A DNA stretch of 64,000 bases, taken from contig JANXYJ010000124.1 in NCBI GenBank assembly GCA_025350105.1, positions 1 through 64,000 on the forward strand, written 5' to 3'. The position numbers and the translations under genes were made by a program. This document shows, one piece after another, positions 1 through 64,000 of this stretch. The first letter of the stretch is position 1. The number at the start of each line of letters is the position of its first letter. The notes beneath the pieces were generated by a model that was not told the DNA's origin, made no database searches, and saw only the letters and a list, made by a program, of their open reading frames with translations. This DNA comes from Terriglobia bacterium. Its GTDB lineage: Bacteria; Acidobacteriota; Terriglobia; Bryobacterales; Bryobacteraceae.

Positions 1-1701
1 GGACTGATCAAAGAACCGCCCAGCAAGGAAGAAGTGGACCGCGTACGCACCAGCCAGCTGAAAGATTTTGAGCTGATGTTCAACAACAGCCAGAGGGTTT
101 CGCGGCAGTTGAGCGAGTACTCCGCGATTGGCGATTGGCGGCTGATGTTTCTGGATCGCGATCACACCGAAAAAGTGACGGCGGCGGACGTGGCGCGGGT
201 GGCCAAGGATTATTTGAAGGCCAGCAACCGGACCATTGGGCAGTTCATTCCGAGTGAGGTTGCGCCGGAGCGCTCTGAAATCCGGCCGACGACGGATGCA
301 GCCGCGTTGGTGAATAATTATGCGGGCCGCGCGGCGATGGCGCAAGGGGAAGCTTTTGAATCGACCACCGCGAACATTGATGCGCGCACCCAGCGGTTCA
401 CGTTGCCGAACGGGATGAAACTGGCGCTGCTGCCCAAGAAAACACGCGGCGGCACGGTGACGGCAACCATCGCACTGCACTATGGCGATGAGAAAGCGGT
501 GTTTGGTAAGACCACGGCGGCGCAGCTGGCGGGTGCGATGCTGATGCGTGGAACCGAAGCGCACACGCGGCAACAGTTGCAGGACGAATTGGACAAGTTG
601 AAGATTCAGATGGGAGCGAACGCGAGTGAAACGGACGCGAATGTAAGCCTGACCACGGTGCACGATAGTCTACCGGCGGCGCTGCGTTTGGCCGCGGAAG
701 TATTGCGGCGGCCGACGTTTCCGGAAGCGGAATTTGAACCGCTGCGGCAGCAGATGATTGGCCGGGTGGAAGGTGCCCGCAAGGAACCGGCGGCGTTGGC
801 TCCGCAGGCTTTGCGCAAACATTTCAATCGTTATCGGAAGGGCGATCCGCGGGCCATCAATACGTTTGAGGAAAACATTGCGGACTATAAGGCCGTGAGC
901 TTGGCGGAAGCGAAGGCGTTTCACAAGGACTTCTTTGGGGCGTCCAATGCGGAGTTGGCGATTGTGGGTGATTTCGATGTGGCGGAAGTGCGCAAGGTGA
1001 TCGATCAGGAATTTGCGGCGTGGAAGAGTCCCAAGCCGTACACGCTGGTGCTGCGGACGCGCGACGACGTGCCGGCCATCAACACCACTATCGACACGCC
1101 GGACAAGGCCAACGCGATTTTCATGGCGGGGCTGACGGTGGCGATGAACGAGGATCATCCGGACTACCCTGCGTTGATGCTGGCCAACGACATGTTTGGC
1201 GGCGACCTGAAGAGCCGGTTGTTCAACCGCATTCGCGTAAAAGAGGGCTTGAGTTACGGCGTGGGCAGTGCCTACGCGGCGTCGGTGCAATCGAAATTCG
1301 CGCAGTTCATGGTGCAGGCCAGTTGCGTGCCGGACAAAATCGGCCAGGTGGAAAGCGTATTCAACGAGGAGTTCGCCAGGCTGATCAAAGATGGTTTCAC
1401 GGACGAAGAAGTGGCGGATGCGAAAAAGCGTTACGTGGACAACAGCACTTTAGGGCGGTCCAACGATGCTGGGGTGGCGCGGTTGTTGGCGCGCAACGCA
1501 CAGTTTGGCTGGACCATGGCGCACGACGCGGACCGCGACGCGAAAGTAGCGGCGCTAACCACGGCGCAAATCAACGATGCGGTGCGCAAGTATTGGGACG
1601 CAAAACAACTGGCGTATGTGAAGGCCGGGGATTTTACGAAGAAGGCGGGTGCAGCAACCAAACCGCAGTCGGCAACGCCGCCACCGCCGGCGGTTCGGTA
1701 G
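1..1701 (+). CDS. M16 family zinc-metallopeptidase-like protein, C-terminal part (5' end outside window)
   Basis: The reading frame is already open at base 1, so this is the C-terminal 566 residues of a larger protein; two-domain M16 proteins are usually about 900 residues. Visible are the end of one M16 half, then a second half starting near the LPNGMKLALLP segment. At the place of the HxxEH zinc motif this half reads LAGAMLMRGTEAHT, so it is the non-catalytic half. RVKEGLSYGVGSAY matches the conserved Arg/Tyr region of M16 C-terminal domains. The catalytic half would lie upstream of the window. These proteins are usually periplasmic or secreted processing or degrading peptidases. The protein ends in a Pro/Ala-rich tail. 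Confidence 0.88.
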   Translation, partial: GLIKEPPSKEEVDRVRTSQLKDFELMFNNSQRVSRQLSEYSAIGDWRLMFLDRDHTEKVTAADVARVAKDYLKASNRTIGQFIPSEVAPERSEIRPTTDAAALVNNYAGRAAMAQGEAFESTTANIDARTQRFTLPNGMKLALLPKKTRGGTVTATIALHYGDEKAVFGKTTAAQLAGAMLMRGTEAHTRQQLQDELDKLKIQMGANASETDANVSLTTVHDSLPAALRLAAEVLRRPTFPEAEFEPLRQQMIGRVEGARKEPAALAPQALRKHFNRYRKGDPRAINTFEENIADYKAVSLAEAKAFHKDFFGASNAELAIVGDFDVAEVRKVIDQEFAAWKSPKPYTLVLRTRDDVPAINTTIDTPDKANAIFMAGLTVAMNEDHPDYPALMLANDMFGGDLKSRLFNRIRVKEGLSYGVGSAYAASVQSKFAQFMVQASCVPDKIGQVESVFNEEFARLIKDGFTDEEVADAKKRYVDNSTLGRSNDAGVARLLARNAQFGWTMAHDADRDAKVAALTTAQINDAVRKYWDAKQLAYVKAGDFTKKAGAATKPQSATPPPPAVR

Positions 1702-1735
1702 TCGTAAAATAGGGAGGACTTTAGGGTCCTCCTCT

Positions 1736-3298
1736 ATGAAACATTTCGGCATCTTTCTGGTTTTAGCGGCGTCCGCCGCCTGTGGGCAAAGTGTGGACGC
1801 GGCCAAGTGCGCCGCGCTGCAGAAGAGCGGCATTCCGGACCTGATCATCAGCGAAGCGAAGCCCGTGCAGGAGGCGAAGTTTCCGCCGTTCTGCATGGTT
1901 CACGGGGTGATTGACCAACGCAAAGGCGTGGGTCGAGTGACCTACGGCATTGGTTTTGAGCTGCGTCTGCCCGCCAACTACGAAGGCCGGTTTCTGTTTC
2001 AGGGCGGCGGCGGAATGGACGGCGTGATTCGTCCGGCGGTGGGCAATGCGTCGGGGGCCAATGCGAATCCGGGATTGGCGCGCGGCTTTGCAGTGGTATC
2101 GACCGATGCGGGGCATCAAGGGACGTCGGCATCGGATCCTTCGTTCAGCCGCGATCAGCAGGCGCGGATCGATAACGCGTACCGGTCGATTGATCGGGTG
2201 ACGGCGGTATCAAAGGCGCTGATCACGCAGTATTACGGACAGAGTTGGAAGCGGGCGTACTTCGATGGCTGCTCCAATGGGGGACGCCAAGGCTTGATTG
2301 CGGCGCAGCGATTTCCCACGTATTTCGATGGAATTGTTTCGGGGGCTCCGGCGTTCCGGGTGACGCGGGCGGCGATTGGGTCGGCCTGGGAGACGATGCT
2401 GTTCCGCGACATTGCGCCGAAGGACGATAGCGCCAAGCCCATCGTCAGCAAAGCGTACTCGCAAAGCGATTTGACGCTGGTGGCCAACGCAATCCTAGAA
2501 AAATGCGATGCGCTGGACGGGGTGAAAGACGGGCTGGTGTTCAACACGAAGGCGTGCAAGTTCGATCCGGCGGTGGTGGCGTGCAAGAGCGGGAAAGCGG
2601 ACTCCTGCCTGAGCGGCGAGCAGATCACGACGTTGCAAAAGGTGTTTGCGGGCGCCCAGAATTCGCAAGGCGCGCCGCTGTATTCGGATTGGCCGTATGA
2701 TCCGGGGATTGCGTCACCCGGGTGGAGGATGTTGAAGCTGGGGACATCGACGACGGGGGAGCCGAACTCGGCGGATGTGACGTTGATGCTTTCGGGATTG
2801 AAGGGTTACTTCATGACGCCGTATGACGCGGGGTTCGATCCGCTGAAGTTCGACTTTGATCGTGATTCCGCGAAGGTACGGGAAACCGCGGCGCTGCAGG
2901 ACGCGGAGATGACGGAGCTGTCTACGTTTATATCCAGCGGACGAAAACTACTTCTGTATCACGGCGTGGCGGATCCGTTTTTTTCTTCCAACGATACGGA
3001 ACGCTACTACAATCGTCTGTTGGCGGATAACAAGAATACGGAAGGGGCGGGATCGCCCTGGGCCAAATTCTTTTTGATTCCCGGGATGACGCATTGCGGA
3101 GGCGGGCCGGCGCTGGATAATTTCGACGCGCTGGGCGCGGTGGTGGATTGGGTGGAAAACGGTAAAGTGCCGGAGCAGATGGAATCCACCGGCGCAAGTT
3201 TTCCGGGGCGGAGCCGGCCGGTGTGTGCGTATCCAAAATATGCGCATTACAAGGGCGCGGGGAACGCGGAAGACGGTAAGAATTTTGAGTGCAGGTAA
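1736..3298 (+). CDS. Tannase/feruloyl esterase family secreted hydrolase
   Basis: A 520-residue protein with a signal peptide (MKHFGIFLVLAASAACGQS). It carries the CS-D-HC signature of the tannase family: GCSNGGRQG holds the nucleophile Ser with its adjacent Cys, VADPF holds the Asp, and MTHCGGGP holds the His with its partner Cys. Family members hydrolyse ester bonds of gallate, ferulate or other aromatic acids, or terephthalate half-esters; the substrate here cannot be read from sequence. The open frame extends upstream, but ATG 1736 is preferred because the signal peptide begins there. The next gene follows after one base, so the two are probably co-transcribed. Confidence 0.88.
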   Translation: MKHFGIFLVLAASAACGQSVDAAKCAALQKSGIPDLIISEAKPVQEAKFPPFCMVHGVIDQRKGVGRVTYGIGFELRLPANYEGRFLFQGGGGMDGVIRPAVGNASGANANPGLARGFAVVSTDAGHQGTSASDPSFSRDQQARIDNAYRSIDRVTAVSKALITQYYGQSWKRAYFDGCSNGGRQGLIAAQRFPTYFDGIVSGAPAFRVTRAAIGSAWETMLFRDIAPKDDSAKPIVSKAYSQSDLTLVANAILEKCDALDGVKDGLVFNTKACKFDPAVVACKSGKADSCLSGEQITTLQKVFAGAQNSQGAPLYSDWPYDPGIASPGWRMLKLGTSTTGEPNSADVTLMLSGLKGYFMTPYDAGFDPLKFDFDRDSAKVRETAALQDAEMTELSTFISSGRKLLLYHGVADPFFSSNDTERYYNRLLADNKNTEGAGSPWAKFFLIPGMTHCGGGPALDNFDALGAVVDWVENGKVPEQMESTGASFPGRSRPVCAYPKYAHYKGAGNAEDGKNFECR

Positions 3299-3299
3299 T

Positions 3300-4073
3300 A
3301 TGCGGTATCTGTTTTGCATTTTGCTATTGACGGAAGTGTTGAACGCGCAAGCGACGGCAACATTGGCACCGACAGGCACTTTGCGCGCGGCATTTCTAGG
3401 CGATAATCCAGTGCTGGGCCGGGTGGACGCAAAGACGGTAACGGTGACGGGGCCGGTTGCGGATATGGTTAAAGAAATGGCGCGGCGGGCGGGTGTGCCG
3501 TACACGCTGATTCCGGCGGCGGGGGCGAAAGATATCATCGATCGGTTAAAAGCAGGCAGCGCGGATATTGGTTTTATGGCTTACAACGCGGGCCGCGCGC
3601 AGGAAGTAGACTTTTCGCCGGCGTGGCTGCTGATGCCCAACACTTATATTGTGCGCGCGGATTCGCCGGTGCAAAAAGCGGCGGATGCGGATCGTGCGGG
3701 AGTGGTGATTGCGGCGGTGAAGAACGATACGCAGGATGTTTATCTGCGCGCCAACTTGAAGAAGGCGACGATCCGGCAACTGCCAGCGATGCCCACGGTG
3801 GATGAGATCGCGAAGATGCTGGCCAGCGGCGAAGTGGCGGCGTTTGCGGCGAATCGTCAACGTTTGATGGAAGCGGGCGAGGGCAACTCGTCATTGCGAG
3901 TGATTCCAGACAGTTACTTTGTGGCGGGACAGGCGGTGGCGGTGGCCAAGGGGGACGCGGCGCGAATTGAGTTTGTAAACACGATGCTGCGCGAGATTCT
4001 GGCGACGGATTTGGTGAAGGCGTCGATTGAGCGGGCTGGGTTAAAGGGCGTGGAAGCAGCGCCGGGGCAATAA
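3300..4073 (+). CDS. Periplasmic solute-binding protein, family 3-like
   Basis: A 257-residue protein beginning with a signal peptide (MRYLFCILLLTEVLNAQA) and continuing as a type-II periplasmic-binding fold. Typical are the opening GTLRAAFLGDNP, the DIIDRLKAGSADIGFMAYN segment and a second lobe with a reported-ligand style AVKNDTQDVYLR stretch. No transporter permease or ATPase lies nearby, so it is an orphan binding protein. Its start ATG is one base after the stop of the tannase-like gene, suggesting translational coupling and a link to uptake or sensing of a product of that esterase. The ligand is unknown. Confidence 0.7.
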   Translation: MRYLFCILLLTEVLNAQATATLAPTGTLRAAFLGDNPVLGRVDAKTVTVTGPVADMVKEMARRAGVPYTLIPAAGAKDIIDRLKAGSADIGFMAYNAGRAQEVDFSPAWLLMPNTYIVRADSPVQKAADADRAGVVIAAVKNDTQDVYLRANLKKATIRQLPAMPTVDEIAKMLASGEVAAFAANRQRLMEAGEGNSSLRVIPDSYFVAGQAVAVAKGDAARIEFVNTMLREILATDLVKASIERAGLKGVEAAPGQ

Positions 4074-4096
4074 TTCTCGCGTGACCTTTTAACTTA

Positions 4097-4426
4097 TTAC
4101 TTCTTGATATGACCCGGTGGAACGTAGTTGGGGTTCACGCCCAAGGCCTTGTCGGCGTCGTCGACGGTTAGCAAAGTGGTGAGGCGGCCGCGCACCATGC
4201 CGGTTGCGGAAACGGTGAGTGCCAGCCCGGCGGCGGTGATGTTATCGGGCAACTCCAAGATCAGAACAACGTCATCGGAACCAAAGCAATAGTGAAAGGA
4301 CTCCAGTTTCCCGCCGAGAGCCTGCACCGCCAATTCCACTGCCTTGCGCCGGCCGGAGGGAGTGTCCTTGAGCAAACCCCGGTAGCCTTCCACCGAGTAT
4401 CTGGCTTGGTACATGTATTTGGGCAT
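4097..4426 (-). CDS. GYD domain-containing protein
   Basis: A 109-residue protein that begins MPKYMYQARYSVEGYRGLLKD, matching the start of GYD-domain proteins. It continues with the GRRKAVELAVQALGG helix and the FGSDDVVLILELPD strand typical of this ferredoxin-like family. Function in the family is not established. A longer frame starting at 4459 is possible, but the conserved domain begins exactly at the ATG at 4426. It is convergent with the solute-binding protein gene and separated from it by only 23 bases. Confidence 0.8.
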   Translation of the reverse strand: MPKYMYQARYSVEGYRGLLKDTPSGRRKAVELAVQALGGKLESFHYCFGSDDVVLILELPDNITAAGLALTVSATGMVRGRLTTLLTVDDADKALGVNPNYVPPGHIKK

Positions 4427-4515
4427 GACGCGGTTAACCTTCGCCGCATCGTAACACAAAAATGATTTTACGTTTGGCTGGCGGCTTATTGGAGGTGTCC
4501 CAGGGCACCACCATG

Positions 4516-5523
4516 CTATTGCGGCTGATCTTCGATCAGCTGGCCGGTGGCCGGTGGCATGGGCCTGTGCGGGAGGATGCCGGCAAGGCCGCTGAGCCAG
4601 GAGGTAAATTCGGTTTCCGATAGATTCATATGATCAACCAGGCGCGGCAAAAGAAAAGGGTTGCTATTGCGGCTGATCAGGTCGACCTGACAGGTGGTGG
4701 CGCTGCGGATGCCCGCCGCTTGCAGCCAGCCGGGAAATTCGGGCAGATAGAAGCCGCCTGGATAGCAGAAGTGGGACGCGGCGGGCACGCCCAGTGCCGC
4801 CAGCGCGTGGCGGTTATCGTCGATTTCACGCAGGAAGCGTTCCCGCATATTCGAGACACGGTGACGGTGGGTGTGCAGTTGGACGTCGATTCCGCCGTGG
4901 AGGATTTCGCGCACTTCGCCGGGGGTCATGATGTGCAGAATGCGTTGGGCCAAAATGGATGGGTAATCGAGGTTGAGTTGGCCCGCAAGTGCAGTGAGCA
5001 GTTGATCTTTTTGCTGGCCGGTCATGCTTTCACGATTCGCCAGGCCGCGAAGGGCCAGGCCTGCTTGTGCGCGGCCAGCGTCATCTAAAGTGAAGGGCAG
5101 GGACCGCAGCCGCGGCCAATGCAGTGTTTGTGGGCGTGCTTTCCACAGAAGATAGTCGCACATGGGATCGAATACAGGGCGGTTGAAGCCGCAGTAATAG
5201 GTGGTGAGATAGACGGTGACGGGGAAACCAAACGGTTTCAGCACGGGGTAGGCGCGGCGGTAGAAATCGTGGGTGCCATCGTCATAAGTAATGGCGACAG
5301 CGCGGGGAGGGAGCGTGCCGTTTTCCAGCCGCTGCAACGCTTCGCCTAGGGGCAAAACCTGGCAACGGGTTTCCTGGAGTATTTCGAGGCGCCTCTGAAG
5401 CCACTGGGGTGTTACGTAAAAGCTGGAGTTCCAGAGATGTTCATCGTCGATGGAGGTGCCGTGGTAGCACAACACCAGCAAGCGATTGCGCCGCCAGGAG
5501 CTGGAGAGGAGCAGAGCATTCAC
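4516..5523 (-). CDS. Polysaccharide deacetylase family protein (NodB-like)
   Basis: A 335-residue carbohydrate esterase 4-like protein: RLLVLCYHGTSI opens the domain, AITYDDGTHDFY is the catalytic/metal-binding motif 1, and QLHTHRHR is the metal-binding HxxxH-type motif 2. The family removes N- or O-acetyl groups from chitin-like, peptidoglycan or exopolysaccharide chains. The first standard start is GTG at 5523. However, the frame is open further upstream to about 5610 and encodes a plausible N-terminus (SLLKQAKRIILHAANGLG). That would need a CTG start at 5580, which has a GGAG about nine bases before it, so the true N-terminus may be about 19 residues longer. Confidence 0.85.
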   Translation of the reverse strand: MNALLLSSSWRRNRLLVLCYHGTSIDDEHLWNSSFYVTPQWLQRRLEILQETRCQVLPLGEALQRLENGTLPPRAVAITYDDGTHDFYRRAYPVLKPFGFPVTVYLTTYYCGFNRPVFDPMCDYLLWKARPQTLHWPRLRSLPFTLDDAGRAQAGLALRGLANRESMTGQQKDQLLTALAGQLNLDYPSILAQRILHIMTPGEVREILHGGIDVQLHTHRHRVSNMRERFLREIDDNRHALAALGVPAASHFCYPGGFYLPEFPGWLQAAGIRSATTCQVDLISRNSNPFLLPRLVDHMNLSETEFTSWLSGLAGILPHRPMPPATGQLIEDQPQ

Positions 5524-5668
5524 GCCCAGCCCATTGGCGGCATGCAGAATGATTCGCTTGGCTTGTTTGAGCAGACTCAGAAACGCGGCTCCGGTGTGGG
5601 AGTGACCGGTTTAGGAAGCAGCGGATTTTGGCAACAGGTGGGGAGCAATGCTCCATTGTGGCATGAGC

Positions 5669-5696
5669 GGTGTGTCATGACCGGTGTGTCATGACC
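5669..5696. repeat. Two exact copies of a 14-bp direct repeat
   Basis: GGTGTGTCATGACC occurs twice back to back (5669-5682 and 5683-5696) in the spacer between the PilZ gene and the polysaccharide deacetylase gene. No coding role is visible. It is one of several short exact tandem duplications in the window. Confidence 0.9.
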
Positions 5697-5732
5697 GGGT
5701 TGGGTTGCGGCCATCGGCAGCGGGTGCCGCGG

Positions 5733-6104
5733 TTAGTGCTGCAGTTGCAGCGACGGCATTTGTTCGCGCAGGGCTAATTCCAGCAGATTGGACAGAGAGG
5801 AATCGCCCATCAGAACACGTTGAATTTCGATGCCGCAGCGCCAGTCTGCATGGGCGGAGCCAAGCACGGCGCGGGAGTTGGTGACGTAGCCGAACAGGGC
5901 GGAGTCGCCTACGTCCAGGCGGACGATGTCGCCGGGGCCCAACTGCAACGGAGTGAGCACGGACACGCCGGAACTGGAGATATCCTGCATGCTTCCGCAG
6001 GCCGAATGGCCCAGGTTCTGCATGTCGGTGATCCAGACTTCGAAGTCAGCGGGATAGCGGGTGTCGAAACGACCATTCACGTTCGGATCAGATTTAAGGT
6101 CCAT
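5733..6104 (-). CDS. PilZ domain protein (putative c-di-GMP binding)
   Basis: A 123-residue single-domain protein. RFDTRYP near residues 12-18 matches the RxxxR c-di-GMP contact motif, and DISSSGVSV matches the (D/N)xSxxG motif. Both halves of the PilZ binding signature are therefore present. PilZ proteins act as c-di-GMP effectors, often controlling surface polysaccharide or motility. The adjacent polysaccharide deacetylase is downstream on the same strand, which fits a surface-carbohydrate role; that link is inference. Confidence 0.82.
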   Translation of the reverse strand: MDLKSDPNVNGRFDTRYPADFEVWITDMQNLGHSACGSMQDISSSGVSVLTPLQLGPGDIVRLDVGDSALFGYVTNSRAVLGSAHADWRCGIEIQRVLMGDSSLSNLLELALREQMPSLQLQH

Positions 6105-6295
6105 GGGCGAGGGCTCCGTTTGGGTTCAGATTCAAGGCAAACTGATCGGCTCTACATTGCTGTTATCGGCAGGTTAGAGGTGAGCTATAAGGACGATGGC
6201 TAAGAAAAAGACCCTATTTCCATGAGTTTTACGCCAAAGCGGAGCGGAGTTTTGGGCCCCGGCTTTTTAGGTCCATCGTTTTCGGCGGCGCAGGA

Positions 6296-7675
6296 ATGGG
6301 CGACAATGAAGACGTGTTGCCCCTGCGTGTAGTGTTGACGTTGGTCTTGCTGTTGATGGCGGCGGGCTCCGCCCAATCGCTGGATCCGGCTTTGGCGAAA
6401 ATTCCGCTGGAGCGTTGGCTGCAAGAGGGCGATGCGGGCAAGTTTCGCTGGTCAGTTCGCGTATTGCCCACAGAGTTGACGGCGCATCAACGTTTGCGAA
6501 CCAAGGTGGAGATTCAGGTGGATGGCGCCGAACTGGTAAGCCGGCGCGGACATGGGCAGTTGCTGCTGCTGATGCAGCTGGAGGATTCCGATCACCGTGT
6601 GTACCAAACCCACCAGCCGTTTCCGCTTGATGAGGTGAAAGATGAGGCCAGCCGCAGCTTTTTCAACTACACACCAATGGCTTTCGTAACGCCGGGAGAA
6701 TATCAACTGGTGTGCGGCATTTTGGATACGCAGACGGGCGAGCACGCCGTTTTGCAGCGCGCGGTTCATGTGAATGCGCCTAAAAACGACGCGTTGCCGA
6801 ATTCCTGGAACGGGTTGCCGGCAGTGGAGATGATGCAGGAAGCGAAGCCGCCCGACGATTTGTTGCTGCCGTATTTAAAGGGCCGGCTGCATTTGTCGGC
6901 GGAAACACGGCGGCCCGTGCAGGTGGAGCTGGTGGTGAATATGGCGGGCGGTGGCGGCGATCCGCACAGACCGCTGGTGCCGAGCCCTTTTCCATCGAAT
7001 GGGGGTCCGTTGGGCCGCAGGGATTTCCCCATTGAGCCCACGGTGAGCGAGGCGCAGCGGCTGGGCAATCTATTAGCGGCGATGAAGGTGCTATCGGCGA
7101 TGGAACCGAGCGGCGGGAATTTGCACGTAACCTTGCTTGACGTTGCCAAGCGCAAGGCGGTTTTTACGCAGGAGCTGGCGCCGAAGAACAAGACTCTGGA
7201 TTGGCCCGGATTACGGGTAGCGCTGGATGCGGCGGATCCTAATAAGATTGACGTGGGTGCCCTGGCGGGACGAGAGAAGAACGGGCAGTTTTTCATTGAG
7301 CAGGTGCGCGGAAAGATGGCGGCGGCTGGTTCCAAGGTTGGTTCAGCGAATGACGCGGCCGCGCGGGCCGTGATTGTGCTCTCCTCTCCGATGACGCTAG
7401 AGGGCGATAAGCACACGGCACCGGAGGCGGTTGCGGGCGGAAAGCTTTTCTATATCCGATACCACACGCCGCTGCCGCCGGCGGCACTGGCGTTACCAGA
7501 ACTGAACCGGGGTAGAAATGGGCGAACCCCGCCTTTCACGCAGGCCGATCTGGAGCCTTTCGACAGCCTGTTACCTTTACTGAAGCCGTTGCAACCGCGG
7601 GTGTACGACGTATCAACGCCGGAACAGTTCCGCAAGGTGCTGGCCAGTTTGCTGGAAGAAATCGGGCGATTGTAG
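6296..7675 (+). CDS. Secreted protein of unknown function
   Basis: A 459-residue protein with an N-terminal hydrophobic segment (VVLTLVLLLMAAGSAQS) that looks like a signal peptide. I recognise no catalytic motif. The composition is typical of acidobacterial secreted proteins whose middle part resembles a degenerate beta-sandwich. There is a low-complexity stretch (GGGGDPHRP) near residue 222 and a helical C-terminus. ATG 6296 is taken as start, although a GTG at 6314 would give a tighter signal peptide. The gene stands alone between oppositely oriented neighbours. Confidence 0.7.
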   Translation: MGDNEDVLPLRVVLTLVLLLMAAGSAQSLDPALAKIPLERWLQEGDAGKFRWSVRVLPTELTAHQRLRTKVEIQVDGAELVSRRGHGQLLLLMQLEDSDHRVYQTHQPFPLDEVKDEASRSFFNYTPMAFVTPGEYQLVCGILDTQTGEHAVLQRAVHVNAPKNDALPNSWNGLPAVEMMQEAKPPDDLLLPYLKGRLHLSAETRRPVQVELVVNMAGGGGDPHRPLVPSPFPSNGGPLGRRDFPIEPTVSEAQRLGNLLAAMKVLSAMEPSGGNLHVTLLDVAKRKAVFTQELAPKNKTLDWPGLRVALDAADPNKIDVGALAGREKNGQFFIEQVRGKMAAAGSKVGSANDAAARAVIVLSSPMTLEGDKHTAPEAVAGGKLFYIRYHTPLPPAALALPELNRGRNGRTPPFTQADLEPFDSLLPLLKPLQPRVYDVSTPEQFRKVLASLLEEIGRL

Positions 7676-7678
7676 GTG

Positions 7679-8449
7679 TTAACGGACCGCTGCGGGAGCC
7701 AGGGTGCCGGTTGGCAGATTTTTCGCCGACAGAAAGTAGCCGGCGTTGGGCGCGATGGGATCGAGATGCAGCGCGCGCATCATCGAGCGGGCAGTGCAGA
7801 CGGCGGCCGAGGTTACGGGCATTCCCAATTTGTCCTCCACTTGTTGGATGACCGGGAGCGAGGGCATTTGCACGCAAGCCGAAAGCACAATGGCGGCGGC
7901 GCCTTTGGTGTTTAAGCGGCCGACATCGATCAGCAGGTCTTTGGGATCGCGGCGGCCCACGGCAAGATTGTCGGCGATGCAGAGCGCGATGGAGTCAATC
8001 ACCGCGATGCCTTGATCGCGGATGTAATCGACGACGAGATCGGTGAGCGGCTGGAGGTACGGCGTCACCAAGGAAACGGAGCCGACGCCGGCGAGTTTCA
8101 GCTCATTCACCAACGCGCCGGCGGAGGTGACGACGGGGGCGGCATGGCCTTCCTGGGCCATCTTGGCAAACAATTTGGTTTCCGATTCACAATGATAGCC
8201 GCGGCCCATGCTCATGATAGCGACCAGGCAGGCGTAGCCGACTACATCCATCTGGGCGTCCGCGAGCTCGGCGGCGCAGCGGAGGCTGTCGCGGTCCATG
8301 GCCTCCAGCTCTTCCTTCACCACGTTCTTCATGCGCATGCGCGAAGAGTGAAAAGTGAACTGATTAGCGTCCGGGCGGGAACGGAAAATCGCAGGGATCT
8401 CCGTCTCCATGGTGGTGTTGGAGCTGGGAACAATTTGGCCGATGCGCAT
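7679..8449 (-). CDS. Maleate isomerase / Asp-Glu racemase superfamily protein
   Basis: A 256-residue protein opening with IGQIVPSSNTTMETE, the signature start of maleate cis-trans isomerases and arylmalonate decarboxylase relatives. Two catalytic-type cysteines are in place: Cys74 in GYACLVAIMS and Cys192 in LSACVQMPSLP, spaced as in known maleate isomerases. The likely reaction is maleate to fumarate or a related cis-dicarboxylate isomerisation or decarboxylation. No nicotinate-degradation genes are adjacent, so the physiological substrate is uncertain. It is convergent with the preceding gene with only a few bases between, and lies just downstream of the S1 gene on the same strand. Confidence 0.8.
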   Translation of the reverse strand: MRIGQIVPSSNTTMETEIPAIFRSRPDANQFTFHSSRMRMKNVVKEELEAMDRDSLRCAAELADAQMDVVGYACLVAIMSMGRGYHCESETKLFAKMAQEGHAAPVVTSAGALVNELKLAGVGSVSLVTPYLQPLTDLVVDYIRDQGIAVIDSIALCIADNLAVGRRDPKDLLIDVGRLNTKGAAAIVLSACVQMPSLPVIQQVEDKLGMPVTSAAVCTARSMMRALHLDPIAPNAGYFLSAKNLPTGTLAPAAVR

Positions 8450-8470
8450 ACCGGAAATTATATCAGAAGC

Positions 8471-10303
8471 CTACGCCAGTTCCAGGTCGATGCGTTTTTG
8501 CGCGGCGTCCACGTTGACGATTTTGAACGAGCGGACCTGGCCGCTGCGGACGGTATCGGTGGCCGCCGGTGCGCTGGGGCCAGACTTCCACTTTTGCGAC
8601 AGCATCGCGGAAAGAGTGGAGAGATCGGCCTTCGGTTCGCCGGAAGATTTCTGCGCAGCTTTGGTCTCGGCCAACTTGCACACGGCCAAGACGCCTTCGC
8701 CCAGTTCCACTTTGGCGCGGGTTGCGGAGACGTCGACAATACGCCCGCTGACAGAATCGCCGGGTTTGTGCTCCGCAATGTATTCGTCAATGCTGGTGGG
8801 AATCAATTGCTTGATGCCCAGACGCAGGCGGCGGCGTTCGCGATCGGCTTCGAGGACCTGAGCCTTCACCACTTCGCCTAGTTTCAAAGCGTCGCTAGGA
8901 TGATTTAAACGTTTTTCATGGCTGATGTCGCCGATGTGAATCATCCCCTCAATGCCATCGCCCAGGTCGACGAAGGCGCCGAACTTGGCCAGGTTCGTGA
9001 CCGGCGCATCCACGACCGCGCCCACCGGGTACTTCTTCACGGCGTCTTCCCAGGGGTCGCCCAGCGCCTGCTTCAGGCCCAACGCAATGCGCTTGTCACC
9101 TGGGTTCACACCGAGCACCACTACATCAACGAGATCTCCCGGTTTCACGATGTCGGCCGCGCGCACGTTCTTGCGGGTCCAACTCATTTCCGATACGTGG
9201 ATCAGGCCTTCCAGGCCTGGCTCCAGTTCGACGAAGGCGCCAAAATCGGTGACGCGAGAGACTTTGCCTTGAATGCGTTGGCCGGCGGTGAATTTTTCGG
9301 CCGCGACACTCCAGGGGTCCGGCGCGAGTTGCTTCAGGCCCAGCGAAATTTTGCGGGTTTCGCGATTGATCTTGAGAATCTTCACCTGAATCTGCTGGCT
9401 CTGGCTGACGATGTCGGACGGTTTCAGGCTGCGGGCGTAGCTCATGTCGGCGACATGCAACAGCCCGTCGACGCCACCCAGATCGACGAAAGCGCCGAAG
9501 TCCGTCAGGGTACGCACGGTTCCGGTGACCACATCGCCCACCTGTAACCGTTCAAACGATTCGGCTTTCGTAGCGCGTTCGCGTTCTTCCAGAACCACGC
9601 GGCGGTCCACCACGCAGTCTTCGCTGGCGGTATCGAGCTTGGTGATGCGGCATTCAATTTCCTGGCCCACCAGTTCAGAAAGCCCGGCGACGTCGCGCGA
9701 ACCGCTGCGTGAAGCGGGCATGAAGGCGCGCATGCCAACATCCACGCGCAATCCGCCTTTCACGGCGTCCATCACGCGGCCGGATATTGTGGTTTTATTC
9801 GCAAAAGCCGCTTCCAGCGCGCTGAAATCTTTTGGGATGGGTGCGGGTGGCGGCGCGGCGACGCGGATGGCGGCCAGTTGGTAATTGCCCTCCTCATCAC
9901 GACCGCGAATGCTCACGCGCAGCTTTTGCCCGGGGATCAGGGGCATGGTGGCGTCGGGTTTCAGCACGCCGTCGGTTTTACGGCCAATATCGACGAACAC
10001 GGCGTCGGGGGTGACGGAGACAACCGTGCCTTCGACAGTTTCGCCGCCGGAGCGGTGCGATTGTTCGAACTGGGAGAGGATGTCGGCGAAGGAGTTATCC
10101 ACCGCGGGCGCGTCGTCCATTATCTGGTCAGCCGCTTGATCAGGCGTTTGATGCGTTGTTTGACCGGCAGATTCCCGCACCGCGTTGGCCACCTCCTGCG
10201 GCACTGTGCCGCTGGTGGTGTTCGGGGAGGCGCTGGGCGTTACATCATGCGTCGGATCAGTTGACGCGAACTCGGGTGAATCGGAAACGTTTGATTGGGT
10301 CAT
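8471..10303 (-). CDS. rpsA: Ribosomal protein S1 (S1-domain repeat RNA-binding protein)
   Basis: A 610-residue protein with six S1-type OB-fold repeats. The central ones are clearest: GTVRTLTDFGAFVDLGGVDG, GKVSRVTDFGAFVELEPG and VTNLAKFGAFVDLGDG. The first, second and last repeats are more diverged. About 85 N-terminal residues are acidic and low-complexity, a species-specific extension. S1 helps the 30S subunit capture mRNA. Length and repeat number match bacterial S1, which is normally 550-600 residues. It could be the only S1 or a paralogue; the repeat count favours the main one. Confidence 0.9.
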   Translation of the reverse strand: MTQSNVSDSPEFASTDPTHDVTPSASPNTTSGTVPQEVANAVRESAGQTTHQTPDQAADQIMDDAPAVDNSFADILSQFEQSHRSGGETVEGTVVSVTPDAVFVDIGRKTDGVLKPDATMPLIPGQKLRVSIRGRDEEGNYQLAAIRVAAPPPAPIPKDFSALEAAFANKTTISGRVMDAVKGGLRVDVGMRAFMPASRSGSRDVAGLSELVGQEIECRITKLDTASEDCVVDRRVVLEERERATKAESFERLQVGDVVTGTVRTLTDFGAFVDLGGVDGLLHVADMSYARSLKPSDIVSQSQQIQVKILKINRETRKISLGLKQLAPDPWSVAAEKFTAGQRIQGKVSRVTDFGAFVELEPGLEGLIHVSEMSWTRKNVRAADIVKPGDLVDVVVLGVNPGDKRIALGLKQALGDPWEDAVKKYPVGAVVDAPVTNLAKFGAFVDLGDGIEGMIHIGDISHEKRLNHPSDALKLGEVVKAQVLEADRERRRLRLGIKQLIPTSIDEYIAEHKPGDSVSGRIVDVSATRAKVELGEGVLAVCKLAETKAAQKSSGEPKADLSTLSAMLSQKWKSGPSAPAATDTVRSGQVRSFKIVNVDAAQKRIDLELA

Positions 10304-10496
10304 GCCTTGAGACCAAGCCTAGATAGCAACTTGCGGATTTACGTGCAAAGCAACGGGCGCGAAATCGAGCAAGCAAAAAACAAGTGTTCCATTATTGTGT
10401 CACATCCTGCTTGGTCCATGTGCGTATTCTCCTTTCGAGCAGAGTTGAGAGTACGCGATTGTGTTGGCAGCGGGCCCGGTTGCAGGCCGCCTGTAT

Positions 10497-10523
10497 GGCC
10501 CCCTTAGGGCCGAATGTTATGAT
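10497..10523 (+). promoter_or_regulatory. Candidate promoter/operator element upstream of nadA
   Basis: In the 285-bp gap between rpsA and nadA, a small inverted repeat GGCCC-CCTTA-GGGCC (10497-10511) is followed by TATGAT (10518-10523), a fair -10 element. No convincing -35 is seen at the standard spacing. The inverted repeat would lie in the spacer and could bind a regulator of the NAD operon; this is only a suggestion from position. The rest of the gap holds nothing I recognise. Confidence 0.3.
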
Positions 10524-10588
10524 GGCCACAAGCACACCAAGCCCGAATCGTAACGGGATGCCACACGCAAAACCACACGGATAACCAC

Positions 10589-11614
10589 ATGATCAACACC
10601 GTAATTTCACCCGCCCTTGCAACCAGCATGGACGCCACTTTGCTGGCTGGGCGCGATCTGGAAGCCGAAATCAACCAGCTGCGCCGCAAGCGCAATGCGG
10701 TGATTTTGGCGCATTATTATCAGGAAGGCGAGATTCAGGATCTGGCCGATTTTGTGGGCGATTCACTGGATTTGTCGCGCAAAGCGGCGGCGACCAAGGC
10801 CGACGTGATTCTATTTTGCGGCGTGCGCTTTATGGCGGAAGTGGCGAAAATTGTAGCCCCCGATCGCACCGTGCTGTTGCCCGATGGCCTGGCCGGCTGT
10901 TCGCTGGAAGAATCCTGCTGGCCGGAGCCGTTCAAACATTTCCGCGATCAGCACCCGGATCACATTGCCGTCACCTATATCAATTGCTCGGCGGAAGTGA
11001 AGGCGCTTTCCGACGTGATTGTGACGTCGTCGAACGCCGAAGCGATTATCCGGCAACTGCCCGAAGACGAGCCGATCCTGTTTGCGCCGGACCGCCACCT
11101 GGGGGCATATTTGCAACGCAAAACCGGCCGCAAGATGACACTGTGGCCGGGCACCTGCATCGTTCACGAGCAATTTTCCGAGCACGAATTGATCAAGCTG
11201 AAAGCGCAACACCCAGGCGCGCTGGTGGCTTCGCATCCGGAATGCCCGGAAGGAATTTTGCTGCATTCCGATTTTGTGGGATCGACCAGCGCGATTCTGA
11301 ATTTCGTCAACCAGAGCGACGCGCGGGAATTCATCATCGGGACGGAGCAACATATTATTCATCAGATGGAGAGCCACCTGAAGAAGGCGGGCGCGCCTGC
11401 GAAAATATTTCATCCGCTGCCCGGCGCCGATGGCAGCTGCAGTTGTTCGCGCTGTCCGTTCATGGCTATGAACACGATGGAGAAAATTTATCTGGCACTG
11501 CTGAATAACGCCCCGCGCATTGAGTTTCCCGAGCCGCTGCGCCTGGCCGCGCTGAAGCCGCTGGAACGGATGCTGGAAATGTCCAAGGGCATCGGCGTGA
11601 TGCCAAAGAACTAA
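10589..11614 (+). CDS. nadA: Quinolinate synthase NadA
   Basis: A 341-residue protein that condenses iminoaspartate with dihydroxyacetone phosphate to quinolinate, using a [4Fe-4S] cluster. The N-terminal AHYYQEGEIQDLADFVGDSL block, FCGVRFMAEVAKI, INCSAEVKA, SHPECPEG and the C-terminal CSCSRCPFMAMN are all diagnostic. The cluster cysteines are expected to be Cys77, the Cys of the WPGTCIVHE block and one of the C-terminal set. It is the first gene of nadA-nadC-nadB; nadC starts two bases after its stop. Confidence 0.97.
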   Translation: MINTVISPALATSMDATLLAGRDLEAEINQLRRKRNAVILAHYYQEGEIQDLADFVGDSLDLSRKAAATKADVILFCGVRFMAEVAKIVAPDRTVLLPDGLAGCSLEESCWPEPFKHFRDQHPDHIAVTYINCSAEVKALSDVIVTSSNAEAIIRQLPEDEPILFAPDRHLGAYLQRKTGRKMTLWPGTCIVHEQFSEHELIKLKAQHPGALVASHPECPEGILLHSDFVGSTSAILNFVNQSDAREFIIGTEQHIIHQMESHLKKAGAPAKIFHPLPGADGSCSCSRCPFMAMNTMEKIYLALLNNAPRIEFPEPLRLAALKPLERMLEMSKGIGVMPKN

Positions 11615-11615
11615 C

Positions 11616-12527
11616 GTGGGAATTGATTTTACCGCGCAGGATTTAGCGGACGCACGCGCCACGATTCAGGCAGCGTTGGCCGAGGATGTGGGTGCGGGCG
11701 ATATCACATCGTCGTCAGTGATTCCGGAAACGTTGCGCTTTCATGGAGTGATGAGCGCGCGGCACGCGATGGTGGTTTCCGGCCTGCCGGTGACGCGGGA
11801 AGTGTTTCGGATGGTGGTGCCGGAGGCCACCTTTCGCGCGGTGGCGAGTGAAGGCGAGTTGGTTCCCACTGGCGCGGTGCTGGCGGAGATGGAAGGCCCG
11901 GCGCGGGGATTGCTTACGGCTGAACGGACGGCGCTGAACTTTGTGCAGTTCATGACGGGCATCGCGACTCTCACGCATCAATATGTAGAGCAGATTCGCG
12001 GCACGGGTTGCACTTTGCTGGACACGCGCAAAACCATTCCCGGGTTGCGGCGGTTATCCAAATACGCGACGCGATGCGGCGGAGCGCGCAATCATCGCAT
12101 GGGATTGTTCGACGGCATTTTGATCAAGGACAACCATATTGCGGTGTGCGGGAGTGTGAGCGAAGCAGTGCGGCGGGCGAGGGCGGCGACACAAAATGTT
12201 CCGGGCGTTAGCAATGTCGTTGTCAATGTCGTTGTCAATGTGGAAGTGGAGTGCGACACGCTGGAACAGGTTGGCGAAGCGGTTGACGCCGGCGCCGATA
12301 TCATTCTGCTGGACAACATGACGCCGGCCCAGTTACGCGCATGCGTGCAGCTTATCGGCGGCCGGGCTCTGCCGGGTACAACGAGAACGGAAGCCAGCGG
12401 CGGCGTGAATCTGGAAACTATCCGGGCGATTGCCGAAGCGGGCGTGGATTTTGTCTCGGTGGGGCGGATTACACAATCCGCTCCGTCGGCGGATATTGGG
12501 CTCGATTGGCAGAAAGATTGGAAATGA
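11616..12527 (+). CDS. nadC: Nicotinate-nucleotide pyrophosphorylase (carboxylating) NadC
   Basis: A 303-residue quinolinate phosphoribosyltransferase that converts quinolinate and PRPP to nicotinate mononucleotide. Signatures include EDVGAGDITS, LNFVQFMTGIAT, the TRKTIPGLR catalytic/PRPP block, GGARNHRMGLFDGILIKDNH, and ASGGVN with VSVGRITQSAP at the C-terminus. Start is GTG 11616. An oddity is an exact 12-bp tandem duplication that gives SNVVVNVVVNVEVE just before the conserved ECDTLEQ segment, lengthening a beta strand or loop by four residues. The active-site blocks are intact. Confidence 0.96.
   Translation: MGIDFTAQDLADARATIQAALAEDVGAGDITSSSVIPETLRFHGVMSARHAMVVSGLPVTREVFRMVVPEATFRAVASEGELVPTGAVLAEMEGPARGLLTAERTALNFVQFMTGIATLTHQYVEQIRGTGCTLLDTRKTIPGLRRLSKYATRCGGARNHRMGLFDGILIKDNHIAVCGSVSEAVRRARAATQNVPGVSNVVVNVVVNVEVECDTLEQVGEAVDAGADIILLDNMTPAQLRACVQLIGGRALPGTTRTEASGGVNLETIRAIAEAGVDFVSVGRITQSAPSADIGLDWQKDWK
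12213..12236. repeat. In-frame 12-bp tandem duplication inside nadC
   Basis: AATGTCGTTGTC is present twice in exact copies (12213-12224, 12225-12236), followed by a partial third copy (AATGT). It adds the residues NVVV to NadC without breaking the frame. Confidence 0.93.
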
Positions 12528-12533
12528 AGAAAG

Positions 12534-14147
12534 ATGGGAAATAATGTGACGAATTACGACCTTCTGGTGCTGGGTTCGGGGGCGGCTGGATTGTCAGTTG
12601 TCCTGCGGGCTTTGGAGCGAAATCCGGATCTGAAGATTGCCATTCTGGCCAAAAACGGACCCGGCGATGGCAGCACGGCGTACGCGCAGGGCGGCATTGC
12701 GGCGGTGATGGATGGTTCTGAAAAAGACGCCACCGATTCGATTGATTCGCACGTGGCCGATACGTTGGACGCAGGTGCGGGATTGTGCAACGAGCGCGCC
12801 GTGCGTTTTGTGGCCGAGCGCGCCAAGGCGGCCATCGAATGGCTGGTGGCGCAAGGGGTGGCGTTCGATCGTGAAAACAACGCCGAGTTTCATTTGGGGC
12901 GCGAAGGCGGGCATTCACATCGCAGAATTGTGCACTCCACCGATGCCACAGGGCGCGCGGTGGAAGACGCGCTGATCACGCGCTTGCGCGAACGCGGCGT
13001 GAAGCTTTTGGACCAGCATTTTGCGGTGGACCTGATTGTAAATGATCATCGCTGCGTCGGCGCGTACATTCTGAATAGCGCCACCGGTCACGTGGAAACG
13101 ATTCCGGCACGTGTGGTGGTGCTGGCCACTGGCGGCGCCAGCCGCGTTTATCTATATTCAACGAACCCGGTTGGATCCACAGGTGACGGTATGGCAATGG
13201 CGTGGCGCGCCGGAGCCCGCGTGGGCAACATGGAGTTCAGCCAGTTTCATCCCACCTGTCTGTATCACCCGAAGGAGCGTTCGTTCCTGATCACGGAAGC
13301 GGTGCGCGGCGAAGGCGGCAAGCTGCTAAGACCGTCTGCTCCCTACAGCGACGGCACTCGCTTCATGGATTCTTACGATAGCCGCGGGGAGCTGGCTCCG
13401 CGTGATATTGTCGCCCGTGCGATTGACGATGTGATGAAGCGCGAAGGCCACGATTGCGTTTATCTGGACATCTCGCATCGCCCGGCGGACTTCGTGCAGC
13501 ATCATTTTCCAACCATCTACGCCAAGCTGATGACGTTGGGAATCGACATTACGAAAGAGCCCATTCCGGTGGTGCCGGCGGCGCATTACACCAGCGGCGG
13601 CGTCATCACGGATTTGAAAGCGCGCACCAACGTGGCGAATCTCTATGCGGTTGGTGAAGTGGCTTGCACCGGATTGCATGGGGCGAATCGATTGGCCTCG
13701 AATTCGCTGCTGGAGTGCCTGGTTTTTGGCGACGCTGCGGGTGCCGACATCGTCGAGAAACTACCCGCCATTGCCGATCCGCCGCCGATTCGTGCCTGGG
13801 ACGAAAGCTGGGTGACAGACTCGGATGAAGAAGTGGTGGTCGCGCACAACTGGGATGAGTTGCGGCGTTTCATGTGGGATTACGTGGGCATTGTGCGTTC
13901 CACCAAACGCCTGCAGCGGGCGCAGCATCGCGTAAAATTGCTGACCAGCGAAATTGCCGAGTATTACGCCAGTTTCCGGGTGACCAAAGATCTACTGGAG
14001 CTGCGCAATCTTGTGTTGGTGGCGGATTTGATTGTGCGCTCGGCTCTAGCAAGAAAAGAAAGCCGCGGGCTGCACTTCACGATTGACTATCCAGGGCTGA
14101 AGCCAGGCAAGCCCAAGGATACGGTGCTGACGCCGCGGGGGAAGTGA
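12534..14147 (+). CDS. nadB: L-aspartate oxidase NadB
   Basis: A 537-residue flavoprotein that oxidises L-aspartate to iminoaspartate, the substrate of NadA. The N-terminal FAD-binding [10 protein letters not shown], the [17 protein letters not shown] active-site block, [22 protein letters not shown] and [20 protein letters not shown] are all typical. The C-terminal helical domain ([17 protein letters not shown]) is complete. It lies six bases after nadC, completing a three-gene de novo NAD operon in the order A-C-B. With cinA further along, the window encodes both synthesis and salvage-type NAD functions. Confidence 0.97.
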
Positions 14148-14176
14148 TTGGTCTGAACTGGCGCTAATATAGTCAC

Positions 14177-14365
14177 ATGGCTACTGCCAAGGAAGAAATC
14201 CGGCGTTTGATCGACACGCTTCCCGATAATGCGACGTGGGAAGACCTGCAGCATTCCATTTATGTGCGTGAGCGCATTGAGCGTGGCCGCTGCGAAGCGA
14301 CTGAAGGCAAGATTCTCGAACAGGAAGAAGTCGAGCAGCGGATGAAGCCGTGGCTCGGCGAGTAG
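14177..14365 (+). CDS. Small antitoxin-like protein
   Basis: A 62-residue, acidic, helical protein (IRRLIDTLPDNATWEDLQHSIYVRERIERGR) of the kind found directly upstream of ParE/RelE toxins. The motif resembles short addiction-module proteins whose start is a DNA-binding or dimerising helix and whose C-terminus wraps the toxin. Its end overlaps the start of the following ParE-like frame by 16 bases, as in genuine toxin-antitoxin pairs. TAATAT lies about nine bases before the ATG and may serve as a -10. Confidence 0.7.
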   Translation: MATAKEEIRRLIDTLPDNATWEDLQHSIYVRERIERGRCEATEGKILEQEEVEQRMKPWLGE

Positions 14366-14647
14366 TTTGGACTGAGTCCACATGGCAGGAACTGGAATCG
14401 GCTTCCGAATACATCGCTCGTGATTCTCCGCGCTACGCTTCGGCGCTAATGGATGAGGCGAGGTTTGCAAGCCGCTCGGTGCGGATGTTTCCCGAACGTG
14501 GAAGGATCGTCCCAGAGATCGGCGAATCCGCCATCCGCGAGATCTTCATAAAGGAATATCGACTGATCCTATGAGATCGGGGCACGTGACGTGGTGATTC
14601 TTGCGTTTCTACATGGCGCCCGCGAGTTCCCGCTTAATTTAGGGTAG
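14350..14647 (+). pseudogene. ParE/RelE-type toxin, interrupted by a one-base frameshift
   Basis: The open frame from GTG 14350 gives 74 residues (ARRVVWTESTWQELESASEY...) ending at TGA 14572-14574 right after EYRLIL. Family members are about 95-100 residues. In the next frame the expected C-terminus continues: YEIGARDVVILAFLHGAREFP up to a TAG at 14645-14647. Removing one C at 14568/14569 joins both parts to a full-length ParE-like toxin. The shift removes the last strand and C-terminal segment that carries much of the toxin's active surface, so the toxin is probably inactive. A sequencing error at the ATCC run cannot be excluded. Confidence 0.72.
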
Positions 14648-14669
14648 CCTTCATTTATAAGGAGTTCTT

Positions 14670-16133
14670 TTGTCCCTAGAAGACGATTTGTTTGCACAGC
14701 GCGTGAAGCGCATCGCTGAAATTGAGGCTCTGGGGTTCCGCGCCTATGGGCAGCGCTTCGATTTCACGCACACCATTCCGCAGATTCTGGCGTCGGAAAA
14801 AGACAAGACCACCGAGGAGCTGGCCGCGGCCAAGCCGCCGGTGAAAATTGCCGGCCGCATGATGACCATGCGCGATATGGGCAAGGCGGCCTTTTGCCAT
14901 TTGCAGCAATCGGGCGTTCGGTTGCAGGTATATATCCGCCGCGACGCGGTGAGTGAGCGCGATTATGCGCTCTACAAGCTGCTGGACCTGGGTGACATCG
15001 TGGGCGTGGAAGGCTATCTGTTTCGGACGCGCACCGGCGAGCTGAGCGTGCATGCGGAGAAGCTTACGTTTCTTTCGAAGATCCTATTGAATTTGCCAGA
15101 AAAGTTCCACGGCCTGGAAGACGTGGAGATTCGCTATCGCCAGCGGTATTTGGATTTGATTGCGAATCCAGAATCACAGAAAATATTTGTCACCCGCGCG
15201 CGCATCATTTCGTCTTTGCGCCGGCAATTAGAAGAGCGCGGGTTCGTGGAAGTGGAGACGCCGATGATGCAGAGTTTGTACGGCGGTGCAGCGGCGCGGC
15301 CCTTCATCACGCATCACAATACGCAGGATATGGATCTGTACCTGCGCATTGCGCCGGAGCTTTACCTGAAGCGTTTAGTGGTGGGCGGGCTGGAGCGCGT
15401 CTACGAAATCAATCGCAATTTCCGCAACGAAGGGGTTTCGTTCAAGCACAATCCCGAATTCACCATGCTGGAGTTTTATCAGGCCTATTCGGATTACCAG
15501 GGCATGATGGACATCACCATGGAGATTTTGCCGCGGTTGGCGCTGGACGCCATTGGGTCCACCAGCTTTGAATATCAGGGTGAGACGGTGGATTTCGCCA
15601 ACATCCGCAAGATGACCATGCAGGAAGCGGTGCGCGAATACGCCCCTGGAGCCAACTGGCAGGCCGCTGGACACGAACTGGTGGAATTGTTTGAACGCCA
15701 CGTGGAAGAACATTTGATTCAGCCGCACATCATCTACGATCATCCCGTGGAAATTTCGCCGCTGGCCATGCGAAAGCCCTCCGATCCGCGCTTTACTGAG
15801 CGTTTCGAGATGTTCGTGTGCAAGATGGAAATCGCCAATGCGTTTACGGAGTTGAACGATCCGCAGGAGCAGCGACGGCGCTTTGCGTCACAATTGGAAA
15901 TGAAAGCCCATGGTCAAATAAAACCAGACGAAGAAGCGCATCAGATGGACGAGGACTACCTTCGCGCGCTGGCGTATGGCATGCCGCCGGCGGGCGGCGA
16001 AGGCATTGGAGTAGACCGCCTGGTTATGCTGCTGACCAATTCCAAGACCATCCGCGATGTGATTTTGTTTCCGTTGTTGCGTCCGGAAGGCGAAATCGGC
16101 ATGGCGGATAAATTGAAGCGGTTGGAAGTCTAA
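14670..16133 (+). CDS. lysS: Lysine--tRNA ligase, class II
   Basis: A 487-residue aminoacyl-tRNA synthetase. The N-terminal OB-fold anticodon-binding domain covers about residues 55-150 ([17 protein letters not shown]). The class II core follows, with motif 2 near [20 protein letters not shown] and motif 3 at [14 protein letters not shown]. The start is TTG 14670, supported by AAGGAG six bases before it and by a normal N-terminus. Length is standard for bacterial LysRS. Confidence 0.96.
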
Positions 16134-16210
16134 GGGGTTGCTTGCGCTCGCTTATGCTGGCGGCTTGGTGCTGGAACTTGAGATACGAGAATTAGAGATA
16201 AGCCAAGTAA

Positions 16211-17440
16211 ATGTTTGAACTCTTCATCGCTCGCCGTTACTTGAGCGCCAAGCGCAAACAGGTGATGATTTCGCTAATCACGGTGATTTCCGTCATCGGC
16301 GTGGCGGCGGGCGTGATGGCGTTGGTGATTGCGCTGGCCGTAAACAATGGCCTTCGCGATACGCTGCAGCGAAATTTGCTGGGCGCCACCGCGCATGTTT
16401 CGATCCTGGAAAAAGAACCCAGCAACGGGATTGAAGACTGGGAAAAGCTAGTCACGCCGCTGGCGGGCATTCCGCATGTGAAATCGGCCGCGCCGGCGTT
16501 GTATGAAAGCGGCTATCTCAGCGGGCCGGTGCAAGGCAAGGGCGTGGCGATCAAGGGAATTGATCTGCGGCCCACAGTGGCGGTGCCGGACGCGCTTCGG
16601 CATCTGAAGACAGGGGCATTAGAGCCTTTGCAGAAATCCGGCGAGGGCTTGGTTAACATTGTTTTGGGTTCGCGTTTGGCGCAGGATATCGGAGCGCCGC
16701 TGGGCAGCCAGGTGCAGTTGCTGGTGCCCAACGGGGAACTTACGCCCTTCGGCCCCCGGCCCACTTACGTGCGCATGCGGGTGGGGGGAACTTTTGAAAC
16801 GGGTTTCTACGATGTAGATACAGCGTGGGCTTTTATGGCGTTACCCGCCGCGCAAAAAGCTTTCGGCCTGACTGATGTTGCAAACAGCGTGGAGCTGACG
16901 TTGGACGATATTTATCGGGCGCCGGAAGTTGCCGCGGCGGCAGCCAAAATCATCGGTCCTAAATTGGCCGCGACCACCTGGGGCGAACAAAATCGCCAAC
17001 TGCTGAACGCCTTTACGATGGAGCGCCGGGTGACGGTGATCACCATCGGGTTGATTCAACTGGTGGCCGCGCTGAATATCCTGATCACGCTGGTGATGAT
17101 GGTGATGGAAAAACATCGCGATATTGCCATCCTGATGTCGATGGGCGCGAAGGCGCGGCAGATCCGGTCGATCTTCATCTTTGAAGGCGCGCTGATTGGC
17201 GGCGTGGGCGCACTGGTGGGCCTGGCCGTCGGCCATACGCTGTGTTATTTCGCCAACCGTTTTCAGTGGATCAAGCTGGACGCCGCCGTCTATTCGGTGG
17301 GCTGGGTGCCGTTTGAGCCGCGTCTGCTCGATTCATTGTGGATCGCCGCGCTAGCCATCGCCGTCAGTCTGCTGGCGACGCTTTATCCCGCGCGCAATGC
17401 CACGCAAATTGCGCCGGTGGAAGGCCTGCGCTATGAATGA
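16211..17440 (+). CDS. LolC/LolE-type lipoprotein-releasing ABC permease (FtsX family)
   Basis: A 409-residue membrane protein that starts FELFIARRYLSAKRKQ, the hallmark of LolC/E permeases. One transmembrane segment follows at about residues 20-45, then a large periplasmic MacB-like domain, then three C-terminal transmembrane segments (from ITIGLIQLVAALNILITLV). In the Lol system a LolCDE complex extracts lipoproteins from the inner membrane. No LolD ATPase gene is adjacent in this window, so the ATPase must be encoded elsewhere. A single permease may form a homodimer. Confidence 0.86.
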   Translation: MFELFIARRYLSAKRKQVMISLITVISVIGVAAGVMALVIALAVNNGLRDTLQRNLLGATAHVSILEKEPSNGIEDWEKLVTPLAGIPHVKSAAPALYESGYLSGPVQGKGVAIKGIDLRPTVAVPDALRHLKTGALEPLQKSGEGLVNIVLGSRLAQDIGAPLGSQVQLLVPNGELTPFGPRPTYVRMRVGGTFETGFYDVDTAWAFMALPAAQKAFGLTDVANSVELTLDDIYRAPEVAAAAAKIIGPKLAATTWGEQNRQLLNAFTMERRVTVITIGLIQLVAALNILITLVMMVMEKHRDIAILMSMGAKARQIRSIFIFEGALIGGVGALVGLAVGHTLCYFANRFQWIKLDAAVYSVGWVPFEPRLLDSLWIAALAIAVSLLATLYPARNATQIAPVEGLRYE

Positions 17441-17464
17441 CGATTAGCGGTTAGAGTAATAAGA

Positions 17465-18202
17465 GTGCTTAGCGCCATCCAATATCAAGTGTTGCGGAAG
17501 CTTTCGCCGGGTGCGCCCAATTATTGCAGTGGGTCCGCCTACGCCCATACGTCGAAACTTGGGGTTCTGATGGGACCAGGCTTCTTCGCGCGAATCGCTG
17601 GCAAAACCGTGATCGATTTTGGTTGCGGGGAAGGTGAGGATGCGGTGGAAATGGCCCAGAAAGGGGCAAAGCGCGTCATCGGCATCGACAATCGTGAAGA
17701 GGTGCTGGAAGTGGCCCGCCGCAAGGCGCTGGCCGCCGGAGCGCAAAACATCGATTTCGCCACTTCCACTGAGGAGCCAGCGGACCTGGTGGTTTCGGTG
17801 GACGCATTTGAACATTTTGCTGACCCCGCCGCCATTTTGGAAATCATGAACACGCTGTTGACGCCCTCTGGCCAAGTGCTGGTGAGCTTCGGCCCCACCT
17901 GGTATCACCCGTTGGGGGGACATTTGTTTTCGGTATTTCCCTGGGCCCATCTGGTGTTTACCGAAAAGGCGTTGATCCGCTGGCGGTCCACGTTTAAGAC
18001 CGACGGCGCAACCCGGTTTGGGGAAGTGGCCGGCGGTCTGAACCAAATGACCATCGCCCGATTTGAACGCTTAGTTGCGGCCAGCCCGTTCAAATTCGCG
18101 AGTCTGGAGTGTGTGCCCATCCGCAAACTGCAGCCTTTGCATAACCGGCTGATGCGGGAATTTACCACGGCCATTGTGCGTTGCAGTCTGGTCAGACGTT
18201 AG
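17465..18202 (+). CDS. Class I SAM-dependent methyltransferase
   Basis: A 245-residue protein with the SAM-binding motif I VIDFGCGEGEDA (about residues 43-54), the acidic end of strand 2 in VIGIDNREE, and motif IV VVSVDAFEHFADP. The substrate is not evident. GTG 17465 is the start, 24 bases after the LolC/E-like gene. The next gene, a GT39-like glycosyltransferase, follows closely, so lipid or glycan methylation is a reasonable but unproven guess. Confidence 0.82.
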   Translation: MLSAIQYQVLRKLSPGAPNYCSGSAYAHTSKLGVLMGPGFFARIAGKTVIDFGCGEGEDAVEMAQKGAKRVIGIDNREEVLEVARRKALAAGAQNIDFATSTEEPADLVVSVDAFEHFADPAAILEIMNTLLTPSGQVLVSFGPTWYHPLGGHLFSVFPWAHLVFTEKALIRWRSTFKTDGATRFGEVAGGLNQMTIARFERLVAASPFKFASLECVPIRKLQPLHNRLMREFTTAIVRCSLVRR

Positions 18203-18230
18203 GGCTTTCGGCTATATCAAAGCAGAACCC

Positions 18231-19772
18231 ATGAAATCAGAAGCTCCTCCTACTTTGGACCAAGCCGTGCTGCCGGCCCAGCCCAGTTCACCCCTTCCCC
18301 GGTTCTGGATCAAGGTGCTGGTGGTTTCGCTGTTGGCCTTTGTGCTGTTGGCGGTTGGGACGGCTTGGACCCGGGCTCCTTATGGGGATGAGGCTTTCAA
18401 TGCCAGCCCCGCGGTTACGTTAGCGCGCGACGGGTACTTGGGTCTGACATTTTTTGACCAGTGGGGCACGGGGCATCATATGTATGCGCTGCCCCCGGCA
18501 TACATGGTGACGCAGGCCGCGTGGGTGAAGCTGGTAGGGATCAGCGCGTTCAAATTCCGTTTATCCAATATCGGCTGGGCGTTTCTGTTGATGGGATCGA
18601 TGTTCCTGATAGTCGGCAAATTTTCGGGAGATCGCATTGCCGCGGCATTGGCAGCTGCCTGGTTGGGCCTGGACTACACCTTTCTGATGAATGTGAACGG
18701 GCGCCCAGAGATGATGAGCGCGGCCTGCGCCTTTGCCGCCATCGCGGCCTATGTGTGCCTGCGGGAACAAAACATGGCGCGTGCGGTGCTGCTGAGTCAA
18801 ACCTGTTTGGCCATCAGCTCTCTGGCCCATCCGATGGGTGCGATCGCTGGCGGACTCAGCATTCTGGTGTTGGCGATGCTGTGGGATTTGCGCCGCTTGC
18901 AGTGGAGCTATCTGGCATGGGCGCTGCTGCCTTATCTCGTGTTGTTTTCAGCCTGGGGGGTGTATATCATGCAGGCTCCCGAACTGTTCAGTTTGCAGGC
19001 CAAAAACGTCAGCTTGGGGGCGGATCGCTTTGCGGGTTTGCACGCACCGCTGCAGGCGATTGTGCGGGAAATCCGCGATCGTTACATGAACTACTACGGC
19101 ATGCGCGCTGGCGCGTCTTTGGCCATTTTGCTCAAAGCTGTTCTGCCGCTGGGTTATCTGGCCGGAGTGATTCTTTGTTTAGCGCTGCCCGCCTTGCGGC
19201 GCAGCCCCGGGATTCGGAAGATGCTGGTGATTCTGGCGGTGTATTTTTCGGCGCTGACCTGGGTGGAAGGTACCAAGCAGTTGCACTATCTGCTGCACAT
19301 CGTTCCTGTTTTTGTAGCCCTGATCGCGCTGGCTTTGCGGCAGCTGTGGATACAGGGCGCGGTTCCACGTTGGGTGATCGGCACCGTTTGTGTTGGCTTG
19401 TTGGGTTTGCAAATACTGCCGGTGCTTTACCGCATCCGCCTGGATGCCTACCACAAGGATTATTTGCCCGCTGCGAGGGTGGTACAGCGTTACGGCGGTC
19501 CCGGCAAGTTGGTGGACGGAAGCTCCGAAATGGCCTTTGCACTGGGGTTCGATGACCACCTGCTGACGGATTATACGTTGGGATACGACACCGGCCGCGA
19601 CCCGGATGTTCTCATTACCGAAAGCACCGTGGACGCACTGATCGATGTGCGGAAAACGGAAAACCCTCCGGCGTATTTGCACGCGCAAGAATGGTTGCGC
19701 CAAGCGGCGCTGGTATACAACCAGGGCACCTACCGTGTGTGGGTAAAACGCGCGTTAGCGGACGACAAATAG
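18231..19772 (+). CDS. GT39/ArnT-like membrane glycosyltransferase (GT-C fold)
   Basis: A 513-residue polytopic membrane protein with about a dozen hydrophobic segments. In the first periplasmic loop, RAPYGDEAFNASPAV holds the Asp-Glu pair characteristic of GT-C enzymes of the dolichyl-mannosyltransferase/ArnT group. These use polyprenyl-phosphate sugars. The soluble C-terminal part (after RIRLDAYHKDYLP) would be periplasmic. ATG 18231 is chosen over an upstream in-frame GTG because it clears the preceding stop and starts a normal cytoplasmic tail. Confidence 0.8.
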   Translation: MKSEAPPTLDQAVLPAQPSSPLPRFWIKVLVVSLLAFVLLAVGTAWTRAPYGDEAFNASPAVTLARDGYLGLTFFDQWGTGHHMYALPPAYMVTQAAWVKLVGISAFKFRLSNIGWAFLLMGSMFLIVGKFSGDRIAAALAAAWLGLDYTFLMNVNGRPEMMSAACAFAAIAAYVCLREQNMARAVLLSQTCLAISSLAHPMGAIAGGLSILVLAMLWDLRRLQWSYLAWALLPYLVLFSAWGVYIMQAPELFSLQAKNVSLGADRFAGLHAPLQAIVREIRDRYMNYYGMRAGASLAILLKAVLPLGYLAGVILCLALPALRRSPGIRKMLVILAVYFSALTWVEGTKQLHYLLHIVPVFVALIALALRQLWIQGAVPRWVIGTVCVGLLGLQILPVLYRIRLDAYHKDYLPAARVVQRYGGPGKLVDGSSEMAFALGFDDHLLTDYTLGYDTGRDPDVLITESTVDALIDVRKTENPPAYLHAQEWLRQAALVYNQGTYRVWVKRALADDK

Positions 19773-19775
19773 CGG

Positions 19776-20258
19776 TTACTGCTTTTCAAACACTTGAGTG
19801 CTGCTGTATTCATCGCCGTCAAGGGAGCCTTTGGTGGTGATGGTGAGCGTCTTGCCGCCGTTGGAGATCTTCAGCGTAGCCGTTTCCGCCACTTTGCCAC
19901 CCGCTTTGCCTGTGCGTTGCAAGGTGTTGGCATCCACCCGTTTCAGCGCCACGCTGTCCAGTTGCGATCCGGAAATGGGCACGTCTTTTTCGTCGAACTT
20001 GGCGGTGTAGTCGCTTTGTACGGTGTTGCCGCGATCGGTCACGGTTTTTTGTAAGAAAGTGACGCCGCCATCCTTGGCCGTAAATTCCACCGTGCGGGTT
20101 TGCAGGGTGTTGTCGGGATTGAATTCAGATTTGGCGCGATTGAGTTCCCAGGTGCCAACCAGGGGGTCCTTGGTTTGGGCAAAAAGGGTTGGAGCAAAAA
20201 GGGCTTGGGATAGCAGCGCAATCCCCAAAATCGACGCAAGCTTGAATGGCATTTTCAT
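19776..20258 (-). CDS. Secreted lipocalin-like small protein, unknown function
   Basis: A 160-residue protein with a clear signal peptide (MKMPFKLASILGIALLSQALF). The mature part starts DPLVGTWELNRAKSEFNPD, a GTWxLNxxKS motif common to many small acidobacterial secreted proteins. It then alternates short beta strands (TVEFTAKDGG, TATLKISNGGKTLTI). A small beta-barrel is likely. No ligand or enzymatic motif is visible. Confidence 0.7.
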   Translation of the reverse strand: MKMPFKLASILGIALLSQALFAPTLFAQTKDPLVGTWELNRAKSEFNPDNTLQTRTVEFTAKDGGVTFLQKTVTDRGNTVQSDYTAKFDEKDVPISGSQLDSVALKRVDANTLQRTGKAGGKVAETATLKISNGGKTLTITTKGSLDGDEYSSTQVFEKQ

Positions 20259-20385
20259 CGTCTCCCGTGACAGATATTTTGTCGTTTATAGTGGCATGAC
20301 GAGGATACCAAAATCAAGGCCGGTAAAGCCCAATCCTCCGCATACGCCGGTGAAACTGTCGCGGCAAATGGCGCCGAAAGCGTGA

Positions 20386-20733
20386 TTACTGTTGCTTCTT
20401 CGCGGCCTTTTTCGCCTTCTTGCGCGCGGGCGCCACGTCGTCGCGGCAGGCGGTGATCACGCGGGTGATCAACGCTGCGTCCTGCAATTCGCGCTCCGTC
20501 ATCACATAGGCATCTTTCGCACCTGGGTATGGCGGACCGGTTTCCACCTTGCCATCCAGCAGCCGGGTGGTTCCGGGCGTGATTTTGATGAACAACGTTT
20601 GATCGTTGACCAAGCCCACCACCCGCTCACTGCAATAGAGGGCGTGTCCGCCAAACATGGCTTTCAAACGAATCTCGGGAATATGTTTTAAACCATCTTC
20701 GAGAAAAGCGATGTAGTCGTTGCGCGCGGCCAT
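20386..20733 (-). CDS. TfoX/Sxy N-terminal domain protein
   Basis: A 115-residue protein containing only the TfoX N-terminal domain: RLKAMFGGHALYCSERVVGLV and LFIKITP are typical. In gammaproteobacteria Sxy/TfoX activates competence genes together with CRP, but single-domain homologues are widespread and of unknown role. The C-terminus is a Lys/Ala-rich tail (ARKKAKKAAKKQQ) that may bind nucleic acid. Confidence 0.85.
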   Translation of the reverse strand: MAARNDYIAFLEDGLKHIPEIRLKAMFGGHALYCSERVVGLVNDQTLFIKITPGTTRLLDGKVETGPPYPGAKDAYVMTERELQDAALITRVITACRDDVAPARKKAKKAAKKQQ

Positions 20734-20778
20734 GTTCAGTCAATAGGTCAGACAATTACGTTAAAATCATGAGCAGCT

Positions 20779-21042
20779 ATGCCCGTTGCGATCAGCATAC
20801 CACTGGATCCGCCTCCTCCTCCACAGCCTCCGCGAAAGCGCTGGACTCGCGCTGAGTGTTCGGCGCTGGAAGCCACTGGTGTGTGGGATTGCAAGAACCT
20901 GGAGTTGATCGATGGGGAGTTGATCGACCGGATGGGGAAGAAACAGCCGCACAATTATGCCGTGTCCTGCATCGTCAGATGGTTGGTAGGGGTTTTCGCG
21001 GCCCCCAGCCAGTTATTGTTGGTAGGCGACGTGCTGGTTTAG
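20779..21042 (+). pseudogene. Uma2 family (DUF820) endonuclease-like protein, truncated
   Basis: An 87-residue frame: a proline-rich start, then RWTRAECSALEATGVWD, NLELIDGELIDRMGKKQPHNY and a helix RWLVGVFA. This is the N-terminal half of the Uma2 restriction-endonuclease-like fold, which is normally about 180-200 residues. It stops at GDVLV, where full-length proteins continue into the PD-(D/E)xK core with the catalytic acidic residues. The converging DUF192 gene starts two bases later, so the missing half has been deleted rather than shifted out of frame. Confidence 0.75.
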
Positions 21043-21043
21043 G

Positions 21044-21424
21044 CTATCCTTCATACCGCACCAACTCCAGTTGATCCCCCGGTTTGGTGCCCGTTTTCTC
21101 AATCATGCCCACGGGAAGCTCCAGCACCGAATGCGCACGAAAGCTGAACGCGATGCGGCTCTTCACCATATTAGGCCGGAGCTTCACCACTTTACGCTTT
21201 CTGGAAATAAAGATGACGTCGATGGGGAAGTTCATGGCAAAAGTATGCACGCTTTCGCAGGGGACAATCCATAGCCCTTCGCCTTGGTTGAGCCCAGAGT
21301 GCTTCAGCAGGCCGGTGCGGCGGGTTTTAGAGGTATCGGCGATATCGGCGCGATCCGCCAATTGTGACTGCTTGTCCTGATTCAGTACACGAAGCTTACG
21401 AGCGGGAAGTTTTTCGGCCGGCAT
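21044..21424 (-). CDS. DUF192 domain protein
   Basis: A 126-residue protein of the DUF192 family: RRTGLLKHSGLNQGEGLWIVPCESVHTF and FPIDVIFIS are characteristic, followed by VLELPVGMIEKTGTKPGDQLE. Family function is unknown; many members are secreted, but this one lacks an evident signal peptide. ATG 21424 is chosen because AGGGA lies seven bases upstream; a GTG at 21445 has no ribosome binding site. Confidence 0.83.
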   Translation of the reverse strand: MPAEKLPARKLRVLNQDKQSQLADRADIADTSKTRRTGLLKHSGLNQGEGLWIVPCESVHTFAMNFPIDVIFISRKRKVVKLRPNMVKSRIAFSFRAHSVLELPVGMIEKTGTKPGDQLELVRYEG

Positions 21425-21493
21425 GTTGTTCCCTATCATCGGCACCGCACGGCGCGGAGTTTAGCGCGCGGTACAGACTACAATAGGAGTGTC

Positions 21494-21988
21494 ATGCAAC
21501 CAGAAACACAAGACAAGTCCCCTTCCCGGCTAGCCACCTTCGGGGCCGGCTGCTTTTGGGGAGTGGAGGCTACCTTTCGGCGATTGGCGGGGGTGACGTC
21601 CACACAGGTTGGGTATATGGGCGGGGAGAAGTTGAATCCAACTTACGAAGACGTTTGCACGGACCGCACTGGCCACGCCGAAGTGCTGGAAGTTACCTTC
21701 GATCCGGCGGTGATCAGCTTTCACGATCTACTGGAAGTGTTTTGGGCGAACCATAACCCGACGACGCTGAACCGGCAGGGTCCCGATGTGGGAGCGCAGT
21801 ATCGGTCGGCCATCTTTTTTCATTCGCCGGAGCAGGAAGCGGAGGCGAAAGCTTCGCGCGACGCGGCGCAGGCCAATTTCAAAAAACCAATTGTGACAGA
21901 GATTGTTGCTGCGAAGGAATTCTGGCGCGCCGAGGAATATCATCAGCAGTATTTGGAAAAGCGCGGTTTGGCGCATTGTCATATTTAG
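21494..21988 (+). CDS. msrA: Peptide-methionine (S)-S-oxide reductase MsrA
   Basis: A 164-residue repair enzyme reducing methionine-S-sulfoxide. The catalytic motif GAGCFWGVEATF is at residues 17-28 with the nucleophilic Cys20, followed by QVGYMGG and the GHAEVLEVTFDP, DVGAQYRSAIF and EEYHQQYLEKR blocks. A second Cys near the C-terminus (RGLAHCHI) can serve as resolving cysteine. Start ATG 21494 is preceded by AGGAG. Length matches the family. Confidence 0.96.
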   Translation: MQPETQDKSPSRLATFGAGCFWGVEATFRRLAGVTSTQVGYMGGEKLNPTYEDVCTDRTGHAEVLEVTFDPAVISFHDLLEVFWANHNPTTLNRQGPDVGAQYRSAIFFHSPEQEAEAKASRDAAQANFKKPIVTEIVAAKEFWRAEEYHQQYLEKRGLAHCHI

Positions 21989-21991
21989 TTG

Positions 21992-22061
21992 CGGCGCTCC
22001 CTTCGGTCGCGGCTCGGTGGTGAATTTTTGAACCAACGGCGCTTCCTTCGGTCGCGGCTCG
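21992..22061. repeat. Two copies of a ~24-bp intergenic direct repeat between msrA and rimO
   Basis: The sequence GGCGCTYCCTTCGGTCGC followed by GGCTCGG occurs at about 21994-22018 and 22040-22063, differing at one base, with a further short echo (GGCGGCTGG) after the second copy. CCGAAGGGAGCGCC-type blocks can form short hairpins. This looks like a dispersed REP-like intergenic repeat, not a gene. Confidence 0.7.
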
Positions 22062-22113
22062 GAAGGTGGCGGCTGGGTGCGGTGAAGACAAAGTAACGTA
22101 GAACGGAAAACCA

Positions 22114-23508
22114 TTGAAAATTGGATTTGTCAGTCTCGGGTGCCCCAAAAACCTGGTCGATACCGAGGTGATGATGGGCCAGCTTACCAGCGCCGGCCAT
22201 GAACTCACTCCGCACCCCTCCAGCGCCGACGTCATCGTGGTGAATACCTGCAGTTTTATAGATCCGGCCAAGCAGGAATCCATTGACACGATTCTGGAAA
22301 TGGCCGAGTACAAGAAGACCGGCCGGGCGCAGAAGCTGATCGTCGCCGGTTGTCTTGTGGAACGCTATCGCGCGGATATTCAACAGAACATGCCCGAAGT
22401 GGACGCGGTGATTGGCACCAACGAACTGGAGCAAATTACAGCGCTGTGCGAAGGGCTGAAGCCGGCCACTGATCCGTTTCAGCAGTACCTGTATCACGAC
22501 CTGACGCCGCGCGTGCTGACCACGCCGAAACATTTTGCGTACATCAAAATTGCCGAAGGCTGCGATCACCCGTGCACGTTTTGCGTGATTCCGCAGTACC
22601 GGGGCAAGTTCCGCAGCCGGCGTTTTGAGTCGGTGATCAGCGAAGCCACGCGTTTGTTTGCGCAAGGCGTGCGCGAGATCAATTTAATTGGCCAGGACAC
22701 GACGGTTTACGGTGAAGATCTGGGTTTGAAGGACGGATTGTCGATGTTGCTGGCGCGGCTGGCCAACATTCCGACAGAACAGGAAAAGTGGGTCCGTTTT
22801 CTGTACGCTTACCCGAACAAAGTAACGCAGAAACTATTGGATACGATTGCGGAACACGCCGCGTTGGTGAAGTACATCGACATGCCTTTGCAGCACGCCA
22901 GCGCGAACGTTTTGAAGCGCATGAAGCGCGGCGCGAATGGCGATATTTTCCTGAAGCTGCTGGAGCGCATTCGCAAGACGATCCCCGGCGTGGCCATCCG
23001 CACTAGCATGATCGCCGGTTTTCCGGGCGAAACCGAGCAGGATTTTGAAGAGCTGTGCCAGTTTGTGCAGGCCGCGCAGTTTGACCGTTTGGGCGTGTTT
23101 TCGTACTCCGACGAAGACAGCAGCAAGAGTTTTGAGTTGGACGGCAAAGTGGACGCGCGCACCATCTATAATCGCAAACGGCGATTGATGGGCCTGCAGC
23201 GCAAGATCTCCAAAGTAAACAATCGCAAGATGATTGGCACTGAAGTTCCGGTGCTGGTGGAAGGCCCAACCGCGGATTCGGATCTGGTTTGGCAGGCGCG
23301 GCTGTCGACGCAAGCTCCGGAAATCGACGGCGTGTGCTACATTTCCGATCCAGGCGAGTATCCTTTGACTGCTGGCGAAATTCGCCGCATGCGGATTACC
23401 GAGGCGCATGATTATGAGCTGGTGGGCGCGCTGATCGATGAACCGATGAAGCATTTTCATGCACCCGTGAGTGAGCAAAATCTATTTCCGATCGCTGCTT
23501 TAAAATAG
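22114..23508 (+). CDS. rimO: Ribosomal protein S12 methylthiotransferase RimO
   Basis: A 464-residue radical-SAM enzyme that adds a methylthio group to an Asp of ribosomal protein S12. The N-terminal UPF0004 cysteines are in GCPKNLVDTE, NTCSFID and AGCLVERY; the radical SAM motif is CDHPCTFC; the C-terminal TRAM domain follows (GTEVPVLVEG). LGCPKNxVDTE rather than the MiaB pattern identifies RimO. Start is TTG 22114. yacG and pgpA follow closely, forming a compact run. Confidence 0.95.
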   Translation: MKIGFVSLGCPKNLVDTEVMMGQLTSAGHELTPHPSSADVIVVNTCSFIDPAKQESIDTILEMAEYKKTGRAQKLIVAGCLVERYRADIQQNMPEVDAVIGTNELEQITALCEGLKPATDPFQQYLYHDLTPRVLTTPKHFAYIKIAEGCDHPCTFCVIPQYRGKFRSRRFESVISEATRLFAQGVREINLIGQDTTVYGEDLGLKDGLSMLLARLANIPTEQEKWVRFLYAYPNKVTQKLLDTIAEHAALVKYIDMPLQHASANVLKRMKRGANGDIFLKLLERIRKTIPGVAIRTSMIAGFPGETEQDFEELCQFVQAAQFDRLGVFSYSDEDSSKSFELDGKVDARTIYNRKRRLMGLQRKISKVNNRKMIGTEVPVLVEGPTADSDLVWQARLSTQAPEIDGVCYISDPGEYPLTAGEIRRMRITEAHDYELVGALIDEPMKHFHAPVSEQNLFPIAALK

Positions 23509-23514
23509 TGACGC

Positions 23515-23688
23515 ATGAAATGTCCGATCTGCCAAAAGCCCGTTAAACTTGACGATCCCGAAATGCCTTTCTGCAGTGAACGTTGCCGGGAGATTGATTT
23601 GGGCAATTGGGCGATGGAAAAATACGTGATCTCTACGCCGATTGAGTCCAGTGACGATGACCTCGGCGTTGACAAAGGCGAGGAGTGA
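23515..23688 (+). CDS. yacG: DNA gyrase inhibitor YacG-like zinc protein
   Basis: A 57-residue protein starting MKCPICQKPV with a four-cysteine zinc site (Cys3, Cys6, Cys20, Cys24), the SERCREIDLGNWA block and an acidic tail. This is the complete YacG pattern; E. coli YacG binds GyrB and inhibits gyrase. It begins six bases after rimO and its stop overlaps the GTG start of pgpA by four bases, so the three genes are likely co-translated. Confidence 0.9.
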   Translation: MKCPICQKPVKLDDPEMPFCSERCREIDLGNWAMEKYVISTPIESSDDDLGVDKGEE

Positions 23689-24149
23689 AGCAATTCGCTC
23701 GTCTGATCGCGACCTGGTTTTATTGCGGCTACGCGCCCAAGGGGCCGGGAACGGCGGGGTCGCTGGCGGCGGTGGTGATTGCGTGGCTGCTGCATCAATA
23801 CGCGAGCTTACCGGCGCTGGGGATAGGCGCTCTTGCGCTGGTGATGTTGGGGCCGGCGATCTGGGCGGCTGACGTTGTAGCCAAAGTTGATCAAAAGAAA
23901 GACCCGCAGATCGTCGTCGTCGATGAGGTGGTTGGCCTGTGGATTACGCTGGCGGCGGCAACCACATTGAACTGGAAGAGTTGGCTTTTGGGCTTTATCC
24001 TCTTCCGTTTGTTCGATATTTGGAAGCCCTGGCCGGTGCGCTGGTTTGAAAAACTGCCGGGCGGCACCGGCATTGTGATGGACGATGTGATGGCCGGGGT
24101 TTACGGCGCGCTTGTGTTGTTGGCGGCCGGATGGTTCAATCTTTATTAG
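23685..24149 (+). CDS. pgpA: Phosphatidylglycerophosphatase A (PgpA)
   Basis: A 154-residue membrane protein that dephosphorylates phosphatidylglycerophosphate to phosphatidylglycerol. Diagnostic are KGPGTAGSLAA, the VVDEVVGLWIT metal-binding acidic block, FRLFDIWKPWPVRWFEKLPGG and GIVMDDVMAGVY. There are about four hydrophobic segments. Start GTG 23685 lies in the GTGA overlap with yacG. Confidence 0.93.
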   Translation: MKQFARLIATWFYCGYAPKGPGTAGSLAAVVIAWLLHQYASLPALGIGALALVMLGPAIWAADVVAKVDQKKDPQIVVVDEVVGLWITLAAATTLNWKSWLLGFILFRLFDIWKPWPVRWFEKLPGGTGIVMDDVMAGVYGALVLLAAGWFNLY

Positions 24150-24184
24150 GTCCTGTTTTCGCTCTTACCCTTTTTCACCTTTAT

Positions 24185-25228
24185 ATGACGCCCCGCAAAA
24201 CTTCCGATGTAATCCCACAGATTTTGGAACTTTCTCCCGCTGCGGCCATTCCCGGCGGAGAAATCACGGTCCGCGGAACGCATTTTTCGAGCGAGGGTAG
24301 TCCGGTGGCTCGCTTTGGGGAGACGGTGGCGACGCTGGTGGTGGGCTCAGACCGGCTGATGATTGTGCGGGTGCCCGAGAGTCTGTTGGAAACGGCCGAT
24401 GGACTGACGGTGGGTAGTAACGGGAATAGCAGTAGTCCGCACGCCTGCGCGGTGGGCGTGCAGATTGCCGACGGGGTGCATCCGGTGTCGAACCCGGCGG
24501 TGGATCGCGAAGGCAATGTCTATGCTACGTTGAGCGGATCGCGGGGGCAGAAGACGCCCGCATCGGTTTATCGGGTGGACGTGCACACGGGAAAATCGTC
24601 GGCTTTGGTGAGCGACATCACCAATGCGACCGGCTTGGCTTATGACCGCGATGGAGTGCTGCATGTCTCCAGCCGCCATGAAGGCAACGTGTATCGGGTG
24701 ACCAACGCCGCCAATTACAGCGTGTTTGTGGAAGGCATGGGCGTGGCGACGGGGATCGCGTTTGATCCGCACAATAATCTTTACGTTGGCGATCGCAGCG
24801 GGACGATTTTCAAGGTCAGCCCGGAGCGGCAGATTTATGTGTTCGCGACACTTGAGTCTTCCATTGCCGCCTACCATCTGGCGTTTGGACCAGACGGGTA
24901 TCTTTATGTGACCGGGCCCACCACTTCCAGCTACGATGCGGTGCAGCGCATCTCACCCGCAGGTGAAGTGGAAGTGTTCTATCGCGGCTTGGGGCGGCCG
25001 CAGGGTTTGGCATTCGATGCGGCCGGGAATCTTTACGTGGCGGCGTCACTAGCGGGGCGGCGCGGCATCGTGCGGATCACGCCCGACAAAGAGGCCAGTT
25101 TGTTTTTGGCGGGCTCCGGCATTGTGGGATTGGCGTTTGCGCCGGGCGGCGATGTGATTGTGGCCACGCACAGCGTTCTATACCGGGTACACGCCGGCGT
25201 CCAGGGAATGGGCGTGGAAGGCGCGTAG
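24185..25228 (+). CDS. IPT/TIG-domain protein with NHL/SMP-30-like beta-propeller repeats
   Basis: A 347-residue protein. An N-terminal IPT/TIG immunoglobulin-like domain (LSPAAAIPGGEITVRGTHF) is followed by repeats of the form GxAFDxxxNLYV (ATGIAFDPHNNLYVGD, LAFGPDGYLYVTG, GLAFDAAGNLYVAA), which build a propeller. Such proteins occur in large paralogous families in Acidobacteria and are usually extracellular. No signal peptide is obvious from ATG 24185; an upstream start at 24131 would add a short hydrophobic segment (LLGPVFALTLFHLY). Function unknown. Confidence 0.75.
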   Translation: MTPRKTSDVIPQILELSPAAAIPGGEITVRGTHFSSEGSPVARFGETVATLVVGSDRLMIVRVPESLLETADGLTVGSNGNSSSPHACAVGVQIADGVHPVSNPAVDREGNVYATLSGSRGQKTPASVYRVDVHTGKSSALVSDITNATGLAYDRDGVLHVSSRHEGNVYRVTNAANYSVFVEGMGVATGIAFDPHNNLYVGDRSGTIFKVSPERQIYVFATLESSIAAYHLAFGPDGYLYVTGPTTSSYDAVQRISPAGEVEVFYRGLGRPQGLAFDAAGNLYVAASLAGRRGIVRITPDKEASLFLAGSGIVGLAFAPGGDVIVATHSVLYRVHAGVQGMGVEGA

Positions 25229-25251
25229 GCGAACCCGTTCTGAAAGCCAAA

Positions 25252-26511
25252 ATGCCGGACGCCGAGATCATCGCCATAGGTTCCGAACTGCTTACCGCCG
25301 ACAAGGTGGACACGAACTCCTTGTATTTGACGGATCAGTTGAACGCGCTGGGCGTAGAGGTGCGGCGCAAGTTGGTGGTGGGCGATGATCGAGCCCTGGT
25401 GTCGGAGGCGGTTCATCAAGCATTAGCCGGGGCGGAGATCGTCATCATCACTGGTGGGCTGGGGCCAACCGAAGATGACGTAACACGCGATGCGGTGGCG
25501 GATGCCTTGGGGCGCAAGCTGGAGTTCCGCGAGGAACTTCTCGGCTGGCTGACGGAACGTTTCAAACGTTTCAACCGGCCCATGGCGGAAAACAACAAGC
25601 GTCAAGCGTATGCAGTGCAGGGGGCGGAAGCGCTGCCCAATCCGCGAGGAACGGCGCCGGGCCAATGGATTGAGACGATGGTGGAAAGTAACGGCCGTGT
25701 CGTCATGTTGCTGCCGGGGCCTCCGCGGGAACTGAAAGGCATGTTCGCGGAAGAGTGCCTGCCGCGGCTGACGCGGCGCTTGCCGCCGCAGGTGATTCGG
25801 ACGCGCTTTTACCGGGTGGCGGGCATGGGCGAATCGGATCTGGATCAGCTGATTTCGCCGGTCTACAAACCGTTCACCAATCCGGTGACGACGATTTTGG
25901 CGGGGCCGGGCGACATTCAGATTCATCTGCGGGCACGGGGCGCGACGCACGAAGAAGCAGACGGTTTGCTGCAGCAGATTGCTCCGGAGATCGAAAGGCT
26001 GCTGGGCGATCGGATTTACTCGCGCGACGGGAGTTCGCTTGAAGCCGTGATTGGCGAACGGCTGCGCGCGCTGAGGGCCACCCTATGTGTGGCCGAAAGC
26101 TGTACGGGCGGATGGCTGGGCGAACGCATCACTTCTATTCCTGGCTGCAGTGATTATTTTCTGGGCGGGTTTCTGGTTTACAACGACCGCATGAAGACGG
26201 AGCTGCTGGGCGTGGATGCGGGTCTATTGAAGATTCACACCGCGGTAAGCGAGGCAGTGGCTTGCGCGATGGCCGAGTGCGCCCGCGCGAAAACCGGCGC
26301 GACGTTTGCCGTTTCCATCACGGGCGAGGCGGGGCCGGAAAGCTTTACAGGGGCGCCGGTGGGCACGGTGGTGATTGGTTTGGCGGGCGCCGGGTTAGTA
26401 CCCCAGGCGAAAACGTACTCTCTGTTTGGCGATCGCAACGGGATTCGCACGCGGGCGGCGCAATGGGCGCTGGACGATTTGCGGCGCTGGTTGGATTCGT
26501 CAGCGCTGTAA
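25252..26511 (+). CDS. cinA: CinA: competence/damage-inducible protein, nicotinamide-nucleotide amidohydrolase
   Basis: A 419-residue two-domain protein. The N-terminal MoaB-like domain (EIIAIGSELLTADKVDTNS, TGGLGPTEDDVTRDA) is associated with ADP-ribose pyrophosphatase activity in homologues. The C-terminal PncC-type domain (LCVAESCTGGWLGERITSIPGCS, YNDRMKTELLGV, SITGEAGP) deamidates NMN to nicotinate mononucleotide. Both halves are complete. It recycles NMN, for example from DNA ligase, complementing the nadABC operon in this window. Confidence 0.95.
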   Translation: MPDAEIIAIGSELLTADKVDTNSLYLTDQLNALGVEVRRKLVVGDDRALVSEAVHQALAGAEIVIITGGLGPTEDDVTRDAVADALGRKLEFREELLGWLTERFKRFNRPMAENNKRQAYAVQGAEALPNPRGTAPGQWIETMVESNGRVVMLLPGPPRELKGMFAEECLPRLTRRLPPQVIRTRFYRVAGMGESDLDQLISPVYKPFTNPVTTILAGPGDIQIHLRARGATHEEADGLLQQIAPEIERLLGDRIYSRDGSSLEAVIGERLRALRATLCVAESCTGGWLGERITSIPGCSDYFLGGFLVYNDRMKTELLGVDAGLLKIHTAVSEAVACAMAECARAKTGATFAVSITGEAGPESFTGAPVGTVVIGLAGAGLVPQAKTYSLFGDRNGIRTRAAQWALDDLRRWLDSSAL

Positions 26512-26536
26512 GTTCAAAGGCCGGGCTGGCAATCAC

Positions 26537-26680
26537 GACATCGGTTCACAGATTGATTCTCGCATAGGTTCGCATATCGATTCAGACATTGATTCAGACA
26601 TCGATTCAGGCATCGATTCAGACATTGATTCAGACATTGATTCAGACATTGATTGACACATAGATTGACACATAGATTCA
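26537..26680. repeat. Twelve-unit tandem array of a 12-bp repeat
   Basis: Twelve consecutive 12-bp units, consensus GACATTGATTCA, fill 26537-26680. The central units (26585-26644) are exact or differ at one base; the outer units are more diverged. The array lies between cinA and the HDOD gene, ending 31 bases before the HDOD start codon. The sense strand can be read as an IDSD repeat, but no start codon or wider gene supports this. Confidence 0.93.
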
Positions 26681-26711
26681 CACCGGGCCGCCGGGTTCCG
26701 ATAAGATCCCC

Positions 26712-27626
26712 GTGGCTGCAATCACTGAACCTATTTCGACGACACATCTGTCCGCCGCACAAATTGGCGCGATGCGCGACAAAGCACTGAAGACGTTGTC
26801 ACAGCTTCCGCCGTTTTCACCGATTCTGAGCCGTTTGGTCGCCTCGCTGGCTGAAGAAGACGTATCGTTCACCAAGCTGGCCGATCTGATGGAGAAGGAC
26901 ACGGTGGTGGCGGCAAGCATAATGCATCTGGTGAACTCCGCGTTGTATGCGCGGCGCGGGACGGTGACTTCGGTGCGCCACGCGCTTTCGATTTTGGGTT
27001 TCACGAAGGTGCGCAATACGGTGCTGGGGATGTCGGTTGCCAAGATGTGGAATTCGGTGCGCACGCCGGCCAGTTGGTCCATGGGCCGCTTCAATATGCA
27101 TTCGGCGGCAGCGGCGATTCTCAGCGATCTGCTGGCGACCGAGTTGAACGTGGAATATGCCGAAGGGGCTTTTATCGCGGGGCTGCTGCATGATGTGGGG
27201 CGCTTGCTGATTGCGCTGGGCCTGGGAGAAGAATACGAGCGGATCATACATCTACAGCAATCCGGCCATCCGCTGGTTGCCTGCGAAATGGACATTTTGG
27301 GATTTTCCCATCCGGAGCTTTCGATGAAGGCGCTGGAGTTTTGGAATTTACCCTTGCCAGTGCAGGTGGCGGCGCGGGATCATCATGTTGCGTTTGAGCC
27401 GGTTCCGGCGGCGAATGGCAAGCGCAAAACGGTTTCGCTGGCCCACGTGATTGCCTGTGCGGATCAGTACGTTCATTGTGCCGGGATTTCGGTTCTGAAC
27501 GAAAATGAACTCACCGTACAGCATCCGCTGGCGATTGAAGGGTTGAGTCTGAGTCCGGAGAAGTTGGAAGCCGTGCTGAACAATTTCAAGACCGAGCACG
27601 AACACATGGCGCAATTTTTCCGCTAA
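26712..27626 (+). CDS. HDOD domain protein
   Basis: A 304-residue protein with a single HDOD domain: LPPFSPILSRLVASLAEEDVSF, MEKDTVVAASIMHLVNSALY, SVRHALSILGFTKVRN, and an HD-like LLHDVGRLLIAL. HDOD proteins are signalling modules related to HD phosphohydrolases, often linked to c-di-GMP or stress pathways; their chemistry is unproven. Start is GTG 26712 with a weak upstream Shine-Dalgarno. The stop overlaps the end of the converging FadJ-like gene by four bases. Confidence 0.85.
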   Translation: MAAITEPISTTHLSAAQIGAMRDKALKTLSQLPPFSPILSRLVASLAEEDVSFTKLADLMEKDTVVAASIMHLVNSALYARRGTVTSVRHALSILGFTKVRNTVLGMSVAKMWNSVRTPASWSMGRFNMHSAAAAILSDLLATELNVEYAEGAFIAGLLHDVGRLLIALGLGEEYERIIHLQQSGHPLVACEMDILGFSHPELSMKALEFWNLPLPVQVAARDHHVAFEPVPAANGKRKTVSLAHVIACADQYVHCAGISVLNENELTVQHPLAIEGLSLSPEKLEAVLNNFKTEHEHMAQFFR

Positions 27627-29035
27627 CAGAAGCCCTGCATAAACATGGGCCCGCCGCGCCAGGCGGGGAAGCCGTAGCCGAGGGTCCAGATGACGTCGAT
27701 ATCGGAGGCGCGGGAAACCAGGCCTTCTTGCACCATGCGCTGGCCTTCTTCGCCAAGCGCCGACATCAGTTCATGGACGGTGGCGGATTGGTTCCGCTCA
27801 TCGGAAGTGGACGCCTGGGAGATCGATGCGGAAGTCAGCGCCCGCTGGGCCTGCTCCTCTGAAATTCCCAGCCTGGCCAGCTCCTGATGGTAGCGCTGCA
27901 TCAGACGGCGGCCCACGAAGCCGTGCACCACCACCACTGATTTTCCCCGCCGGCGCGCCCAATCCATGCTGTTTCTCACACGATCGGCCCCGGCTGCAGC
28001 GCCACAGACAATTTCCATAAAATTTGTGTTGGTGCCGGTTGCGGTGTGATCAACGCAGATGACGCTATCGGGAGTCAGTTCCACGGCGGCGGAGGGTGGG
28101 ACGATGATGCGCGGTTCGTCGCTCGTGTGGTGGGCACCGGCCGGTTGGGCAACGGCAGCAGGCTCCGGCAATTTCGCGGCAGCGCGTTGCGCGAAAAATA
28201 GATACACTAGGGCCTTCGATTGCGCAGAGCGCCAGCATTCCAGAAATAATTCGCGCTCGCGCGCCATCCCTTCGGAAAAGGTAAGCTGCGTTGCGGCGGC
28301 TATGGCACGGATGGCCGCGATCGGCGCGGTTTGTGCAGGAAGGCGCGAACGGGCCTTAGCCAGCCAGTTGTCCCAAATGCCCGCGTTATCGGTCCGTGCA
28401 CGCCGATGGCGGGTTTTCAAAAGCGGTGTTGCGGAGGCGCGGCCGGCAACTTCGCGGGCGAAGCCGATGGCGCCGTGGAGTAGATCGCCATCTAAAACCA
28501 GGTCGACGATGCCGTGGGCTTGGGCATCTCTGGCGAGGATGGGCTCACCGAAGGCGCACATTTCCAGCGCCTTTTCGACGCCCGCCAAACGCGGCAAGCG
28601 CTGGGTTCCGCCGGCGCCAGGAATCAACCCCAACTTGATTTCCGGCTGGCCCAGTTGGGCCGCGGCAGCCATCACGCGGTAGTGCCCGGCCAGAGCAGTT
28701 TCGAGACCGGCGCCGAAGGCAGTGCCGTGAATGGCCATTACGACGGGTTTGGTCGAATCCTCCACCGCCAACGTGCACCGGCACAAGTGTTCCAGATAAT
28801 CGTCAGAAGGGTCGCGTTGAAATTCGCGAATATCGGCACCGGCCATGAAGGTACGGCCGGCACCGGCCAGCACGATGGCTTTGACGGTTTCGTCCTGGTT
28901 CAGCGCAGCCAGTGAGGAGATGATGGCTTCGGGCACGCCTGGGCTGAGCGCGTTCACGGGAGGATTATCCACCAGCAAGAGCGCAATCTCATCGTGGTGC
29001 TCGATCTGAACCAATGGGCGATCCGCGTCCGGCAT
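27623..29035 (-). CDS. FadJ/FadB-like enoyl-CoA hydratase with degenerate dehydrogenase part
   Basis: A 470-residue protein. Residues 1-190 are an intact crotonase domain: NPPVNALSP, oxyanion-hole AGADIREF, GTAFGAGLETALAG and PEIKLGLIPGAGG with both catalytic glutamates. Multifunctional FadB/FadJ proteins (about 700 residues) continue with a Rossmann NAD-binding domain starting GxGxxG and a catalytic His in an NPVH motif. Here that GxGxxG is missing and the corresponding segment reads TATGTNTNFMEIVCGA without the His. A late HCDH segment (EGLVSRASDIDVIWTLGYGFPAWRGGP) remains and stops abruptly. It can probably hydrate enoyl-CoA but not oxidise hydroxyacyl-CoA. Confidence 0.82.
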   Translation of the reverse strand: MPDADRPLVQIEHHDEIALLLVDNPPVNALSPGVPEAIISSLAALNQDETVKAIVLAGAGRTFMAGADIREFQRDPSDDYLEHLCRCTLAVEDSTKPVVMAIHGTAFGAGLETALAGHYRVMAAAAQLGQPEIKLGLIPGAGGTQRLPRLAGVEKALEMCAFGEPILARDAQAHGIVDLVLDGDLLHGAIGFAREVAGRASATPLLKTRHRRARTDNAGIWDNWLAKARSRLPAQTAPIAAIRAIAAATQLTFSEGMARERELFLECWRSAQSKALVYLFFAQRAAAKLPEPAAVAQPAGAHHTSDEPRIIVPPSAAVELTPDSVICVDHTATGTNTNFMEIVCGAAAGADRVRNSMDWARRRGKSVVVVHGFVGRRLMQRYHQELARLGISEEQAQRALTSASISQASTSDERNQSATVHELMSALGEEGQRMVQEGLVSRASDIDVIWTLGYGFPAWRGGPMFMQGFC

Positions 29036-29110
29036 AAACGTTCTTCTCTAGCCTACTGCTAAAATGCGTGTTTGGCGCGAAAGACCGCCAAACACGACGG
29101 GCGGGAATTC

Positions 29111-29530
29111 ATGGCGGGAGATATTTTTGGAGCAGCGCAGATTCGCGAACGCATGGCGGCGTCGCCGTTTTTGCAGTTATTGGGTGTTCGGCTGACGCGG
29201 TTGCACCAGGACGGCATCACGCTGGAGTGCCCCTTTGCGGCGAGTGTGAGCAATGTTTTCGGCGGCATTCACGGCGGTGTATACGCGACGCTGGCAGATG
29301 CGGCGGCCGCCTTTGCCATTCATCAACAAAACGGCGGTTTCCGCCGCATTGCGACGGTGGATTTAAAAATAAGCTATTTTCGGCCTGTATTAGAAGGCAA
29401 GCTGCTGGCACGGGCCCGGCTGCTGCGAATGGGTTCGACGCTGTGCACGGCCGCGGTGGAGATGACCGACAACCGGCGCCGCGCCGTGGCCACCGCTTTA
29501 GTCACCTACATGGTTCTGGGCCCTGAATAA
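29111..29530 (+). CDS. PaaI-family hotdog thioesterase
   Basis: A 139-residue hotdog-fold protein. The GGIHGGVYATLADAAAAFA block is the PaaI/4HBT-II motif with the HGG active-site turn, followed by TVDLKISYFRP. Members hydrolyse acyl-CoA or aryl-CoA thioesters in the cytosol. ATG 29111 gives a normal N-terminus; a start at 29072 would add 13 residues. It is divergent from the hydratase gene, and a shared fatty-acyl or phenylacetyl-CoA context is plausible. Confidence 0.83.
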   Translation: MAGDIFGAAQIRERMAASPFLQLLGVRLTRLHQDGITLECPFAASVSNVFGGIHGGVYATLADAAAAFAIHQQNGGFRRIATVDLKISYFRPVLEGKLLARARLLRMGSTLCTAAVEMTDNRRRAVATALVTYMVLGPE

Positions 29531-29648
29531 TATTGGGCAAGGAATAGACGGGACTTGCGGTGGAGGCCCGGTTTGCGTTTTCATAGAGACTGCGTGATTT
29601 AAATGAAGATCGCAAGCGAGTAAGAATTGAAAGGAATCCTCCAGGAAC

Positions 29649-30179
29649 ATGAGCACGTATCAGATCGACACTTCCCATTCCAGCGCGCAGTTTAAAGTGC
29701 GCCACATGATGATCGCCAATGTGAAAGGCGAGTTTGACAAGGTGAGCGGCACGGTGAATTTTGACCCGGCCAACCCAACGGCTTCCAGCGTGGATGCTAC
29801 CGTTGACGTGGCCACCATCAGCACGCGCGACGAACAACGCGACGGCCACCTGAAAAGCGGCGACTTCCTGGATGCCGAAAAATATCCGCACATCACTTTT
29901 AAATCGAAGAAAGTCACGGCCTCCGGCGCGGACAGCTTCAACCTGGTGGGCGACCTGACCATTCACGGCGTCAGCAAAGAAGTCACGCTGCACGTGGAAG
30001 AATTGACGGCGGAAGCCAAGGACCCCTGGGGCAACATGCGGCGCGGAGCCAGTGCCAAAACCAAAATCAACCGCAAGGAATTTGGCATGGAATTCAACGT
30101 GGCGCTGGAAGCCGGCGGTTTCCTGGTGGGCGAGGATGTTGACATTCACCTGGATATTGAGATGATCAAGCAGGCGTAG
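29649..30179 (+). CDS. YceI family protein
   Basis: A 176-residue lipocalin-like protein: YQIDTSHSSAQFKVRHMM, VKGEFDKVSGTVNFDP, RDGHLKSGDFLDAEKYPHITF and GDLTIHGVSKEVTL are all YceI signatures. The family binds polyisoprenoids or similar amphiphiles. Unlike E. coli YceI it has no signal peptide and is probably cytoplasmic. It is followed by a strong terminator, so it ends a transcription unit. Confidence 0.92.
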   Translation: MSTYQIDTSHSSAQFKVRHMMIANVKGEFDKVSGTVNFDPANPTASSVDATVDVATISTRDEQRDGHLKSGDFLDAEKYPHITFKSKKVTASGADSFNLVGDLTIHGVSKEVTLHVEELTAEAKDPWGNMRRGASAKTKINRKEFGMEFNVALEAGGFLVGEDVDIHLDIEMIKQA

Positions 30180-30186
30180 AAGTGCA

Positions 30187-30216
30187 AAAGGGAGGCGAAT
30201 GGTTCGCCTCCCTTTC
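30187..30216 (+). terminator. Rho-independent terminator after yceI-like gene
   Basis: A perfect 13-bp stem with a 3-base loop: AAAGGGAGGCGAA (30187-30199), TGG, TTCGCCTCCCTTT (30203-30215). It starts seven bases after the YceI stop. The A and T runs on both sides would let it work in both directions, also for the converging redoxin gene that ends at 30243. Confidence 0.88.
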
Positions 30217-30242
30217 ATTCATGCGATTTTAGCCGTCTTCCG

Positions 30243-31313
30243 CTACGGCGCTTTCTTCTGTAAAGCTTCCGGCACGCGTTGGGTGTCGAGTTGGCCTACT
30301 TTGAAACTCCATTGCAGTGGCAGCGTTTTGGGCAAGTAGCATTCCTTGTCATCACATGCCTGATAGCGAAATGACCCTTGCACAGTAAGGATGCGATCGG
30401 CATTCAGTTGCGGCGCCACTTCAGGATCCAGACCCACAGCAAGATCACGGACGATGCGGATGCTGCGATCGTAGACGGGCACAGTTTCTTTGATCACCGG
30501 AAGATGCAGCGTCTTTGAGGGCGGATACAGTGCAGGGAACACTGCCCAGGCTTTGGACGCGTCCATTTGCCAATCGATGGGCAGATAGTTCTTCACCCCT
30601 GGCGCATAGACGTGCATTTTGGGTTTGAATTCAATCTCCAGCACCAAGGCGGTTCTGTGGCCGGGCGCCAGCGCGGCGTCGCTGGCATAGTAGGTGAGTT
30701 TGAGCTGGTTATTTTCGACCGTGTTTTTCTGGACACCCGCCACGCCAAATTCCCGGGTGAGGATGCTGGCGGCGGAGGAACGCTCACGGTAATCGTCGTC
30801 AAAGTATTTTGCCGTGATAATGCCCTTGGCGTTGATGATGTAGGTTCCCGGAAAGGGTATGCCGAAGCGCGGGGTGGCCTTATCCACATTGGTGTTCAAA
30901 ATATCGAAGGCGCGAATCACTTTAGATTCGGGGTCTGACAGCATAGGATAGTTGATGCCAAGGCGCGCGGCGAAAGCCTTCAGGATATCGGTACTGTCGT
31001 AGGTAAGCGAAACCACATTGATGCCCTGCTTGCGAAAGCCTTCCACCTGACGATTGAGATCGGCCAACTGCGTCTTGCAGTAAGGGCACCAATCGGCTGA
31101 TCGCGCAAACACCAGCAGCAAACCTTTGGGGCCGGTGAGGGTGGCAAAAGTTTGGCGCTTGCCGTTCAGATCCACGGCCTCAAAGTCTGGAATGCGGGCA
31201 CCAACTTCGGGACCCGTTCTTGCGTTGGTGGATTGATCGTTCAACGGACGCAACCGGGGGCGGTCGTCAGCGTGGACAACTGTGGCAAGCGCCAGTAACA
31301 GCAGATACTTCAT
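30243..31313 (-). CDS. Secreted redoxin fused to a DsbD alpha-like domain
   Basis: A 356-residue protein with a short signal peptide (MKYLLLLALATVVHA). Residues 35-180 are a peroxiredoxin/AhpC-TSA type thioredoxin fold with the motif ADWCPYCKTQL, giving a CxxC-like pair. The C-terminal half resembles the N-terminal alpha domain of DsbD: HVYAPGVKNYLPIDW and, near the end, YQACDDKECYLPKTLPL with two cysteines. It is a soluble, periplasmic thiol-disulfide protein combining an oxidoreductase domain with a partner-type domain. The membrane part of DsbD is absent and no CcdA-like gene is adjacent. Confidence 0.8.
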   Translation of the reverse strand: MKYLLLLALATVVHADDRPRLRPLNDQSTNARTGPEVGARIPDFEAVDLNGKRQTFATLTGPKGLLLVFARSADWCPYCKTQLADLNRQVEGFRKQGINVVSLTYDSTDILKAFAARLGINYPMLSDPESKVIRAFDILNTNVDKATPRFGIPFPGTYIINAKGIITAKYFDDDYRERSSAASILTREFGVAGVQKNTVENNQLKLTYYASDAALAPGHRTALVLEIEFKPKMHVYAPGVKNYLPIDWQMDASKAWAVFPALYPPSKTLHLPVIKETVPVYDRSIRIVRDLAVGLDPEVAPQLNADRILTVQGSFRYQACDDKECYLPKTLPLQWSFKVGQLDTQRVPEALQKKAP

Positions 31314-31322
31314 GCCTTCATG

Positions 31323-32693
31323 CTACCGCAGCTGGGCGTTCATCTTGATTCCGTATTTGGGCCGCAGAGTGATTACGGCTTGGGCGACGACCGGGTGATC
31401 CGGGACGCTGCGGAAGCGCCATTTCTGGGCGAGAGTGGCCAGCACCAACACGCCTTCAGCCCAGGCGAAGCGTTCACCGATGCAAACGCGAGTGCCGCCG
31501 CCGAACGGGAAATAGGAAAACTTGGGCCGTTGTTCCGCCTCTACTTCGTGCCAGCGTTCGGGATCGAATTTTTCGGGCTCTGGAAACCAACGCGGATCGC
31601 GATGCACCACAAAAGGGCTGGTCAAAACGATGGAACCCGCTGGTAAAACATAGTCGCCAATTTTGTAATCGGCGAGGGCCTTACGACCCACAGCCCAGGC
31701 GGGAGGATACAAGCGCAATGACTCCGCGAATACGCCGGTGGTGAAGGGCAAACGCGGTACATCGTCGAACGCAGGCGTTTTGCCGGCCAGCACGGTGTCG
31801 ATTTCGGCATGAAAGCGCGCTTCCGCATCAGGATTCTGTCCCAACAGATACCAGCACCAACTGAGAGCGTTGGCGGTGGTTTCGTGGCCGGCCAGCAGAA
31901 GGGTCAGGGCCTCGTCACGCACTTGTTTGTCGGACATGCCGGAACCATCACCGCCACCCTCACCATCAGTGTCTTGGGCCAGCAACAGCATCGACAGCAG
32001 GTCACCTTTGTCTTCGCGGCTGGCGCGGCGGTCCGCGATCAAGCCGTAAACCACGCGGTCCAGTTGGTCCCGTGCACGCTCAAATTTGCGCATGGCGGGC
32101 AGCGGCAGCTTCATCAGCCATTCGGAAAAGGGCATCAGCAGGGTGTCGAAGAGCGAAAAAATTTCGGTCAGCGCTCCGCCGATCTGATTGGCGTCCGAAG
32201 AAATGTCTGCACTAAAGAGAGTCCGGCCCACAATGGCCAAGGTCAGGTGGGTCATCGCATGCCAAACGTCTTGTTCGCCGGGCTGCAACTGCTCGCGTGC
32301 GCGAACGGCGCAGTTCACCATGTCGTCGGCGTAACGAATCAGGCGATCGCGGTGGAAGGCAGGCTGCACCAATCTGCGCTGGCGTGTGTGAAATTCGCCT
32401 TCGCTGGTCAGCAGGCCTTCGCCCAGCAGAACGCGGGCGCGTTCCAAGATGCGGCTCTTTCGAAAATTGCTTTGATGGGTGACCAGAACATCGCGGATCG
32501 CATCGGGGTGGCTGACGATGTAGGCGTGCTGGTTGGCCAGCCGCAAGTGGACCAGATCGCCATGCTGGCGGGCCATCTGGAGTAGAAAGTTTGGCGGGTC
32601 CTTACGAAAACGCGGGAACACCCCCAGCAGCGGGAACTGGCTTTTCGGCCCGGGTGGGCGTGGGATGGAGGGGGCTGCGGGCAACACTTTCAT
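31323..32693 (-). CDS. Cytochrome P450
   Basis: A 456-residue haem monooxygenase. The I-helix motif AGHETTANALSW, the K-helix ExxR in ESLRLYPP, the PERF-type DPERW segment and the haem-binding FGGGTRVCIGERFA with the cysteine ligand are all present. There is no N-terminal membrane anchor; a proline-rich start (SIPRPPGPKSQFP) leads straight to the fold. Sequence style is closest to the class of bacterial P450s related to fatty-acid or terpenoid hydroxylases; the substrate is unknown and no ferredoxin gene is nearby. Confidence 0.94.
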   Translation of the reverse strand: MKVLPAAPSIPRPPGPKSQFPLLGVFPRFRKDPPNFLLQMARQHGDLVHLRLANQHAYIVSHPDAIRDVLVTHQSNFRKSRILERARVLLGEGLLTSEGEFHTRQRRLVQPAFHRDRLIRYADDMVNCAVRAREQLQPGEQDVWHAMTHLTLAIVGRTLFSADISSDANQIGGALTEIFSLFDTLLMPFSEWLMKLPLPAMRKFERARDQLDRVVYGLIADRRASREDKGDLLSMLLLAQDTDGEGGGDGSGMSDKQVRDEALTLLLAGHETTANALSWCWYLLGQNPDAEARFHAEIDTVLAGKTPAFDDVPRLPFTTGVFAESLRLYPPAWAVGRKALADYKIGDYVLPAGSIVLTSPFVVHRDPRWFPEPEKFDPERWHEVEAEQRPKFSYFPFGGGTRVCIGERFAWAEGVLVLATLAQKWRFRSVPDHPVVAQAVITLRPKYGIKMNAQLR

Positions 32694-32741
32694 TGTAGAG
32701 GCATTGTATGATTGGGCAGAAGTCTAAAGGAGATTTCGATT

Positions 32742-33536
32742 ATGTCCAGCGCGCCTCCTCCGTTTCCCCCGTCACCGCAGGGGCAAGCCCCGTTTCCTCC
32801 GGATGCACCGTTGCCTCCGGGAAAGAAGCCGAACATTCTGCTATGGATTTTGGGCGGTGTGTTGGTGTTGATCATGGGCGTGAGCGCGATGTGCGGGTTG
32901 GGTGGTTATTTTCTTTATAGGAAGGCCAAATCGTCGGGTTTTGATAGCGCGCTGATGCAAAAGAACCCCGCTTACGCCACTGCGAAATTGGCCATCACCA
33001 TGGCGCCGGGCGTGGAGACGGTTTCCAGTGACGATGAGAAAGGGACCGTCACCATCCGCAACAAAGACGACGGCAAGGTGATGACCTTCAAGTTCGACGC
33101 TGAGAAAAAAACCATGGTTGTGCTGGACGAAAACGGCAAAGCCGCTACCGTGAAGCTGACCGGCGACGGCGATAAAGGCGCGCTGGAAATCAACTCTGCC
33201 GATGGCACGCTGAAGATTGGCGCCGGCGCCGATAGTGAATTGCCGGCGTGGGTACCCGCCTATCCGGGCTCAACGCCCACCGGAACTTTTTCCGCCAGCA
33301 ACAAGGAAGGCAAGCAGGGCGGCTATTCATTCAAAACGCCGGATGCGGCGGCGAAGGTGCTTAGCTTTTATCAGGACAAACTAAAAGCCGCTGGATTCAC
33401 CATCACCACCACCACAACAGCCGAACAAGGCGGCATGGTGATGGGCGAAGACAAGGCCAACAATCATGTGATCACGGTTACGGCGACCAGCGAATCCGGC
33501 AGCACCAGCGTTGCCCTACTGGCGATCAACAAGTAG
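32742..33536 (+). CDS. Membrane-anchored protein with proline-rich N-terminus, unknown function
   Basis: A 264-residue protein. A Pro-rich N-terminal tail (about 28 residues) is followed by one transmembrane segment (ILLWILGGVLVLIMGVSAM) and an external domain. That domain has an acidic beta-rich part (KGTVTIRNKDDGKVMTFKFD) and a C-terminal segment WVPAYPGSTPTGTF with DKLKAAGFTIT, a pattern shared by many uncharacterised bacterial membrane proteins. ATG 32742 is supported by AAAGGAG upstream. It is divergent from the P450 gene. Confidence 0.7.
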   Translation: MSSAPPPFPPSPQGQAPFPPDAPLPPGKKPNILLWILGGVLVLIMGVSAMCGLGGYFLYRKAKSSGFDSALMQKNPAYATAKLAITMAPGVETVSSDDEKGTVTIRNKDDGKVMTFKFDAEKKTMVVLDENGKAATVKLTGDGDKGALEINSADGTLKIGAGADSELPAWVPAYPGSTPTGTFSASNKEGKQGGYSFKTPDAAAKVLSFYQDKLKAAGFTITTTTTAEQGGMVMGEDKANNHVITVTATSESGSTSVALLAINK

Positions 33537-33538
33537 CG

Positions 33539-35182
33539 TTAGGTATATTTCAGTGCCCCGAACATGGCCAGGCGCTGTTCGCGCAAGGGGTCGTTCACCA
33601 CGGCGCTTTGGTTGTTGATCACCATGGTTGGGCGCTCCTTCGCGTTGTAGGCTGGCCACTTGGGAAGTTTGGGCGTGTTGGGATTGCCGGTGCGAGCGAA
33701 AGCGATCCAGGCGTCGCTGACTCTGTCGGCCAGGGCCATTGCCTCCGCGCCGCCACCCGTCATGCGCGCGGAAATCTTCACGTTATCGAAGGCGAAGGGA
33801 ATTTCCATGGTGTGCGGCGATTTCAGTTTGCCGCCCATCACTGGCGTTTCCCAGGTGAAATAGTACAGGTACACCGGGCCCTTTCCCAACGCCGCGCGGC
33901 GTTCGGCAATTTTCATGGTGGGCGCGCCGTAGCGATAGTCGCTGGCGATCAGAAAGAACAAATCCGATGCGGTCGCGTTGGGATTTGCTTTGCGGTAGAC
34001 GTCGATCACATGATCGGCCTCACCGCCCAAGAGGGTTTTCACGCGCAGCCACATGCCTTCGTCATCCAAAGTAAACGCCGATGGATCGTTGACACTGGAC
34101 AACGTCATCTCCGTGCGGGTGAAGCCGATCATCACTGGGATTTCCGGCGAAATGGTTGCGGCCGTGGGATAGAAGGGATGCTGCGCGAGGATTTTGCCGT
34201 CCACCGTTGGAGAAAAACCGGCGGTCATCTGGTCCACCTGCGGGTTTTCGTGAAGGATGGCAAAGTAAGCGGCCATCACGCGCTCCACTGGCAGCTTTTG
34301 GATATCGCGCACTTGCGTTTTCGCGATCCCCAGTTTGTCCAATAATTGTCCGCCCACGCGGGTGGCCGTATCGCGCTCCACCAGTTGCATGGCCGCGCCG
34401 CTTTCGATGATGGCCCGATGATACAGTCCTTTCGCCGAAGGCATGGCCAGCAGCGTCTCTACTTTGCGCCCACCGCCGGATTGGCCAAACGCCATCACGG
34501 TATTCGGATCGCCACCGAATTGCTGGATGTTGGCGCGCACCCAACGCAACGCATGCACGATGTCCATCATGCCCACGTCGCCGGAGGCCGCGAAGTCGCT
34601 GTGAAATTCGCCCAGGTTGGTAAAGCCCAAAACGTTCAGGCGGTGATTGATGGTGACCACGACAACATCGCCGCGCCGTGCCAGATTGGCGCCGTCGGTG
34701 TCGGGCGAGGAACCGGAGCCGGTGGCGAAGCCTCCGCCGTGACACCAAAACATAACCGGGCGTTTGTGTCCGTCATTTATCGCCGGCGTCCAGATGTTCA
34801 GCACCAGACAGTCTTCGCCTTCGGGAGGGAGATTTTCACCCGAAATGCTCAGCGCCCCAGCGGCTCGGGCCACGCCTGGCTCGCGTTGGGGAGCGGAGTG
34901 GCCATACTCCAGCGCATCGCGCACGCCGGTCCATTTTTCGGGATCTTTGGGCGGCATGAAGCGATTTGCGCCCGCCGTGGTGGCGCCGTAAGGAATGCCT
35001 TTGAAGGTTTTGATGCCCTGGCGGTCCACGCCACGTATTCTGCCGAAGGTGGTTTCGGCGGTGACGAAGGGCAGTTCTTGGGCAGACAACTGTTGGGCAT
35101 ACAACTGTTGGGCATACAACGCGGTGGCGGTGAATGCGCCGGTAGCGGCTCCAATAAATTCACGACGGGAATGCAGCTTCAT
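33539..35182 (-). CDS. Type-B carboxylesterase/lipase, Tat-type signal
   Basis: A 547-residue secreted alpha/beta-hydrolase. The start SRREFIGAATGAF is a Tat-type signal. The type-B domain has EDCLVLNIWTP, FWCHGGGFATGSG (oxyanion hole), and the nucleophile elbow FGQSGGGRKV, where GQSGG replaces the common GESAGG. Glu of GFTRTEMTL and His of SPHTMEIPF complete the triad. An exact 15-bp duplication places YAQQLYAQQLSAQ at the signal-peptide junction. Substrate unknown; plant or xenobiotic esters are typical of the family. Confidence 0.9.
   Translation of the reverse strand: MKLHSRREFIGAATGAFTATALYAQQLYAQQLSAQELPFVTAETTFGRIRGVDRQGIKTFKGIPYGATTAGANRFMPPKDPEKWTGVRDALEYGHSAPQREPGVARAAGALSISGENLPPEGEDCLVLNIWTPAINDGHKRPVMFWCHGGGFATGSGSSPDTDGANLARRGDVVVVTINHRLNVLGFTNLGEFHSDFAASGDVGMMDIVHALRWVRANIQQFGGDPNTVMAFGQSGGGRKVETLLAMPSAKGLYHRAIIESGAAMQLVERDTATRVGGQLLDKLGIAKTQVRDIQKLPVERVMAAYFAILHENPQVDQMTAGFSPTVDGKILAQHPFYPTAATISPEIPVMIGFTRTEMTLSSVNDPSAFTLDDEGMWLRVKTLLGGEADHVIDVYRKANPNATASDLFFLIASDYRYGAPTMKIAERRAALGKGPVYLYYFTWETPVMGGKLKSPHTMEIPFAFDNVKISARMTGGGAEAMALADRVSDAWIAFARTGNPNTPKLPKWPAYNAKERPTMVINNQSAVVNDPLREQRLAMFGALKYT
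35086..35120. repeat. 15-bp tandem duplication in the carboxylesterase signal region
   Basis: ACAACTGTTGGGCAT is present twice exactly (35086-35100, 35101-35115), plus the first five bases of a third copy. On the coding (minus) strand it repeats YAQQL in the signal-peptide/linker region of the carboxylesterase without shifting the frame. Confidence 0.92.
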
Positions 35183-35269
35183 ATGATTGCTTCTCCTGTG
35201 CTGAATACTTCAGAGCGATTCTATCGTATTCCGTTGCGTTCGCGTAAAGCGCGTAAAATATGATGCAGC

Positions 35270-36538
35270 ATGCAAATTGAGTTCGCGTTTGGCAAACAGG
35301 GCGTTTCGATTGACCTGCCCGAAGGCCGCGACTATCGCGTATTGAAATCCATTTCCGCGCCACCGCTGGCGAATCCGGTCACAGCGATTGAGACAGCGCT
35401 GGATCAACCGGCTTCAGGCCCATCCATCACCGAGCTTGCCAAAGGCAAACGCACCGCTGCCATTTCGGTTTGCGATATCACGCGGCCGGCGCCCAATCCG
35501 ATAGTCCTGCCGCCGCTCTTGAAGCGCCTGGAAGCGGCGGGCATTCCCCGCGAAGGCATTCGCATCATGATCGCCACCGGTTTGCATCGCGGCGCCACAG
35601 ACGACGAGATTAAACAGATTGTCGGTGAACAAATCGCCGGAAGTTATGCTGTATTCAACCACGATGCGCGCAATCGCGATCAACATCGTCACCTGGGAAC
35701 TACGAAATCGGGAACGCCGGTGTGGATTGACGAGCGTTTTCTTAGCGCCGATCTGCATTTGAGCCTGGGTTTCATTGAGCCACATTTGATGCTTGGTTTT
35801 TCGGGCGGCCGCAAACTTGTCGCACCTGGATTAGCTGCACAGGAGACCATCAAGGAGATTCACAGTTCGCGGTTCATGCGCGATCCGCGTGCGACCGAAG
35901 GCTCCATTGACGATAATCCGTTGCATGCGGAGCTGCTGGAAATCGCGACGATGGCGCGGCACGATTTTCTGATCGACGTTTCTCTCACACCTGACCGGCG
36001 CATTGCGCAGGTTTTTGCCGGTGAGCCCAAAGCCGCGCATCGCAAGGGTTATGAATGGGTGCGCGCTTCGCTGATGCAAACGCTCGACTACGGCATGGAT
36101 GCGGTGATCACCACCGGCGGCGGTTATCCGCTGGATATGACGTATTATCAGTGCATCAAAGGCATCACGGCAGCCGCGCACATGGTGAAGCCCGGCGGGA
36201 AAATTCTGCTACTCGGCGAATGCCAGGAAGGCGTGGGCGCGCCGGAGTTCAGCAAGATGGTGGCCGAATATTCCACGGATGATGCTTTCATGCGGGCGAT
36301 TGAAGGCGTGCCGGTAACCGTCGATCAATGGCAACTGGAAAAGCTGGCGTTGGCAACCGCGAAAGCAGAAGTGGGCTTTTGCCTGCCGGGCATCGCGAAA
36401 GAATACAGCCGCAACTTTTGGGGCCCAGTGTATGACCAGCCGCGCACGGCGGTGAGCGCATTTCTGGAAAGCCTGCCGGCGAATGCCCGGATTGCAGTGG
36501 TGCCAGAAGGACCGTACGTGCTGGCGCAAACCCGCTAA
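35270..36538 (+). CDS. larA: Nickel-dependent lactate racemase LarA-like protein
   Basis: A 422-residue protein of the LarA/DUF2088 family: VCDITRPAPNP, IATGLHRGATDDEI, FIEPHLMLGFSGGRKLVAPGLA and TTGGGYPLDMTYYQ are family signatures. In Lactobacillus plantarum LarA the Lys of SGGRK carries the nickel-pincer cofactor, and that residue is conserved here. The family racemises or epimerises 2-hydroxyacids. The maturation genes larB, larC and larE are not in this window, so the cofactor must come from elsewhere. The gene converges on the Gfo/Idh/MocA gene with a 4-base overlap. Confidence 0.9.
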   Translation: MQIEFAFGKQGVSIDLPEGRDYRVLKSISAPPLANPVTAIETALDQPASGPSITELAKGKRTAAISVCDITRPAPNPIVLPPLLKRLEAAGIPREGIRIMIATGLHRGATDDEIKQIVGEQIAGSYAVFNHDARNRDQHRHLGTTKSGTPVWIDERFLSADLHLSLGFIEPHLMLGFSGGRKLVAPGLAAQETIKEIHSSRFMRDPRATEGSIDDNPLHAELLEIATMARHDFLIDVSLTPDRRIAQVFAGEPKAAHRKGYEWVRASLMQTLDYGMDAVITTGGGYPLDMTYYQCIKGITAAAHMVKPGGKILLLGECQEGVGAPEFSKMVAEYSTDDAFMRAIEGVPVTVDQWQLEKLALATAKAEVGFCLPGIAKEYSRNFWGPVYDQPRTAVSAFLESLPANARIAVVPEGPYVLAQTR

Positions 36539-37560
36539 AGCGTAACTGTTCGCCGTTCCGCTGCACTGGTCCGCGCTGCTTCGATGATCCTCAGCACATC
36601 CCGCGACCCGCGTGGGTCTACACTTGCAGCCGCGCCGCTGCGCAGCGCCTCCGCTAAACCACGATAAAACATTTCGTAGCAGCCGCGTTCGGTTGGAATT
36701 TGTTGGCGAGTACCGTCCGCGGCGACCAATTCGCCGTAATTTTCAGGTACGTCCGCACCCCAGCGGGCATCTCCCGGACGTATACCGGCCTTCAATGCAT
36801 CCTCCTGGCCGTCCATGCCATTTTTGCGAAAGCTTCCGGCATCGCCATGAACGATGTAACGATAGCCGGGTCCGGCGGCTAAGGTGGTGCAATGCAACAC
36901 AGCACGGCGGGTGCCGTAGTCCAGCACAAGATGAAAATAGTCTTCCACCTTCGCTTCGGCGCGCTGCGCGACGATGTCCGCCGTCACCGCGTTCGGCATG
37001 CCGAACAGTTGCAGCGCCTGATCGATCAGATGCGAGCCCAAATCAAACAGCACACCGGCGCCCGGGCCCACTTCTTCGCGCCAGCCTGCTTTGATGCGGG
37101 GACGAAAGCGGTCGAAGTGAGCTTCAAAATAAGATACGTTGCCCAGCGCGTCTTCACGGATGCAGCGTTTGATCGTGAGAAAATCTCCGTCCCAGCGGCG
37201 GTTTTGAAACACGGTGAGGAGGCGGCCCTGCTTTTCGGCCAACGTAATCAGTTCATCGGCTTCCACACTGGTTGTGGCGATAGGCTTGTCAACAACCACG
37301 TGCTTGCCCGCCAGCAGCGCGGCTCTGGCCCATGCAAAATGCGAAGCGGTGGGGGAGGCGACGACGACAACGTCGATGGATGAATCCGCCAGCAGTTGGT
37401 TTGCGTTGGCCAGTACCCGCACGCCCGGTACATCACGCGCAACTTCGTCCAAGCGGCTGGTGACAATGGCTGCTAGTTTCAGTTCGGGGACGCTGCCGAT
37501 GAGCGGTGCGTGGAAAACCTTGCCAGCCAGGCCATAGCCAATAAGGCCAACACGAATCAC
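36535..37560 (-). CDS. Gfo/Idh/MocA family oxidoreductase
   Basis: A 341-residue NAD(P)-dependent dehydrogenase. The Rossmann start VGLIGYGLAGKVFHAPL is typical of the YdgJ-like branch. VVVVASPTASHF and GKHVVVDKPIATT (the EKP motif, here DKP) follow, then the substrate domain with GVLFDLGSHLIDQAL. The substrate is likely a sugar or inositol-like polyol. Start GTG 37560 overlaps the stop of the upstream DUF6152 gene by one base, so it is probably the last gene of that minus-strand unit. Confidence 0.88.
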   Translation of the reverse strand: MIRVGLIGYGLAGKVFHAPLIGSVPELKLAAIVTSRLDEVARDVPGVRVLANANQLLADSSIDVVVVASPTASHFAWARAALLAGKHVVVDKPIATTSVEADELITLAEKQGRLLTVFQNRRWDGDFLTIKRCIREDALGNVSYFEAHFDRFRPRIKAGWREEVGPGAGVLFDLGSHLIDQALQLFGMPNAVTADIVAQRAEAKVEDYFHLVLDYGTRRAVLHCTTLAAGPGYRYIVHGDAGSFRKNGMDGQEDALKAGIRPGDARWGADVPENYGELVAADGTRQQIPTERGCYEMFYRGLAEALRSGAAASVDPRGSRDVLRIIEAARTSAAERRTVTL

Positions 37561-37961
37561 TACTTCTTGCCCGCTTCGCCTTCTGCGCCAGGTGCGGAGC
37601 CGCCCAGGAACAAACGTTTGCCATCGGCGAACGTCAGGTCCTTGCCCACGCCTCGGTTCGAGCCATCTTTGGCTTGATAGCCATCGACGATGATCACTGT
37701 GCCCGGTGGCAGCGAGTCTTTGGTGAAACCCAGGCGCAACAGCGAGTTCGGGCTGCCGCCTTCAATCATCCAGGAAGTCACCTTGCCGTCGGCGTCCTTC
37801 ACATCCAAATAGATCCAGGAGTGCGGATTGATCAGAGCCCACTTCACCACCGTGCCCTGTAATTTGATGGTGCGCTTTTCGTCGAACTCCGCCGCGAAGG
37901 CATGATGCGCCCGCGCAGGCAGCGAAGCTAAAAGCAACGCGGCAATAAAAGCGCGAATCAT
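37560..37961 (-). CDS. DUF6152 family secreted protein (first copy)
   Basis: A 133-residue protein with a signal peptide (MIRAFIAALLLASLPARA) cleaved before HHAFAAEFDEKR. It matches DUF6152: the mature HH start, the KLQGTVVKWALINPHSWIYLDV block, and LTFADGKRLFLG at the end. It probably forms a small beta-barrel. Family function is unknown. Its start overlaps the stop of the upstream GHWEGDTLVV gene by four bases, and the same two families are paired again at 49.5-50.8 kb. Confidence 0.83.
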   Translation of the reverse strand: MIRAFIAALLLASLPARAHHAFAAEFDEKRTIKLQGTVVKWALINPHSWIYLDVKDADGKVTSWMIEGGSPNSLLRLGFTKDSLPPGTVIIVDGYQAKDGSNRGVGKDLTFADGKRLFLGGSAPGAEGEAGKK

Positions 37962-38920
37962 CGCTGCTTTTTCTCCTCTGCCCGTGCGCCGCTCAAAATG
38001 TTGGGCATGCCCAGGTTGCCTTCGTGGCAAGCGTACTCGAAGATGCGGTCCGTCGTCCGCAGCATGGGAACCTCGCCCGACCAAGGTTTGGCCCAGGCCG
38101 TAGCATCTTCAACCGTGAATTGATACAGGATGGTGTCGGCGTCTACGCGGGTAAAGCGTTCGGTTACGTGCAAGTTTTCACTGGAACCGCGAAAGGCGGT
38201 CTTGCCGGTGAAATTCGTGGTATCCACCACCAGCGTGTCGCCCTCCCAATGCCCGCGCGAATCGCCGAACCATTGTTTAATCCCAGCCGACAGATGAACC
38301 TGCTTGCCAGTGGGAATCACGCGTGCGTCGTGAATCATTTCCTGCATAATGACCACGTTATCCGCGTTTTGAAAAATTTGCAGATTGGCGTTGTAGCCCA
38401 CCGGCAACATCGGCGGCCCTTCGCTGCCCCAAAGAATGCAGCGTTCCGAGAGGCTGCGATTTTCCGCTCCATCGAACAAATGCTCGCGATTATAGGCCGT
38501 GCGCGCGGCCACTTTCTTGGCCTGTTCCGGCAACAACGGCGGTACCCGGCCTGCGGGTCCCACGATGATGGAAGTGCGCAAATTCTTGGCCAACTTGAAC
38601 TGACTGCTGTCCAGACCAAATTGACTTAGGTCGTAATGCGCCTCAACCGTTGGCGCCCGGTCGGGTGCCCGCGTGCCACCGGGCCGCGCCTTCAGCTCCG
38701 CCAACTCGGTTTCAGTGTAGAATTCCTTGGCGCCTAATTCCTTGTTGCGTTCCAGCGGAGTGAGCGACGCGTTCGACCACACGCCCTGTAAATCAGGATG
38801 GCCATCCGGCGTTCTGGGAACAGTCCACACCGCTTTTGTTTTGGTATCGGGCACAGGCTTGCCGAGTTGCCCAAACAAGAGCGCCGGCACCGTCAGTACC
38901 ACCAAATTCCGCAGCAACAT
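37958..38920 (-). CDS. Secreted GHWEGDTLVV-family protein (copy 1)
   Basis: A 320-residue protein with a signal peptide (MLLRNLVVLTVPALLFGQ). Mature features are RTPDGHPDLQGVWSN near the start and RGHWEGDTLVVDTTNFTG with LHVTERFTRVD later. These define a large uncharacterised family that is abundant in Acidobacteria. ATG 38920 is preceded by GGGGGGAAA. It overlaps the DUF6152 gene and follows another member of its own family by 11 bases. No catalytic motif is obvious; a secreted binding or enzyme role cannot be chosen from sequence. Confidence 0.8.
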   Translation of the reverse strand: MLLRNLVVLTVPALLFGQLGKPVPDTKTKAVWTVPRTPDGHPDLQGVWSNASLTPLERNKELGAKEFYTETELAELKARPGGTRAPDRAPTVEAHYDLSQFGLDSSQFKLAKNLRTSIIVGPAGRVPPLLPEQAKKVAARTAYNREHLFDGAENRSLSERCILWGSEGPPMLPVGYNANLQIFQNADNVVIMQEMIHDARVIPTGKQVHLSAGIKQWFGDSRGHWEGDTLVVDTTNFTGKTAFRGSSENLHVTERFTRVDADTILYQFTVEDATAWAKPWSGEVPMLRTTDRIFEYACHEGNLGMPNILSGARAEEKKQR

Positions 38921-38931
38921 GTGTTTCCCCC

Positions 38932-39723
38932 CTACTTGGCCGGTTGCTTCCGGTACTGCCCGTAGAGCAACTCTTCCACGAATTCCACGCACTTGAACTC
39001 CATCAACTGGACGTTCTTTTCCTGCCGCTTATAGATGGGCATGCTGATTTTCCAGGGCCGCGTGAAGACGTTCGGGTCTTCAATGGTCGCCTCGTAATTC
39101 ATGACGTCGGGGCTGCGCAAGGTGTAGCGTTCCACCACATGCAACGCGTCGCTATGAAAATCCCCGGCGCGGTCCAGCCAGCTTTGGTCGTTGAAGCTCT
39201 TGGCGTCCACCACCAGCGTGTCCCCTTCCCAATGCCCGACGGATTGCCCCATCCAGCTGTCCACGGGGCTGGGTCCGGGGTCCTTCATATAGATGGTCCG
39301 CGTGGCGCTGGCGTATTCGTACACAATTAAAATATATTCCGGCGTCTGGACAATTTGGAACGGGAATGGCATGTAAGTGGCGCGCGGAACTCCCGGCAGA
39401 TAACACTTCACTTCCGGGTCCAGCTTCAGGCGGTTGGCAAAGTTCGCTTTCTTCGTCGCTAAAGCTTCGGGTTTGTACGGAATCTCCTCGCCTTCCACCA
39501 CCCCTTGGCCCGCCGGCATGGCCCCAATTGCACCCAGCGGAATCATCGGCCCAGCCGCGGCAGCGTGACCCTGCAGATCCCAATTCGCCGTGGTCAGAGT
39601 CTGCCAGATGCCATTCAGATTCGGTTTGCCGTCAGCGGTGCGTGACGGCTTAAACGCGGTTTGGGCCGTAGCGGGGATGAGGGCGATCGCGAGGAGGAGC
39701 GCGCAGAAGGTTGGCTTATTCAT
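38932..39723 (-). CDS. Secreted GHWEGDTLVV-family protein (copy 2)
   Basis: A 263-residue paralogue of the next gene: signal peptide MNKPTFCALLLAIALIPATAQ, then RTADGKPNLNGIWQTL, LPGVPRATYMPFPFQIVQTPE, and VGHWEGDTLVVDAKSFND with LHVVERYTLRS. The two copies share the same three blocks but little else, so they are old paralogues rather than a recent duplication. It leads the minus-strand set 39723-36535. Confidence 0.8.
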   Translation of the reverse strand: MNKPTFCALLLAIALIPATAQTAFKPSRTADGKPNLNGIWQTLTTANWDLQGHAAAAGPMIPLGAIGAMPAGQGVVEGEEIPYKPEALATKKANFANRLKLDPEVKCYLPGVPRATYMPFPFQIVQTPEYILIVYEYASATRTIYMKDPGPSPVDSWMGQSVGHWEGDTLVVDAKSFNDQSWLDRAGDFHSDALHVVERYTLRSPDVMNYEATIEDPNVFTRPWKISMPIYKRQEKNVQLMEFKCVEFVEELLYGQYRKQPAK

Positions 39724-39773
39724 GACGTGAATCCGCCCGCTATGCTATCGACTGCGGCGCGTCTGTGTCAAGC

Positions 39774-39805
39774 AAGTGCTGTCAGGCTGAAGTGCTGTCA
39801 GGCTG
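39774..39805. repeat. Two exact copies of a 16-bp direct repeat
   Basis: AAGTGCTGTCAGGCTG is repeated head to tail (39774-39789 and 39790-39805) in the spacer between a GHWEGDTLVV gene and the PQQ dehydrogenase gene. The second copy includes the stop codon of the ORF6N-like remnant on the minus strand. Confidence 0.93.
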
Positions 39806-39953
39806 AGGTAGGCCGGGTAAGCGCGCTATTCGTGGGTCCTGCAAATCCGATGTGGCGTTTGGGTTTCGGCTCAGGTTCTAACCATTGCCGGATGGCCCTG
39901 AAGACCACCGCGAAGGGTTGATTGTATTTCTGTTCCAACGCATCTTGCTGACC
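39798..39953 (-). pseudogene. ORF6N-domain protein, C-terminal remnant
   Basis: On the minus strand, immediately after the stop of the PQQ dehydrogenase and in the same frame, the sequence reads ALEQKYNQPFAVVFRAIRQW and then LEPEPKPKRHIGF, ending at TGA 39798-39800. This matches the C-terminal signature of ORF6N proteins, an LExKYDxQFxVVFxAIRxLM-type helix followed by PIGF. The DNA-binding ORF6N/KilA-N domain itself is absent. It is a fragment left by a deletion or a recombination event. Confidence 0.55.
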
Positions 39954-41780
39954 CTATTTGCCATCCACCGAAAACGCCAGCAACACATTGCCCGGCATGC
40001 CGCCCGCCGCCGAATAGCCGGAATTTACGTACAGCAAACCACCGCCAACGATGGGCCCGGCACCATCCAGGGACCCGCCATGGGCGGTGACGCCGTTCAC
40101 CGTTGCGTGATCGGCAGCCGTGTCCACGTCCCAAATGATTTTTCCGTCCGCTGCCGCATAGGCGCGCAGGTGCCCATCGATGGAACCCGAAAACGCAACG
40201 CCCGGAATGGCCGTCACCGCAGCCGATTGCGCCGGACTGCAGCGCGGCTTATTGCCACACGGAACCGGCGGCGTAAACCAAACTTGCTTGCCATCCGCCA
40301 GCCGCAGCGCATACATACCGCCGCCGCGCTTGGGATCGGCGTCCGTGTTATTGGCGAACGGCAACATGATGCGCAAGATGTCGGAGTTGGCCACATACAC
40401 ATTGGTTCCATCTGAAGCCGAGCCCCACTGCACGCCGCCCATGGTTCCCCCAATGCCCACTCGGGTGGACCACACCAGTTCGCCGCCTTGATCGGGATCG
40501 AGCGCGTGCACCATGCCCGACTTCTGCCCCGCGACAATCAGCCGTTTACCGTTGGCCTGCGTCACCAGAATCGGCGATGCGCCGAAGTCGAAATCCGGCC
40601 CATTCACGCTGGGGCAATTGGTTTTGTCGGGCAGGCGGCACGCGGAAGTATAGGCGTCGTTGGCCGTCATCTGGCGCGACCACAAAATCTTTCCACTATC
40701 GGCGTCCATGGCGATGAAAGCGTCACTCATGTTCGATGTCGGCTCACTATAGTTGTCGCCCGTGGTGACGTAGACCGCGTTGCGCTTGGCGTCAATCGCC
40801 GGCGTGCTCCATATGGGCGCGCCGGAGGGCCCCCACAACTGCGTGCCGATTTTGTTTTTCTCGGTGGGCTCGGGTTCGCTGATGGTGTAGGTTTTCCAGA
40901 TTTGCTTGCCGGTGGCCGCTTCCAGCGCAACCAGCGATCCGCGAAACTTGCAGCATTCATACGTCGGCACGCCGCCGGTGGCTTCCTCGCCGGATTTCAC
41001 GGGCACATAAATGCGATTCTTGTAGAACACCAAACCGCCGGTGATTCCCGCAGACGGAAAATCGTCCACTTTCACTTTCCAGAGTTCCTTGCCCGTAGCC
41101 GCGTCGATGGCGTGCGCGAACGCCCGTCCATCGCCGAAAAACGCCACGTTGCGGCCTTGCACCTGAGCAATGGAAATCGCCGATCGCACACCCGTGCCCG
41201 CGTCGTAAACCCACCGCACGCAGCCTGTTTTGGCATCAAGCGATACCACTTTGCCATCGCCGCTGCCCACGAACAAACGTCCGCCCGCCAACACCGGCGC
41301 ACCCTGCCGGGTTAATTCACCAGGAAAGCCAAAGGCCCATTTCAATTTCAGACGAGGCACCTCGGCCGCTGAAAATCCCACTGCCGCGGCGTCCTGAAAA
41401 CGAGTGTTGGATGTATTCTGTCCCCAGCCCATCCATGTTGCAACACCTGCGGTGGTGAAGGTTCCAGGAGCATCCGCGCACATGGCCTTCGGCGACGCTA
41501 CGGCTTCCACAGGAGTAGCAAAAGACTTCGCCGTCAAGTATTCGGCAATCGCGCGGCGCTGCGGTTGATTGAAACGCACAGCCATGGAGACCATCGGCCC
41601 AGTCTCCATCGCGGCCAGCACGCCTTGCGGCGACATCTGCTTAAAATTCTCCCGCGACGGAGCACGGTCAAGTTGCCCCTCATGGCACTGCGCACAGCCT
41701 TGTGTGAAGAGCGTTTCGGCGTTGGGGGGTTGCGCGATCAGCCCCGCCGAACCAGCCAAGATCAACCACAACTGTTTCAT
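39954..41780 (-). CDS. Cytochrome c-PQQ-type dehydrogenase (quinoprotein beta-propeller)
   Basis: A 608-residue secreted protein: signal peptide MKQLWLILAGSAGLIA, an N-terminal cytochrome c domain with CAQCHEG (Cys29, Cys32, His33), then an eight-bladed PQQ propeller. The propeller has repeats of the form GRLFVGSGDGKVVSLDAKTG, IDAATGKELWK and AADGKIIWDV. A vicinal Cys pair is present in YECCKFRGS. The layout, with cytochrome before propeller, resembles polyvinyl-alcohol dehydrogenase-like quinoproteins. It oxidises an alcohol in the periplasm and passes electrons to the haem. Its start overlaps the hmgA stop by one base. Confidence 0.86.
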   Translation of the reverse strand: MKQLWLILAGSAGLIAQPPNAETLFTQGCAQCHEGQLDRAPSRENFKQMSPQGVLAAMETGPMVSMAVRFNQPQRRAIAEYLTAKSFATPVEAVASPKAMCADAPGTFTTAGVATWMGWGQNTSNTRFQDAAAVGFSAAEVPRLKLKWAFGFPGELTRQGAPVLAGGRLFVGSGDGKVVSLDAKTGCVRWVYDAGTGVRSAISIAQVQGRNVAFFGDGRAFAHAIDAATGKELWKVKVDDFPSAGITGGLVFYKNRIYVPVKSGEEATGGVPTYECCKFRGSLVALEAATGKQIWKTYTISEPEPTEKNKIGTQLWGPSGAPIWSTPAIDAKRNAVYVTTGDNYSEPTSNMSDAFIAMDADSGKILWSRQMTANDAYTSACRLPDKTNCPSVNGPDFDFGASPILVTQANGKRLIVAGQKSGMVHALDPDQGGELVWSTRVGIGGTMGGVQWGSASDGTNVYVANSDILRIMLPFANNTDADPKRGGGMYALRLADGKQVWFTPPVPCGNKPRCSPAQSAAVTAIPGVAFSGSIDGHLRAYAAADGKIIWDVDTAADHATVNGVTAHGGSLDGAGPIVGGGLLYVNSGYSAAGGMPGNVLLAFSVDGK

Positions 41781-43114
41781 TACTTATTCTCTCCTCCAAA
41801 CCGCTTCTGCAATCCCAACCAGTGCGTGTAGTAATCCGCTTCCAGCAAATCCGTCTCCGCAGCGAATTTGGTCAGACGGATCATCAACTGTGTTTCGAAC
41901 ATAAACGCCATGGTGTTGTCGATGTATTGCGGCTTCAGTTCCACCGTGCGGCCGCGCTCGTAGGCTTCGGTGTCAGGTCCGTGACCGATCATGGAATTGT
42001 GCAGGCTGGCGCTGCCAGGTACAAAGCCCTCGGCCTTGCCCACATATTCGCCGCGCACCAGTCCCATGAATTCGCTGGCGATGTTGCGATGAAACGGAGG
42101 CGGACGAAACGTATCATTCGCTACCGTCCAGCGGGGCGGAAAGATGGCGAAATCGATATTTGATGTCCCCGCAACATCTGCTGGCGAACCCAGAACGGCA
42201 TAGATTGACGGGTCCGGGTGATCGTAGGACACAGTGTTGTAGCAGTTGTATTTGAAGAGATCGTATTTATAAGGAGCCAGATTCCCGCGCCACGCAACGA
42301 CGTCCAGCGGCGAATGATCGATGCGCGCTTCAAACATCGCGCCGCCGAATTTAGTGACCAGGCGGAATTCGCCTTCGCGCTCGTCCTGCTGGGCCACCGG
42401 CGAAAGAAAATCGCGCGGGTATGCCAACCCGAAACTCCCCAGTGGGCCAAGCTCCGGCAAACGAAAGAACGCGCCGTAGTTTTCACAAATGTAGCCGCGG
42501 GCCCGGGCTTCCATCAGTTCCACGCGGAACTTCACGCCACGCGGAATCACGCAGATTTCCCCGCTCGAAACCTCCAGCACTCCCATCTCGGTGTGAAAAC
42601 GCAGCCCGCCCAATTGCGGGACAATCAACATTTCGCCATCGGAGTTGTAGAAGAAGCGGTCGGTCATCGACGTGTTGGCAGCGTAAAAATGAATGGCCGC
42701 GCCGGTTTGCAGTTCAGGGCTGCCGTTGCCGCCCAGCGTGATGATGCCAGCGATAAAGTCGGTGGGCGCGGAGGGTATAGACAAGGGCCGCCAGCGCAAC
42801 TGATTCGGCGTGGGCGGAACTTCGTTGAATGGTCCGCTGCGGATCATTCCATTTTCAATTTGCTGGAACGGTTCGTGCATCGCCGATGGGCGGATGCGGT
42901 AAAGCCACACCCAGCGATTTGCCGCGCGCGGCGCCGCAAACGCAGTGCCCGTCAATTGTTCGCCGTATAAACCCAGCAGGCCTTGTTGCGGGGAGTTTTG
43001 CGCGGGCAAGGCGCCGGCCAGCGCCTCCGTCGCAAACTCGTTGCCGAATCCAGATTGATAGACAAGCGTGGCCGTCCGTTTATCTTCGCCAACCGATTGA
43101 AGTACCGAAGCCAT
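41780..43114 (-). CDS. hmgA: Homogentisate 1,2-dioxygenase
   Basis: A 444-residue non-haem iron dioxygenase that opens the ring of homogentisate in phenylalanine/tyrosine breakdown. YQSGFGNEFATEAL at the start, RGVKFRVEL and the iron-binding set FHRN, SEFMGL and HNSMIGHGPD (His, Glu, His) are all conserved. Length matches the family. No fumarylacetoacetase, maleylacetoacetate isomerase or HPPD gene is seen nearby. It is translationally coupled to the quinoprotein dehydrogenase. Confidence 0.96.
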   Translation of the reverse strand: MASVLQSVGEDKRTATLVYQSGFGNEFATEALAGALPAQNSPQQGLLGLYGEQLTGTAFAAPRAANRWVWLYRIRPSAMHEPFQQIENGMIRSGPFNEVPPTPNQLRWRPLSIPSAPTDFIAGIITLGGNGSPELQTGAAIHFYAANTSMTDRFFYNSDGEMLIVPQLGGLRFHTEMGVLEVSSGEICVIPRGVKFRVELMEARARGYICENYGAFFRLPELGPLGSFGLAYPRDFLSPVAQQDEREGEFRLVTKFGGAMFEARIDHSPLDVVAWRGNLAPYKYDLFKYNCYNTVSYDHPDPSIYAVLGSPADVAGTSNIDFAIFPPRWTVANDTFRPPPFHRNIASEFMGLVRGEYVGKAEGFVPGSASLHNSMIGHGPDTEAYERGRTVELKPQYIDNTMAFMFETQLMIRLTKFAAETDLLEADYYTHWLGLQKRFGGENK

Positions 43115-43127
43115 GAAGGTAACCTCG

Positions 43128-44282
43128 CTATTTCAAGCGCACCGTTTGTACTTTAGTTTCCGTTTCGGATCCGGCCCACGCCACCCAGTTATCAGCGCCA
43201 TTATGCAGAATCTTCGGATAGCCCAACGCTCTGCGCGTGCCCTGCATCACTTCGGTCACCGCGCCTGCGCTGCCATTGGCGCTGACCGGCCGCACCAGAA
43301 TCTTATCGCCGCCCTGCGCTTGTTCAATCCAGGAGACCAGCGCACCGCCTTGCTCGTCGAGCGCAATCGACGTGTACCCGAACGCACGGCCGGTGCTCAC
43401 CACCACGGGTTTGCTGAACGTCACGCCGCCATCGGAGGAGAACACCACCTGCACGCGTGGGTTACCTTGCGATGCCGTAAACCAGGAAATGGCAACCTGG
43501 TTGCCCTTCGCCGCGGCCGCCGCCGCGTTGGTGGGGCAGGCATTCAATTTCCATTTATCGGGGTTGATGTTTTTCGCTTCGCTCCACTTGCCGCCTTCAA
43601 AACGAACCACGGAAATATCGCGGATGTCTTCCTTCGTATGATCGCGATAGGCCACCAGCAAGCCCTTGGCTGTGTTCACAATCGCGGTCGGGCAGCATTG
43701 GCAAACGTCGGTATCGATAGTCTCTTCTTTGATCACCGCCGCCTGGCTATTCACCACGGTGCGCTTCAGAGACACCGGCCCGTCTTCGCCCTTCAGCGCC
43801 TCCAGCCACATGACGCTGGCTTCTTTATTTCCGCTAGCCGCCATGGAGGCCAGTCCGTGCTGCACCATGCTTTTGTCTTTGTGCGCCATCACCGGCTTGC
43901 TCCACGTCACGCCATCCTTCGAGGCCGTCACATATAGAAATTCGGCGTCATCCGCGCCTTCCGGCATTTCCACCCAATGGGCCATCAGGGTTCCATCGCT
44001 CAACGCGACCATGCCGGGCAGTTCCGCCGGTTGGCGGAAAAATTCGCGGTGCGTGGCGATCACGCGCGGCTGCGACCATTGCGCGCCATTGCGCACAGCG
44101 TATTTCAGCGTGTAGGATCCGTCCTTCTCGGTTTCCACCCAACTCAGCAGCGGCTTGCCGTCATGAGTAACGGACCAGTTCGATTGAATGCTACCCACAT
44201 TCGACGGGTTCGCCACCGGCTCCACTTTGAAACTTTGACCATATGCGGACAAACCGCAAATCAAAAGCGCAAACGTCTTCAT
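43128..44282 (-). CDS. Secreted BNR/sialidase-like beta-propeller protein
   Basis: A 384-residue protein with a signal peptide (MKTFALLICGLSAYG) and repeats typical of BNR/Asp-box propellers: TASKDGVTWSKP and VFSSDGGVTFSKP. Catalytic sialidase residues are not evident. DTDVCQCCPTAIV contains a CxCC cluster and a further Cys lies in KLNACPTN, which could bind metal or form disulfides. ATG 44282 is preferred over a far upstream start because the signal peptide begins there. Thirteen bases separate it from hmgA. Confidence 0.78.
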   Translation of the reverse strand: MKTFALLICGLSAYGQSFKVEPVANPSNVGSIQSNWSVTHDGKPLLSWVETEKDGSYTLKYAVRNGAQWSQPRVIATHREFFRQPAELPGMVALSDGTLMAHWVEMPEGADDAEFLYVTASKDGVTWSKPVMAHKDKSMVQHGLASMAASGNKEASVMWLEALKGEDGPVSLKRTVVNSQAAVIKEETIDTDVCQCCPTAIVNTAKGLLVAYRDHTKEDIRDISVVRFEGGKWSEAKNINPDKWKLNACPTNAAAAAAKGNQVAISWFTASQGNPRVQVVFSSDGGVTFSKPVVVSTGRAFGYTSIALDEQGGALVSWIEQAQGGDKILVRPVSANGSAGAVTEVMQGTRRALGYPKILHNGADNWVAWAGSETETKVQTVRLK

Positions 44283-44337
44283 ATATGCTGGAATTTCTCC
44301 TGCTTCCGTTATCAGTCTACATTTTTCAAGACCAGTC

Positions 44338-45405
44338 ATGAACCAGCCTCCCCAGTTATTGCCAACCACAATCGTCGGTTCCTATCCGCAGCCGGACTGG
44401 CTGCTGGACCGAGCGCGGCTGGCCAGCCACGCTCCGCCGCGTGTGCGCGAGCAGGAACTCTGGCGGGTTTCGCCAGAGTGGTTAGAACAAGCCCAGGACG
44501 ACGCGACGCTGTTGGCTATTCGCGATCAGCAGTGCGCCGGCATCGACATCATCACCGATGGCGAAATGCGGCGCGAAAGCTACTCCAACCGTTTCGCTAC
44601 GGCGCTAGAGGGCGTGGACTTGGATCATCCGGGAACTATGTTCACGCGAAGCGGTCTGCCCGACACCGTGCCGCGCGTGGTGGGCAAGATTCAGCGTAAA
44701 CACGCCGTGCAAGTGCGCGACGTGCAGTTTCTGCGCGGTCACGTCGATTCCATTCAGGCGCGGCGTCAAATCAAGATCAGGGTGCCGGGTCCCTTCACCA
44801 TGTCGCAGCAGGCGCAGAACGATTATTATTCCAGCGAAGCCGCCATGGCGCTGGACTATGCGGCCGCGGTGAATGAAGAAATTCTGGACCTGTTCGCCGC
44901 GGGCGCGGACGTGGTGCAGATCGACGAGCCCTACGTGCAGGCGCGCCCCGAAAAAGCCCGCGACTTCGGCTTGGCAGCAGTGACGCGGGCGCTAAAGGGA
45001 GTGACCGGCACCACCGCCATTCACCTGTGTTTCGGCTATGCGGCGGTACTGAAGAGTAAAAGTAAGCCGACCAGCTATGCGTTTTTGGAAGAGCTGGAAC
45101 GAACACCAGTGCAGCAGGTTTCGATTGAGACCGCGCAGCCGAACCTGGATTGTTCGGTGCTGGAGCGGCTGCCATCGAAAGGTATTATCTTGGGCGTGCT
45201 GGATCTATCGACGCCCGAAATCGAGACCCCGGAAACAGTGGCCGCGCGCATCCGGCGAGCGTTGCCTTTCGTCGATCCGGCCCGCTTGATTGCCGCTCCG
45301 GATTGTGGGATGAAATATTTGCCGCGCGAAATTGCCTACGGCAAGTTGAAAGCGCTGGTAGACGGCGCGATGATGGTCCGGCGTGAGTACAACTTAGCCG
45401 AATAG
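44338..45405 (+). CDS. Cobalamin-independent methionine synthase-like (MetE C-terminal family) protein
   Basis: A 355-residue single-domain protein related to the C-terminal catalytic half of MetE: TTIVGSYPQP at the start, ITDGEMRRESY, QIDEPYVQARPE, HLCFGY (His and Cys zinc ligands) and APDCGMKYLPRE (last Cys ligand). Full MetE is about 750 residues; these shorter homologues transfer methyl groups from methylated donors or methylcobalamin-type proteins, and the donor is not known. It is divergent from the BNR gene with a 55-bp gap. Confidence 0.88.
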   Translation: MNQPPQLLPTTIVGSYPQPDWLLDRARLASHAPPRVREQELWRVSPEWLEQAQDDATLLAIRDQQCAGIDIITDGEMRRESYSNRFATALEGVDLDHPGTMFTRSGLPDTVPRVVGKIQRKHAVQVRDVQFLRGHVDSIQARRQIKIRVPGPFTMSQQAQNDYYSSEAAMALDYAAAVNEEILDLFAAGADVVQIDEPYVQARPEKARDFGLAAVTRALKGVTGTTAIHLCFGYAAVLKSKSKPTSYAFLEELERTPVQQVSIETAQPNLDCSVLERLPSKGIILGVLDLSTPEIETPETVAARIRRALPFVDPARLIAAPDCGMKYLPREIAYGKLKALVDGAMMVRREYNLAE

Positions 45406-45456
45406 GGTCGAGTATATACCGGTCATGCTGGATCGTATTGGCTTCATACTTGGTGA

Positions 45457-45921
45457 ATGGGCGCGTTCGAATTATCCATTACGGTTACCGGTTCAGACAT
45501 CGATCAACTGGGTCACCTCAACAACGTGGCCTATTTGCGCTGGGTGCAGGAAGCCGCGAAGGCGCATTGGATGGCCGCTGCCTCTGCGGACGAACAGGCG
45601 AAGTTGTTGTGGGTGGTGCTGCGCCACGAGATTGACTATCTGAAACCCGCGTTTCTTTCCGATCAGGTGATCGCGCGCACCTGGGTGGGCCAAGCCACGC
45701 GGCTGCGGTTTGAACGCTTCACGGAAATTCTGCGCGCCGGCGATCAGAGCCCTCAGCAGAATACGGATCAGACGGTTTTCGCCAGGGCCAAGACCATCTG
45801 GTGCCCCATCGATGCACACCGCAAACGGCCGGTGGCGGTAAGCGAGGAAGTGCGCGGGCTTTTTAGCGTAACTGGCGAACAAGTAACTGGCGAACAAGCT
45901 TCGCGGCTTGCGGACCTATGA
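45457..45921 (+). CDS. Acyl-CoA thioesterase, 4HBT hotdog family
   Basis: A 154-residue hotdog-fold enzyme: DIDQLGHLNNVAYLRWVQEA is the 4-hydroxybenzoyl-CoA thioesterase-type active-site helix, followed by HEIDYLKPAFLSDQV. The C-terminus carries an exact 15-bp duplication producing VTGEQVTGEQ. The promoter-like -10 of the next transcript starts at the base after its stop codon. Confidence 0.85.
   Translation: MGAFELSITVTGSDIDQLGHLNNVAYLRWVQEAAKAHWMAAASADEQAKLLWVVLRHEIDYLKPAFLSDQVIARTWVGQATRLRFERFTEILRAGDQSPQQNTDQTVFARAKTIWCPIDAHRKRPVAVSEEVRGLFSVTGEQVTGEQASRLADL
45868..45897. repeat. 15-bp tandem duplication at the thioesterase C-terminus
   Basis: GTAACTGGCGAACAA occurs twice exactly (45868-45882, 45883-45897), encoding VTGEQ twice in the last 15 residues of the thioesterase. 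The frame is kept. Confidence 0.93.
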
Positions 45922-45927
45922 TACAAT
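45922..45927 (+). promoter_or_regulatory. Candidate -10 element of the DAHP synthase leader transcript
   Basis: TACAAT, five of six matches to TATAAT, directly follows the thioesterase stop codon. Transcription would start about seven to nine bases later, at 45934-45936, that is at or just before the ATG of the leader peptide, giving a nearly leaderless transcript. No good -35 hexamer is seen at 16-18 bp upstream, so the strength is uncertain. Confidence 0.45.
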
Positions 45928-45935
45928 TCTGGTAG

Positions 45936-45995
45936 ATGTTGTTTGCGACCACCAGCTCGTTTCGATTTACTTACTGGCGCTACTTTAGCGTCTGA
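45936..45995 (+). CDS. Aromatic-rich attenuator leader peptide
   Basis: A 19-codon open frame encoding MLFATTSSFRFTYWRYFSV. Seven residues are aromatic (Phe3, Phe9, Phe11, Tyr13, Trp14, Tyr16, Phe17), six of them in nine consecutive codons. The stop TGA is at 45993-45995, eight bases before an RNA arm that can pair with the terminator. No Shine-Dalgarno is present, but the predicted transcript would start at its ATG. Position, composition and downstream hairpins are those of a transcription-attenuation leader, here for DAHP synthase at 46143. Confidence 0.75.
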   Translation: MLFATTSSFRFTYWRYFSV

Positions 45996-46002
45996 ATCGT
46001 CA

Positions 46003-46061
46003 CGAGTGGGGTAGCTGCATCGCAAGTTTGAACCAAACCCACTCGAAAGAGTGGGTTTTTT
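46003..46061 (+). promoter_or_regulatory. Attenuator: competing antiterminator and terminator hairpins
   Basis: Arm 2, CGAGTGGG (46003-46010), is exactly complementary to arm 3, CCCACTCG (46038-46045). Arm 3 also pairs with arm 4 in the terminator AAACCCACTC-GAAA-GAGTGGGTTT (46035-46058), followed by a T run to 46061. Arm 1 in the leader frame, CCAGCTCG (45952-45959), can pair with arm 2 with one bulged G. A ribosome stalled on the Phe/Tyr/Trp codons would cover arm 1, free arm 2 and prevent termination; a ribosome at the stop codon would block arm 2 and allow termination. Confidence 0.7.
46035..46061 (+). terminator. Rho-independent terminator in the DAHP synthase leader
   Basis: A perfect 10-bp stem (AAACCCACTC / GAGTGGGTTT) with a GAAA loop, followed by a run of six T (46056-46061). 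It lies 82 bases before the DAHP synthase start and after the leader peptide, so it would end the transcript before the gene is reached. Confidence 0.88.
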
Positions 46062-46142
46062 GTTTATGTACGTTGTTTGTATATGAATCTGAATTTCAAA
46101 AGGCGCTATTGGCGCCGTTCACAGGAATAAGGAGATACCCAC

Positions 46143-47183
46143 GTGATCATTTCCATGAGGCTGCATGCAACCAAAGACGAGATTACCCGAGTCCGCGAAC
46201 GCATTGAGGAGTTTGGCTATAAGGTCCATTCCATCGCTGGCGAGGAGCGGGTAGTGATTGGCGCGGTGGGAGCGGGTGATGTGACGGCGTGCCTGGAGTC
46301 GCTTTCTGGCATGCCGGGAGTGGAGCGAGCCATGCGTATTTCGGCGCCCTATAAGTTCGTGAGCAAAGAGTTCAAGCCGGAAAAAACCCAAATCAAAGTT
46401 CGTGACGTCGTGATTGGCGGCGACGAATTCGTCATGATGGCGGGGCCATGCTCAGTGGAAAGCGAAAAGCAGATCATGGAGTCCGCCGAACTGGTGGCCA
46501 AGCACGGCGCAAAGATTCTGCGCGGCGGGGCGTTCAAGCCGCGGACTTCGCCCTACGATTTTCAGGGCATGGAAGAAGAAGGCCTGAAGCTGCTGGATAA
46601 AGCCCGGCGCGCCACCGGCCTGGCCATCGTCACCGAGGTGATGAGCGACCGCGAGGTGGGCATGGTGGCCAAATACGCCGATATTTTGCAGATTGGTGCC
46701 CGCAACATGCAGAACTTTTCGCTGCTGAAAACCCTGGGCAAATGCGGCCGCCCGATTTTGCTGAAGCGCGGTTTGAGCGGGACCATCAAAGAACTGCTGA
46801 TGTCGGCCGAATACATTGTGGCGCACGGCAATCCGGATGTGATGTTGTGCGAACGGGGCATTCGCACCTTTGAAACAGCCACGCGGAACACCTGCGACAT
46901 TGTGGCCGTGGCGGTGTTGAACGAACTCACTCACCTGCCGGTGATTCTGGATCCCAGCCACGCCACTGGCAAGCGTAGCCTGGTGCCACCGCTGGCGCGG
47001 GCTGGGGTGGCCATTGGCGCGGATGGCATGATCGTGGAAGTGCATCCCAATCCCGAAAAAGCGGTCAGCGACGGCGCACAGTCCCTGGATCCCAAACAGT
47101 GGGCAGCCATGATGAAGGACCTGAAACCCTACATCGAACTGTGGAAACAGGCGCGAATGTCCCAGACCGCGGCTGTGGTTTAA
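46143..47183 (+). CDS. aroF: 3-deoxy-7-phosphoheptulonate (DAHP) synthase, type I-beta
   Basis: A 346-residue enzyme that condenses phosphoenolpyruvate with erythrose 4-phosphate, the first shikimate-pathway step. Residues 1-70 are a ferredoxin-like regulatory domain ([22 protein letters not shown]), as in Thermotoga-type enzymes where it mediates feedback inhibition by aromatic amino acids. The catalytic barrel has [40 protein letters not shown] and [10 protein letters not shown]. Start is GTG 46143 with AAGGAG upstream. The gene follows the aromatic leader peptide and attenuator. Confidence 0.96.
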
Positions 47184-47207
47184 AGAAAGCCGGCAGAGAA
47201 ACATTTC

Positions 47208-48146
47208 GTGAAGATCCGTTTTCAGCCCTGGCAATTCGCGTTAGTGGTGATGGTGTTCTGCGCGGGCATTGTGGCCACGGTGCGCTGGCGCTCTAATCAT
47301 GCACTAGGCCCCGGTGAGATGCTGGCGATGCTGCCGGCAGAGGGATCGACGCTGCTCTATCTGGACACAGCCGCGCTGCGCGCCAGCGGCGTGCTGGAAA
47401 TGCTGGCCGGCACGCGCAGCACGGAAGAACCTGACTACCGGCGATTTGTGGAGGAGTCCGGGTTCGACTATCGCACGGATCTGGATGCGGTGGCCGGGGC
47501 CTTTAACACCGGGCAAGGCAGCATTTGGCAGGGCAACGCTGGACAGAGCAAGGACGCCACGTATCTGGTTTTGCGGGGGCGCTTTCAATGGAAACAGCTG
47601 GCGGCGTATGCGGTTTCGCAAGGCGGATCGTGTCAATACACCACCTGCACCATGCCGGGCAGCAGCCAAGGCCGTAACATTTCTTTCTATCCGCTGCGCC
47701 CCAATGTGCTGGCGCTGGCGGTGGGGCAGGAAGTGAAAGCGGTAAACAACATTGGCTTGGGAAAACACCAAAAGCTGGAGGTGGTAACGGCATTGGTTTG
47801 GCTGCGGTTGCCTGCGGCAGCGCTCGGGAGGTTGGGGTCAAACCTGTCGTGGTTAGCGCCGCTGGCGCAAGCACAGACGGCAACGCTGCAAGTGAAACCG
47901 CGCAGCGGCAGCATCACTCAGGTGAATCTGGAACTGGCGGCCGCCTGCAAGAGCCCCGAACAGGCCACCCAGCTGGCCGGGCAGCTGTCGCAAATGGCAG
48001 AGAAGCTACGGTCTGCCGGCTTGCCGGATCTAACCGGCGGGCAGTTTACCTCGCAAGGCCGTGACGTCGCGGGCACCTGGACGCTGGACCGCGCGTTTCT
48101 GGAAAAACTGGTGGGCGGCACGGCGCCCCCGGCTCCTGCGTTATAG
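47208..48146 (+). CDS. Membrane-anchored or secreted protein of unknown function
   Basis: A 312-residue protein with an N-terminal anchor (FALVVMVFCAGIVATVRW). The remainder contains LAMLPAEGSTLLYLDTAAL and WKQLAAYAVSQGGSC with a CQYTTC cysteine pair, plus a helical segment (AAACKSPEQATQLAGQLSQMA). The opening of the mature part resembles proteins that measure or cap a surface quantity (PAEGSTLLYLDT), but I recognise no family. Start is GTG 47208, 24 bases after DAHP synthase. Confidence 0.65.
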   Translation: MKIRFQPWQFALVVMVFCAGIVATVRWRSNHALGPGEMLAMLPAEGSTLLYLDTAALRASGVLEMLAGTRSTEEPDYRRFVEESGFDYRTDLDAVAGAFNTGQGSIWQGNAGQSKDATYLVLRGRFQWKQLAAYAVSQGGSCQYTTCTMPGSSQGRNISFYPLRPNVLALAVGQEVKAVNNIGLGKHQKLEVVTALVWLRLPAAALGRLGSNLSWLAPLAQAQTATLQVKPRSGSITQVNLELAAACKSPEQATQLAGQLSQMAEKLRSAGLPDLTGGQFTSQGRDVAGTWTLDRAFLEKLVGGTAPPAPAL

Positions 48147-48203
48147 GCTTTCGTACGATTTTCGTTGCAAACAGTGCCTTCACCCTGCAACAATTGAAAA
48201 ACC

Positions 48204-49457
48204 ATGGAAGCTCGGGTCCTGGCGTTCGTCCTTGCCGGCGGCAAGGGAACGCGGCTGTATCCGTTAACGAAAGAGCGGGCCAAACCAGCCGTGCCCTTCG
48301 GCGGCCGCTACCGTATTGTTGACTTCGTTCTTAGTAATCTGATCAATTCGGGGATCTATTCCACCTACGTCCTGATCCAGTTCAAGAGCCAATCGTTGCT
48401 GCAGCATTTGCGCGACGGTTGGGAAGCCACCAGCCTGCTGCGCCAGCACTTTATCATTCCGGTGCCCGCGCAGATGCGCTCCACCGGCGATCAATGGTAT
48501 CGCGGCACCGCCGACGCCATCTATCAAAACATCAATTTGATTGAACAAGCGGAACCGCATTACGTGGTGATTTTTGGCGCGGATCACATTTACCGCATGA
48601 ACATTCGCGAAATGCTGGAGCACCACGTCCACATGGGCGCGCAGGTAACGGTCGCCGCCATCCCGGTGCACAAAAGCCAGGCCAGTGAATTCGGCGTTCT
48701 CGAAACCTCCTCCGACGGAAGGCTGACCGGTTTTCACGAAAAGCGCGCCGATGCGCCCACCATTCCTGGTGACCCGGAGCGGGTCTACGCCTCCATGGGC
48801 AATTACATTTTTTCAACCTCGCTGCTGCTGCGCGAACTCTATGCCGACGCGGAAAACGAAGAAAGCTCGCACGATTTTGGCCGCGATATTCTGCCGTCGC
48901 TGGTGGGCCGCGCCGACATGTTCGCCTACGACTTTCAAACCAATCGCATCCCGGGCGATCCGGACGATCAGGAACCCTACTGGCGCGACGTGGGAACCAT
49001 TGAAGCCTACTACGATGCCAGCATGGATTTGCGTTCGCCCAAGCCGGCGCTGAATTTGTACAACCGCCAATGGCCCTTGCGCACGGCCGGCTACTACGAT
49101 GCGCCGGCCAAGTTCATCTTCGACGAGCAGGGCCAGCCGGGTAAGGCCATGGATTCTATCGTCTCCGGCGGATCGATCCTATCCGGTGGAATTGTGCACA
49201 ACTCCATTCTCGGACGCGGCGTGCGGCTGCTTTCCGGCGCGTCGGTGGAGGATTCCATTGTGTTCGACGGCTGCGTGCTAGGACGAGGTTCGCGCGTGCG
49301 CCGCGCGATTCTCGACAAAAACACGCGCGTGCCGGACGGAGCGTCGATTGGCTTCGATATCGAAAAGGACCGTGAGCACTACTACGTCACCGACAGCGGC
49401 ATTGTGGTGGTGGAAGGCAGGCGCGGTTCGGTGGATATCGCGTCGCTGTCGGTCTAG
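48204..49457 (+). CDS. glgC: Glucose-1-phosphate adenylyltransferase
   Basis: A 417-residue ADP-glucose pyrophosphorylase, the committed step of bacterial glycogen synthesis. FVLAGGKGTRLYPLTKERAKPAVPFGGRYR and the RGTADAIYQNINLIE block bind ATP and glucose 1-phosphate; ASEFGVLE and the C-terminal left-handed beta-helix (VSGGSILSGG, VEDSIVFDGCVLG) complete the fold. Allosteric control by glycolytic intermediates is normal in the family. No other glycogen gene is adjacent. Confidence 0.95.
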   Translation: MEARVLAFVLAGGKGTRLYPLTKERAKPAVPFGGRYRIVDFVLSNLINSGIYSTYVLIQFKSQSLLQHLRDGWEATSLLRQHFIIPVPAQMRSTGDQWYRGTADAIYQNINLIEQAEPHYVVIFGADHIYRMNIREMLEHHVHMGAQVTVAAIPVHKSQASEFGVLETSSDGRLTGFHEKRADAPTIPGDPERVYASMGNYIFSTSLLLRELYADAENEESSHDFGRDILPSLVGRADMFAYDFQTNRIPGDPDDQEPYWRDVGTIEAYYDASMDLRSPKPALNLYNRQWPLRTAGYYDAPAKFIFDEQGQPGKAMDSIVSGGSILSGGIVHNSILGRGVRLLSGASVEDSIVFDGCVLGRGSRVRRAILDKNTRVPDGASIGFDIEKDREHYYVTDSGIVVVEGRRGSVDIASLSV

Positions 49458-49521
49458 CTGGTAGAGAGGGCTTTTACGCAGGGCGGTTGCGCCTGGGTCA
49501 TATTGGCGATAACATTTGCTC

Positions 49522-49977
49522 ATGCGAAAGTCTCATCTTAATCGTGGAAATCTCCGGGTTCGTGGAAATCTCCGGGTTCGTGGAATGCTAGGCGCGCTGG
49601 CGGCACTGACGCTGGTAGGCGCCTTGTCAGCACACCATTCGCCCAGCGCGATCTTCGACATGTCGAAGAAAGTGGTGTTAAAGGGCACCTTGACCAAGGT
49701 GGATTGGGTGAATCCGCATATCGGGCTGGCGATGGATGTCAGCGCCACGGGCGGGCAGACCGACAATTGGAAATTGCAAAGCAATCCGCCATCCTGGTTC
49801 AAAAATGTGAACGTATCCCGCAGCACGTTTGTGGCGGCGGTGGGCCAGATGGTGACGGTTGAATGTGTGATTGCCAGAGATGGAAGTCACTACGGCTACA
49901 TGAATAAGATCACTTTCGCCGACGGAAATTCACTGGAGTTAGGACCGCCGGGTGGCAACGAGGAGGCCAAGAAATGA
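49522..49977 (+). CDS. DUF6152 family secreted protein (second copy)
   Basis: A 151-residue protein with the DUF6152 pattern: mature start AHHSPSAIFDMSKK, the VLKGTLTKVDWVNPHIGLAMDV block and ITFADGNSLELG. The N-terminus is unusual: an 18-bp exact duplication gives RGNLRVRGNLRVRG before the hydrophobic signal segment, making an unusually basic n-region. ATG 49522 is chosen; a TTG at 49516 would add two residues. Its stop overlaps the next start by four bases. Confidence 0.83.
   Translation: MRKSHLNRGNLRVRGNLRVRGMLGALAALTLVGALSAHHSPSAIFDMSKKVVLKGTLTKVDWVNPHIGLAMDVSATGGQTDNWKLQSNPPSWFKNVNVSRSTFVAAVGQMVTVECVIARDGSHYGYMNKITFADGNSLELGPPGGNEEAKK
49543..49578. repeat. 18-bp tandem duplication in the DUF6152 signal region
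   Basis: CGTGGAAATCTCCGGGTT is repeated exactly (49543-49560, 49561-49578), followed by a partial third copy CGTGGAA. It encodes a duplicated RGNLRV at the start of the signal peptide. Confidence 0.93.
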
Positions 49978-50774
49978 GATACCTGAACCTTTCCCTGCTG
50001 GTAGGTGGCATGTTGCTTTGGGGTGATGGAGCATTTGCCCAACAGAAGGCCGGGCGTACGGCAGATGGCCATCCGGATTTAAACGGAACCTGGACCTACG
50101 CCATTGACATGGCGCCGTCCGCATTGAAGAAGACCGAGAACGGAAAAACCTCGGTTGTGGTGATCGATCAAAGCGCGCGGCATAAACCGGCCGACAACAT
50201 GCCCGGCACGTTGGCGTGGACCAAGGCTCCGGTCTATAAGCCTGAGTTTCGCGAGAAGGTGAAATATCTGGCGGATCACGAAAGCAAGGAAGACAATGTC
50301 TTCTTCTGCGGTAAGCCGGGAGTGCCGCGCATCGGTTCGCCGCGCAGAATTGTGCAGACGCCCAGCGAAGTCATCTTCTTCTACGAAGACATTTCGGGCG
50401 ACCCGTACCGCATTATCCCCACCGACGGCCGCAAGCACCGCGCCGATGCCAACCCAACCTATTATGGCGATGGCGTGGGCCACTGGGAAGGCGACACCCT
50501 GGTGGTCGAGACCACCAACTTCGCCGATGAAATGTGGTTTGGCGAGGAAGGCTATTTCCACTCCGATGCCATGCGCGTGATCGAGCGCTTATCGCGCCAG
50601 GGCCCGAACCTGTTGTATCAGGCCACGGTGGACGATCCCAAGGTTTTGATGGAACCTTGGACCAACTTCCCGCGCTTGATTAGGCCCTCCACTACGCCAC
50701 TCGAAGAGTCGCCGGTTTGTAAAGAGGATGATGCGCACCGTTTGCTGAACCTGGATCATCACGGGCAGCGTTGA
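49974..50774 (+). CDS. Secreted GHWEGDTLVV-family protein (copy 3)
   Basis: A 266-residue protein: signal peptide MRYLNLSLLVGGMLLWGDGAFA, RTADGHPDLNGTWTYA near the start, CGKPGVPRIGSPRRIVQTPSE, and VGHWEGDTLVVETTNFADE with MRVIERLSRQG. It is the third member of this family in the window and, like the first locus, sits next to a DUF6152 gene, here overlapping it by four bases in an ATGA arrangement. The repeated pairing suggests the two act together. Confidence 0.8.
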   Translation: MRYLNLSLLVGGMLLWGDGAFAQQKAGRTADGHPDLNGTWTYAIDMAPSALKKTENGKTSVVVIDQSARHKPADNMPGTLAWTKAPVYKPEFREKVKYLADHESKEDNVFFCGKPGVPRIGSPRRIVQTPSEVIFFYEDISGDPYRIIPTDGRKHRADANPTYYGDGVGHWEGDTLVVETTNFADEMWFGEEGYFHSDAMRVIERLSRQGPNLLYQATVDDPKVLMEPWTNFPRLIRPSTTPLEESPVCKEDDAHRLLNLDHHGQR

Positions 50775-50831
50775 TCACCACCGGCTAAGAGGCCCTCTAA
50801 AGAAAATCAGGCGTTAGGGCGATTACCTACT

Positions 50832-50895
50832 GGGACGAAAGTCCCTGGCTTGCCAAAGGTCCACTTTTGGCGATAAGTCCACTTTGGGATAGGTC
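50832..50895 (+). promoter_or_regulatory. Candidate regulatory hairpin and repeat upstream of the heptose cluster
   Basis: A small hairpin GGGAC-GAAA-GTCCC (50832-50845) is followed by two imperfect direct repeats, GTCCACTTTTGGCGATAA (50859-50876) and GTCCACTTTGGGATAG (50877-50892), then GTC. The repeats end 20 bases before the heptose-kinase start. It could be a protein-binding operator or part of an RNA element; no known riboswitch consensus is matched. Confidence 0.4.
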
Positions 50896-50911
50896 TACCG
50901 CTGAGCGCCTG

Positions 50912-51892
50912 ATGATCATCACTCGAACCCCATTGCGCATCTCTATTGGAGGTGGCGGGACGGATCTTCCGTCTTATTATTCCCAGTTCGGCGGATTTGT
51001 GGTGGCCGCCGCCATCACGCAATACATCTTTATCAGCCTGAACCGGATGTTTGGCGAAGGGTACTTGCTGAAGTACTCCGCGCTTGAAAATCCCAAGACA
51101 CTGGACGAAATCCGTCATCCCATTTTTCGTGAGGTGCTGCGCCGCCATAACGGATCTGGATCACTCGAAATCGCCAGCCTGGCGGACGTTCCCGCGGGCA
51201 CGGGTTTAGGTTCCTCCGGCGCTTTCACGGTGGGTCTATTGCGGGCGCTGTTTGCCTATAAACGGCAGTATCTGCAAGCCGCCGTGGTGGCCGAGGAAGC
51301 CTGTAAGATTGAAATCGACGTCCTGCATCAACCGGTGGGCAAGCAGGATCAGTACATCGCCGCTTATGGCGGCATGGTGTGTTTTGAGTTCCATCCCGAT
51401 GGCACCGTCACGGCCAAGCCCTTAAATGTATCGAGCGAAACCCTGCTCGATCTGGAACACAATCTTTTGATGTTCTTCACCGGCTATTCGCGCAACGCGG
51501 CGGAAGTCCTGGACGACCAGAAGCAGCGCACTGTGAAGTGCGATAGCGGGATGATCGACAATCTGCACTACACCAAGCAACTGGGCCTGCGCGCCAGAGC
51601 GATTCTGGAAGCCGGCAAAACCCGCGAGTATGGCGAACTGATGCATGAACATTGGGAACACAAACGAACCCGTTCCCAGGGCATGACCAATCCGCGCATC
51701 GATCACTGGTATGAAACCGGTTTGGCCAATGGCGCGGTGGGCGGAAAACTGGTGGGCGCTGGGGGCGGCGGCTATCTGTTGTTCTATGCGGAGGACCCTA
51801 TGAAGCTGCGCCGCGCCATGGCGGCCGAAGGGTTGACCGAACTGCGCTTCCGCTTCGATCACGACGGGTCGACGGTGTTGGTGAGGGATTAA
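50912..51892 (+). CDS. hddA: GHMP kinase, D-glycero-D-manno-heptose 7-phosphate kinase-like
   Basis: A 326-residue GHMP-family kinase starting IITRTPLRISIGGGGTDLP, the HddA-type opening. LADVPAGTGLGSSGAFTVGLLRAL is the ATP-binding Pro-x3-Gly-Leu-Gly-Ser-Ser motif and VGGKLVGAGGGGYLLFY the GHMP C-terminal motif. HddA phosphorylates D-glycero-alpha-D-manno-heptose 7-phosphate at C1. It is the first gene of the heptose cluster; two bases separate its stop from the TTG start of the fusion gene. Confidence 0.82.
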   Translation: MIITRTPLRISIGGGGTDLPSYYSQFGGFVVAAAITQYIFISLNRMFGEGYLLKYSALENPKTLDEIRHPIFREVLRRHNGSGSLEIASLADVPAGTGLGSSGAFTVGLLRALFAYKRQYLQAAVVAEEACKIEIDVLHQPVGKQDQYIAAYGGMVCFEFHPDGTVTAKPLNVSSETLLDLEHNLLMFFTGYSRNAAEVLDDQKQRTVKCDSGMIDNLHYTKQLGLRARAILEAGKTREYGELMHEHWEHKRTRSQGMTNPRIDHWYETGLANGAVGGKLVGAGGGGYLLFYAEDPMKLRRAMAAEGLTELRFRFDHDGSTVLVRD

Positions 51893-51893
51893 C

Positions 51894-54023
51894 TTGGCGA
51901 CACTAACCTCCCCATCCATGCAAAATCAGTGCGTCATACTGGCCGGCGGCTTGGGCACGCGCATGCGGCCCGTCACGCAGACCATGCCCAAATCGATGCT
52001 TCCCGCCGCAGGCAAACCGTTTGTGCATTATCAGCTGGAATGGCTGGCGGCGCAGGGCGTCTCAAGCGTTGTGTTTTGCATAGGCTATCGCGGCAATGCC
52101 ATTCGCGAATTCGTGGGCGATGGCCACGCCTGGGGGCTGAGTGTTGCCTACTCCGACGAAGGCAACCAGTTGCTGGGAACCGCGGGCGCCTTGCGTTTGG
52201 CGCTGGAAAACGGCCTGTTGGCGGAGACATTCGCCGTACTGTACGGCGATTCGTTCCTGAATATTTCGCTGCCCGCTTTGCGCGCGCGTTTTGAGGAAAG
52301 CGCCATGCCTGCCTTGATGGCGGTATTGCGCAACGACAATCAGTGGGACCACAGTAACGTAATTTACGAAGGCGATAGCGGCCGCGTGGTGCTCTACGAC
52401 AAGACCGGCCGCGACCCACGTTCGGGTTGGATGCACTACATCGACTATGGCGTTTCGATGTTTACGCGGGCGGTGATTGCCCGGCATGTTCCGGCGGGTG
52501 AAGCCAGCGATCTGGCTCCGCTGTTGCATCGCCTGAGCCTCGAAGGACGGCTGGCTGGCTTCGAGGCAACCGAGCGTTTCTATGAAGTCGGTTCGCCACA
52601 GGGAATGCATGATTTTGAGCAGTATTTGCAATCACAACCGCAGGCCCCGGCAGTCCACACGGCCCGCCGCGAACACGTCACCGGCATTCTGGGCGGCGGC
52701 CTTGCGGGCCTCACCGTGGCGGCGCATCTCAACACGGAATCGGAAGTCCTCGAAAGCAGCGACCGCCCGGGCGGCCATTGCCAAAGCGTGGTTGAAGAAG
52801 GCTTCACCTACGACGCCGGTGGTCCGCACATCATGTTTTCGCGCAATCAGCAGACCCTGGACTTCATGGTCTCGCTGCTGGGAGGCAATGTTTATAAGGG
52901 CCGGCGCAACAATAAGGTCTACTACAAAGACCGGTATGTAAAGTACCCCTTCGAAAACGGGCTGTTTGATTTGGACCCGCAGGATCGCTTTGAGTGCCTG
53001 TATCACTATATTAAGAACGATCATCCTACGCCCAAAAATTTCAAAGAATGGATGTATCACACCTTCGGCACCGGCCTGACTGAAAAGTATCTGCTGCCCT
53101 ATAACGAAAAGATCTGGAATGTGGCCGCGGACCAGATGAGCCTGGATTGGGTAGAAGGCCGCGTGCCCCGTCCGCCGGTGGAAGACGTGATCAAAGCAGC
53201 GGTAGGCGTGAATACCGAAGGCTACACGCATCAATTGCATTTTTTCTATCCCGAACGCGGAGGCATCGAAGCGTTGCCCCAGGGCATGGCCGCGCGGGTG
53301 AAAAATATTCAGACCGGGTTTGAAATTTCGCGCGTGCAAAAGACGAATGACGGTTGGCTGGTGGGCAATGGGAACAACGGAAATGACGAGCGGCATTATG
53401 AACAGATTGTTTCCACCATTCCTTTGCACGAAATGGCCAACATCGTCGAAGGCGTGCCGCAGGAAATCAAACAGTGCGTGAAAGCGCTGCGTTACAACTC
53501 CCTTTTCACGGTGACCATTGGCCTGGCCAGCGAAAAGCTGCCGGATTACAGCGCCATTTACGTTCCCGATCCCAAAGTTCCGTTCCATCGTTTGTCTTTT
53601 CCGGGCTTATTCAGTCCGCACAACGTTCCCCAAGGGCAATCTCTCGTGCAGGCGGAAATTACCGCCAATGAAGGCGACGGATTCTGGGAACTGGACGCCG
53701 CCGAGGTGCTGCGCCGCGTCATTTCGGGCCTGGAAGATATGGGTCTGGTGAAGCGCAGCGACATCTGTTACTCCAAAGTGATCCGCACCAAATATGGCTA
53801 TGTGGTGCAGGACTTCGCGTATCGCCAGTCGCTCGAAAAAGCCAAGAACTATTTCGCCGGGCTTGGCATATCGCTGTGCGGCCGTGGCGCGGAGTTTGAG
53901 TACATCAACATGGACCAATGCATTGAGCGCGGTATCAAAGTGGCGAATACTCTGAACCAAGTGAATGCGAATCCGGCGAACCCAAATCTGCCCGGGCCTG
54001 AGCTGGCGTTGGCTGGACACTAA
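51894..54023 (+). CDS. Fusion of sugar-1-phosphate nucleotidyltransferase and FAD-dependent oxidoreductase
   Basis: A 709-residue two-domain protein. Residues about 10-250 are a nucleotidyltransferase (VILAGGLGTRMRPVTQTMPKSMLPAAGKP, YGDSFLN), resembling HddC and other NDP-heptose or hexose synthases. After a short linker, residues from about 263 start an FAD-binding Rossmann fold (GILGGGLAGLTVAAHL, ESSDRPGGHC) of the amine-oxidase/UDP-galactopyranose-mutase-like group, ending with CGRGAEFEYINMDQ. TTG 51894 has GAGGGA upstream; an ATG at 51918 is an alternative. Linking nucleotidyl transfer to an oxidoreductase in one chain suggests the activated sugar is channelled to an oxidation or ring rearrangement. 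Confidence 0.82.
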   Translation: MATLTSPSMQNQCVILAGGLGTRMRPVTQTMPKSMLPAAGKPFVHYQLEWLAAQGVSSVVFCIGYRGNAIREFVGDGHAWGLSVAYSDEGNQLLGTAGALRLALENGLLAETFAVLYGDSFLNISLPALRARFEESAMPALMAVLRNDNQWDHSNVIYEGDSGRVVLYDKTGRDPRSGWMHYIDYGVSMFTRAVIARHVPAGEASDLAPLLHRLSLEGRLAGFEATERFYEVGSPQGMHDFEQYLQSQPQAPAVHTARREHVTGILGGGLAGLTVAAHLNTESEVLESSDRPGGHCQSVVEEGFTYDAGGPHIMFSRNQQTLDFMVSLLGGNVYKGRRNNKVYYKDRYVKYPFENGLFDLDPQDRFECLYHYIKNDHPTPKNFKEWMYHTFGTGLTEKYLLPYNEKIWNVAADQMSLDWVEGRVPRPPVEDVIKAAVGVNTEGYTHQLHFFYPERGGIEALPQGMAARVKNIQTGFEISRVQKTNDGWLVGNGNNGNDERHYEQIVSTIPLHEMANIVEGVPQEIKQCVKALRYNSLFTVTIGLASEKLPDYSAIYVPDPKVPFHRLSFPGLFSPHNVPQGQSLVQAEITANEGDGFWELDAAEVLRRVISGLEDMGLVKRSDICYSKVIRTKYGYVVQDFAYRQSLEKAKNYFAGLGISLCGRGAEFEYINMDQCIERGIKVANTLNQVNANPANPNLPGPELALAGH

Positions 54024-54026
54024 ACC

Positions 54027-54740
54027 ATGCCAGCCCTTACGGTTGCCATGATCACGCTGAACGAAGCCCAGGCCGTGGCGAAAGTCATCGACGAAATTCG
54101 CACGGCGCTGAAGGAAAACGCGATGGACGCCGAGATTCTCATCATCGATAGCAGCACGGATCAAACAGCCCAGATTGCCGAAGCCAAAGGCGCCAGAGTG
54201 GTCCGCCAGTTTCCGCCGCAAGGCTACGGCAACGCTATGGCGCGGGCATTGCTGGAAGCGCGCGGGGATGTGGTGGTCACGCTCGATTGCGACGATACCT
54301 ATCCAACCGAGAAAATTCTGGAATTGGCCTCTATGGTTCAAAGCGGCAACTACGACATTGTGAACGCGTCGCGGCTGGAACGCCGCCCCGCCGCGATGCC
54401 GTATCCCAACTATTTGGCCAACTGGTTATTCGCTTTCACTTCCTATTTGGTGTTGGGCGTGAAAACGACCGACGTCCATTCCGGCATGCGCGCCTATCGC
54501 CGCAGCTTGTTGCATGCGGTCAGCTTCGATCCGCGTGGCCCCGCGCTTCCGGTGGACTTGCTGCTCAAGCCCGCCTTGTTGGGCTATCGCCTGGCAGAAG
54601 TGTTTATCCCGTACCGTGATCGCATCGGTAACACCACGCTGCACCGTTGGAGCTCCACCTGGTGGACCTTCAAACGCATTTTTCGCCTGCTGCCCCTGCG
54701 TTTTGCCGGCCCTAGCCACCGCCCCGTAACCGTCCCGTAG
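54027..54740 (+). CDS. Family 2 glycosyltransferase (DPM1-like)
   Basis: A 237-residue GT-A enzyme: TVAMITLNEAQAVAKVIDEI, LIIDSSTDQTAQIAE and TLDCDDTYPTEKI, where the DCDD replaces the usual DxD, and the VHSGMRAYRR block. It resembles polyprenyl-phosphate hexosyltransferases without membrane segments at the C-terminus. It starts four bases after the fusion gene. In this cluster it would transfer the activated sugar to a lipid carrier or growing glycan. Confidence 0.85.
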   Translation: MPALTVAMITLNEAQAVAKVIDEIRTALKENAMDAEILIIDSSTDQTAQIAEAKGARVVRQFPPQGYGNAMARALLEARGDVVVTLDCDDTYPTEKILELASMVQSGNYDIVNASRLERRPAAMPYPNYLANWLFAFTSYLVLGVKTTDVHSGMRAYRRSLLHAVSFDPRGPALPVDLLLKPALLGYRLAEVFIPYRDRIGNTTLHRWSSTWWTFKRIFRLLPLRFAGPSHRPVTVP

Positions 54741-54875
54741 CCTCAGGCGATAGGGGCCAATCGCCGGCGGCGATACGGGTTAGGGTTTCGTCCGCAAAAG
54801 CGCTGCTTCCGCTCTATTGTTTCCTGCGCCCGGTGCCGATTTCTGCTCTTGAGAAGCGAAATCTAGAACCAGTAG

Positions 54876-55661
54876 ATGCAAGCGGCGGCGGAAACCATGG
54901 GCTCTTTTACCAGCACCTTTCTTGATGAAACCAGGCAGATCCTCGAGCAAATCGATCACCATTCCATCGAACGGATGGCGCGCGGCCTGGGCCAGGTGCG
55001 CGATGCCGGCGGGCGCTTGTTCATCCTCGGTGTCGGCGGCTCCGCCGGTCATGCTGGCCATGCGGTGAACGACTTCCGCAAGATCTGCAACTTCGAAGCG
55101 TACGCACCCACGGACAACGTCAGCGAACTCACCGCTCGCATCAACGATGAAGGATGGGACACCTGCTACGCCAACTGGCTGTCGGCCTCGCGCATGTCGG
55201 CGAAGGACGCTGTGCTGGTTTTCTCCGTCGGTGGCGGCAATCGGGAAAAACAGGTTTCGGTAAATCTGGTGCGGGCGCTGGAAACCGCGCAACGGATCGG
55301 CGCGCGCATCTTCGGCATCGTCGGCCGTGATGGGGGTTTCACCCATCAGGTGGCCGACGCTTGCGCGGTGATTCCGGTGGTTAGTGCCGATCGCATCACG
55401 CCCCACACCGAAGGCATTTGCGCGGTGACCTGGCATCTGCTGGTCAGCCATCCCGCGCTGCAGTCTGCGCCCACCAAATGGGAATCGGTGAGCTTGCAAG
55501 GACTAGCCGAAGTGACACTGGCTGGCGCGGGAGAAGCGGATGCGCAATCAAACCATGTCGAGGCCAAATCCAGCCATGTCGAGGCCAAATCCAGCCGGGT
55601 GGAGGCCAAATCCAGCCGGGTGGAGGCGAAATCAAGCCGGGTGGAGGCGAAATCAAAATGA
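54876..55661 (+). CDS. gmhA: SIS-domain sugar isomerase, phosphoheptose isomerase-like
   Basis: A 261-residue protein with a SIS domain: helical start FLDETRQILEQIDHHSIERM, FILGVGGSAGHAGHAVNDF and VLVFSVGGGNREKQVS, the phosphosugar-binding Ser/Thr-rich loops. In the cluster context it fits GmhA, converting sedoheptulose 7-phosphate to D-glycero-D-manno-heptose 7-phosphate. The C-terminus carries five 7-residue repeats (consensus SSRVEAK) encoded by a 21-bp tandem array. ATG 54876 is the first start; ATG 54897 (MGSFTSTF) is a plausible alternative. Confidence 0.75.
   Translation: MQAAAETMGSFTSTFLDETRQILEQIDHHSIERMARGLGQVRDAGGRLFILGVGGSAGHAGHAVNDFRKICNFEAYAPTDNVSELTARINDEGWDTCYANWLSASRMSAKDAVLVFSVGGGNREKQVSVNLVRALETAQRIGARIFGIVGRDGGFTHQVADACAVIPVVSADRITPHTEGICAVTWHLLVSHPALQSAPTKWESVSLQGLAEVTLAGAGEADAQSNHVEAKSSHVEAKSSRVEAKSSRVEAKSSRVEAKSK
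55548..55652. repeat. Five-unit 21-bp tandem repeat at the end of the SIS gene
   Basis: Five consecutive 21-bp units (55548-55568, 55569-55589, 55590-55610, 55611-55631, 55632-55652), differing at a few positions, encode the heptapeptides SNHVEAK, SSHVEAK and three SSRVEAK. The array ends six bases before the overlapping start codon of the epimerase gene. Confidence 0.94.
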
Positions 55662-56716
55662 TGACCAACTCGCTCGGCAGCCTCAGCAGTGTGATGGAGC
55701 GGCCTTTGCCCGATCAACTGGACACCAAGGGGCGCACCTTTACCCGTTGGTTCATTGCCGGTGGCGCCGGGTTCATCGGCAGTCACTTCACCGACCGGCT
55801 TTTGTCGGATCCCAAGGTCACGCGCGTGACGCTGTATGACAATTTTTCCTCCGGCCGTGAGTGGCATTACGAAAACCACCTGCATGACGAACGTCTGCGT
55901 GTAGTGCGAGCGGACCTCAACGACGAACGCGCACTGAGAACCGCGATGAAGGATCACGACGCTGTGATTCATCTGGCCTCGAACCCGGATATCGCCCGTG
56001 CGGCAACTGACCCGGACATCGATTTCCGCGAAGGCACGGTCCTCACGCGGCAGGTGCTGGAAGCCATGCGCGTGAACGGTGTGGAACGAATTCTGTACGC
56101 CTCCGGCAGCGGCGTTTATGGCGATCTGGGTGAGCATGAAGCGCAGGAAGATTACGGCCCGCTGTTGCCCATTTCCACTTACGGCGCCAGCAAACTGGCC
56201 GGCGAAGCCCTGATCAATTCCTATTGCTATATGTTCGGTCTTACTGGCTGCGCCTTCCGCTTCGGAAACGTGGTGGGCCCGCGACAGACACACGGAGTTG
56301 GTTTTGACTTCGTCCGCCAGCTCATCGTCAACTCGCATGAACTGCGCATTTTGGGGGACGGGACGCAAAGCAAGTCCTACATTCACGTGGAGGATGTGGT
56401 GCAAGCAGTGATGCTGGCGCACGAAGTCAGCCATTCCGCGGCAAAAGCATTCCAGGTGTTTAATGTTGCCACCGGCGACTACATCACGGTGAACGAAATC
56501 GGCCGGATCGCCGCGGAAACGCTGGGCTTGAATCCCGATCAGGTTCGCTTTGTGCACAGCGGAGGCAATCGTGGTTGGAAGGGCGATGTTCCGGTGGTGC
56601 GTTTGGATACCGCGCGCATCCGCGCTACTGGTTGGACCTGCCAGCGCCCCACCGCCGAGGCTCTTCGCGATTCCATGTTGGCGCTGTTGGCCGACGCGCA
56701 GTTGGCGCGGCTCTAG
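55658..56716 (+). CDS. NAD-dependent sugar epimerase/dehydratase (extended SDR)
   Basis: A 352-residue extended short-chain dehydrogenase. FIAGGAGFIGSHFTDRLL binds NAD, DHDAVIHLASNPD is the conserved strand, and SGSGVYGD with STYGASKLAGE (Tyr-x3-Lys) forms the active site. Such enzymes epimerise or dehydrate NDP-sugars. The ATGA start overlaps the SIS stop, and a longer frame running back through the repeats is open by chance of the 21-bp period. It may act on the NDP-heptose made by the cluster. Confidence 0.85.
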   Translation: MMTNSLGSLSSVMERPLPDQLDTKGRTFTRWFIAGGAGFIGSHFTDRLLSDPKVTRVTLYDNFSSGREWHYENHLHDERLRVVRADLNDERALRTAMKDHDAVIHLASNPDIARAATDPDIDFREGTVLTRQVLEAMRVNGVERILYASGSGVYGDLGEHEAQEDYGPLLPISTYGASKLAGEALINSYCYMFGLTGCAFRFGNVVGPRQTHGVGFDFVRQLIVNSHELRILGDGTQSKSYIHVEDVVQAVMLAHEVSHSAAKAFQVFNVATGDYITVNEIGRIAAETLGLNPDQVRFVHSGGNRGWKGDVPVVRLDTARIRATGWTCQRPTAEALRDSMLALLADAQLARL

Positions 56717-56722
56717 AAGAAC

Positions 56723-57319
56723 ATGTCGAGAACCAGACGCGCCATTTTTCTCGATCGCGACGGTGTGTTGAATCGCGCCGTTGTGCGCGAAGGCCGTCCT
56801 TATCCTCCGCAGAGTCTGGCGGAATTGGAATTGATGCCCGGCGCGCGGCTGGTTTGTGAGGCGTGGAAGCGCGCGGGTTTTGTGTTAATCATCGTCACCA
56901 ATCAACCGGATGTAGCGCGCGGCGCACAATCGATTGAGGTGGTGAACGATATGAACCTCTGGCTGAAAAGCGAACTTGGCTTGGACGATTGCCGGGTTTG
57001 CCCGCACGACGATTCCGCCTGCTGCCCCTGTCGCAAGCCGGAGCCGGGTTTGATCACCAGTGCTGCCCAGCAATGGCAGATTAATCTGCAAGAAAGTTTT
57101 ATGCTCGGCGACCGTTGGCGCGACGTAGAAGCCGGGCGCCGCGCTGGGTGCCGGACGGTTTTCCTGGATTACGGCTACCACGAAAAGCGGCCCGCCGATG
57201 CTGACTACATCACGGCGAACTTATCGGAAGCGGCCGAATGGATTTTAGCGGCACCAATGCTGACTGAAGCAGGCAAGGACAACCAGACTTATGAATACGC
57301 CCTACGGAATGAAAATTAA
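56723..57319 (+). CDS. gmhB: D-glycero-D-manno-heptose 1,7-bisphosphate 7-phosphatase-like HAD protein
   Basis: A 198-residue HAD phosphatase: FLDRDGVLNRAV carries the catalytic Asp pair, IIVTNQPDVARG the second motif, and MLGDRWRDVEAGRRAG the final acidic motif. The CPHDDSACCPCRKPEPG block is the zinc loop that identifies GmhB. It removes the 7-phosphate of heptose 1,7-bisphosphate. It starts six bases after the epimerase and its end overlaps the transaldolase start. Confidence 0.9.
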   Translation: MSRTRRAIFLDRDGVLNRAVVREGRPYPPQSLAELELMPGARLVCEAWKRAGFVLIIVTNQPDVARGAQSIEVVNDMNLWLKSELGLDDCRVCPHDDSACCPCRKPEPGLITSAAQQWQINLQESFMLGDRWRDVEAGRRAGCRTVFLDYGYHEKRPADADYITANLSEAAEWILAAPMLTEAGKDNQTYEYALRNEN

Positions 57320-58139
57320 GATTTTTGCCGATGGCGCCGACCTGGCGTCCATCCAAAAGCTGGCGGAGAATGCGTGGATTCAGGGCTTCACCACCAATCC
57401 CACGCTGATGCGCCAGGCCGGCGTCAGCAACTACGAAGCGTTCGCGCGCGAAGCCATCGCCCTGGTGGGCGGACGGCCCATTTCCTTTGAGGTCTTCTCC
57501 GACGATTTCAAGGAAATGGAACAGCAAGCCCTGCACATTGCAAGTTGGGGCGAAAATGTTTTCGTCAAAATCCCGGTCACCAACACCAAGGGCGAAAGTG
57601 CGGACCAGTTGATCAAGTCGTTGGCGTCGCAACGGGTGAAGATGAACGTCACCGCGCTGATGACACTGGGCCAGGTGAAAGCCACGGCCGCCGCCCTGGC
57701 CGGCGCGCCCATGTCTTACGTTTCCGTTTTCGCCGGCCGCATCGCGGACACGGGACGCAACCCGGTTCCGCTGATGACGGAAGCCATGAAAATCCTGCGC
57801 CCCTATCCGCACCTGCAATTGATCTGGGCCAGCCCGCGCGAATTGCTGAACCTGATTCAGGCCGATAACACCGGCTGCCACGTCATCACCGTCACCCAGG
57901 ATTTGCTCAAGAAACTGCCGTTCCTGGGCAAGGATCTGGACGAATTTTCGCTCGACACTGTGCGCATGTTCTATAACGACGCCCTCACCGCCGGCTTTAC
58001 GCTCGAAATGAAAGCCACCGAGAGCATTCACAATCTGGCCAGCACTTTGGCGCTTGAAGCCCCGCCCGTCACCACCAATAGTAATCATGTTGCCACCGGT
58101 GATGAAGTTGCCGATCTGGTCCCCGTCAACGAGGCCTAA
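57291..58139 (+). CDS. Transaldolase family protein (TalC/FSA-like)
   Basis: A 282-residue protein of the small transaldolase group: KIFADGADLASIQKLAEN, GFTTNPTLMRQAGV, VFVKIPVTNTKGE with the Schiff-base lysine, NVTALMTLGQVKA and SVFAGRIADTG. It is longer than classical FSA/TalC proteins (about 220 residues). Transaldolases interconvert sedoheptulose 7-phosphate, the entry metabolite of heptose synthesis. Placement within the heptose cluster suggests it supplies that substrate. The start overlaps gmhB by 29 bases; an internal ATG at 57309 (MKIKIFADG) is equally possible. Confidence 0.82.
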   Translation: MNTPYGMKIKIFADGADLASIQKLAENAWIQGFTTNPTLMRQAGVSNYEAFAREAIALVGGRPISFEVFSDDFKEMEQQALHIASWGENVFVKIPVTNTKGESADQLIKSLASQRVKMNVTALMTLGQVKATAAALAGAPMSYVSVFAGRIADTGRNPVPLMTEAMKILRPYPHLQLIWASPRELLNLIQADNTGCHVITVTQDLLKKLPFLGKDLDEFSLDTVRMFYNDALTAGFTLEMKATESIHNLASTLALEAPPVTTNSNHVATGDEVADLVPVNEA

Positions 58140-58152
58140 AGACCCAGCACCG

Positions 58153-59004
58153 ATGCAAACGCAGCCGACATCCGAGCCAGCACCAGCGCCCACGTCTAAG
58201 CCAGATGGCTCGCCTTTGAACGCGCTCAGTCTTGCAATGGCCCAGGCAAGCCAGGCTGCGGCGCCGGCGGAGCAACGTCCCTATTTTGAAATCGCGAATC
58301 TGGAATTGCCCATCATTTTAGATGGGTTGCCCAAGAACCTGCGCGTGCTGGATGTGGGTTGCGGTTCCGGCGTGCATGGAGCGGAACTCGCACGGATTCA
58401 CGCGCACCGCGTTACCGGCGTGGATCTCTCAGTCCCATCCATCCACCGCGCCAGCGCGCGCCTGTCGGCTGCGCACGTGGCCGACGTCACCCGGCCGCAA
58501 GATTATCCTTTTCCAGGCGGCTTCGACGTAATCGTTTTCTCCGATCTGCTAGAGCACATGACGGATCCCGATGCCGTACTGGCCGCTCATCTGAAGCTGC
58601 TGAAACCCGGCGGATCGGTTTTGATCTCCCTGCCCAACGTCGCCATCTGGAACGTTCGGCTGTCGCTCTTGTTTGGCAACTTTCGATACAGCGAAACAGG
58701 CACGCTGGACCGCACTCACCTGCGCTTCTTTACGCGCGGCACTTTTCACGAACTGCTGGCAAACGCCGGGCTGCGCGAGCAACGCACACGCATCACGCCC
58801 GGCCTGATTCGGCCGCTGGTGCCTATCATCAAACGATTCTATGGCAAGCCCAACGCCACCGGTGACTCGTCCAGCATCATGGAATCGGCGCCGTATCGTT
58901 TCTACTGCCAGTGGCTGTATCCAGTGGAGCGCTTTCTGTGTTCCTTGTGGCCAGGGCTGTTGGCGTTTCAGTTCGTGAGCCTTTGCAGGAAGCAAGACGC
59001 CTAA
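58153..59004 (+). CDS. Class I SAM-dependent methyltransferase of the heptose cluster
   Basis: A 283-residue methyltransferase: a proline-rich N-terminus, LRVLDVGCGSGVHGAELARI (motif I), VTGVDLSVPS, FDVIVFSDLLEHMTDPDAV and LKPGGSVLISLPN. The C-terminal part (RTHLRFFTRGTFHELLANAGL) is typical of sugar or lipid-linked methyltransferases of the Methyltransf_23 group. It begins 13 bases after the transaldolase stop and would modify the heptose or the growing glycan. Confidence 0.83.
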   Translation: MQTQPTSEPAPAPTSKPDGSPLNALSLAMAQASQAAAPAEQRPYFEIANLELPIILDGLPKNLRVLDVGCGSGVHGAELARIHAHRVTGVDLSVPSIHRASARLSAAHVADVTRPQDYPFPGGFDVIVFSDLLEHMTDPDAVLAAHLKLLKPGGSVLISLPNVAIWNVRLSLLFGNFRYSETGTLDRTHLRFFTRGTFHELLANAGLREQRTRITPGLIRPLVPIIKRFYGKPNATGDSSSIMESAPYRFYCQWLYPVERFLCSLWPGLLAFQFVSLCRKQDA

Positions 59005-59054
59005 GAAGCCACATTCGAAAAACAAGCTGGGCAGTAGGGTGTAAGATTGCTTCG

Positions 59055-61085
59055 ATGGTAATCTCATCCAACCTTGAAAAAGAGCCTGAAAAGGCGCCTC
59101 ACAAAACACCTGCAGACCTCACACGCCGCGGCTTCATAGGCGCTGCAGCCGCCCTTGCTGCGGTGGCCAGCCCAACGGCGTCAGCACAAAGTCCAGCACG
59201 AGACGCATCACAAAAGTCGCCACCCATTCTCGACCTCGCCGATTGGAGCTACTCCTTCATCGGCGTTGAACACGCAACACTCGCGCGCGGCACCATCTGC
59301 AACGGCATGCAGATGTTCGTCGAACGTTTCATTCCCACCAACGTAGTTCATCCCTATTCCATCGTCTTGATTCACGGCGGCTGGGGGCAGGGTAGCGATT
59401 GGTTTAGCGCGCCCGACAGTGAACCGAAAGCCACCGCCCGCCGCGGCTGGGCGCAACTGCTGCTTGAACAAGGCTACAAAGTTTATGTGGTCGATCGCCC
59501 TGGCCAAGGCCGCAATCCCTACTTCCCCTGGACCCATGGTTATTTTGATGAAAAAGCTCCTACGCTAGAAGCCACGGCTCGTGCAATGAAATCCGATGTG
59601 AACGACCCTGCTGTTTTGCAGGCTGTCGCGAGTATGGGCCAGCCGATGGCCAACAACGCGGTCACGCAAAATGTTTGGCGCACCCGCGGAGCCATGCTGC
59701 TCGATCAAATCGGTCCAGCCATATTGATGACTCACGGCGACGGCGCCGTCTTCGCCTGGGTCACCGCGCAGGAACGGCCGCAATTGGTCAAAGGCATCGT
59801 TGCAGTTGAGCCGCCAGCCAACTCCGCGAATGGTCTCGATCTGAGTAAACTAAAGCAACTGCCCGTAGCCATCGTCGGCGCAGAGCCCACCAACACAAGT
59901 GCCGCGTCTCTCCGCCAAGCGGGCAGCATGGTTGAAGAGATACGCGGTGATGGCCCGATGATGATCTGGGAAAAAAGTAATCGCGAAGCTCTCGCGCCTA
60001 TTCTCACTTGGATGCAACAACACGAAACCGGCGTAACTATCTCCCGCACTACGGACCCCCATCCCAATCGCGAATCCACCGCGTTGAAACTCGCCGACCA
60101 AGGTTGTTTTTGGGTTGGTGGCCAACGCAAATCAATGCCGTATGGGACGGTGGTCACCGGCCAACAATATGTTCAGTACATGATTCCCGCCCAGCGCCGC
60201 TATCGCTACCCCGTGGTGATGATTCACGGCGGCGGCGGCCAGGGCACGCATATGATGGGCATTGGAGGCCGCCCCGGTTGGGTGCACTATTTCGTGCAAG
60301 CCGGTTACGCCGTCTATTGGGTTGACCGTCCTGGTTTCGGCCGCTCGCCTTATCATCCTGATACGCTCGGCCCCAGTCACCTGCGCAACGTTCCGGCCAT
60401 TGAAGGCCTGGTACAGAGCACCGCCGTTTTCAACACCGCGCAGTGGCCCGGCATCGGCGGCATGAACGATCCGCTGGTGGATCAATTCATGGCCTGCGAA
60501 GTGGGCAACGTTTCCGACGAAGCTTATCACAGTGATCTTGCCTGGGCCGGCGGCGCGGAATTGTTGGATCGCATCGGCCCGTGCATTTTGTTGACCCACG
60601 CATTCGGTGGTTTCTGGGGTTGGGGAGTGACCGATCGCCGCCCGAATCTGGTCAAGGCCATCATGGCGATGGAGATCAACAGCAATCCCTTCGTGGGCCA
60701 GTTTCGTTGGGGCTTAACTGCCGCGCCCATGACCTTCGATCCTCCCGTCACCGATGTATCGCAATTTAGATTCGTTGAAAAAGCCGAGGCGCCGGATTCG
60801 CCGATTCCACATGTTTCGCCGTATAAGCTACAAGCCGAACCCGCGCACAAATGGAAAAACTTGCAGGGCATGCCGGTAGGCTGGCTAACCAGTGAATTCG
60901 GCGGCGGCGGGTCGCCTGTTGCTCAGGTCGACTTCCTGAAACAGGTGGGTTGCGCCGCGGAAATGCTGCGCCTGCGCGATTTCGGTATCCACGGCAATGG
61001 CAATCTGATGCTGCTTGAGAAAAACAATCACGAAGTATTCACCGTAATCCGCGATTGGCTGGACCGCAAAGTGGGACGGGCGTAA
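59055..61085 (+). CDS. Secreted tandem alpha/beta-hydrolase with both nucleophiles replaced
   Basis: A 676-residue protein with a Tat-type signal (LTRRGFIGAAAALAAVASP). Two alpha/beta-hydrolase domains follow. Domain 1 opens IVLIHGGWGQGSDW near residue 103, with VYVVDRPGQGRNP; at the nucleophile elbow it reads MTHGDGA near residue 225. Domain 2 opens VVMIHGGGGQGTH near residue 385, with VYWVDRPGFGRSP; its elbow reads LTHAFGG near residue 513. In active relatives this elbow is THSxGG, so the Ser is Gly and Ala here. It is either a binding protein or uses other chemistry. The MFS gene starts at its stop codon. Confidence 0.8.
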   Translation: MVISSNLEKEPEKAPHKTPADLTRRGFIGAAAALAAVASPTASAQSPARDASQKSPPILDLADWSYSFIGVEHATLARGTICNGMQMFVERFIPTNVVHPYSIVLIHGGWGQGSDWFSAPDSEPKATARRGWAQLLLEQGYKVYVVDRPGQGRNPYFPWTHGYFDEKAPTLEATARAMKSDVNDPAVLQAVASMGQPMANNAVTQNVWRTRGAMLLDQIGPAILMTHGDGAVFAWVTAQERPQLVKGIVAVEPPANSANGLDLSKLKQLPVAIVGAEPTNTSAASLRQAGSMVEEIRGDGPMMIWEKSNREALAPILTWMQQHETGVTISRTTDPHPNRESTALKLADQGCFWVGGQRKSMPYGTVVTGQQYVQYMIPAQRRYRYPVVMIHGGGGQGTHMMGIGGRPGWVHYFVQAGYAVYWVDRPGFGRSPYHPDTLGPSHLRNVPAIEGLVQSTAVFNTAQWPGIGGMNDPLVDQFMACEVGNVSDEAYHSDLAWAGGAELLDRIGPCILLTHAFGGFWGWGVTDRRPNLVKAIMAMEINSNPFVGQFRWGLTAAPMTFDPPVTDVSQFRFVEKAEAPDSPIPHVSPYKLQAEPAHKWKNLQGMPVGWLTSEFGGGGSPVAQVDFLKQVGCAAEMLRLRDFGIHGNGNLMLLEKNNHEVFTVIRDWLDRKVGRA

Positions 61086-62380
61086 TGCTGTTGCCGTCGC
61101 CGGCAGCAACACAAATTCCAAAACAGGCCACGCTCAATCGCGCCTGGTACGTGGTGGCGCCGATGTTCACCCAGGTGGTTTTAGGCGTCCTCTACGCCTG
61201 GAGCGTCTTTCGCGGACCGCTCACTAAACTTCACGGCTGGACCGAAACGCAAACCATTACGCCCTATCGTTACTCGTTGCTCGCGCTGGCCGCGGGGACC
61301 GTGCTGGCTGGTTTTGTACAGGATCGCAAAGGCCCGCGCTTCGTCGAAACCATCAGCGGACTTTTGCTGGGCAGCGGCATGTTACTTGCCGCTTTTTGGA
61401 GCGATAGCGTCAGCGGCCTGACTTTTTCTTACGGCATTCTGGGTGGCCTGGGCGTGGGTTTCGGCTACGTCGCGCCGATCGCCACTTGCATCAAATGGTT
61501 CCCCGATCGCCGCGGCTTTATCGCCGGGCTGGCAGTGGTGGGTGCCGGCGTGGGGCCGGTTTTTTACGGACCATTTTTGCAAAGCCTGATTGGGCGCGAC
61601 TCCACGCAATTGGCGAACACGATACCGCGCACGTTTTTTATCTTGTCGGCGCTGTTCGTCGTGGCCGTGATTGGTTCCGCGCAATTCTATCGTTGGCCTG
61701 AAGCCGGATGGAAGCCCCAGGGTTGGACGCCACCGCCTGCGGCCCAAGTTGCTCGCGAGGAAAAATCACCAACACAAATGATCGCCACCTGGCAGTTTTA
61801 CGCTCTCTTCGTCGTATTCATGCTGGCCGCCTCGGTTGGTCTTACGGCAATCGGCATGGCCGCGCCGCTGCTCGATACTGTCACCGGCGCAAATGCGGCG
61901 GGTGTGAGTCTTGCGATGTCGGCGGGCCTCGCGCTCGGTTTCGTCAGCGTCTTTAATGGTGCCGGCCGCCTTGCGTGGGGCGCGTTATCGGATCGCCTGG
62001 GACGCAAGCCAACCACGGTGATACTGCTCGCCTGCGCCATTCTCACGTGCATACTCTTCTTGCGTCCCGCCTCCGGATATTGGCTCGTTTTCGCCGGCCT
62101 CTGCCTGGTCGCGTTCACTTATGGCGGCTGTCTTGCCTTAATGCCGTCCTTCATCGCGGACTACTATGGACCCCGCCACTTGGGTGCGAACTACAGTCTG
62201 TTGTTCGCGGCCTGGGGCATAGGCGGCTTCCTCGCACCCGGCTATTTCGCTTCTGTGTTGGACCGCTACAAATCAGCGGGAAATGTTTTGGGCGGCTACG
62301 GCGAAGTGTTTACCGAACTGGCTTTGTTTTCGCTAATCGCGCTGGCAATTGCCGCTGCTCTACGCCGGCCCGCGAAGTAG
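61085..62380 (+). CDS. MFS transporter, oxalate/formate antiporter (OFA) family
   Basis: A 431-residue protein with 12 predicted membrane segments. The start RAWYVVAPMFTQVVLGVLYAWSVF is characteristic of OFA transporters, and FQDRKG-like VQDRKGPRF and WGALSDRLGRKPT are the MFS loop motifs. The family exchanges dicarboxylates or other small organic anions. ATG 61085 overlaps the last base of the preceding stop (TAATG), so the transporter is coupled to the double hydrolase and probably carries its ligand or product. Confidence 0.87.
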   Translation: MLLPSPAATQIPKQATLNRAWYVVAPMFTQVVLGVLYAWSVFRGPLTKLHGWTETQTITPYRYSLLALAAGTVLAGFVQDRKGPRFVETISGLLLGSGMLLAAFWSDSVSGLTFSYGILGGLGVGFGYVAPIATCIKWFPDRRGFIAGLAVVGAGVGPVFYGPFLQSLIGRDSTQLANTIPRTFFILSALFVVAVIGSAQFYRWPEAGWKPQGWTPPPAAQVAREEKSPTQMIATWQFYALFVVFMLAASVGLTAIGMAAPLLDTVTGANAAGVSLAMSAGLALGFVSVFNGAGRLAWGALSDRLGRKPTTVILLACAILTCILFLRPASGYWLVFAGLCLVAFTYGGCLALMPSFIADYYGPRHLGANYSLLFAAWGIGGFLAPGYFASVLDRYKSAGNVLGGYGEVFTELALFSLIALAIAAALRRPAK

Positions 62381-62597
62381 ACAGCTGAACGTGAGCGCAT
62401 TCTGAATTGCGCAAAACCGTAAGCCGCGTTTTGGGCAACCGCCGTAAAATCATCGAAATAAAGGTAAATATCGCCCAAAAAGGCTAGCCGGAGGGCACGT
62501 TTCCATAGTGAGGGTGCTGAAAACTCAGTCGACGCGTCTGGCAGCGCGCCAGGCATCAACAAACGGAAAATGTTTTATGTGAAGACAAGAGACGCGT

Positions 62598-62861
62598 TTA
62601 ATGATGCTCGTTCTGATGCTCGCGGATGTGTTCCACCTCCGCCACTTTCTTGTCTTTCACGTCTTTGCTTGCAGCGTATCTTTGCCGCGCCTTTTGTACA
62701 TTCGCCGCGCTGATCCCCGACGAAGTGACTCCAATTCCCGTCGAGAGCAATTGCTCCAGCCGCTTGCTCTTGCACGCCGGGCACTGCACGACGGTTGCCT
62801 TCAGCACCAGCAATTCAAACGGATGCGCGCACTTCTTGCATTTGTAATCGTAGATAGGCAT
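62598..62861 (-). CDS. FmdB-type zinc ribbon protein
   Basis: An 87-residue protein: MPIYDYKCKKCAHPFELL with the first CxxC, VVQCPACKSKRLEQLLS with the second (Cys8, Cys11, Cys27, Cys30). This is the FmdB/CxxC_CxxC regulatory-type zinc ribbon. The remainder is a helical, charged tail ending in a His-rich patch (EHIREHQNEHH). Role unknown; it may bind nucleic acid or protein. It precedes no gene on its strand within 200 bp. Confidence 0.88.
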   Translation of the reverse strand: MPIYDYKCKKCAHPFELLVLKATVVQCPACKSKRLEQLLSTGIGVTSSGISAANVQKARQRYAASKDVKDKKVAEVEHIREHQNEHH

Positions 62862-62884
62862 TTCGAATTAGATCCTAGCAAAAA

Positions 62885-64000
62885 TCAGCTGCCGCGAATC
62901 AACCCCAATGCACTGGCGCCGCCGCGTTCCGGTTTCGCGCCCGCCGTTTCTGTTTCCGGAATGCTATCGCCTTCGCCCGGGGCCAAAAACATGTTGGCTT
63001 CCACGCCGTGTTGCCGCGTGTACAGATCCCAATAGCGCCCGCCCAAGGCGAAGAGCGATTCGTGCGTGCCACGCTCGACAATCTTTCCCGCTTCCACTAC
63101 CAGGATTTGATCGGCGCGGCGAATGGTCGATAGCCGGTGCGCAATCACAAACGTGGTCCGGCCTTTCATCAAATACTTCAGGCCTTCTTGGATTAACGCT
63201 TCGGATTCGGAATCCAGACTCGACGTGGCTTCGTCCAAAATCAAAATACGAGGGTCGGCCAAAATCGCCCGCGCGATGGACACGCGCTGCCGCTGTCCCC
63301 CGGAAAGTTTCACGCCGCGTTCGCCCACAATTGTGTCGTATTTCTTCTCGAAGTTTTCGGCGAACTCATCCACCCGCGCAATGCGGCAGGCTGCCAGAAT
63401 CTGTTCCCTGGTCGCGTTGGGCCGTGCAAACGCAATGTTCTCTTCAATCGTTCCGTCAAATAAGAACGTATCCTGCAAAACCACGCCCAACTGCGTTCGG
63501 AAACTATCCAAACGCACGGTGGACAAATCCACGCCATCCACCGAAACCTTGCCGGCGGTGGGCACGTGAAATGCGGCAATCAGACTGATAATCGTCGATT
63601 TGCCGGAGCCTGACGGTCCGACCAGCGCCGTCACCGTGCCTGGATTGGAGTGAAAACTCACATCGTACAAAACCTGTTTGCCGGCTTCATACGAAAAGCC
63701 AACCTGATCGAAAATCACTTCGCCGTTCACTGGGCCCAACGCCACCGTGCGGTTCGGGTCCTTATCTTCGGGGCGTTCTTGCAAAACTTCATGTGTGCGA
63801 TCGAGCCCCGCCAACGCTTCGGTGATTTGCGTGCCAATGCCCACCACGCCAAACACCGGCGCAACGAGAAAAGCCAAAAACGCCGTGAACGTCACAAATT
63901 CGCCCAACGAAAGCGACCCATTGAAAATCTGCCGCGAACCCACATACATCACGACCGCGCCGACGATACCCATCAGCACCGTGGCCGACAAACTCATGAA
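62885..64000 (-). CDS. ABC exporter, ATP-binding subunit with membrane domain (5' end outside window)
   Basis: The frame is still open at base 64000, so the N-terminal membrane part is missing. Present are the last membrane helices (VLMGIVGAVVMYVGSRQIF, LGEFVTFTAFLAFLVAPVF) and a complete nucleotide-binding domain: Walker A GPSGSGKST, Q-loop VLQDTFLFDGT, signature LSGGQRQRVSIARAI, Walker B ILILDEATSSLD and switch HRLSTIR. The layout is that of MsbA/LmrA-type half transporters exporting lipids, glycolipids or drugs. A C-terminal extension of about 40 residues (MFLAPGEGDSIPETETAGA) is unusual. Confidence 0.92.
   Translation of the reverse strand, partial: FMSLSATVLMGIVGAVVMYVGSRQIFNGSLSLGEFVTFTAFLAFLVAPVFGVVGIGTQITEALAGLDRTHEVLQERPEDKDPNRTVALGPVNGEVIFDQVGFSYEAGKQVLYDVSFHSNPGTVTALVGPSGSGKSTIISLIAAFHVPTAGKVSVDGVDLSTVRLDSFRTQLGVVLQDTFLFDGTIEENIAFARPNATREQILAACRIARVDEFAENFEKKYDTIVGERGVKLSGGQRQRVSIARAILADPRILILDEATSSLDSESEALIQEGLKYLMKGRTTFVIAHRLSTIRRADQILVVEAGKIVERGTHESLFALGGRYWDLYTRQHGVEANMFLAPGEGDSIPETETAGAKPERGGASALGLIRGS

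Follow-up and report, generated by a model that had tools for sequence, protein, structure and literature searches.

A predicted phenylalanine, tyrosine and tryptophan attenuator ahead of DAHP synthase, conserved across much of an acidobacterial order

The DAHP synthase gene of a soil-type acidobacterium, a Terriglobia bacterium (assembly GCA_025350105.1, contig JANXYJ010000124.1) is very probably governed by a classical ribosome-mediated transcription attenuator, whose leader peptide would act as a sensor of three amino acids, i.e., phenylalanine, tyrosine and tryptophan. The gene lies in a stretch of 64,000 nucleotides, positions 1 to 64,000 of the contig, which is called the window here. 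The parts follow one another in the order thioesterase-like frame, promoter element, leader, arm 2, terminator and DAHP synthase, and among them are a short frame rich in codons for the pathway's products, an intrinsic terminator before the gene, and a conserved antiterminator that is mutually exclusive with that terminator. The features, with their coordinates in the window, are as follows.

45457..45921, + strand: upstream acyl-CoA thioesterase-like frame (weak match, below the cut-off; listed for context only)
45919..45927, + strand: extended -10 element TGA-TACAAT, in which TACAAT occupies 45922-45927 and TGA supplies the TGn directly 5' of it; relatives also have a -10 before the leader ATG
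45936..45995, + strand: leader peptide frame, ATG to TGA, MLFATTSSFRFTYWRYFSV, read from the sequence and conserved in 113 leader rows (110 distinct)
45948..45960, + strand: arm 1 (protector), codons just 5' of the sensor core, pairing with arm 2 by folding
45960..45986, + strand: sensor core codons F-R-F-T-Y-W-R-Y-F, the first R being the rare codon CGA (45963-45965)
46003..46011, + strand: arm 2 (5' arm of the antiterminator), CGAGTGGGG, a copy of the terminator's 3' arm, identified by folding and conservation
46035..46044, + strand: arm 3, AAACCCACTC, common to antiterminator and terminator
46049..46061, + strand: arm 4 and U tract, completing the intrinsic terminator
46035..46061, + strand: whole terminator, AAACCCACTC-GAAA-GAGTGGGTTT plus TTT
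46129..46134, + strand: Shine-Dalgarno-like AAGGAG of DAHP synthase, read from the sequence
46143..47183, + strand: DAHP synthase, the regulated gene, 346 aa with a GTG start (NF006421, 489.9 bits; TIGR01361, 400 bits; both above cut-off)

A sequence-only reading of the window had already proposed attenuation here, and most of what it described stands. Re-reading the sequence returned the same leader frame at 45936-45995, with 19 codons, seven of them aromatic, and a TGA stop at 45993-45995; the candidate -10 at 45922-45927 is indeed TACAAT, separated from the leader ATG (45936) by eight bases. The arm at 46003-46010, which had been put forward as able to form an antiterminator, pairs with 46038-46045 (-15.7 kcal/mol, z -2.14) and is kept in relatives, and the terminator at 46035-46061 folds with 10 pairs (-16.2 kcal/mol, z -4.85). 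Its spacing from DAHP synthase needed a small correction, as 81 bases lie between the terminator's end and the GTG at 46143, and the figure of 82 given earlier counts to the start codon. Two elements were added in the present analysis: arm 1, which lies within the leader and pairs with arm 2 at -28.9 kcal/mol (z -4.05 in the window), and the TGn 5' of the -10, supplied by the TGA stop (45919-45921) of the thioesterase-like frame, which adjoins the hexamer and ends that frame 14 nt 5' of the leader ATG. All three helices, 1:2, 2:3 and 3:4, fold in the window, and their four arms are laid out as in a classical attenuator. Conservation of the short frame and of arms 2 and 3 in relatives, one of three points on which the earlier reading had let its proposal depend, supports attenuation as well; on a second, the position of the transcription start, the -35 signal described below bears indirectly.

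From these parts we infer how translation, stalling and the response would proceed. RNA polymerase would start at the leader ATG or 1-2 nt 5' of it, and a ribosome would load on the 5'-terminal AUG. If charged tRNA-Phe, tRNA-Tyr or tRNA-Trp ran short, the ribosome would stall in FRFTYWRYF and cover arm 1 (45948-45960), so that arm 2 (46003-46011), now free, could pair with arm 3, block the terminator and let DAHP synthase be transcribed. With all three plentiful, the ribosome would reach the TGA (45993-45995) and shield arm 2, or would depart and let 1:2 form; in either case 3:4 could form and transcription would terminate. As a stall on any one of the three amino acids would be enough, the switch would behave as an OR gate, which fits a single DAHP synthase that feeds all three.

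Conservation was assessed from a first set of 50 DAHP-synthase upstream regions, the window's included, of which 40 had a candidate for both leader and terminator and 34 (all but L029, L041, L042, L043, L044 and L050) were aligned and turned into a covariance model, R1. At E <= 1e-4, R1 matches 170 of 250 genomes of the order, in 59 of its 84 genera, and 80 genomes have no match. Among 80 named DAHP-synthase loci it finds 66, including one that a contig end truncates, and misses 14; the labels of the named loci include Bryobacterales, Bryobacteraceae, Terriglobia, Candidatus Solibacter, Candidatus Sulfopaludibacter and Acidobacteria. The window's own genome has one site, accompanied by a match on the antisense strand of the same terminator, and the R1 search found no second site there that could be a sister attenuator. 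Every one of the 25 distinct loci that were retrieved via R1 alone and checked precedes DAHP synthase. The 117 R1 matches were reduced to 113 leader rows by match identity, and three further duplicates leave 110 distinct leaders; counts given below over 112 or 113 include up to three duplicates. Outside the leader table are L267 and L092, which are cut by contig ends, L042, and matches that are antisense or cover the terminator only. DAHP synthase follows in 108 of the 113 rows, and the other five, which had been retrieved via the enzyme, have at most 133 nt of downstream DNA. Phylum-wide, at E <= 0.01, matches occur in 41 of 396 genomes, and those outside the order were left uncounted because most fit only the terminator end of the model. 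Two records titled Bordetella parapertussis or Betaproteobacteria (L070, CALQCC020000021.1; L107, CAJCHZ010000110.1) also carry this DAHP synthase with its leader, and their titles look like those of mislabelled metagenome bins.

The promoter signature recurs with the leader. With 110 of the 113 rows aligned on the -10 alone (three rows are absent), a TTG peak stands at -35 with a 17-nt spacer, a signal for which there had been no selection. The -10 ends 8 or 9 nt 5' of the ATG in 77 of these 110 rows, and in 61 of 105 when the start codon is picked neutrally, as set out below. At the usual distance from a -10 to its start point, transcription is predicted to begin at about 45934-45936, at the leader ATG or 1-2 nt before it. 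Because the -10 is so close to the ATG and the -35 signal is unselected, the leader is probably leaderless, and an RNA that starts on the ATG or a few bases 5' of it has no room for a Shine-Dalgarno sequence. This mode is plausible in Acidobacteria in view of an in silico survey, one part of which puts leaderless genes at an average of 13.3% in three acidobacterial genomes (PMC3160421). The TGn was rejected as a general promoter feature, being directly 5' of the -10 in just 33 of 107 leader rows.

Attenuation might also operate on a transcript that starts upstream, by readthrough from the thioesterase-like frame, with the leader translated by reinitiation and not leaderless. The upstream frame is on the same strand and stops as close as 14 nt to the leader ATG, at 45921, and the window's own -35 position (45899-45904, CTTCGC) is a poor match, both of which favour such a start; yet the -10 and its spacing from the ATG are kept in relatives and the -35 signal emerges over the whole set, while the sequence farther upstream differs by eye, and we regard an upstream start as unlikely.

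For the leader itself, the aromatic signal is confined to the frame. Residues of the 113 rows are aromatic at a mean fraction of 0.35 in frame, a value that drops to 0.095 and 0.071 when the other two frames are read, and in 108 rows the fraction lies above the 95th percentile for shuffles of that row; after the start, 16% of residues are Phe, 10% Tyr and 8% Trp, and all three occur in 102 of the 110 distinct leaders. The chosen start is ATG in all 113 rows, by a frame choice that rewarded ATG. The same score rewarded aromatics and a gap to the -10 near 8.5, and the ATG, aromatic and spacing statistics are thereby inflated, so that a neutral pick, i.e., whichever start codon comes first downstream of the best -10 hexamer, with none of the three rewards, serves as a milder check. 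It gave no start in eight of the 113 rows, and among the other 105 it returned the same start in 97, ATG in 99 and an aromatic fraction of 0.32. Codon usage in the leaders is also skewed, TTT making up 260 of 339 Phe codons as against 52 of 126 in eight genes of the window. Substitutions fall on the three codon positions 372, 308 and 410 times, a weak excess at the third, and the order of the aromatic residues varies between leaders. L014, a relative in the same genus, lacks the leader and the U tract together, which speaks for attenuation; L029 and L120 keep the terminator and have no convincing aromatic leader, which counts against it, as leader and terminator parts do not always co-occur.

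Within the core, the arginine of the R-F pair is encoded by CGA in 86 of 97 leaders, compared with 21 of the 163 other Arg codons of the same leaders; in the eight window genes CGA accounts for 10 of 206 Arg codons. A Watson-Crick partner downstream for the first five bases at the CGA is present in 22 of the 97 leaders against 3.4 expected, and a six-base test that admitted wobble gave a mean of 5.31, not clearly above the 5.14 of shuffles, so RNA pairing explains the conservation of the CGA in part at most. That CGA is a slow codon which keeps ribosome and polymerase in step is our guess. The R-F pair, kept in 97 of the 113 rows with flanks that are mostly aromatic, also brings to mind nascent-peptide arrest, for which TnaC is the model: the [FYW]-R-F-[WTS] core would bind a free aromatic amino acid in the ribosome and would not report tRNA charging. 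However, the arginine is kept at the level of its codon (the 86 of 97 above), which an arrest peptide has no need of, 16 rows lack R-F, and the aromatic order is not fixed, and arrest of this kind seems highly improbable to us.

The RNA arms needed for switching by a stalled ribosome are conserved to differing degrees. Across 112 leaders (L258 is absent from the folding sets and the arm alignment, as the terminator finder missed it), 3:4 pairs in 99-100%. Of the seven 2:3 columns, five are paired in 93-99% of leaders, whereas a further one reaches 77% (unpaired in 26 of the 112) and the last only 20% (unpaired in 90). Taken together, the seven columns of 2:3 pair in 644 of 780 cells (83%), a share that falls to 38-55% if the partner is shifted one or two columns along, and in four leaders (L031, L043, L260 and L270) U-A has become C-G on both sides of the helix. 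Pairing of 1:2 is patchy across leaders, though stable in the window. In a stall simulation, in which the ribosome footprint was kept unpaired and arm 4 was not yet made, mean sequestration of arm 3 was 0.80 for a ribosome stalled on aromatic codons and 0.75 for one on the other codons of the leader, compared with 0.63 on ribosome-free RNA and 0.39 for a ribosome at the stop codon; the aromatic stall exceeded the stop-codon state in 106 of 112 leaders but the ribosome-free state in only 84. Shuffling the spacer lowered sequestration from 0.84 to 0.54 (101 of 112 leaders). In this model there is good support for the contrast with the stop-codon state and for the role of arm 2, and the folding over the 112 leaders did not single out aromatic codons from other leader codons (0.80 and 0.75).

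Such strong RNA folding would also be expected of an untranslated regulator, e.g., a T-box, an aptamer or a protein-binding leader, in which the short frame would be incidental. When both the region and the entire window were scanned against Rfam, no family reached its gathering score, the best in the region being Leu_leader (RF00512) at 20.8 of 50 bits, with Trp_leader (RF00513) at 18.2 of 41; no T-box was among the region's matches up to E 5, or reached gathering in the window. This result and the confinement of the aromatic excess to one frame both argue against such a regulator, to which we allow a very slim chance.

Taken by itself, the window makes a moderate case against chance. The fold from leader to terminator has a z of -5.28, and 0.12% of base shuffles of the window's leader give an open frame that contains at least seven aromatic codons. 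There are three terminator-like sites in 2 kb on both strands, about the number expected by chance (a mean of 2.5 in shuffles), of which the one at 46035-46061 has the most pairs, 10 as against 6 and 5. Chance is set aside because of the conservation across relatives, and the notion of a mere terminator of the upstream gene beside a chance frame, for which that number of sites per 2 kb is what could be said, is contradicted by the frame, arm 2 and terminator conserved before DAHP synthase in the order and has virtually no likelihood left.

Other designs precede DAHP synthase elsewhere in the phylum. In three of four genomes of one family (f23; L218-L220) the leader is rich in Trp (ANWFWWPWHF or ANWFWWSWRF), the arms are different ones and the terminator is CCCACCC/GGGTGGG. 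In another (f34), eight of ten DAHP-synthase loci (L215, L328 and L330-L335) have, after a stretch rich in purines, a leader in which at least four codons are Tyr or Phe and none is Trp; a GGCCC-type hairpin comes next, with a U tract of varying quality. These leaders, which look independent, finish with Asp/Gly/Ser-Pro-stop, and in most of them a CCC-CTGA-GGG hairpin spans the stop codon. Of the remaining two loci, L336 has a leader that is weaker, with two Tyr counted by eye, and L329 has just 136 nt before a contig end. L124, labelled simply 'bacterium', combines an NFWYFYF leader and different arms with the same order of parts, and in a third family (f3) no leader was found at five loci of one genus.

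A palindrome, CACC-N-GGTG, was also noticed within 350 nt upstream at 22 of 79 loci, as against 27 of 800 windows of downstream DNA, the pattern having been picked after it was seen. Examples upstream of DAHP synthase are at -99 in L073, L075 and L077 and at -153 in L086 and L091, and it occurs at 17 of 65 loci with an attenuator and at 5 of 14 without one; it is a possible operator.

The number of DAHP synthases bears on why the sensor of the main type would read three amino acids. One such enzyme was found in the window's genome, which is rated 96.5% complete; its second PF00793 protein was rejected as a DAHP synthase, being KDO8P synthase, and the type II enzyme (PF01474) was found in none of 23 genomes, i.e., this one and 22 relatives. 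Where one enzyme alone opens the pathway, its control has to take account of all three products. Enzyme number and sensor do not correlate cleanly, since some relatives with the same mixed leader carry a further DAHP synthase (e.g., G007); those f34 and f23 genomes in which other sensor mixes were seen have two matches each at DAHP-synthase level. In one relative (L031, G022:C154) a second DAHP synthase copy, 81% identical, has its own leader and terminator. The widest reading of these data, which we offer tentatively and hold to be possible though not probable, has three strands: a leaderless three-input OR gate that reads the charging of tRNA-Phe, tRNA-Tyr and tRNA-Trp would act on the sole DAHP synthase; the same job would have been solved several times in Acidobacteriota with different sensor mixes (Phe/Tyr/Trp in this order, a Trp-rich one in one family, and in another a Shine-Dalgarno-led Tyr/Phe mix that lacks Trp), perhaps in step with the number of DAHP synthases per lineage; and the fixed rare CGA between aromatic codons would tune ribosome timing in the main type.

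Other aromatic genes were searched too. Upstream regions of 50 loci, trpE-type (L278-L307) and prephenate dehydratase (L308-L327), contained no aromatic-rich short frame with a terminator, a weak result in places, as the loci were oriented by their longest frame and some regions may not be truly upstream. The anthranilate synthase of the window's genome (L297, G000:C159) is a 735-codon TrpE-TrpG fusion (PRK13566, 988 bits; TIGR01815, 868 bits; above cut-off), and no attenuator was detected upstream of it. An R1-like attenuator whose leader, MDVQPAGANNYFWCWYRQGGWSAF, includes NNYFWCWYR was found before a TrpE gene of another genome (L134; G070:C1:1307375-1307530, minus strand; TIGR00564, 460 bits over a partial gene sequence, below the cut-off of 517.7), which suggests that the attenuator design occurs at other genes.

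The attenuators of the E. coli trp and pheA operons have the same four-arm switching logic as the one proposed here, their leaders trpL and pheL are Shine-Dalgarno-led, and the trpL of S. meliloti senses tryptophan only. As portrayed in part of PMC11802643, the E. coli leaders differ in answering to one amino acid each and in serving branch genes, not the entry to the pathway. In S. meliloti, according to portions of PMC7298713, the 5' end of the attenuator RNA is the ATG of the leader frame, a leaderless arrangement like that predicted here, and the attenuator sits before trpE(G), unlike the present one. The aroR-aroF attenuator of C. glutamicum (Neshat et al. 2014, as relayed in sections of PMC4046766 and PMC11802643) has a leader peptide with Phe-Tyr-Phe and works by ribosome stalling, and aroF is induced under Phe limitation, Tyr availability being without effect (PMC11802643, in the same sections). 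By this description it is alike in placing an aromatic-codon leader peptide, on which ribosomes stall, before a DAHP synthase gene, and it differs in its Phe-Tyr-Phe core, with no Trp named, in its phylum, and in regulating one of two DAHP synthases. The Acholeplasma aroF motif uORFC-13-1, as outlined in one portion of PMC8632094, has 24 representatives from Acholeplasma and environmental sequences and resembles the present case in that its uORF, which contains one or more Phe codons, comes with a possible promoter, a terminator and DAHP synthase, but it has an RBS and involves Phe only; the same portion mentions attenuation at E. coli aroF as once hypothesised, and no more. The earlier claim that the arrangement matched no described case therefore has to be narrowed, as DAHP-synthase leaders (C. 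glutamicum, Acholeplasma) and a leaderless leader (S. meliloti) have been described; the parts seen of the open-licence literature on DAHP-synthase and aromatic leader peptides and on acidobacterial attenuators held no Phe/Tyr/Trp triple sensor and no acidobacterial case, which is weak evidence of absence. Ribosome-mediated attenuation, DAHP-synthase leaders and a leaderless attenuator leader are known, and what appears to be new, judged from sequence, is the putative triple sensor, the breadth of its conservation within an acidobacterial order, and its differently composed counterparts elsewhere in the phylum.

In 2010, as stated in part of PMC2965389, almost no attenuator predicted in Acidobacteria had an associated function. 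For the conserved acidobacterial attenuator predicted here the target gene can be named, and this holds over much of an order; the case illustrates a way in which a single DAHP synthase in a genome could be tuned to each of its three end products. Its many natural variants, apparent losses included, offer material for tests of how codon choice and leaderless initiation act in attenuation.
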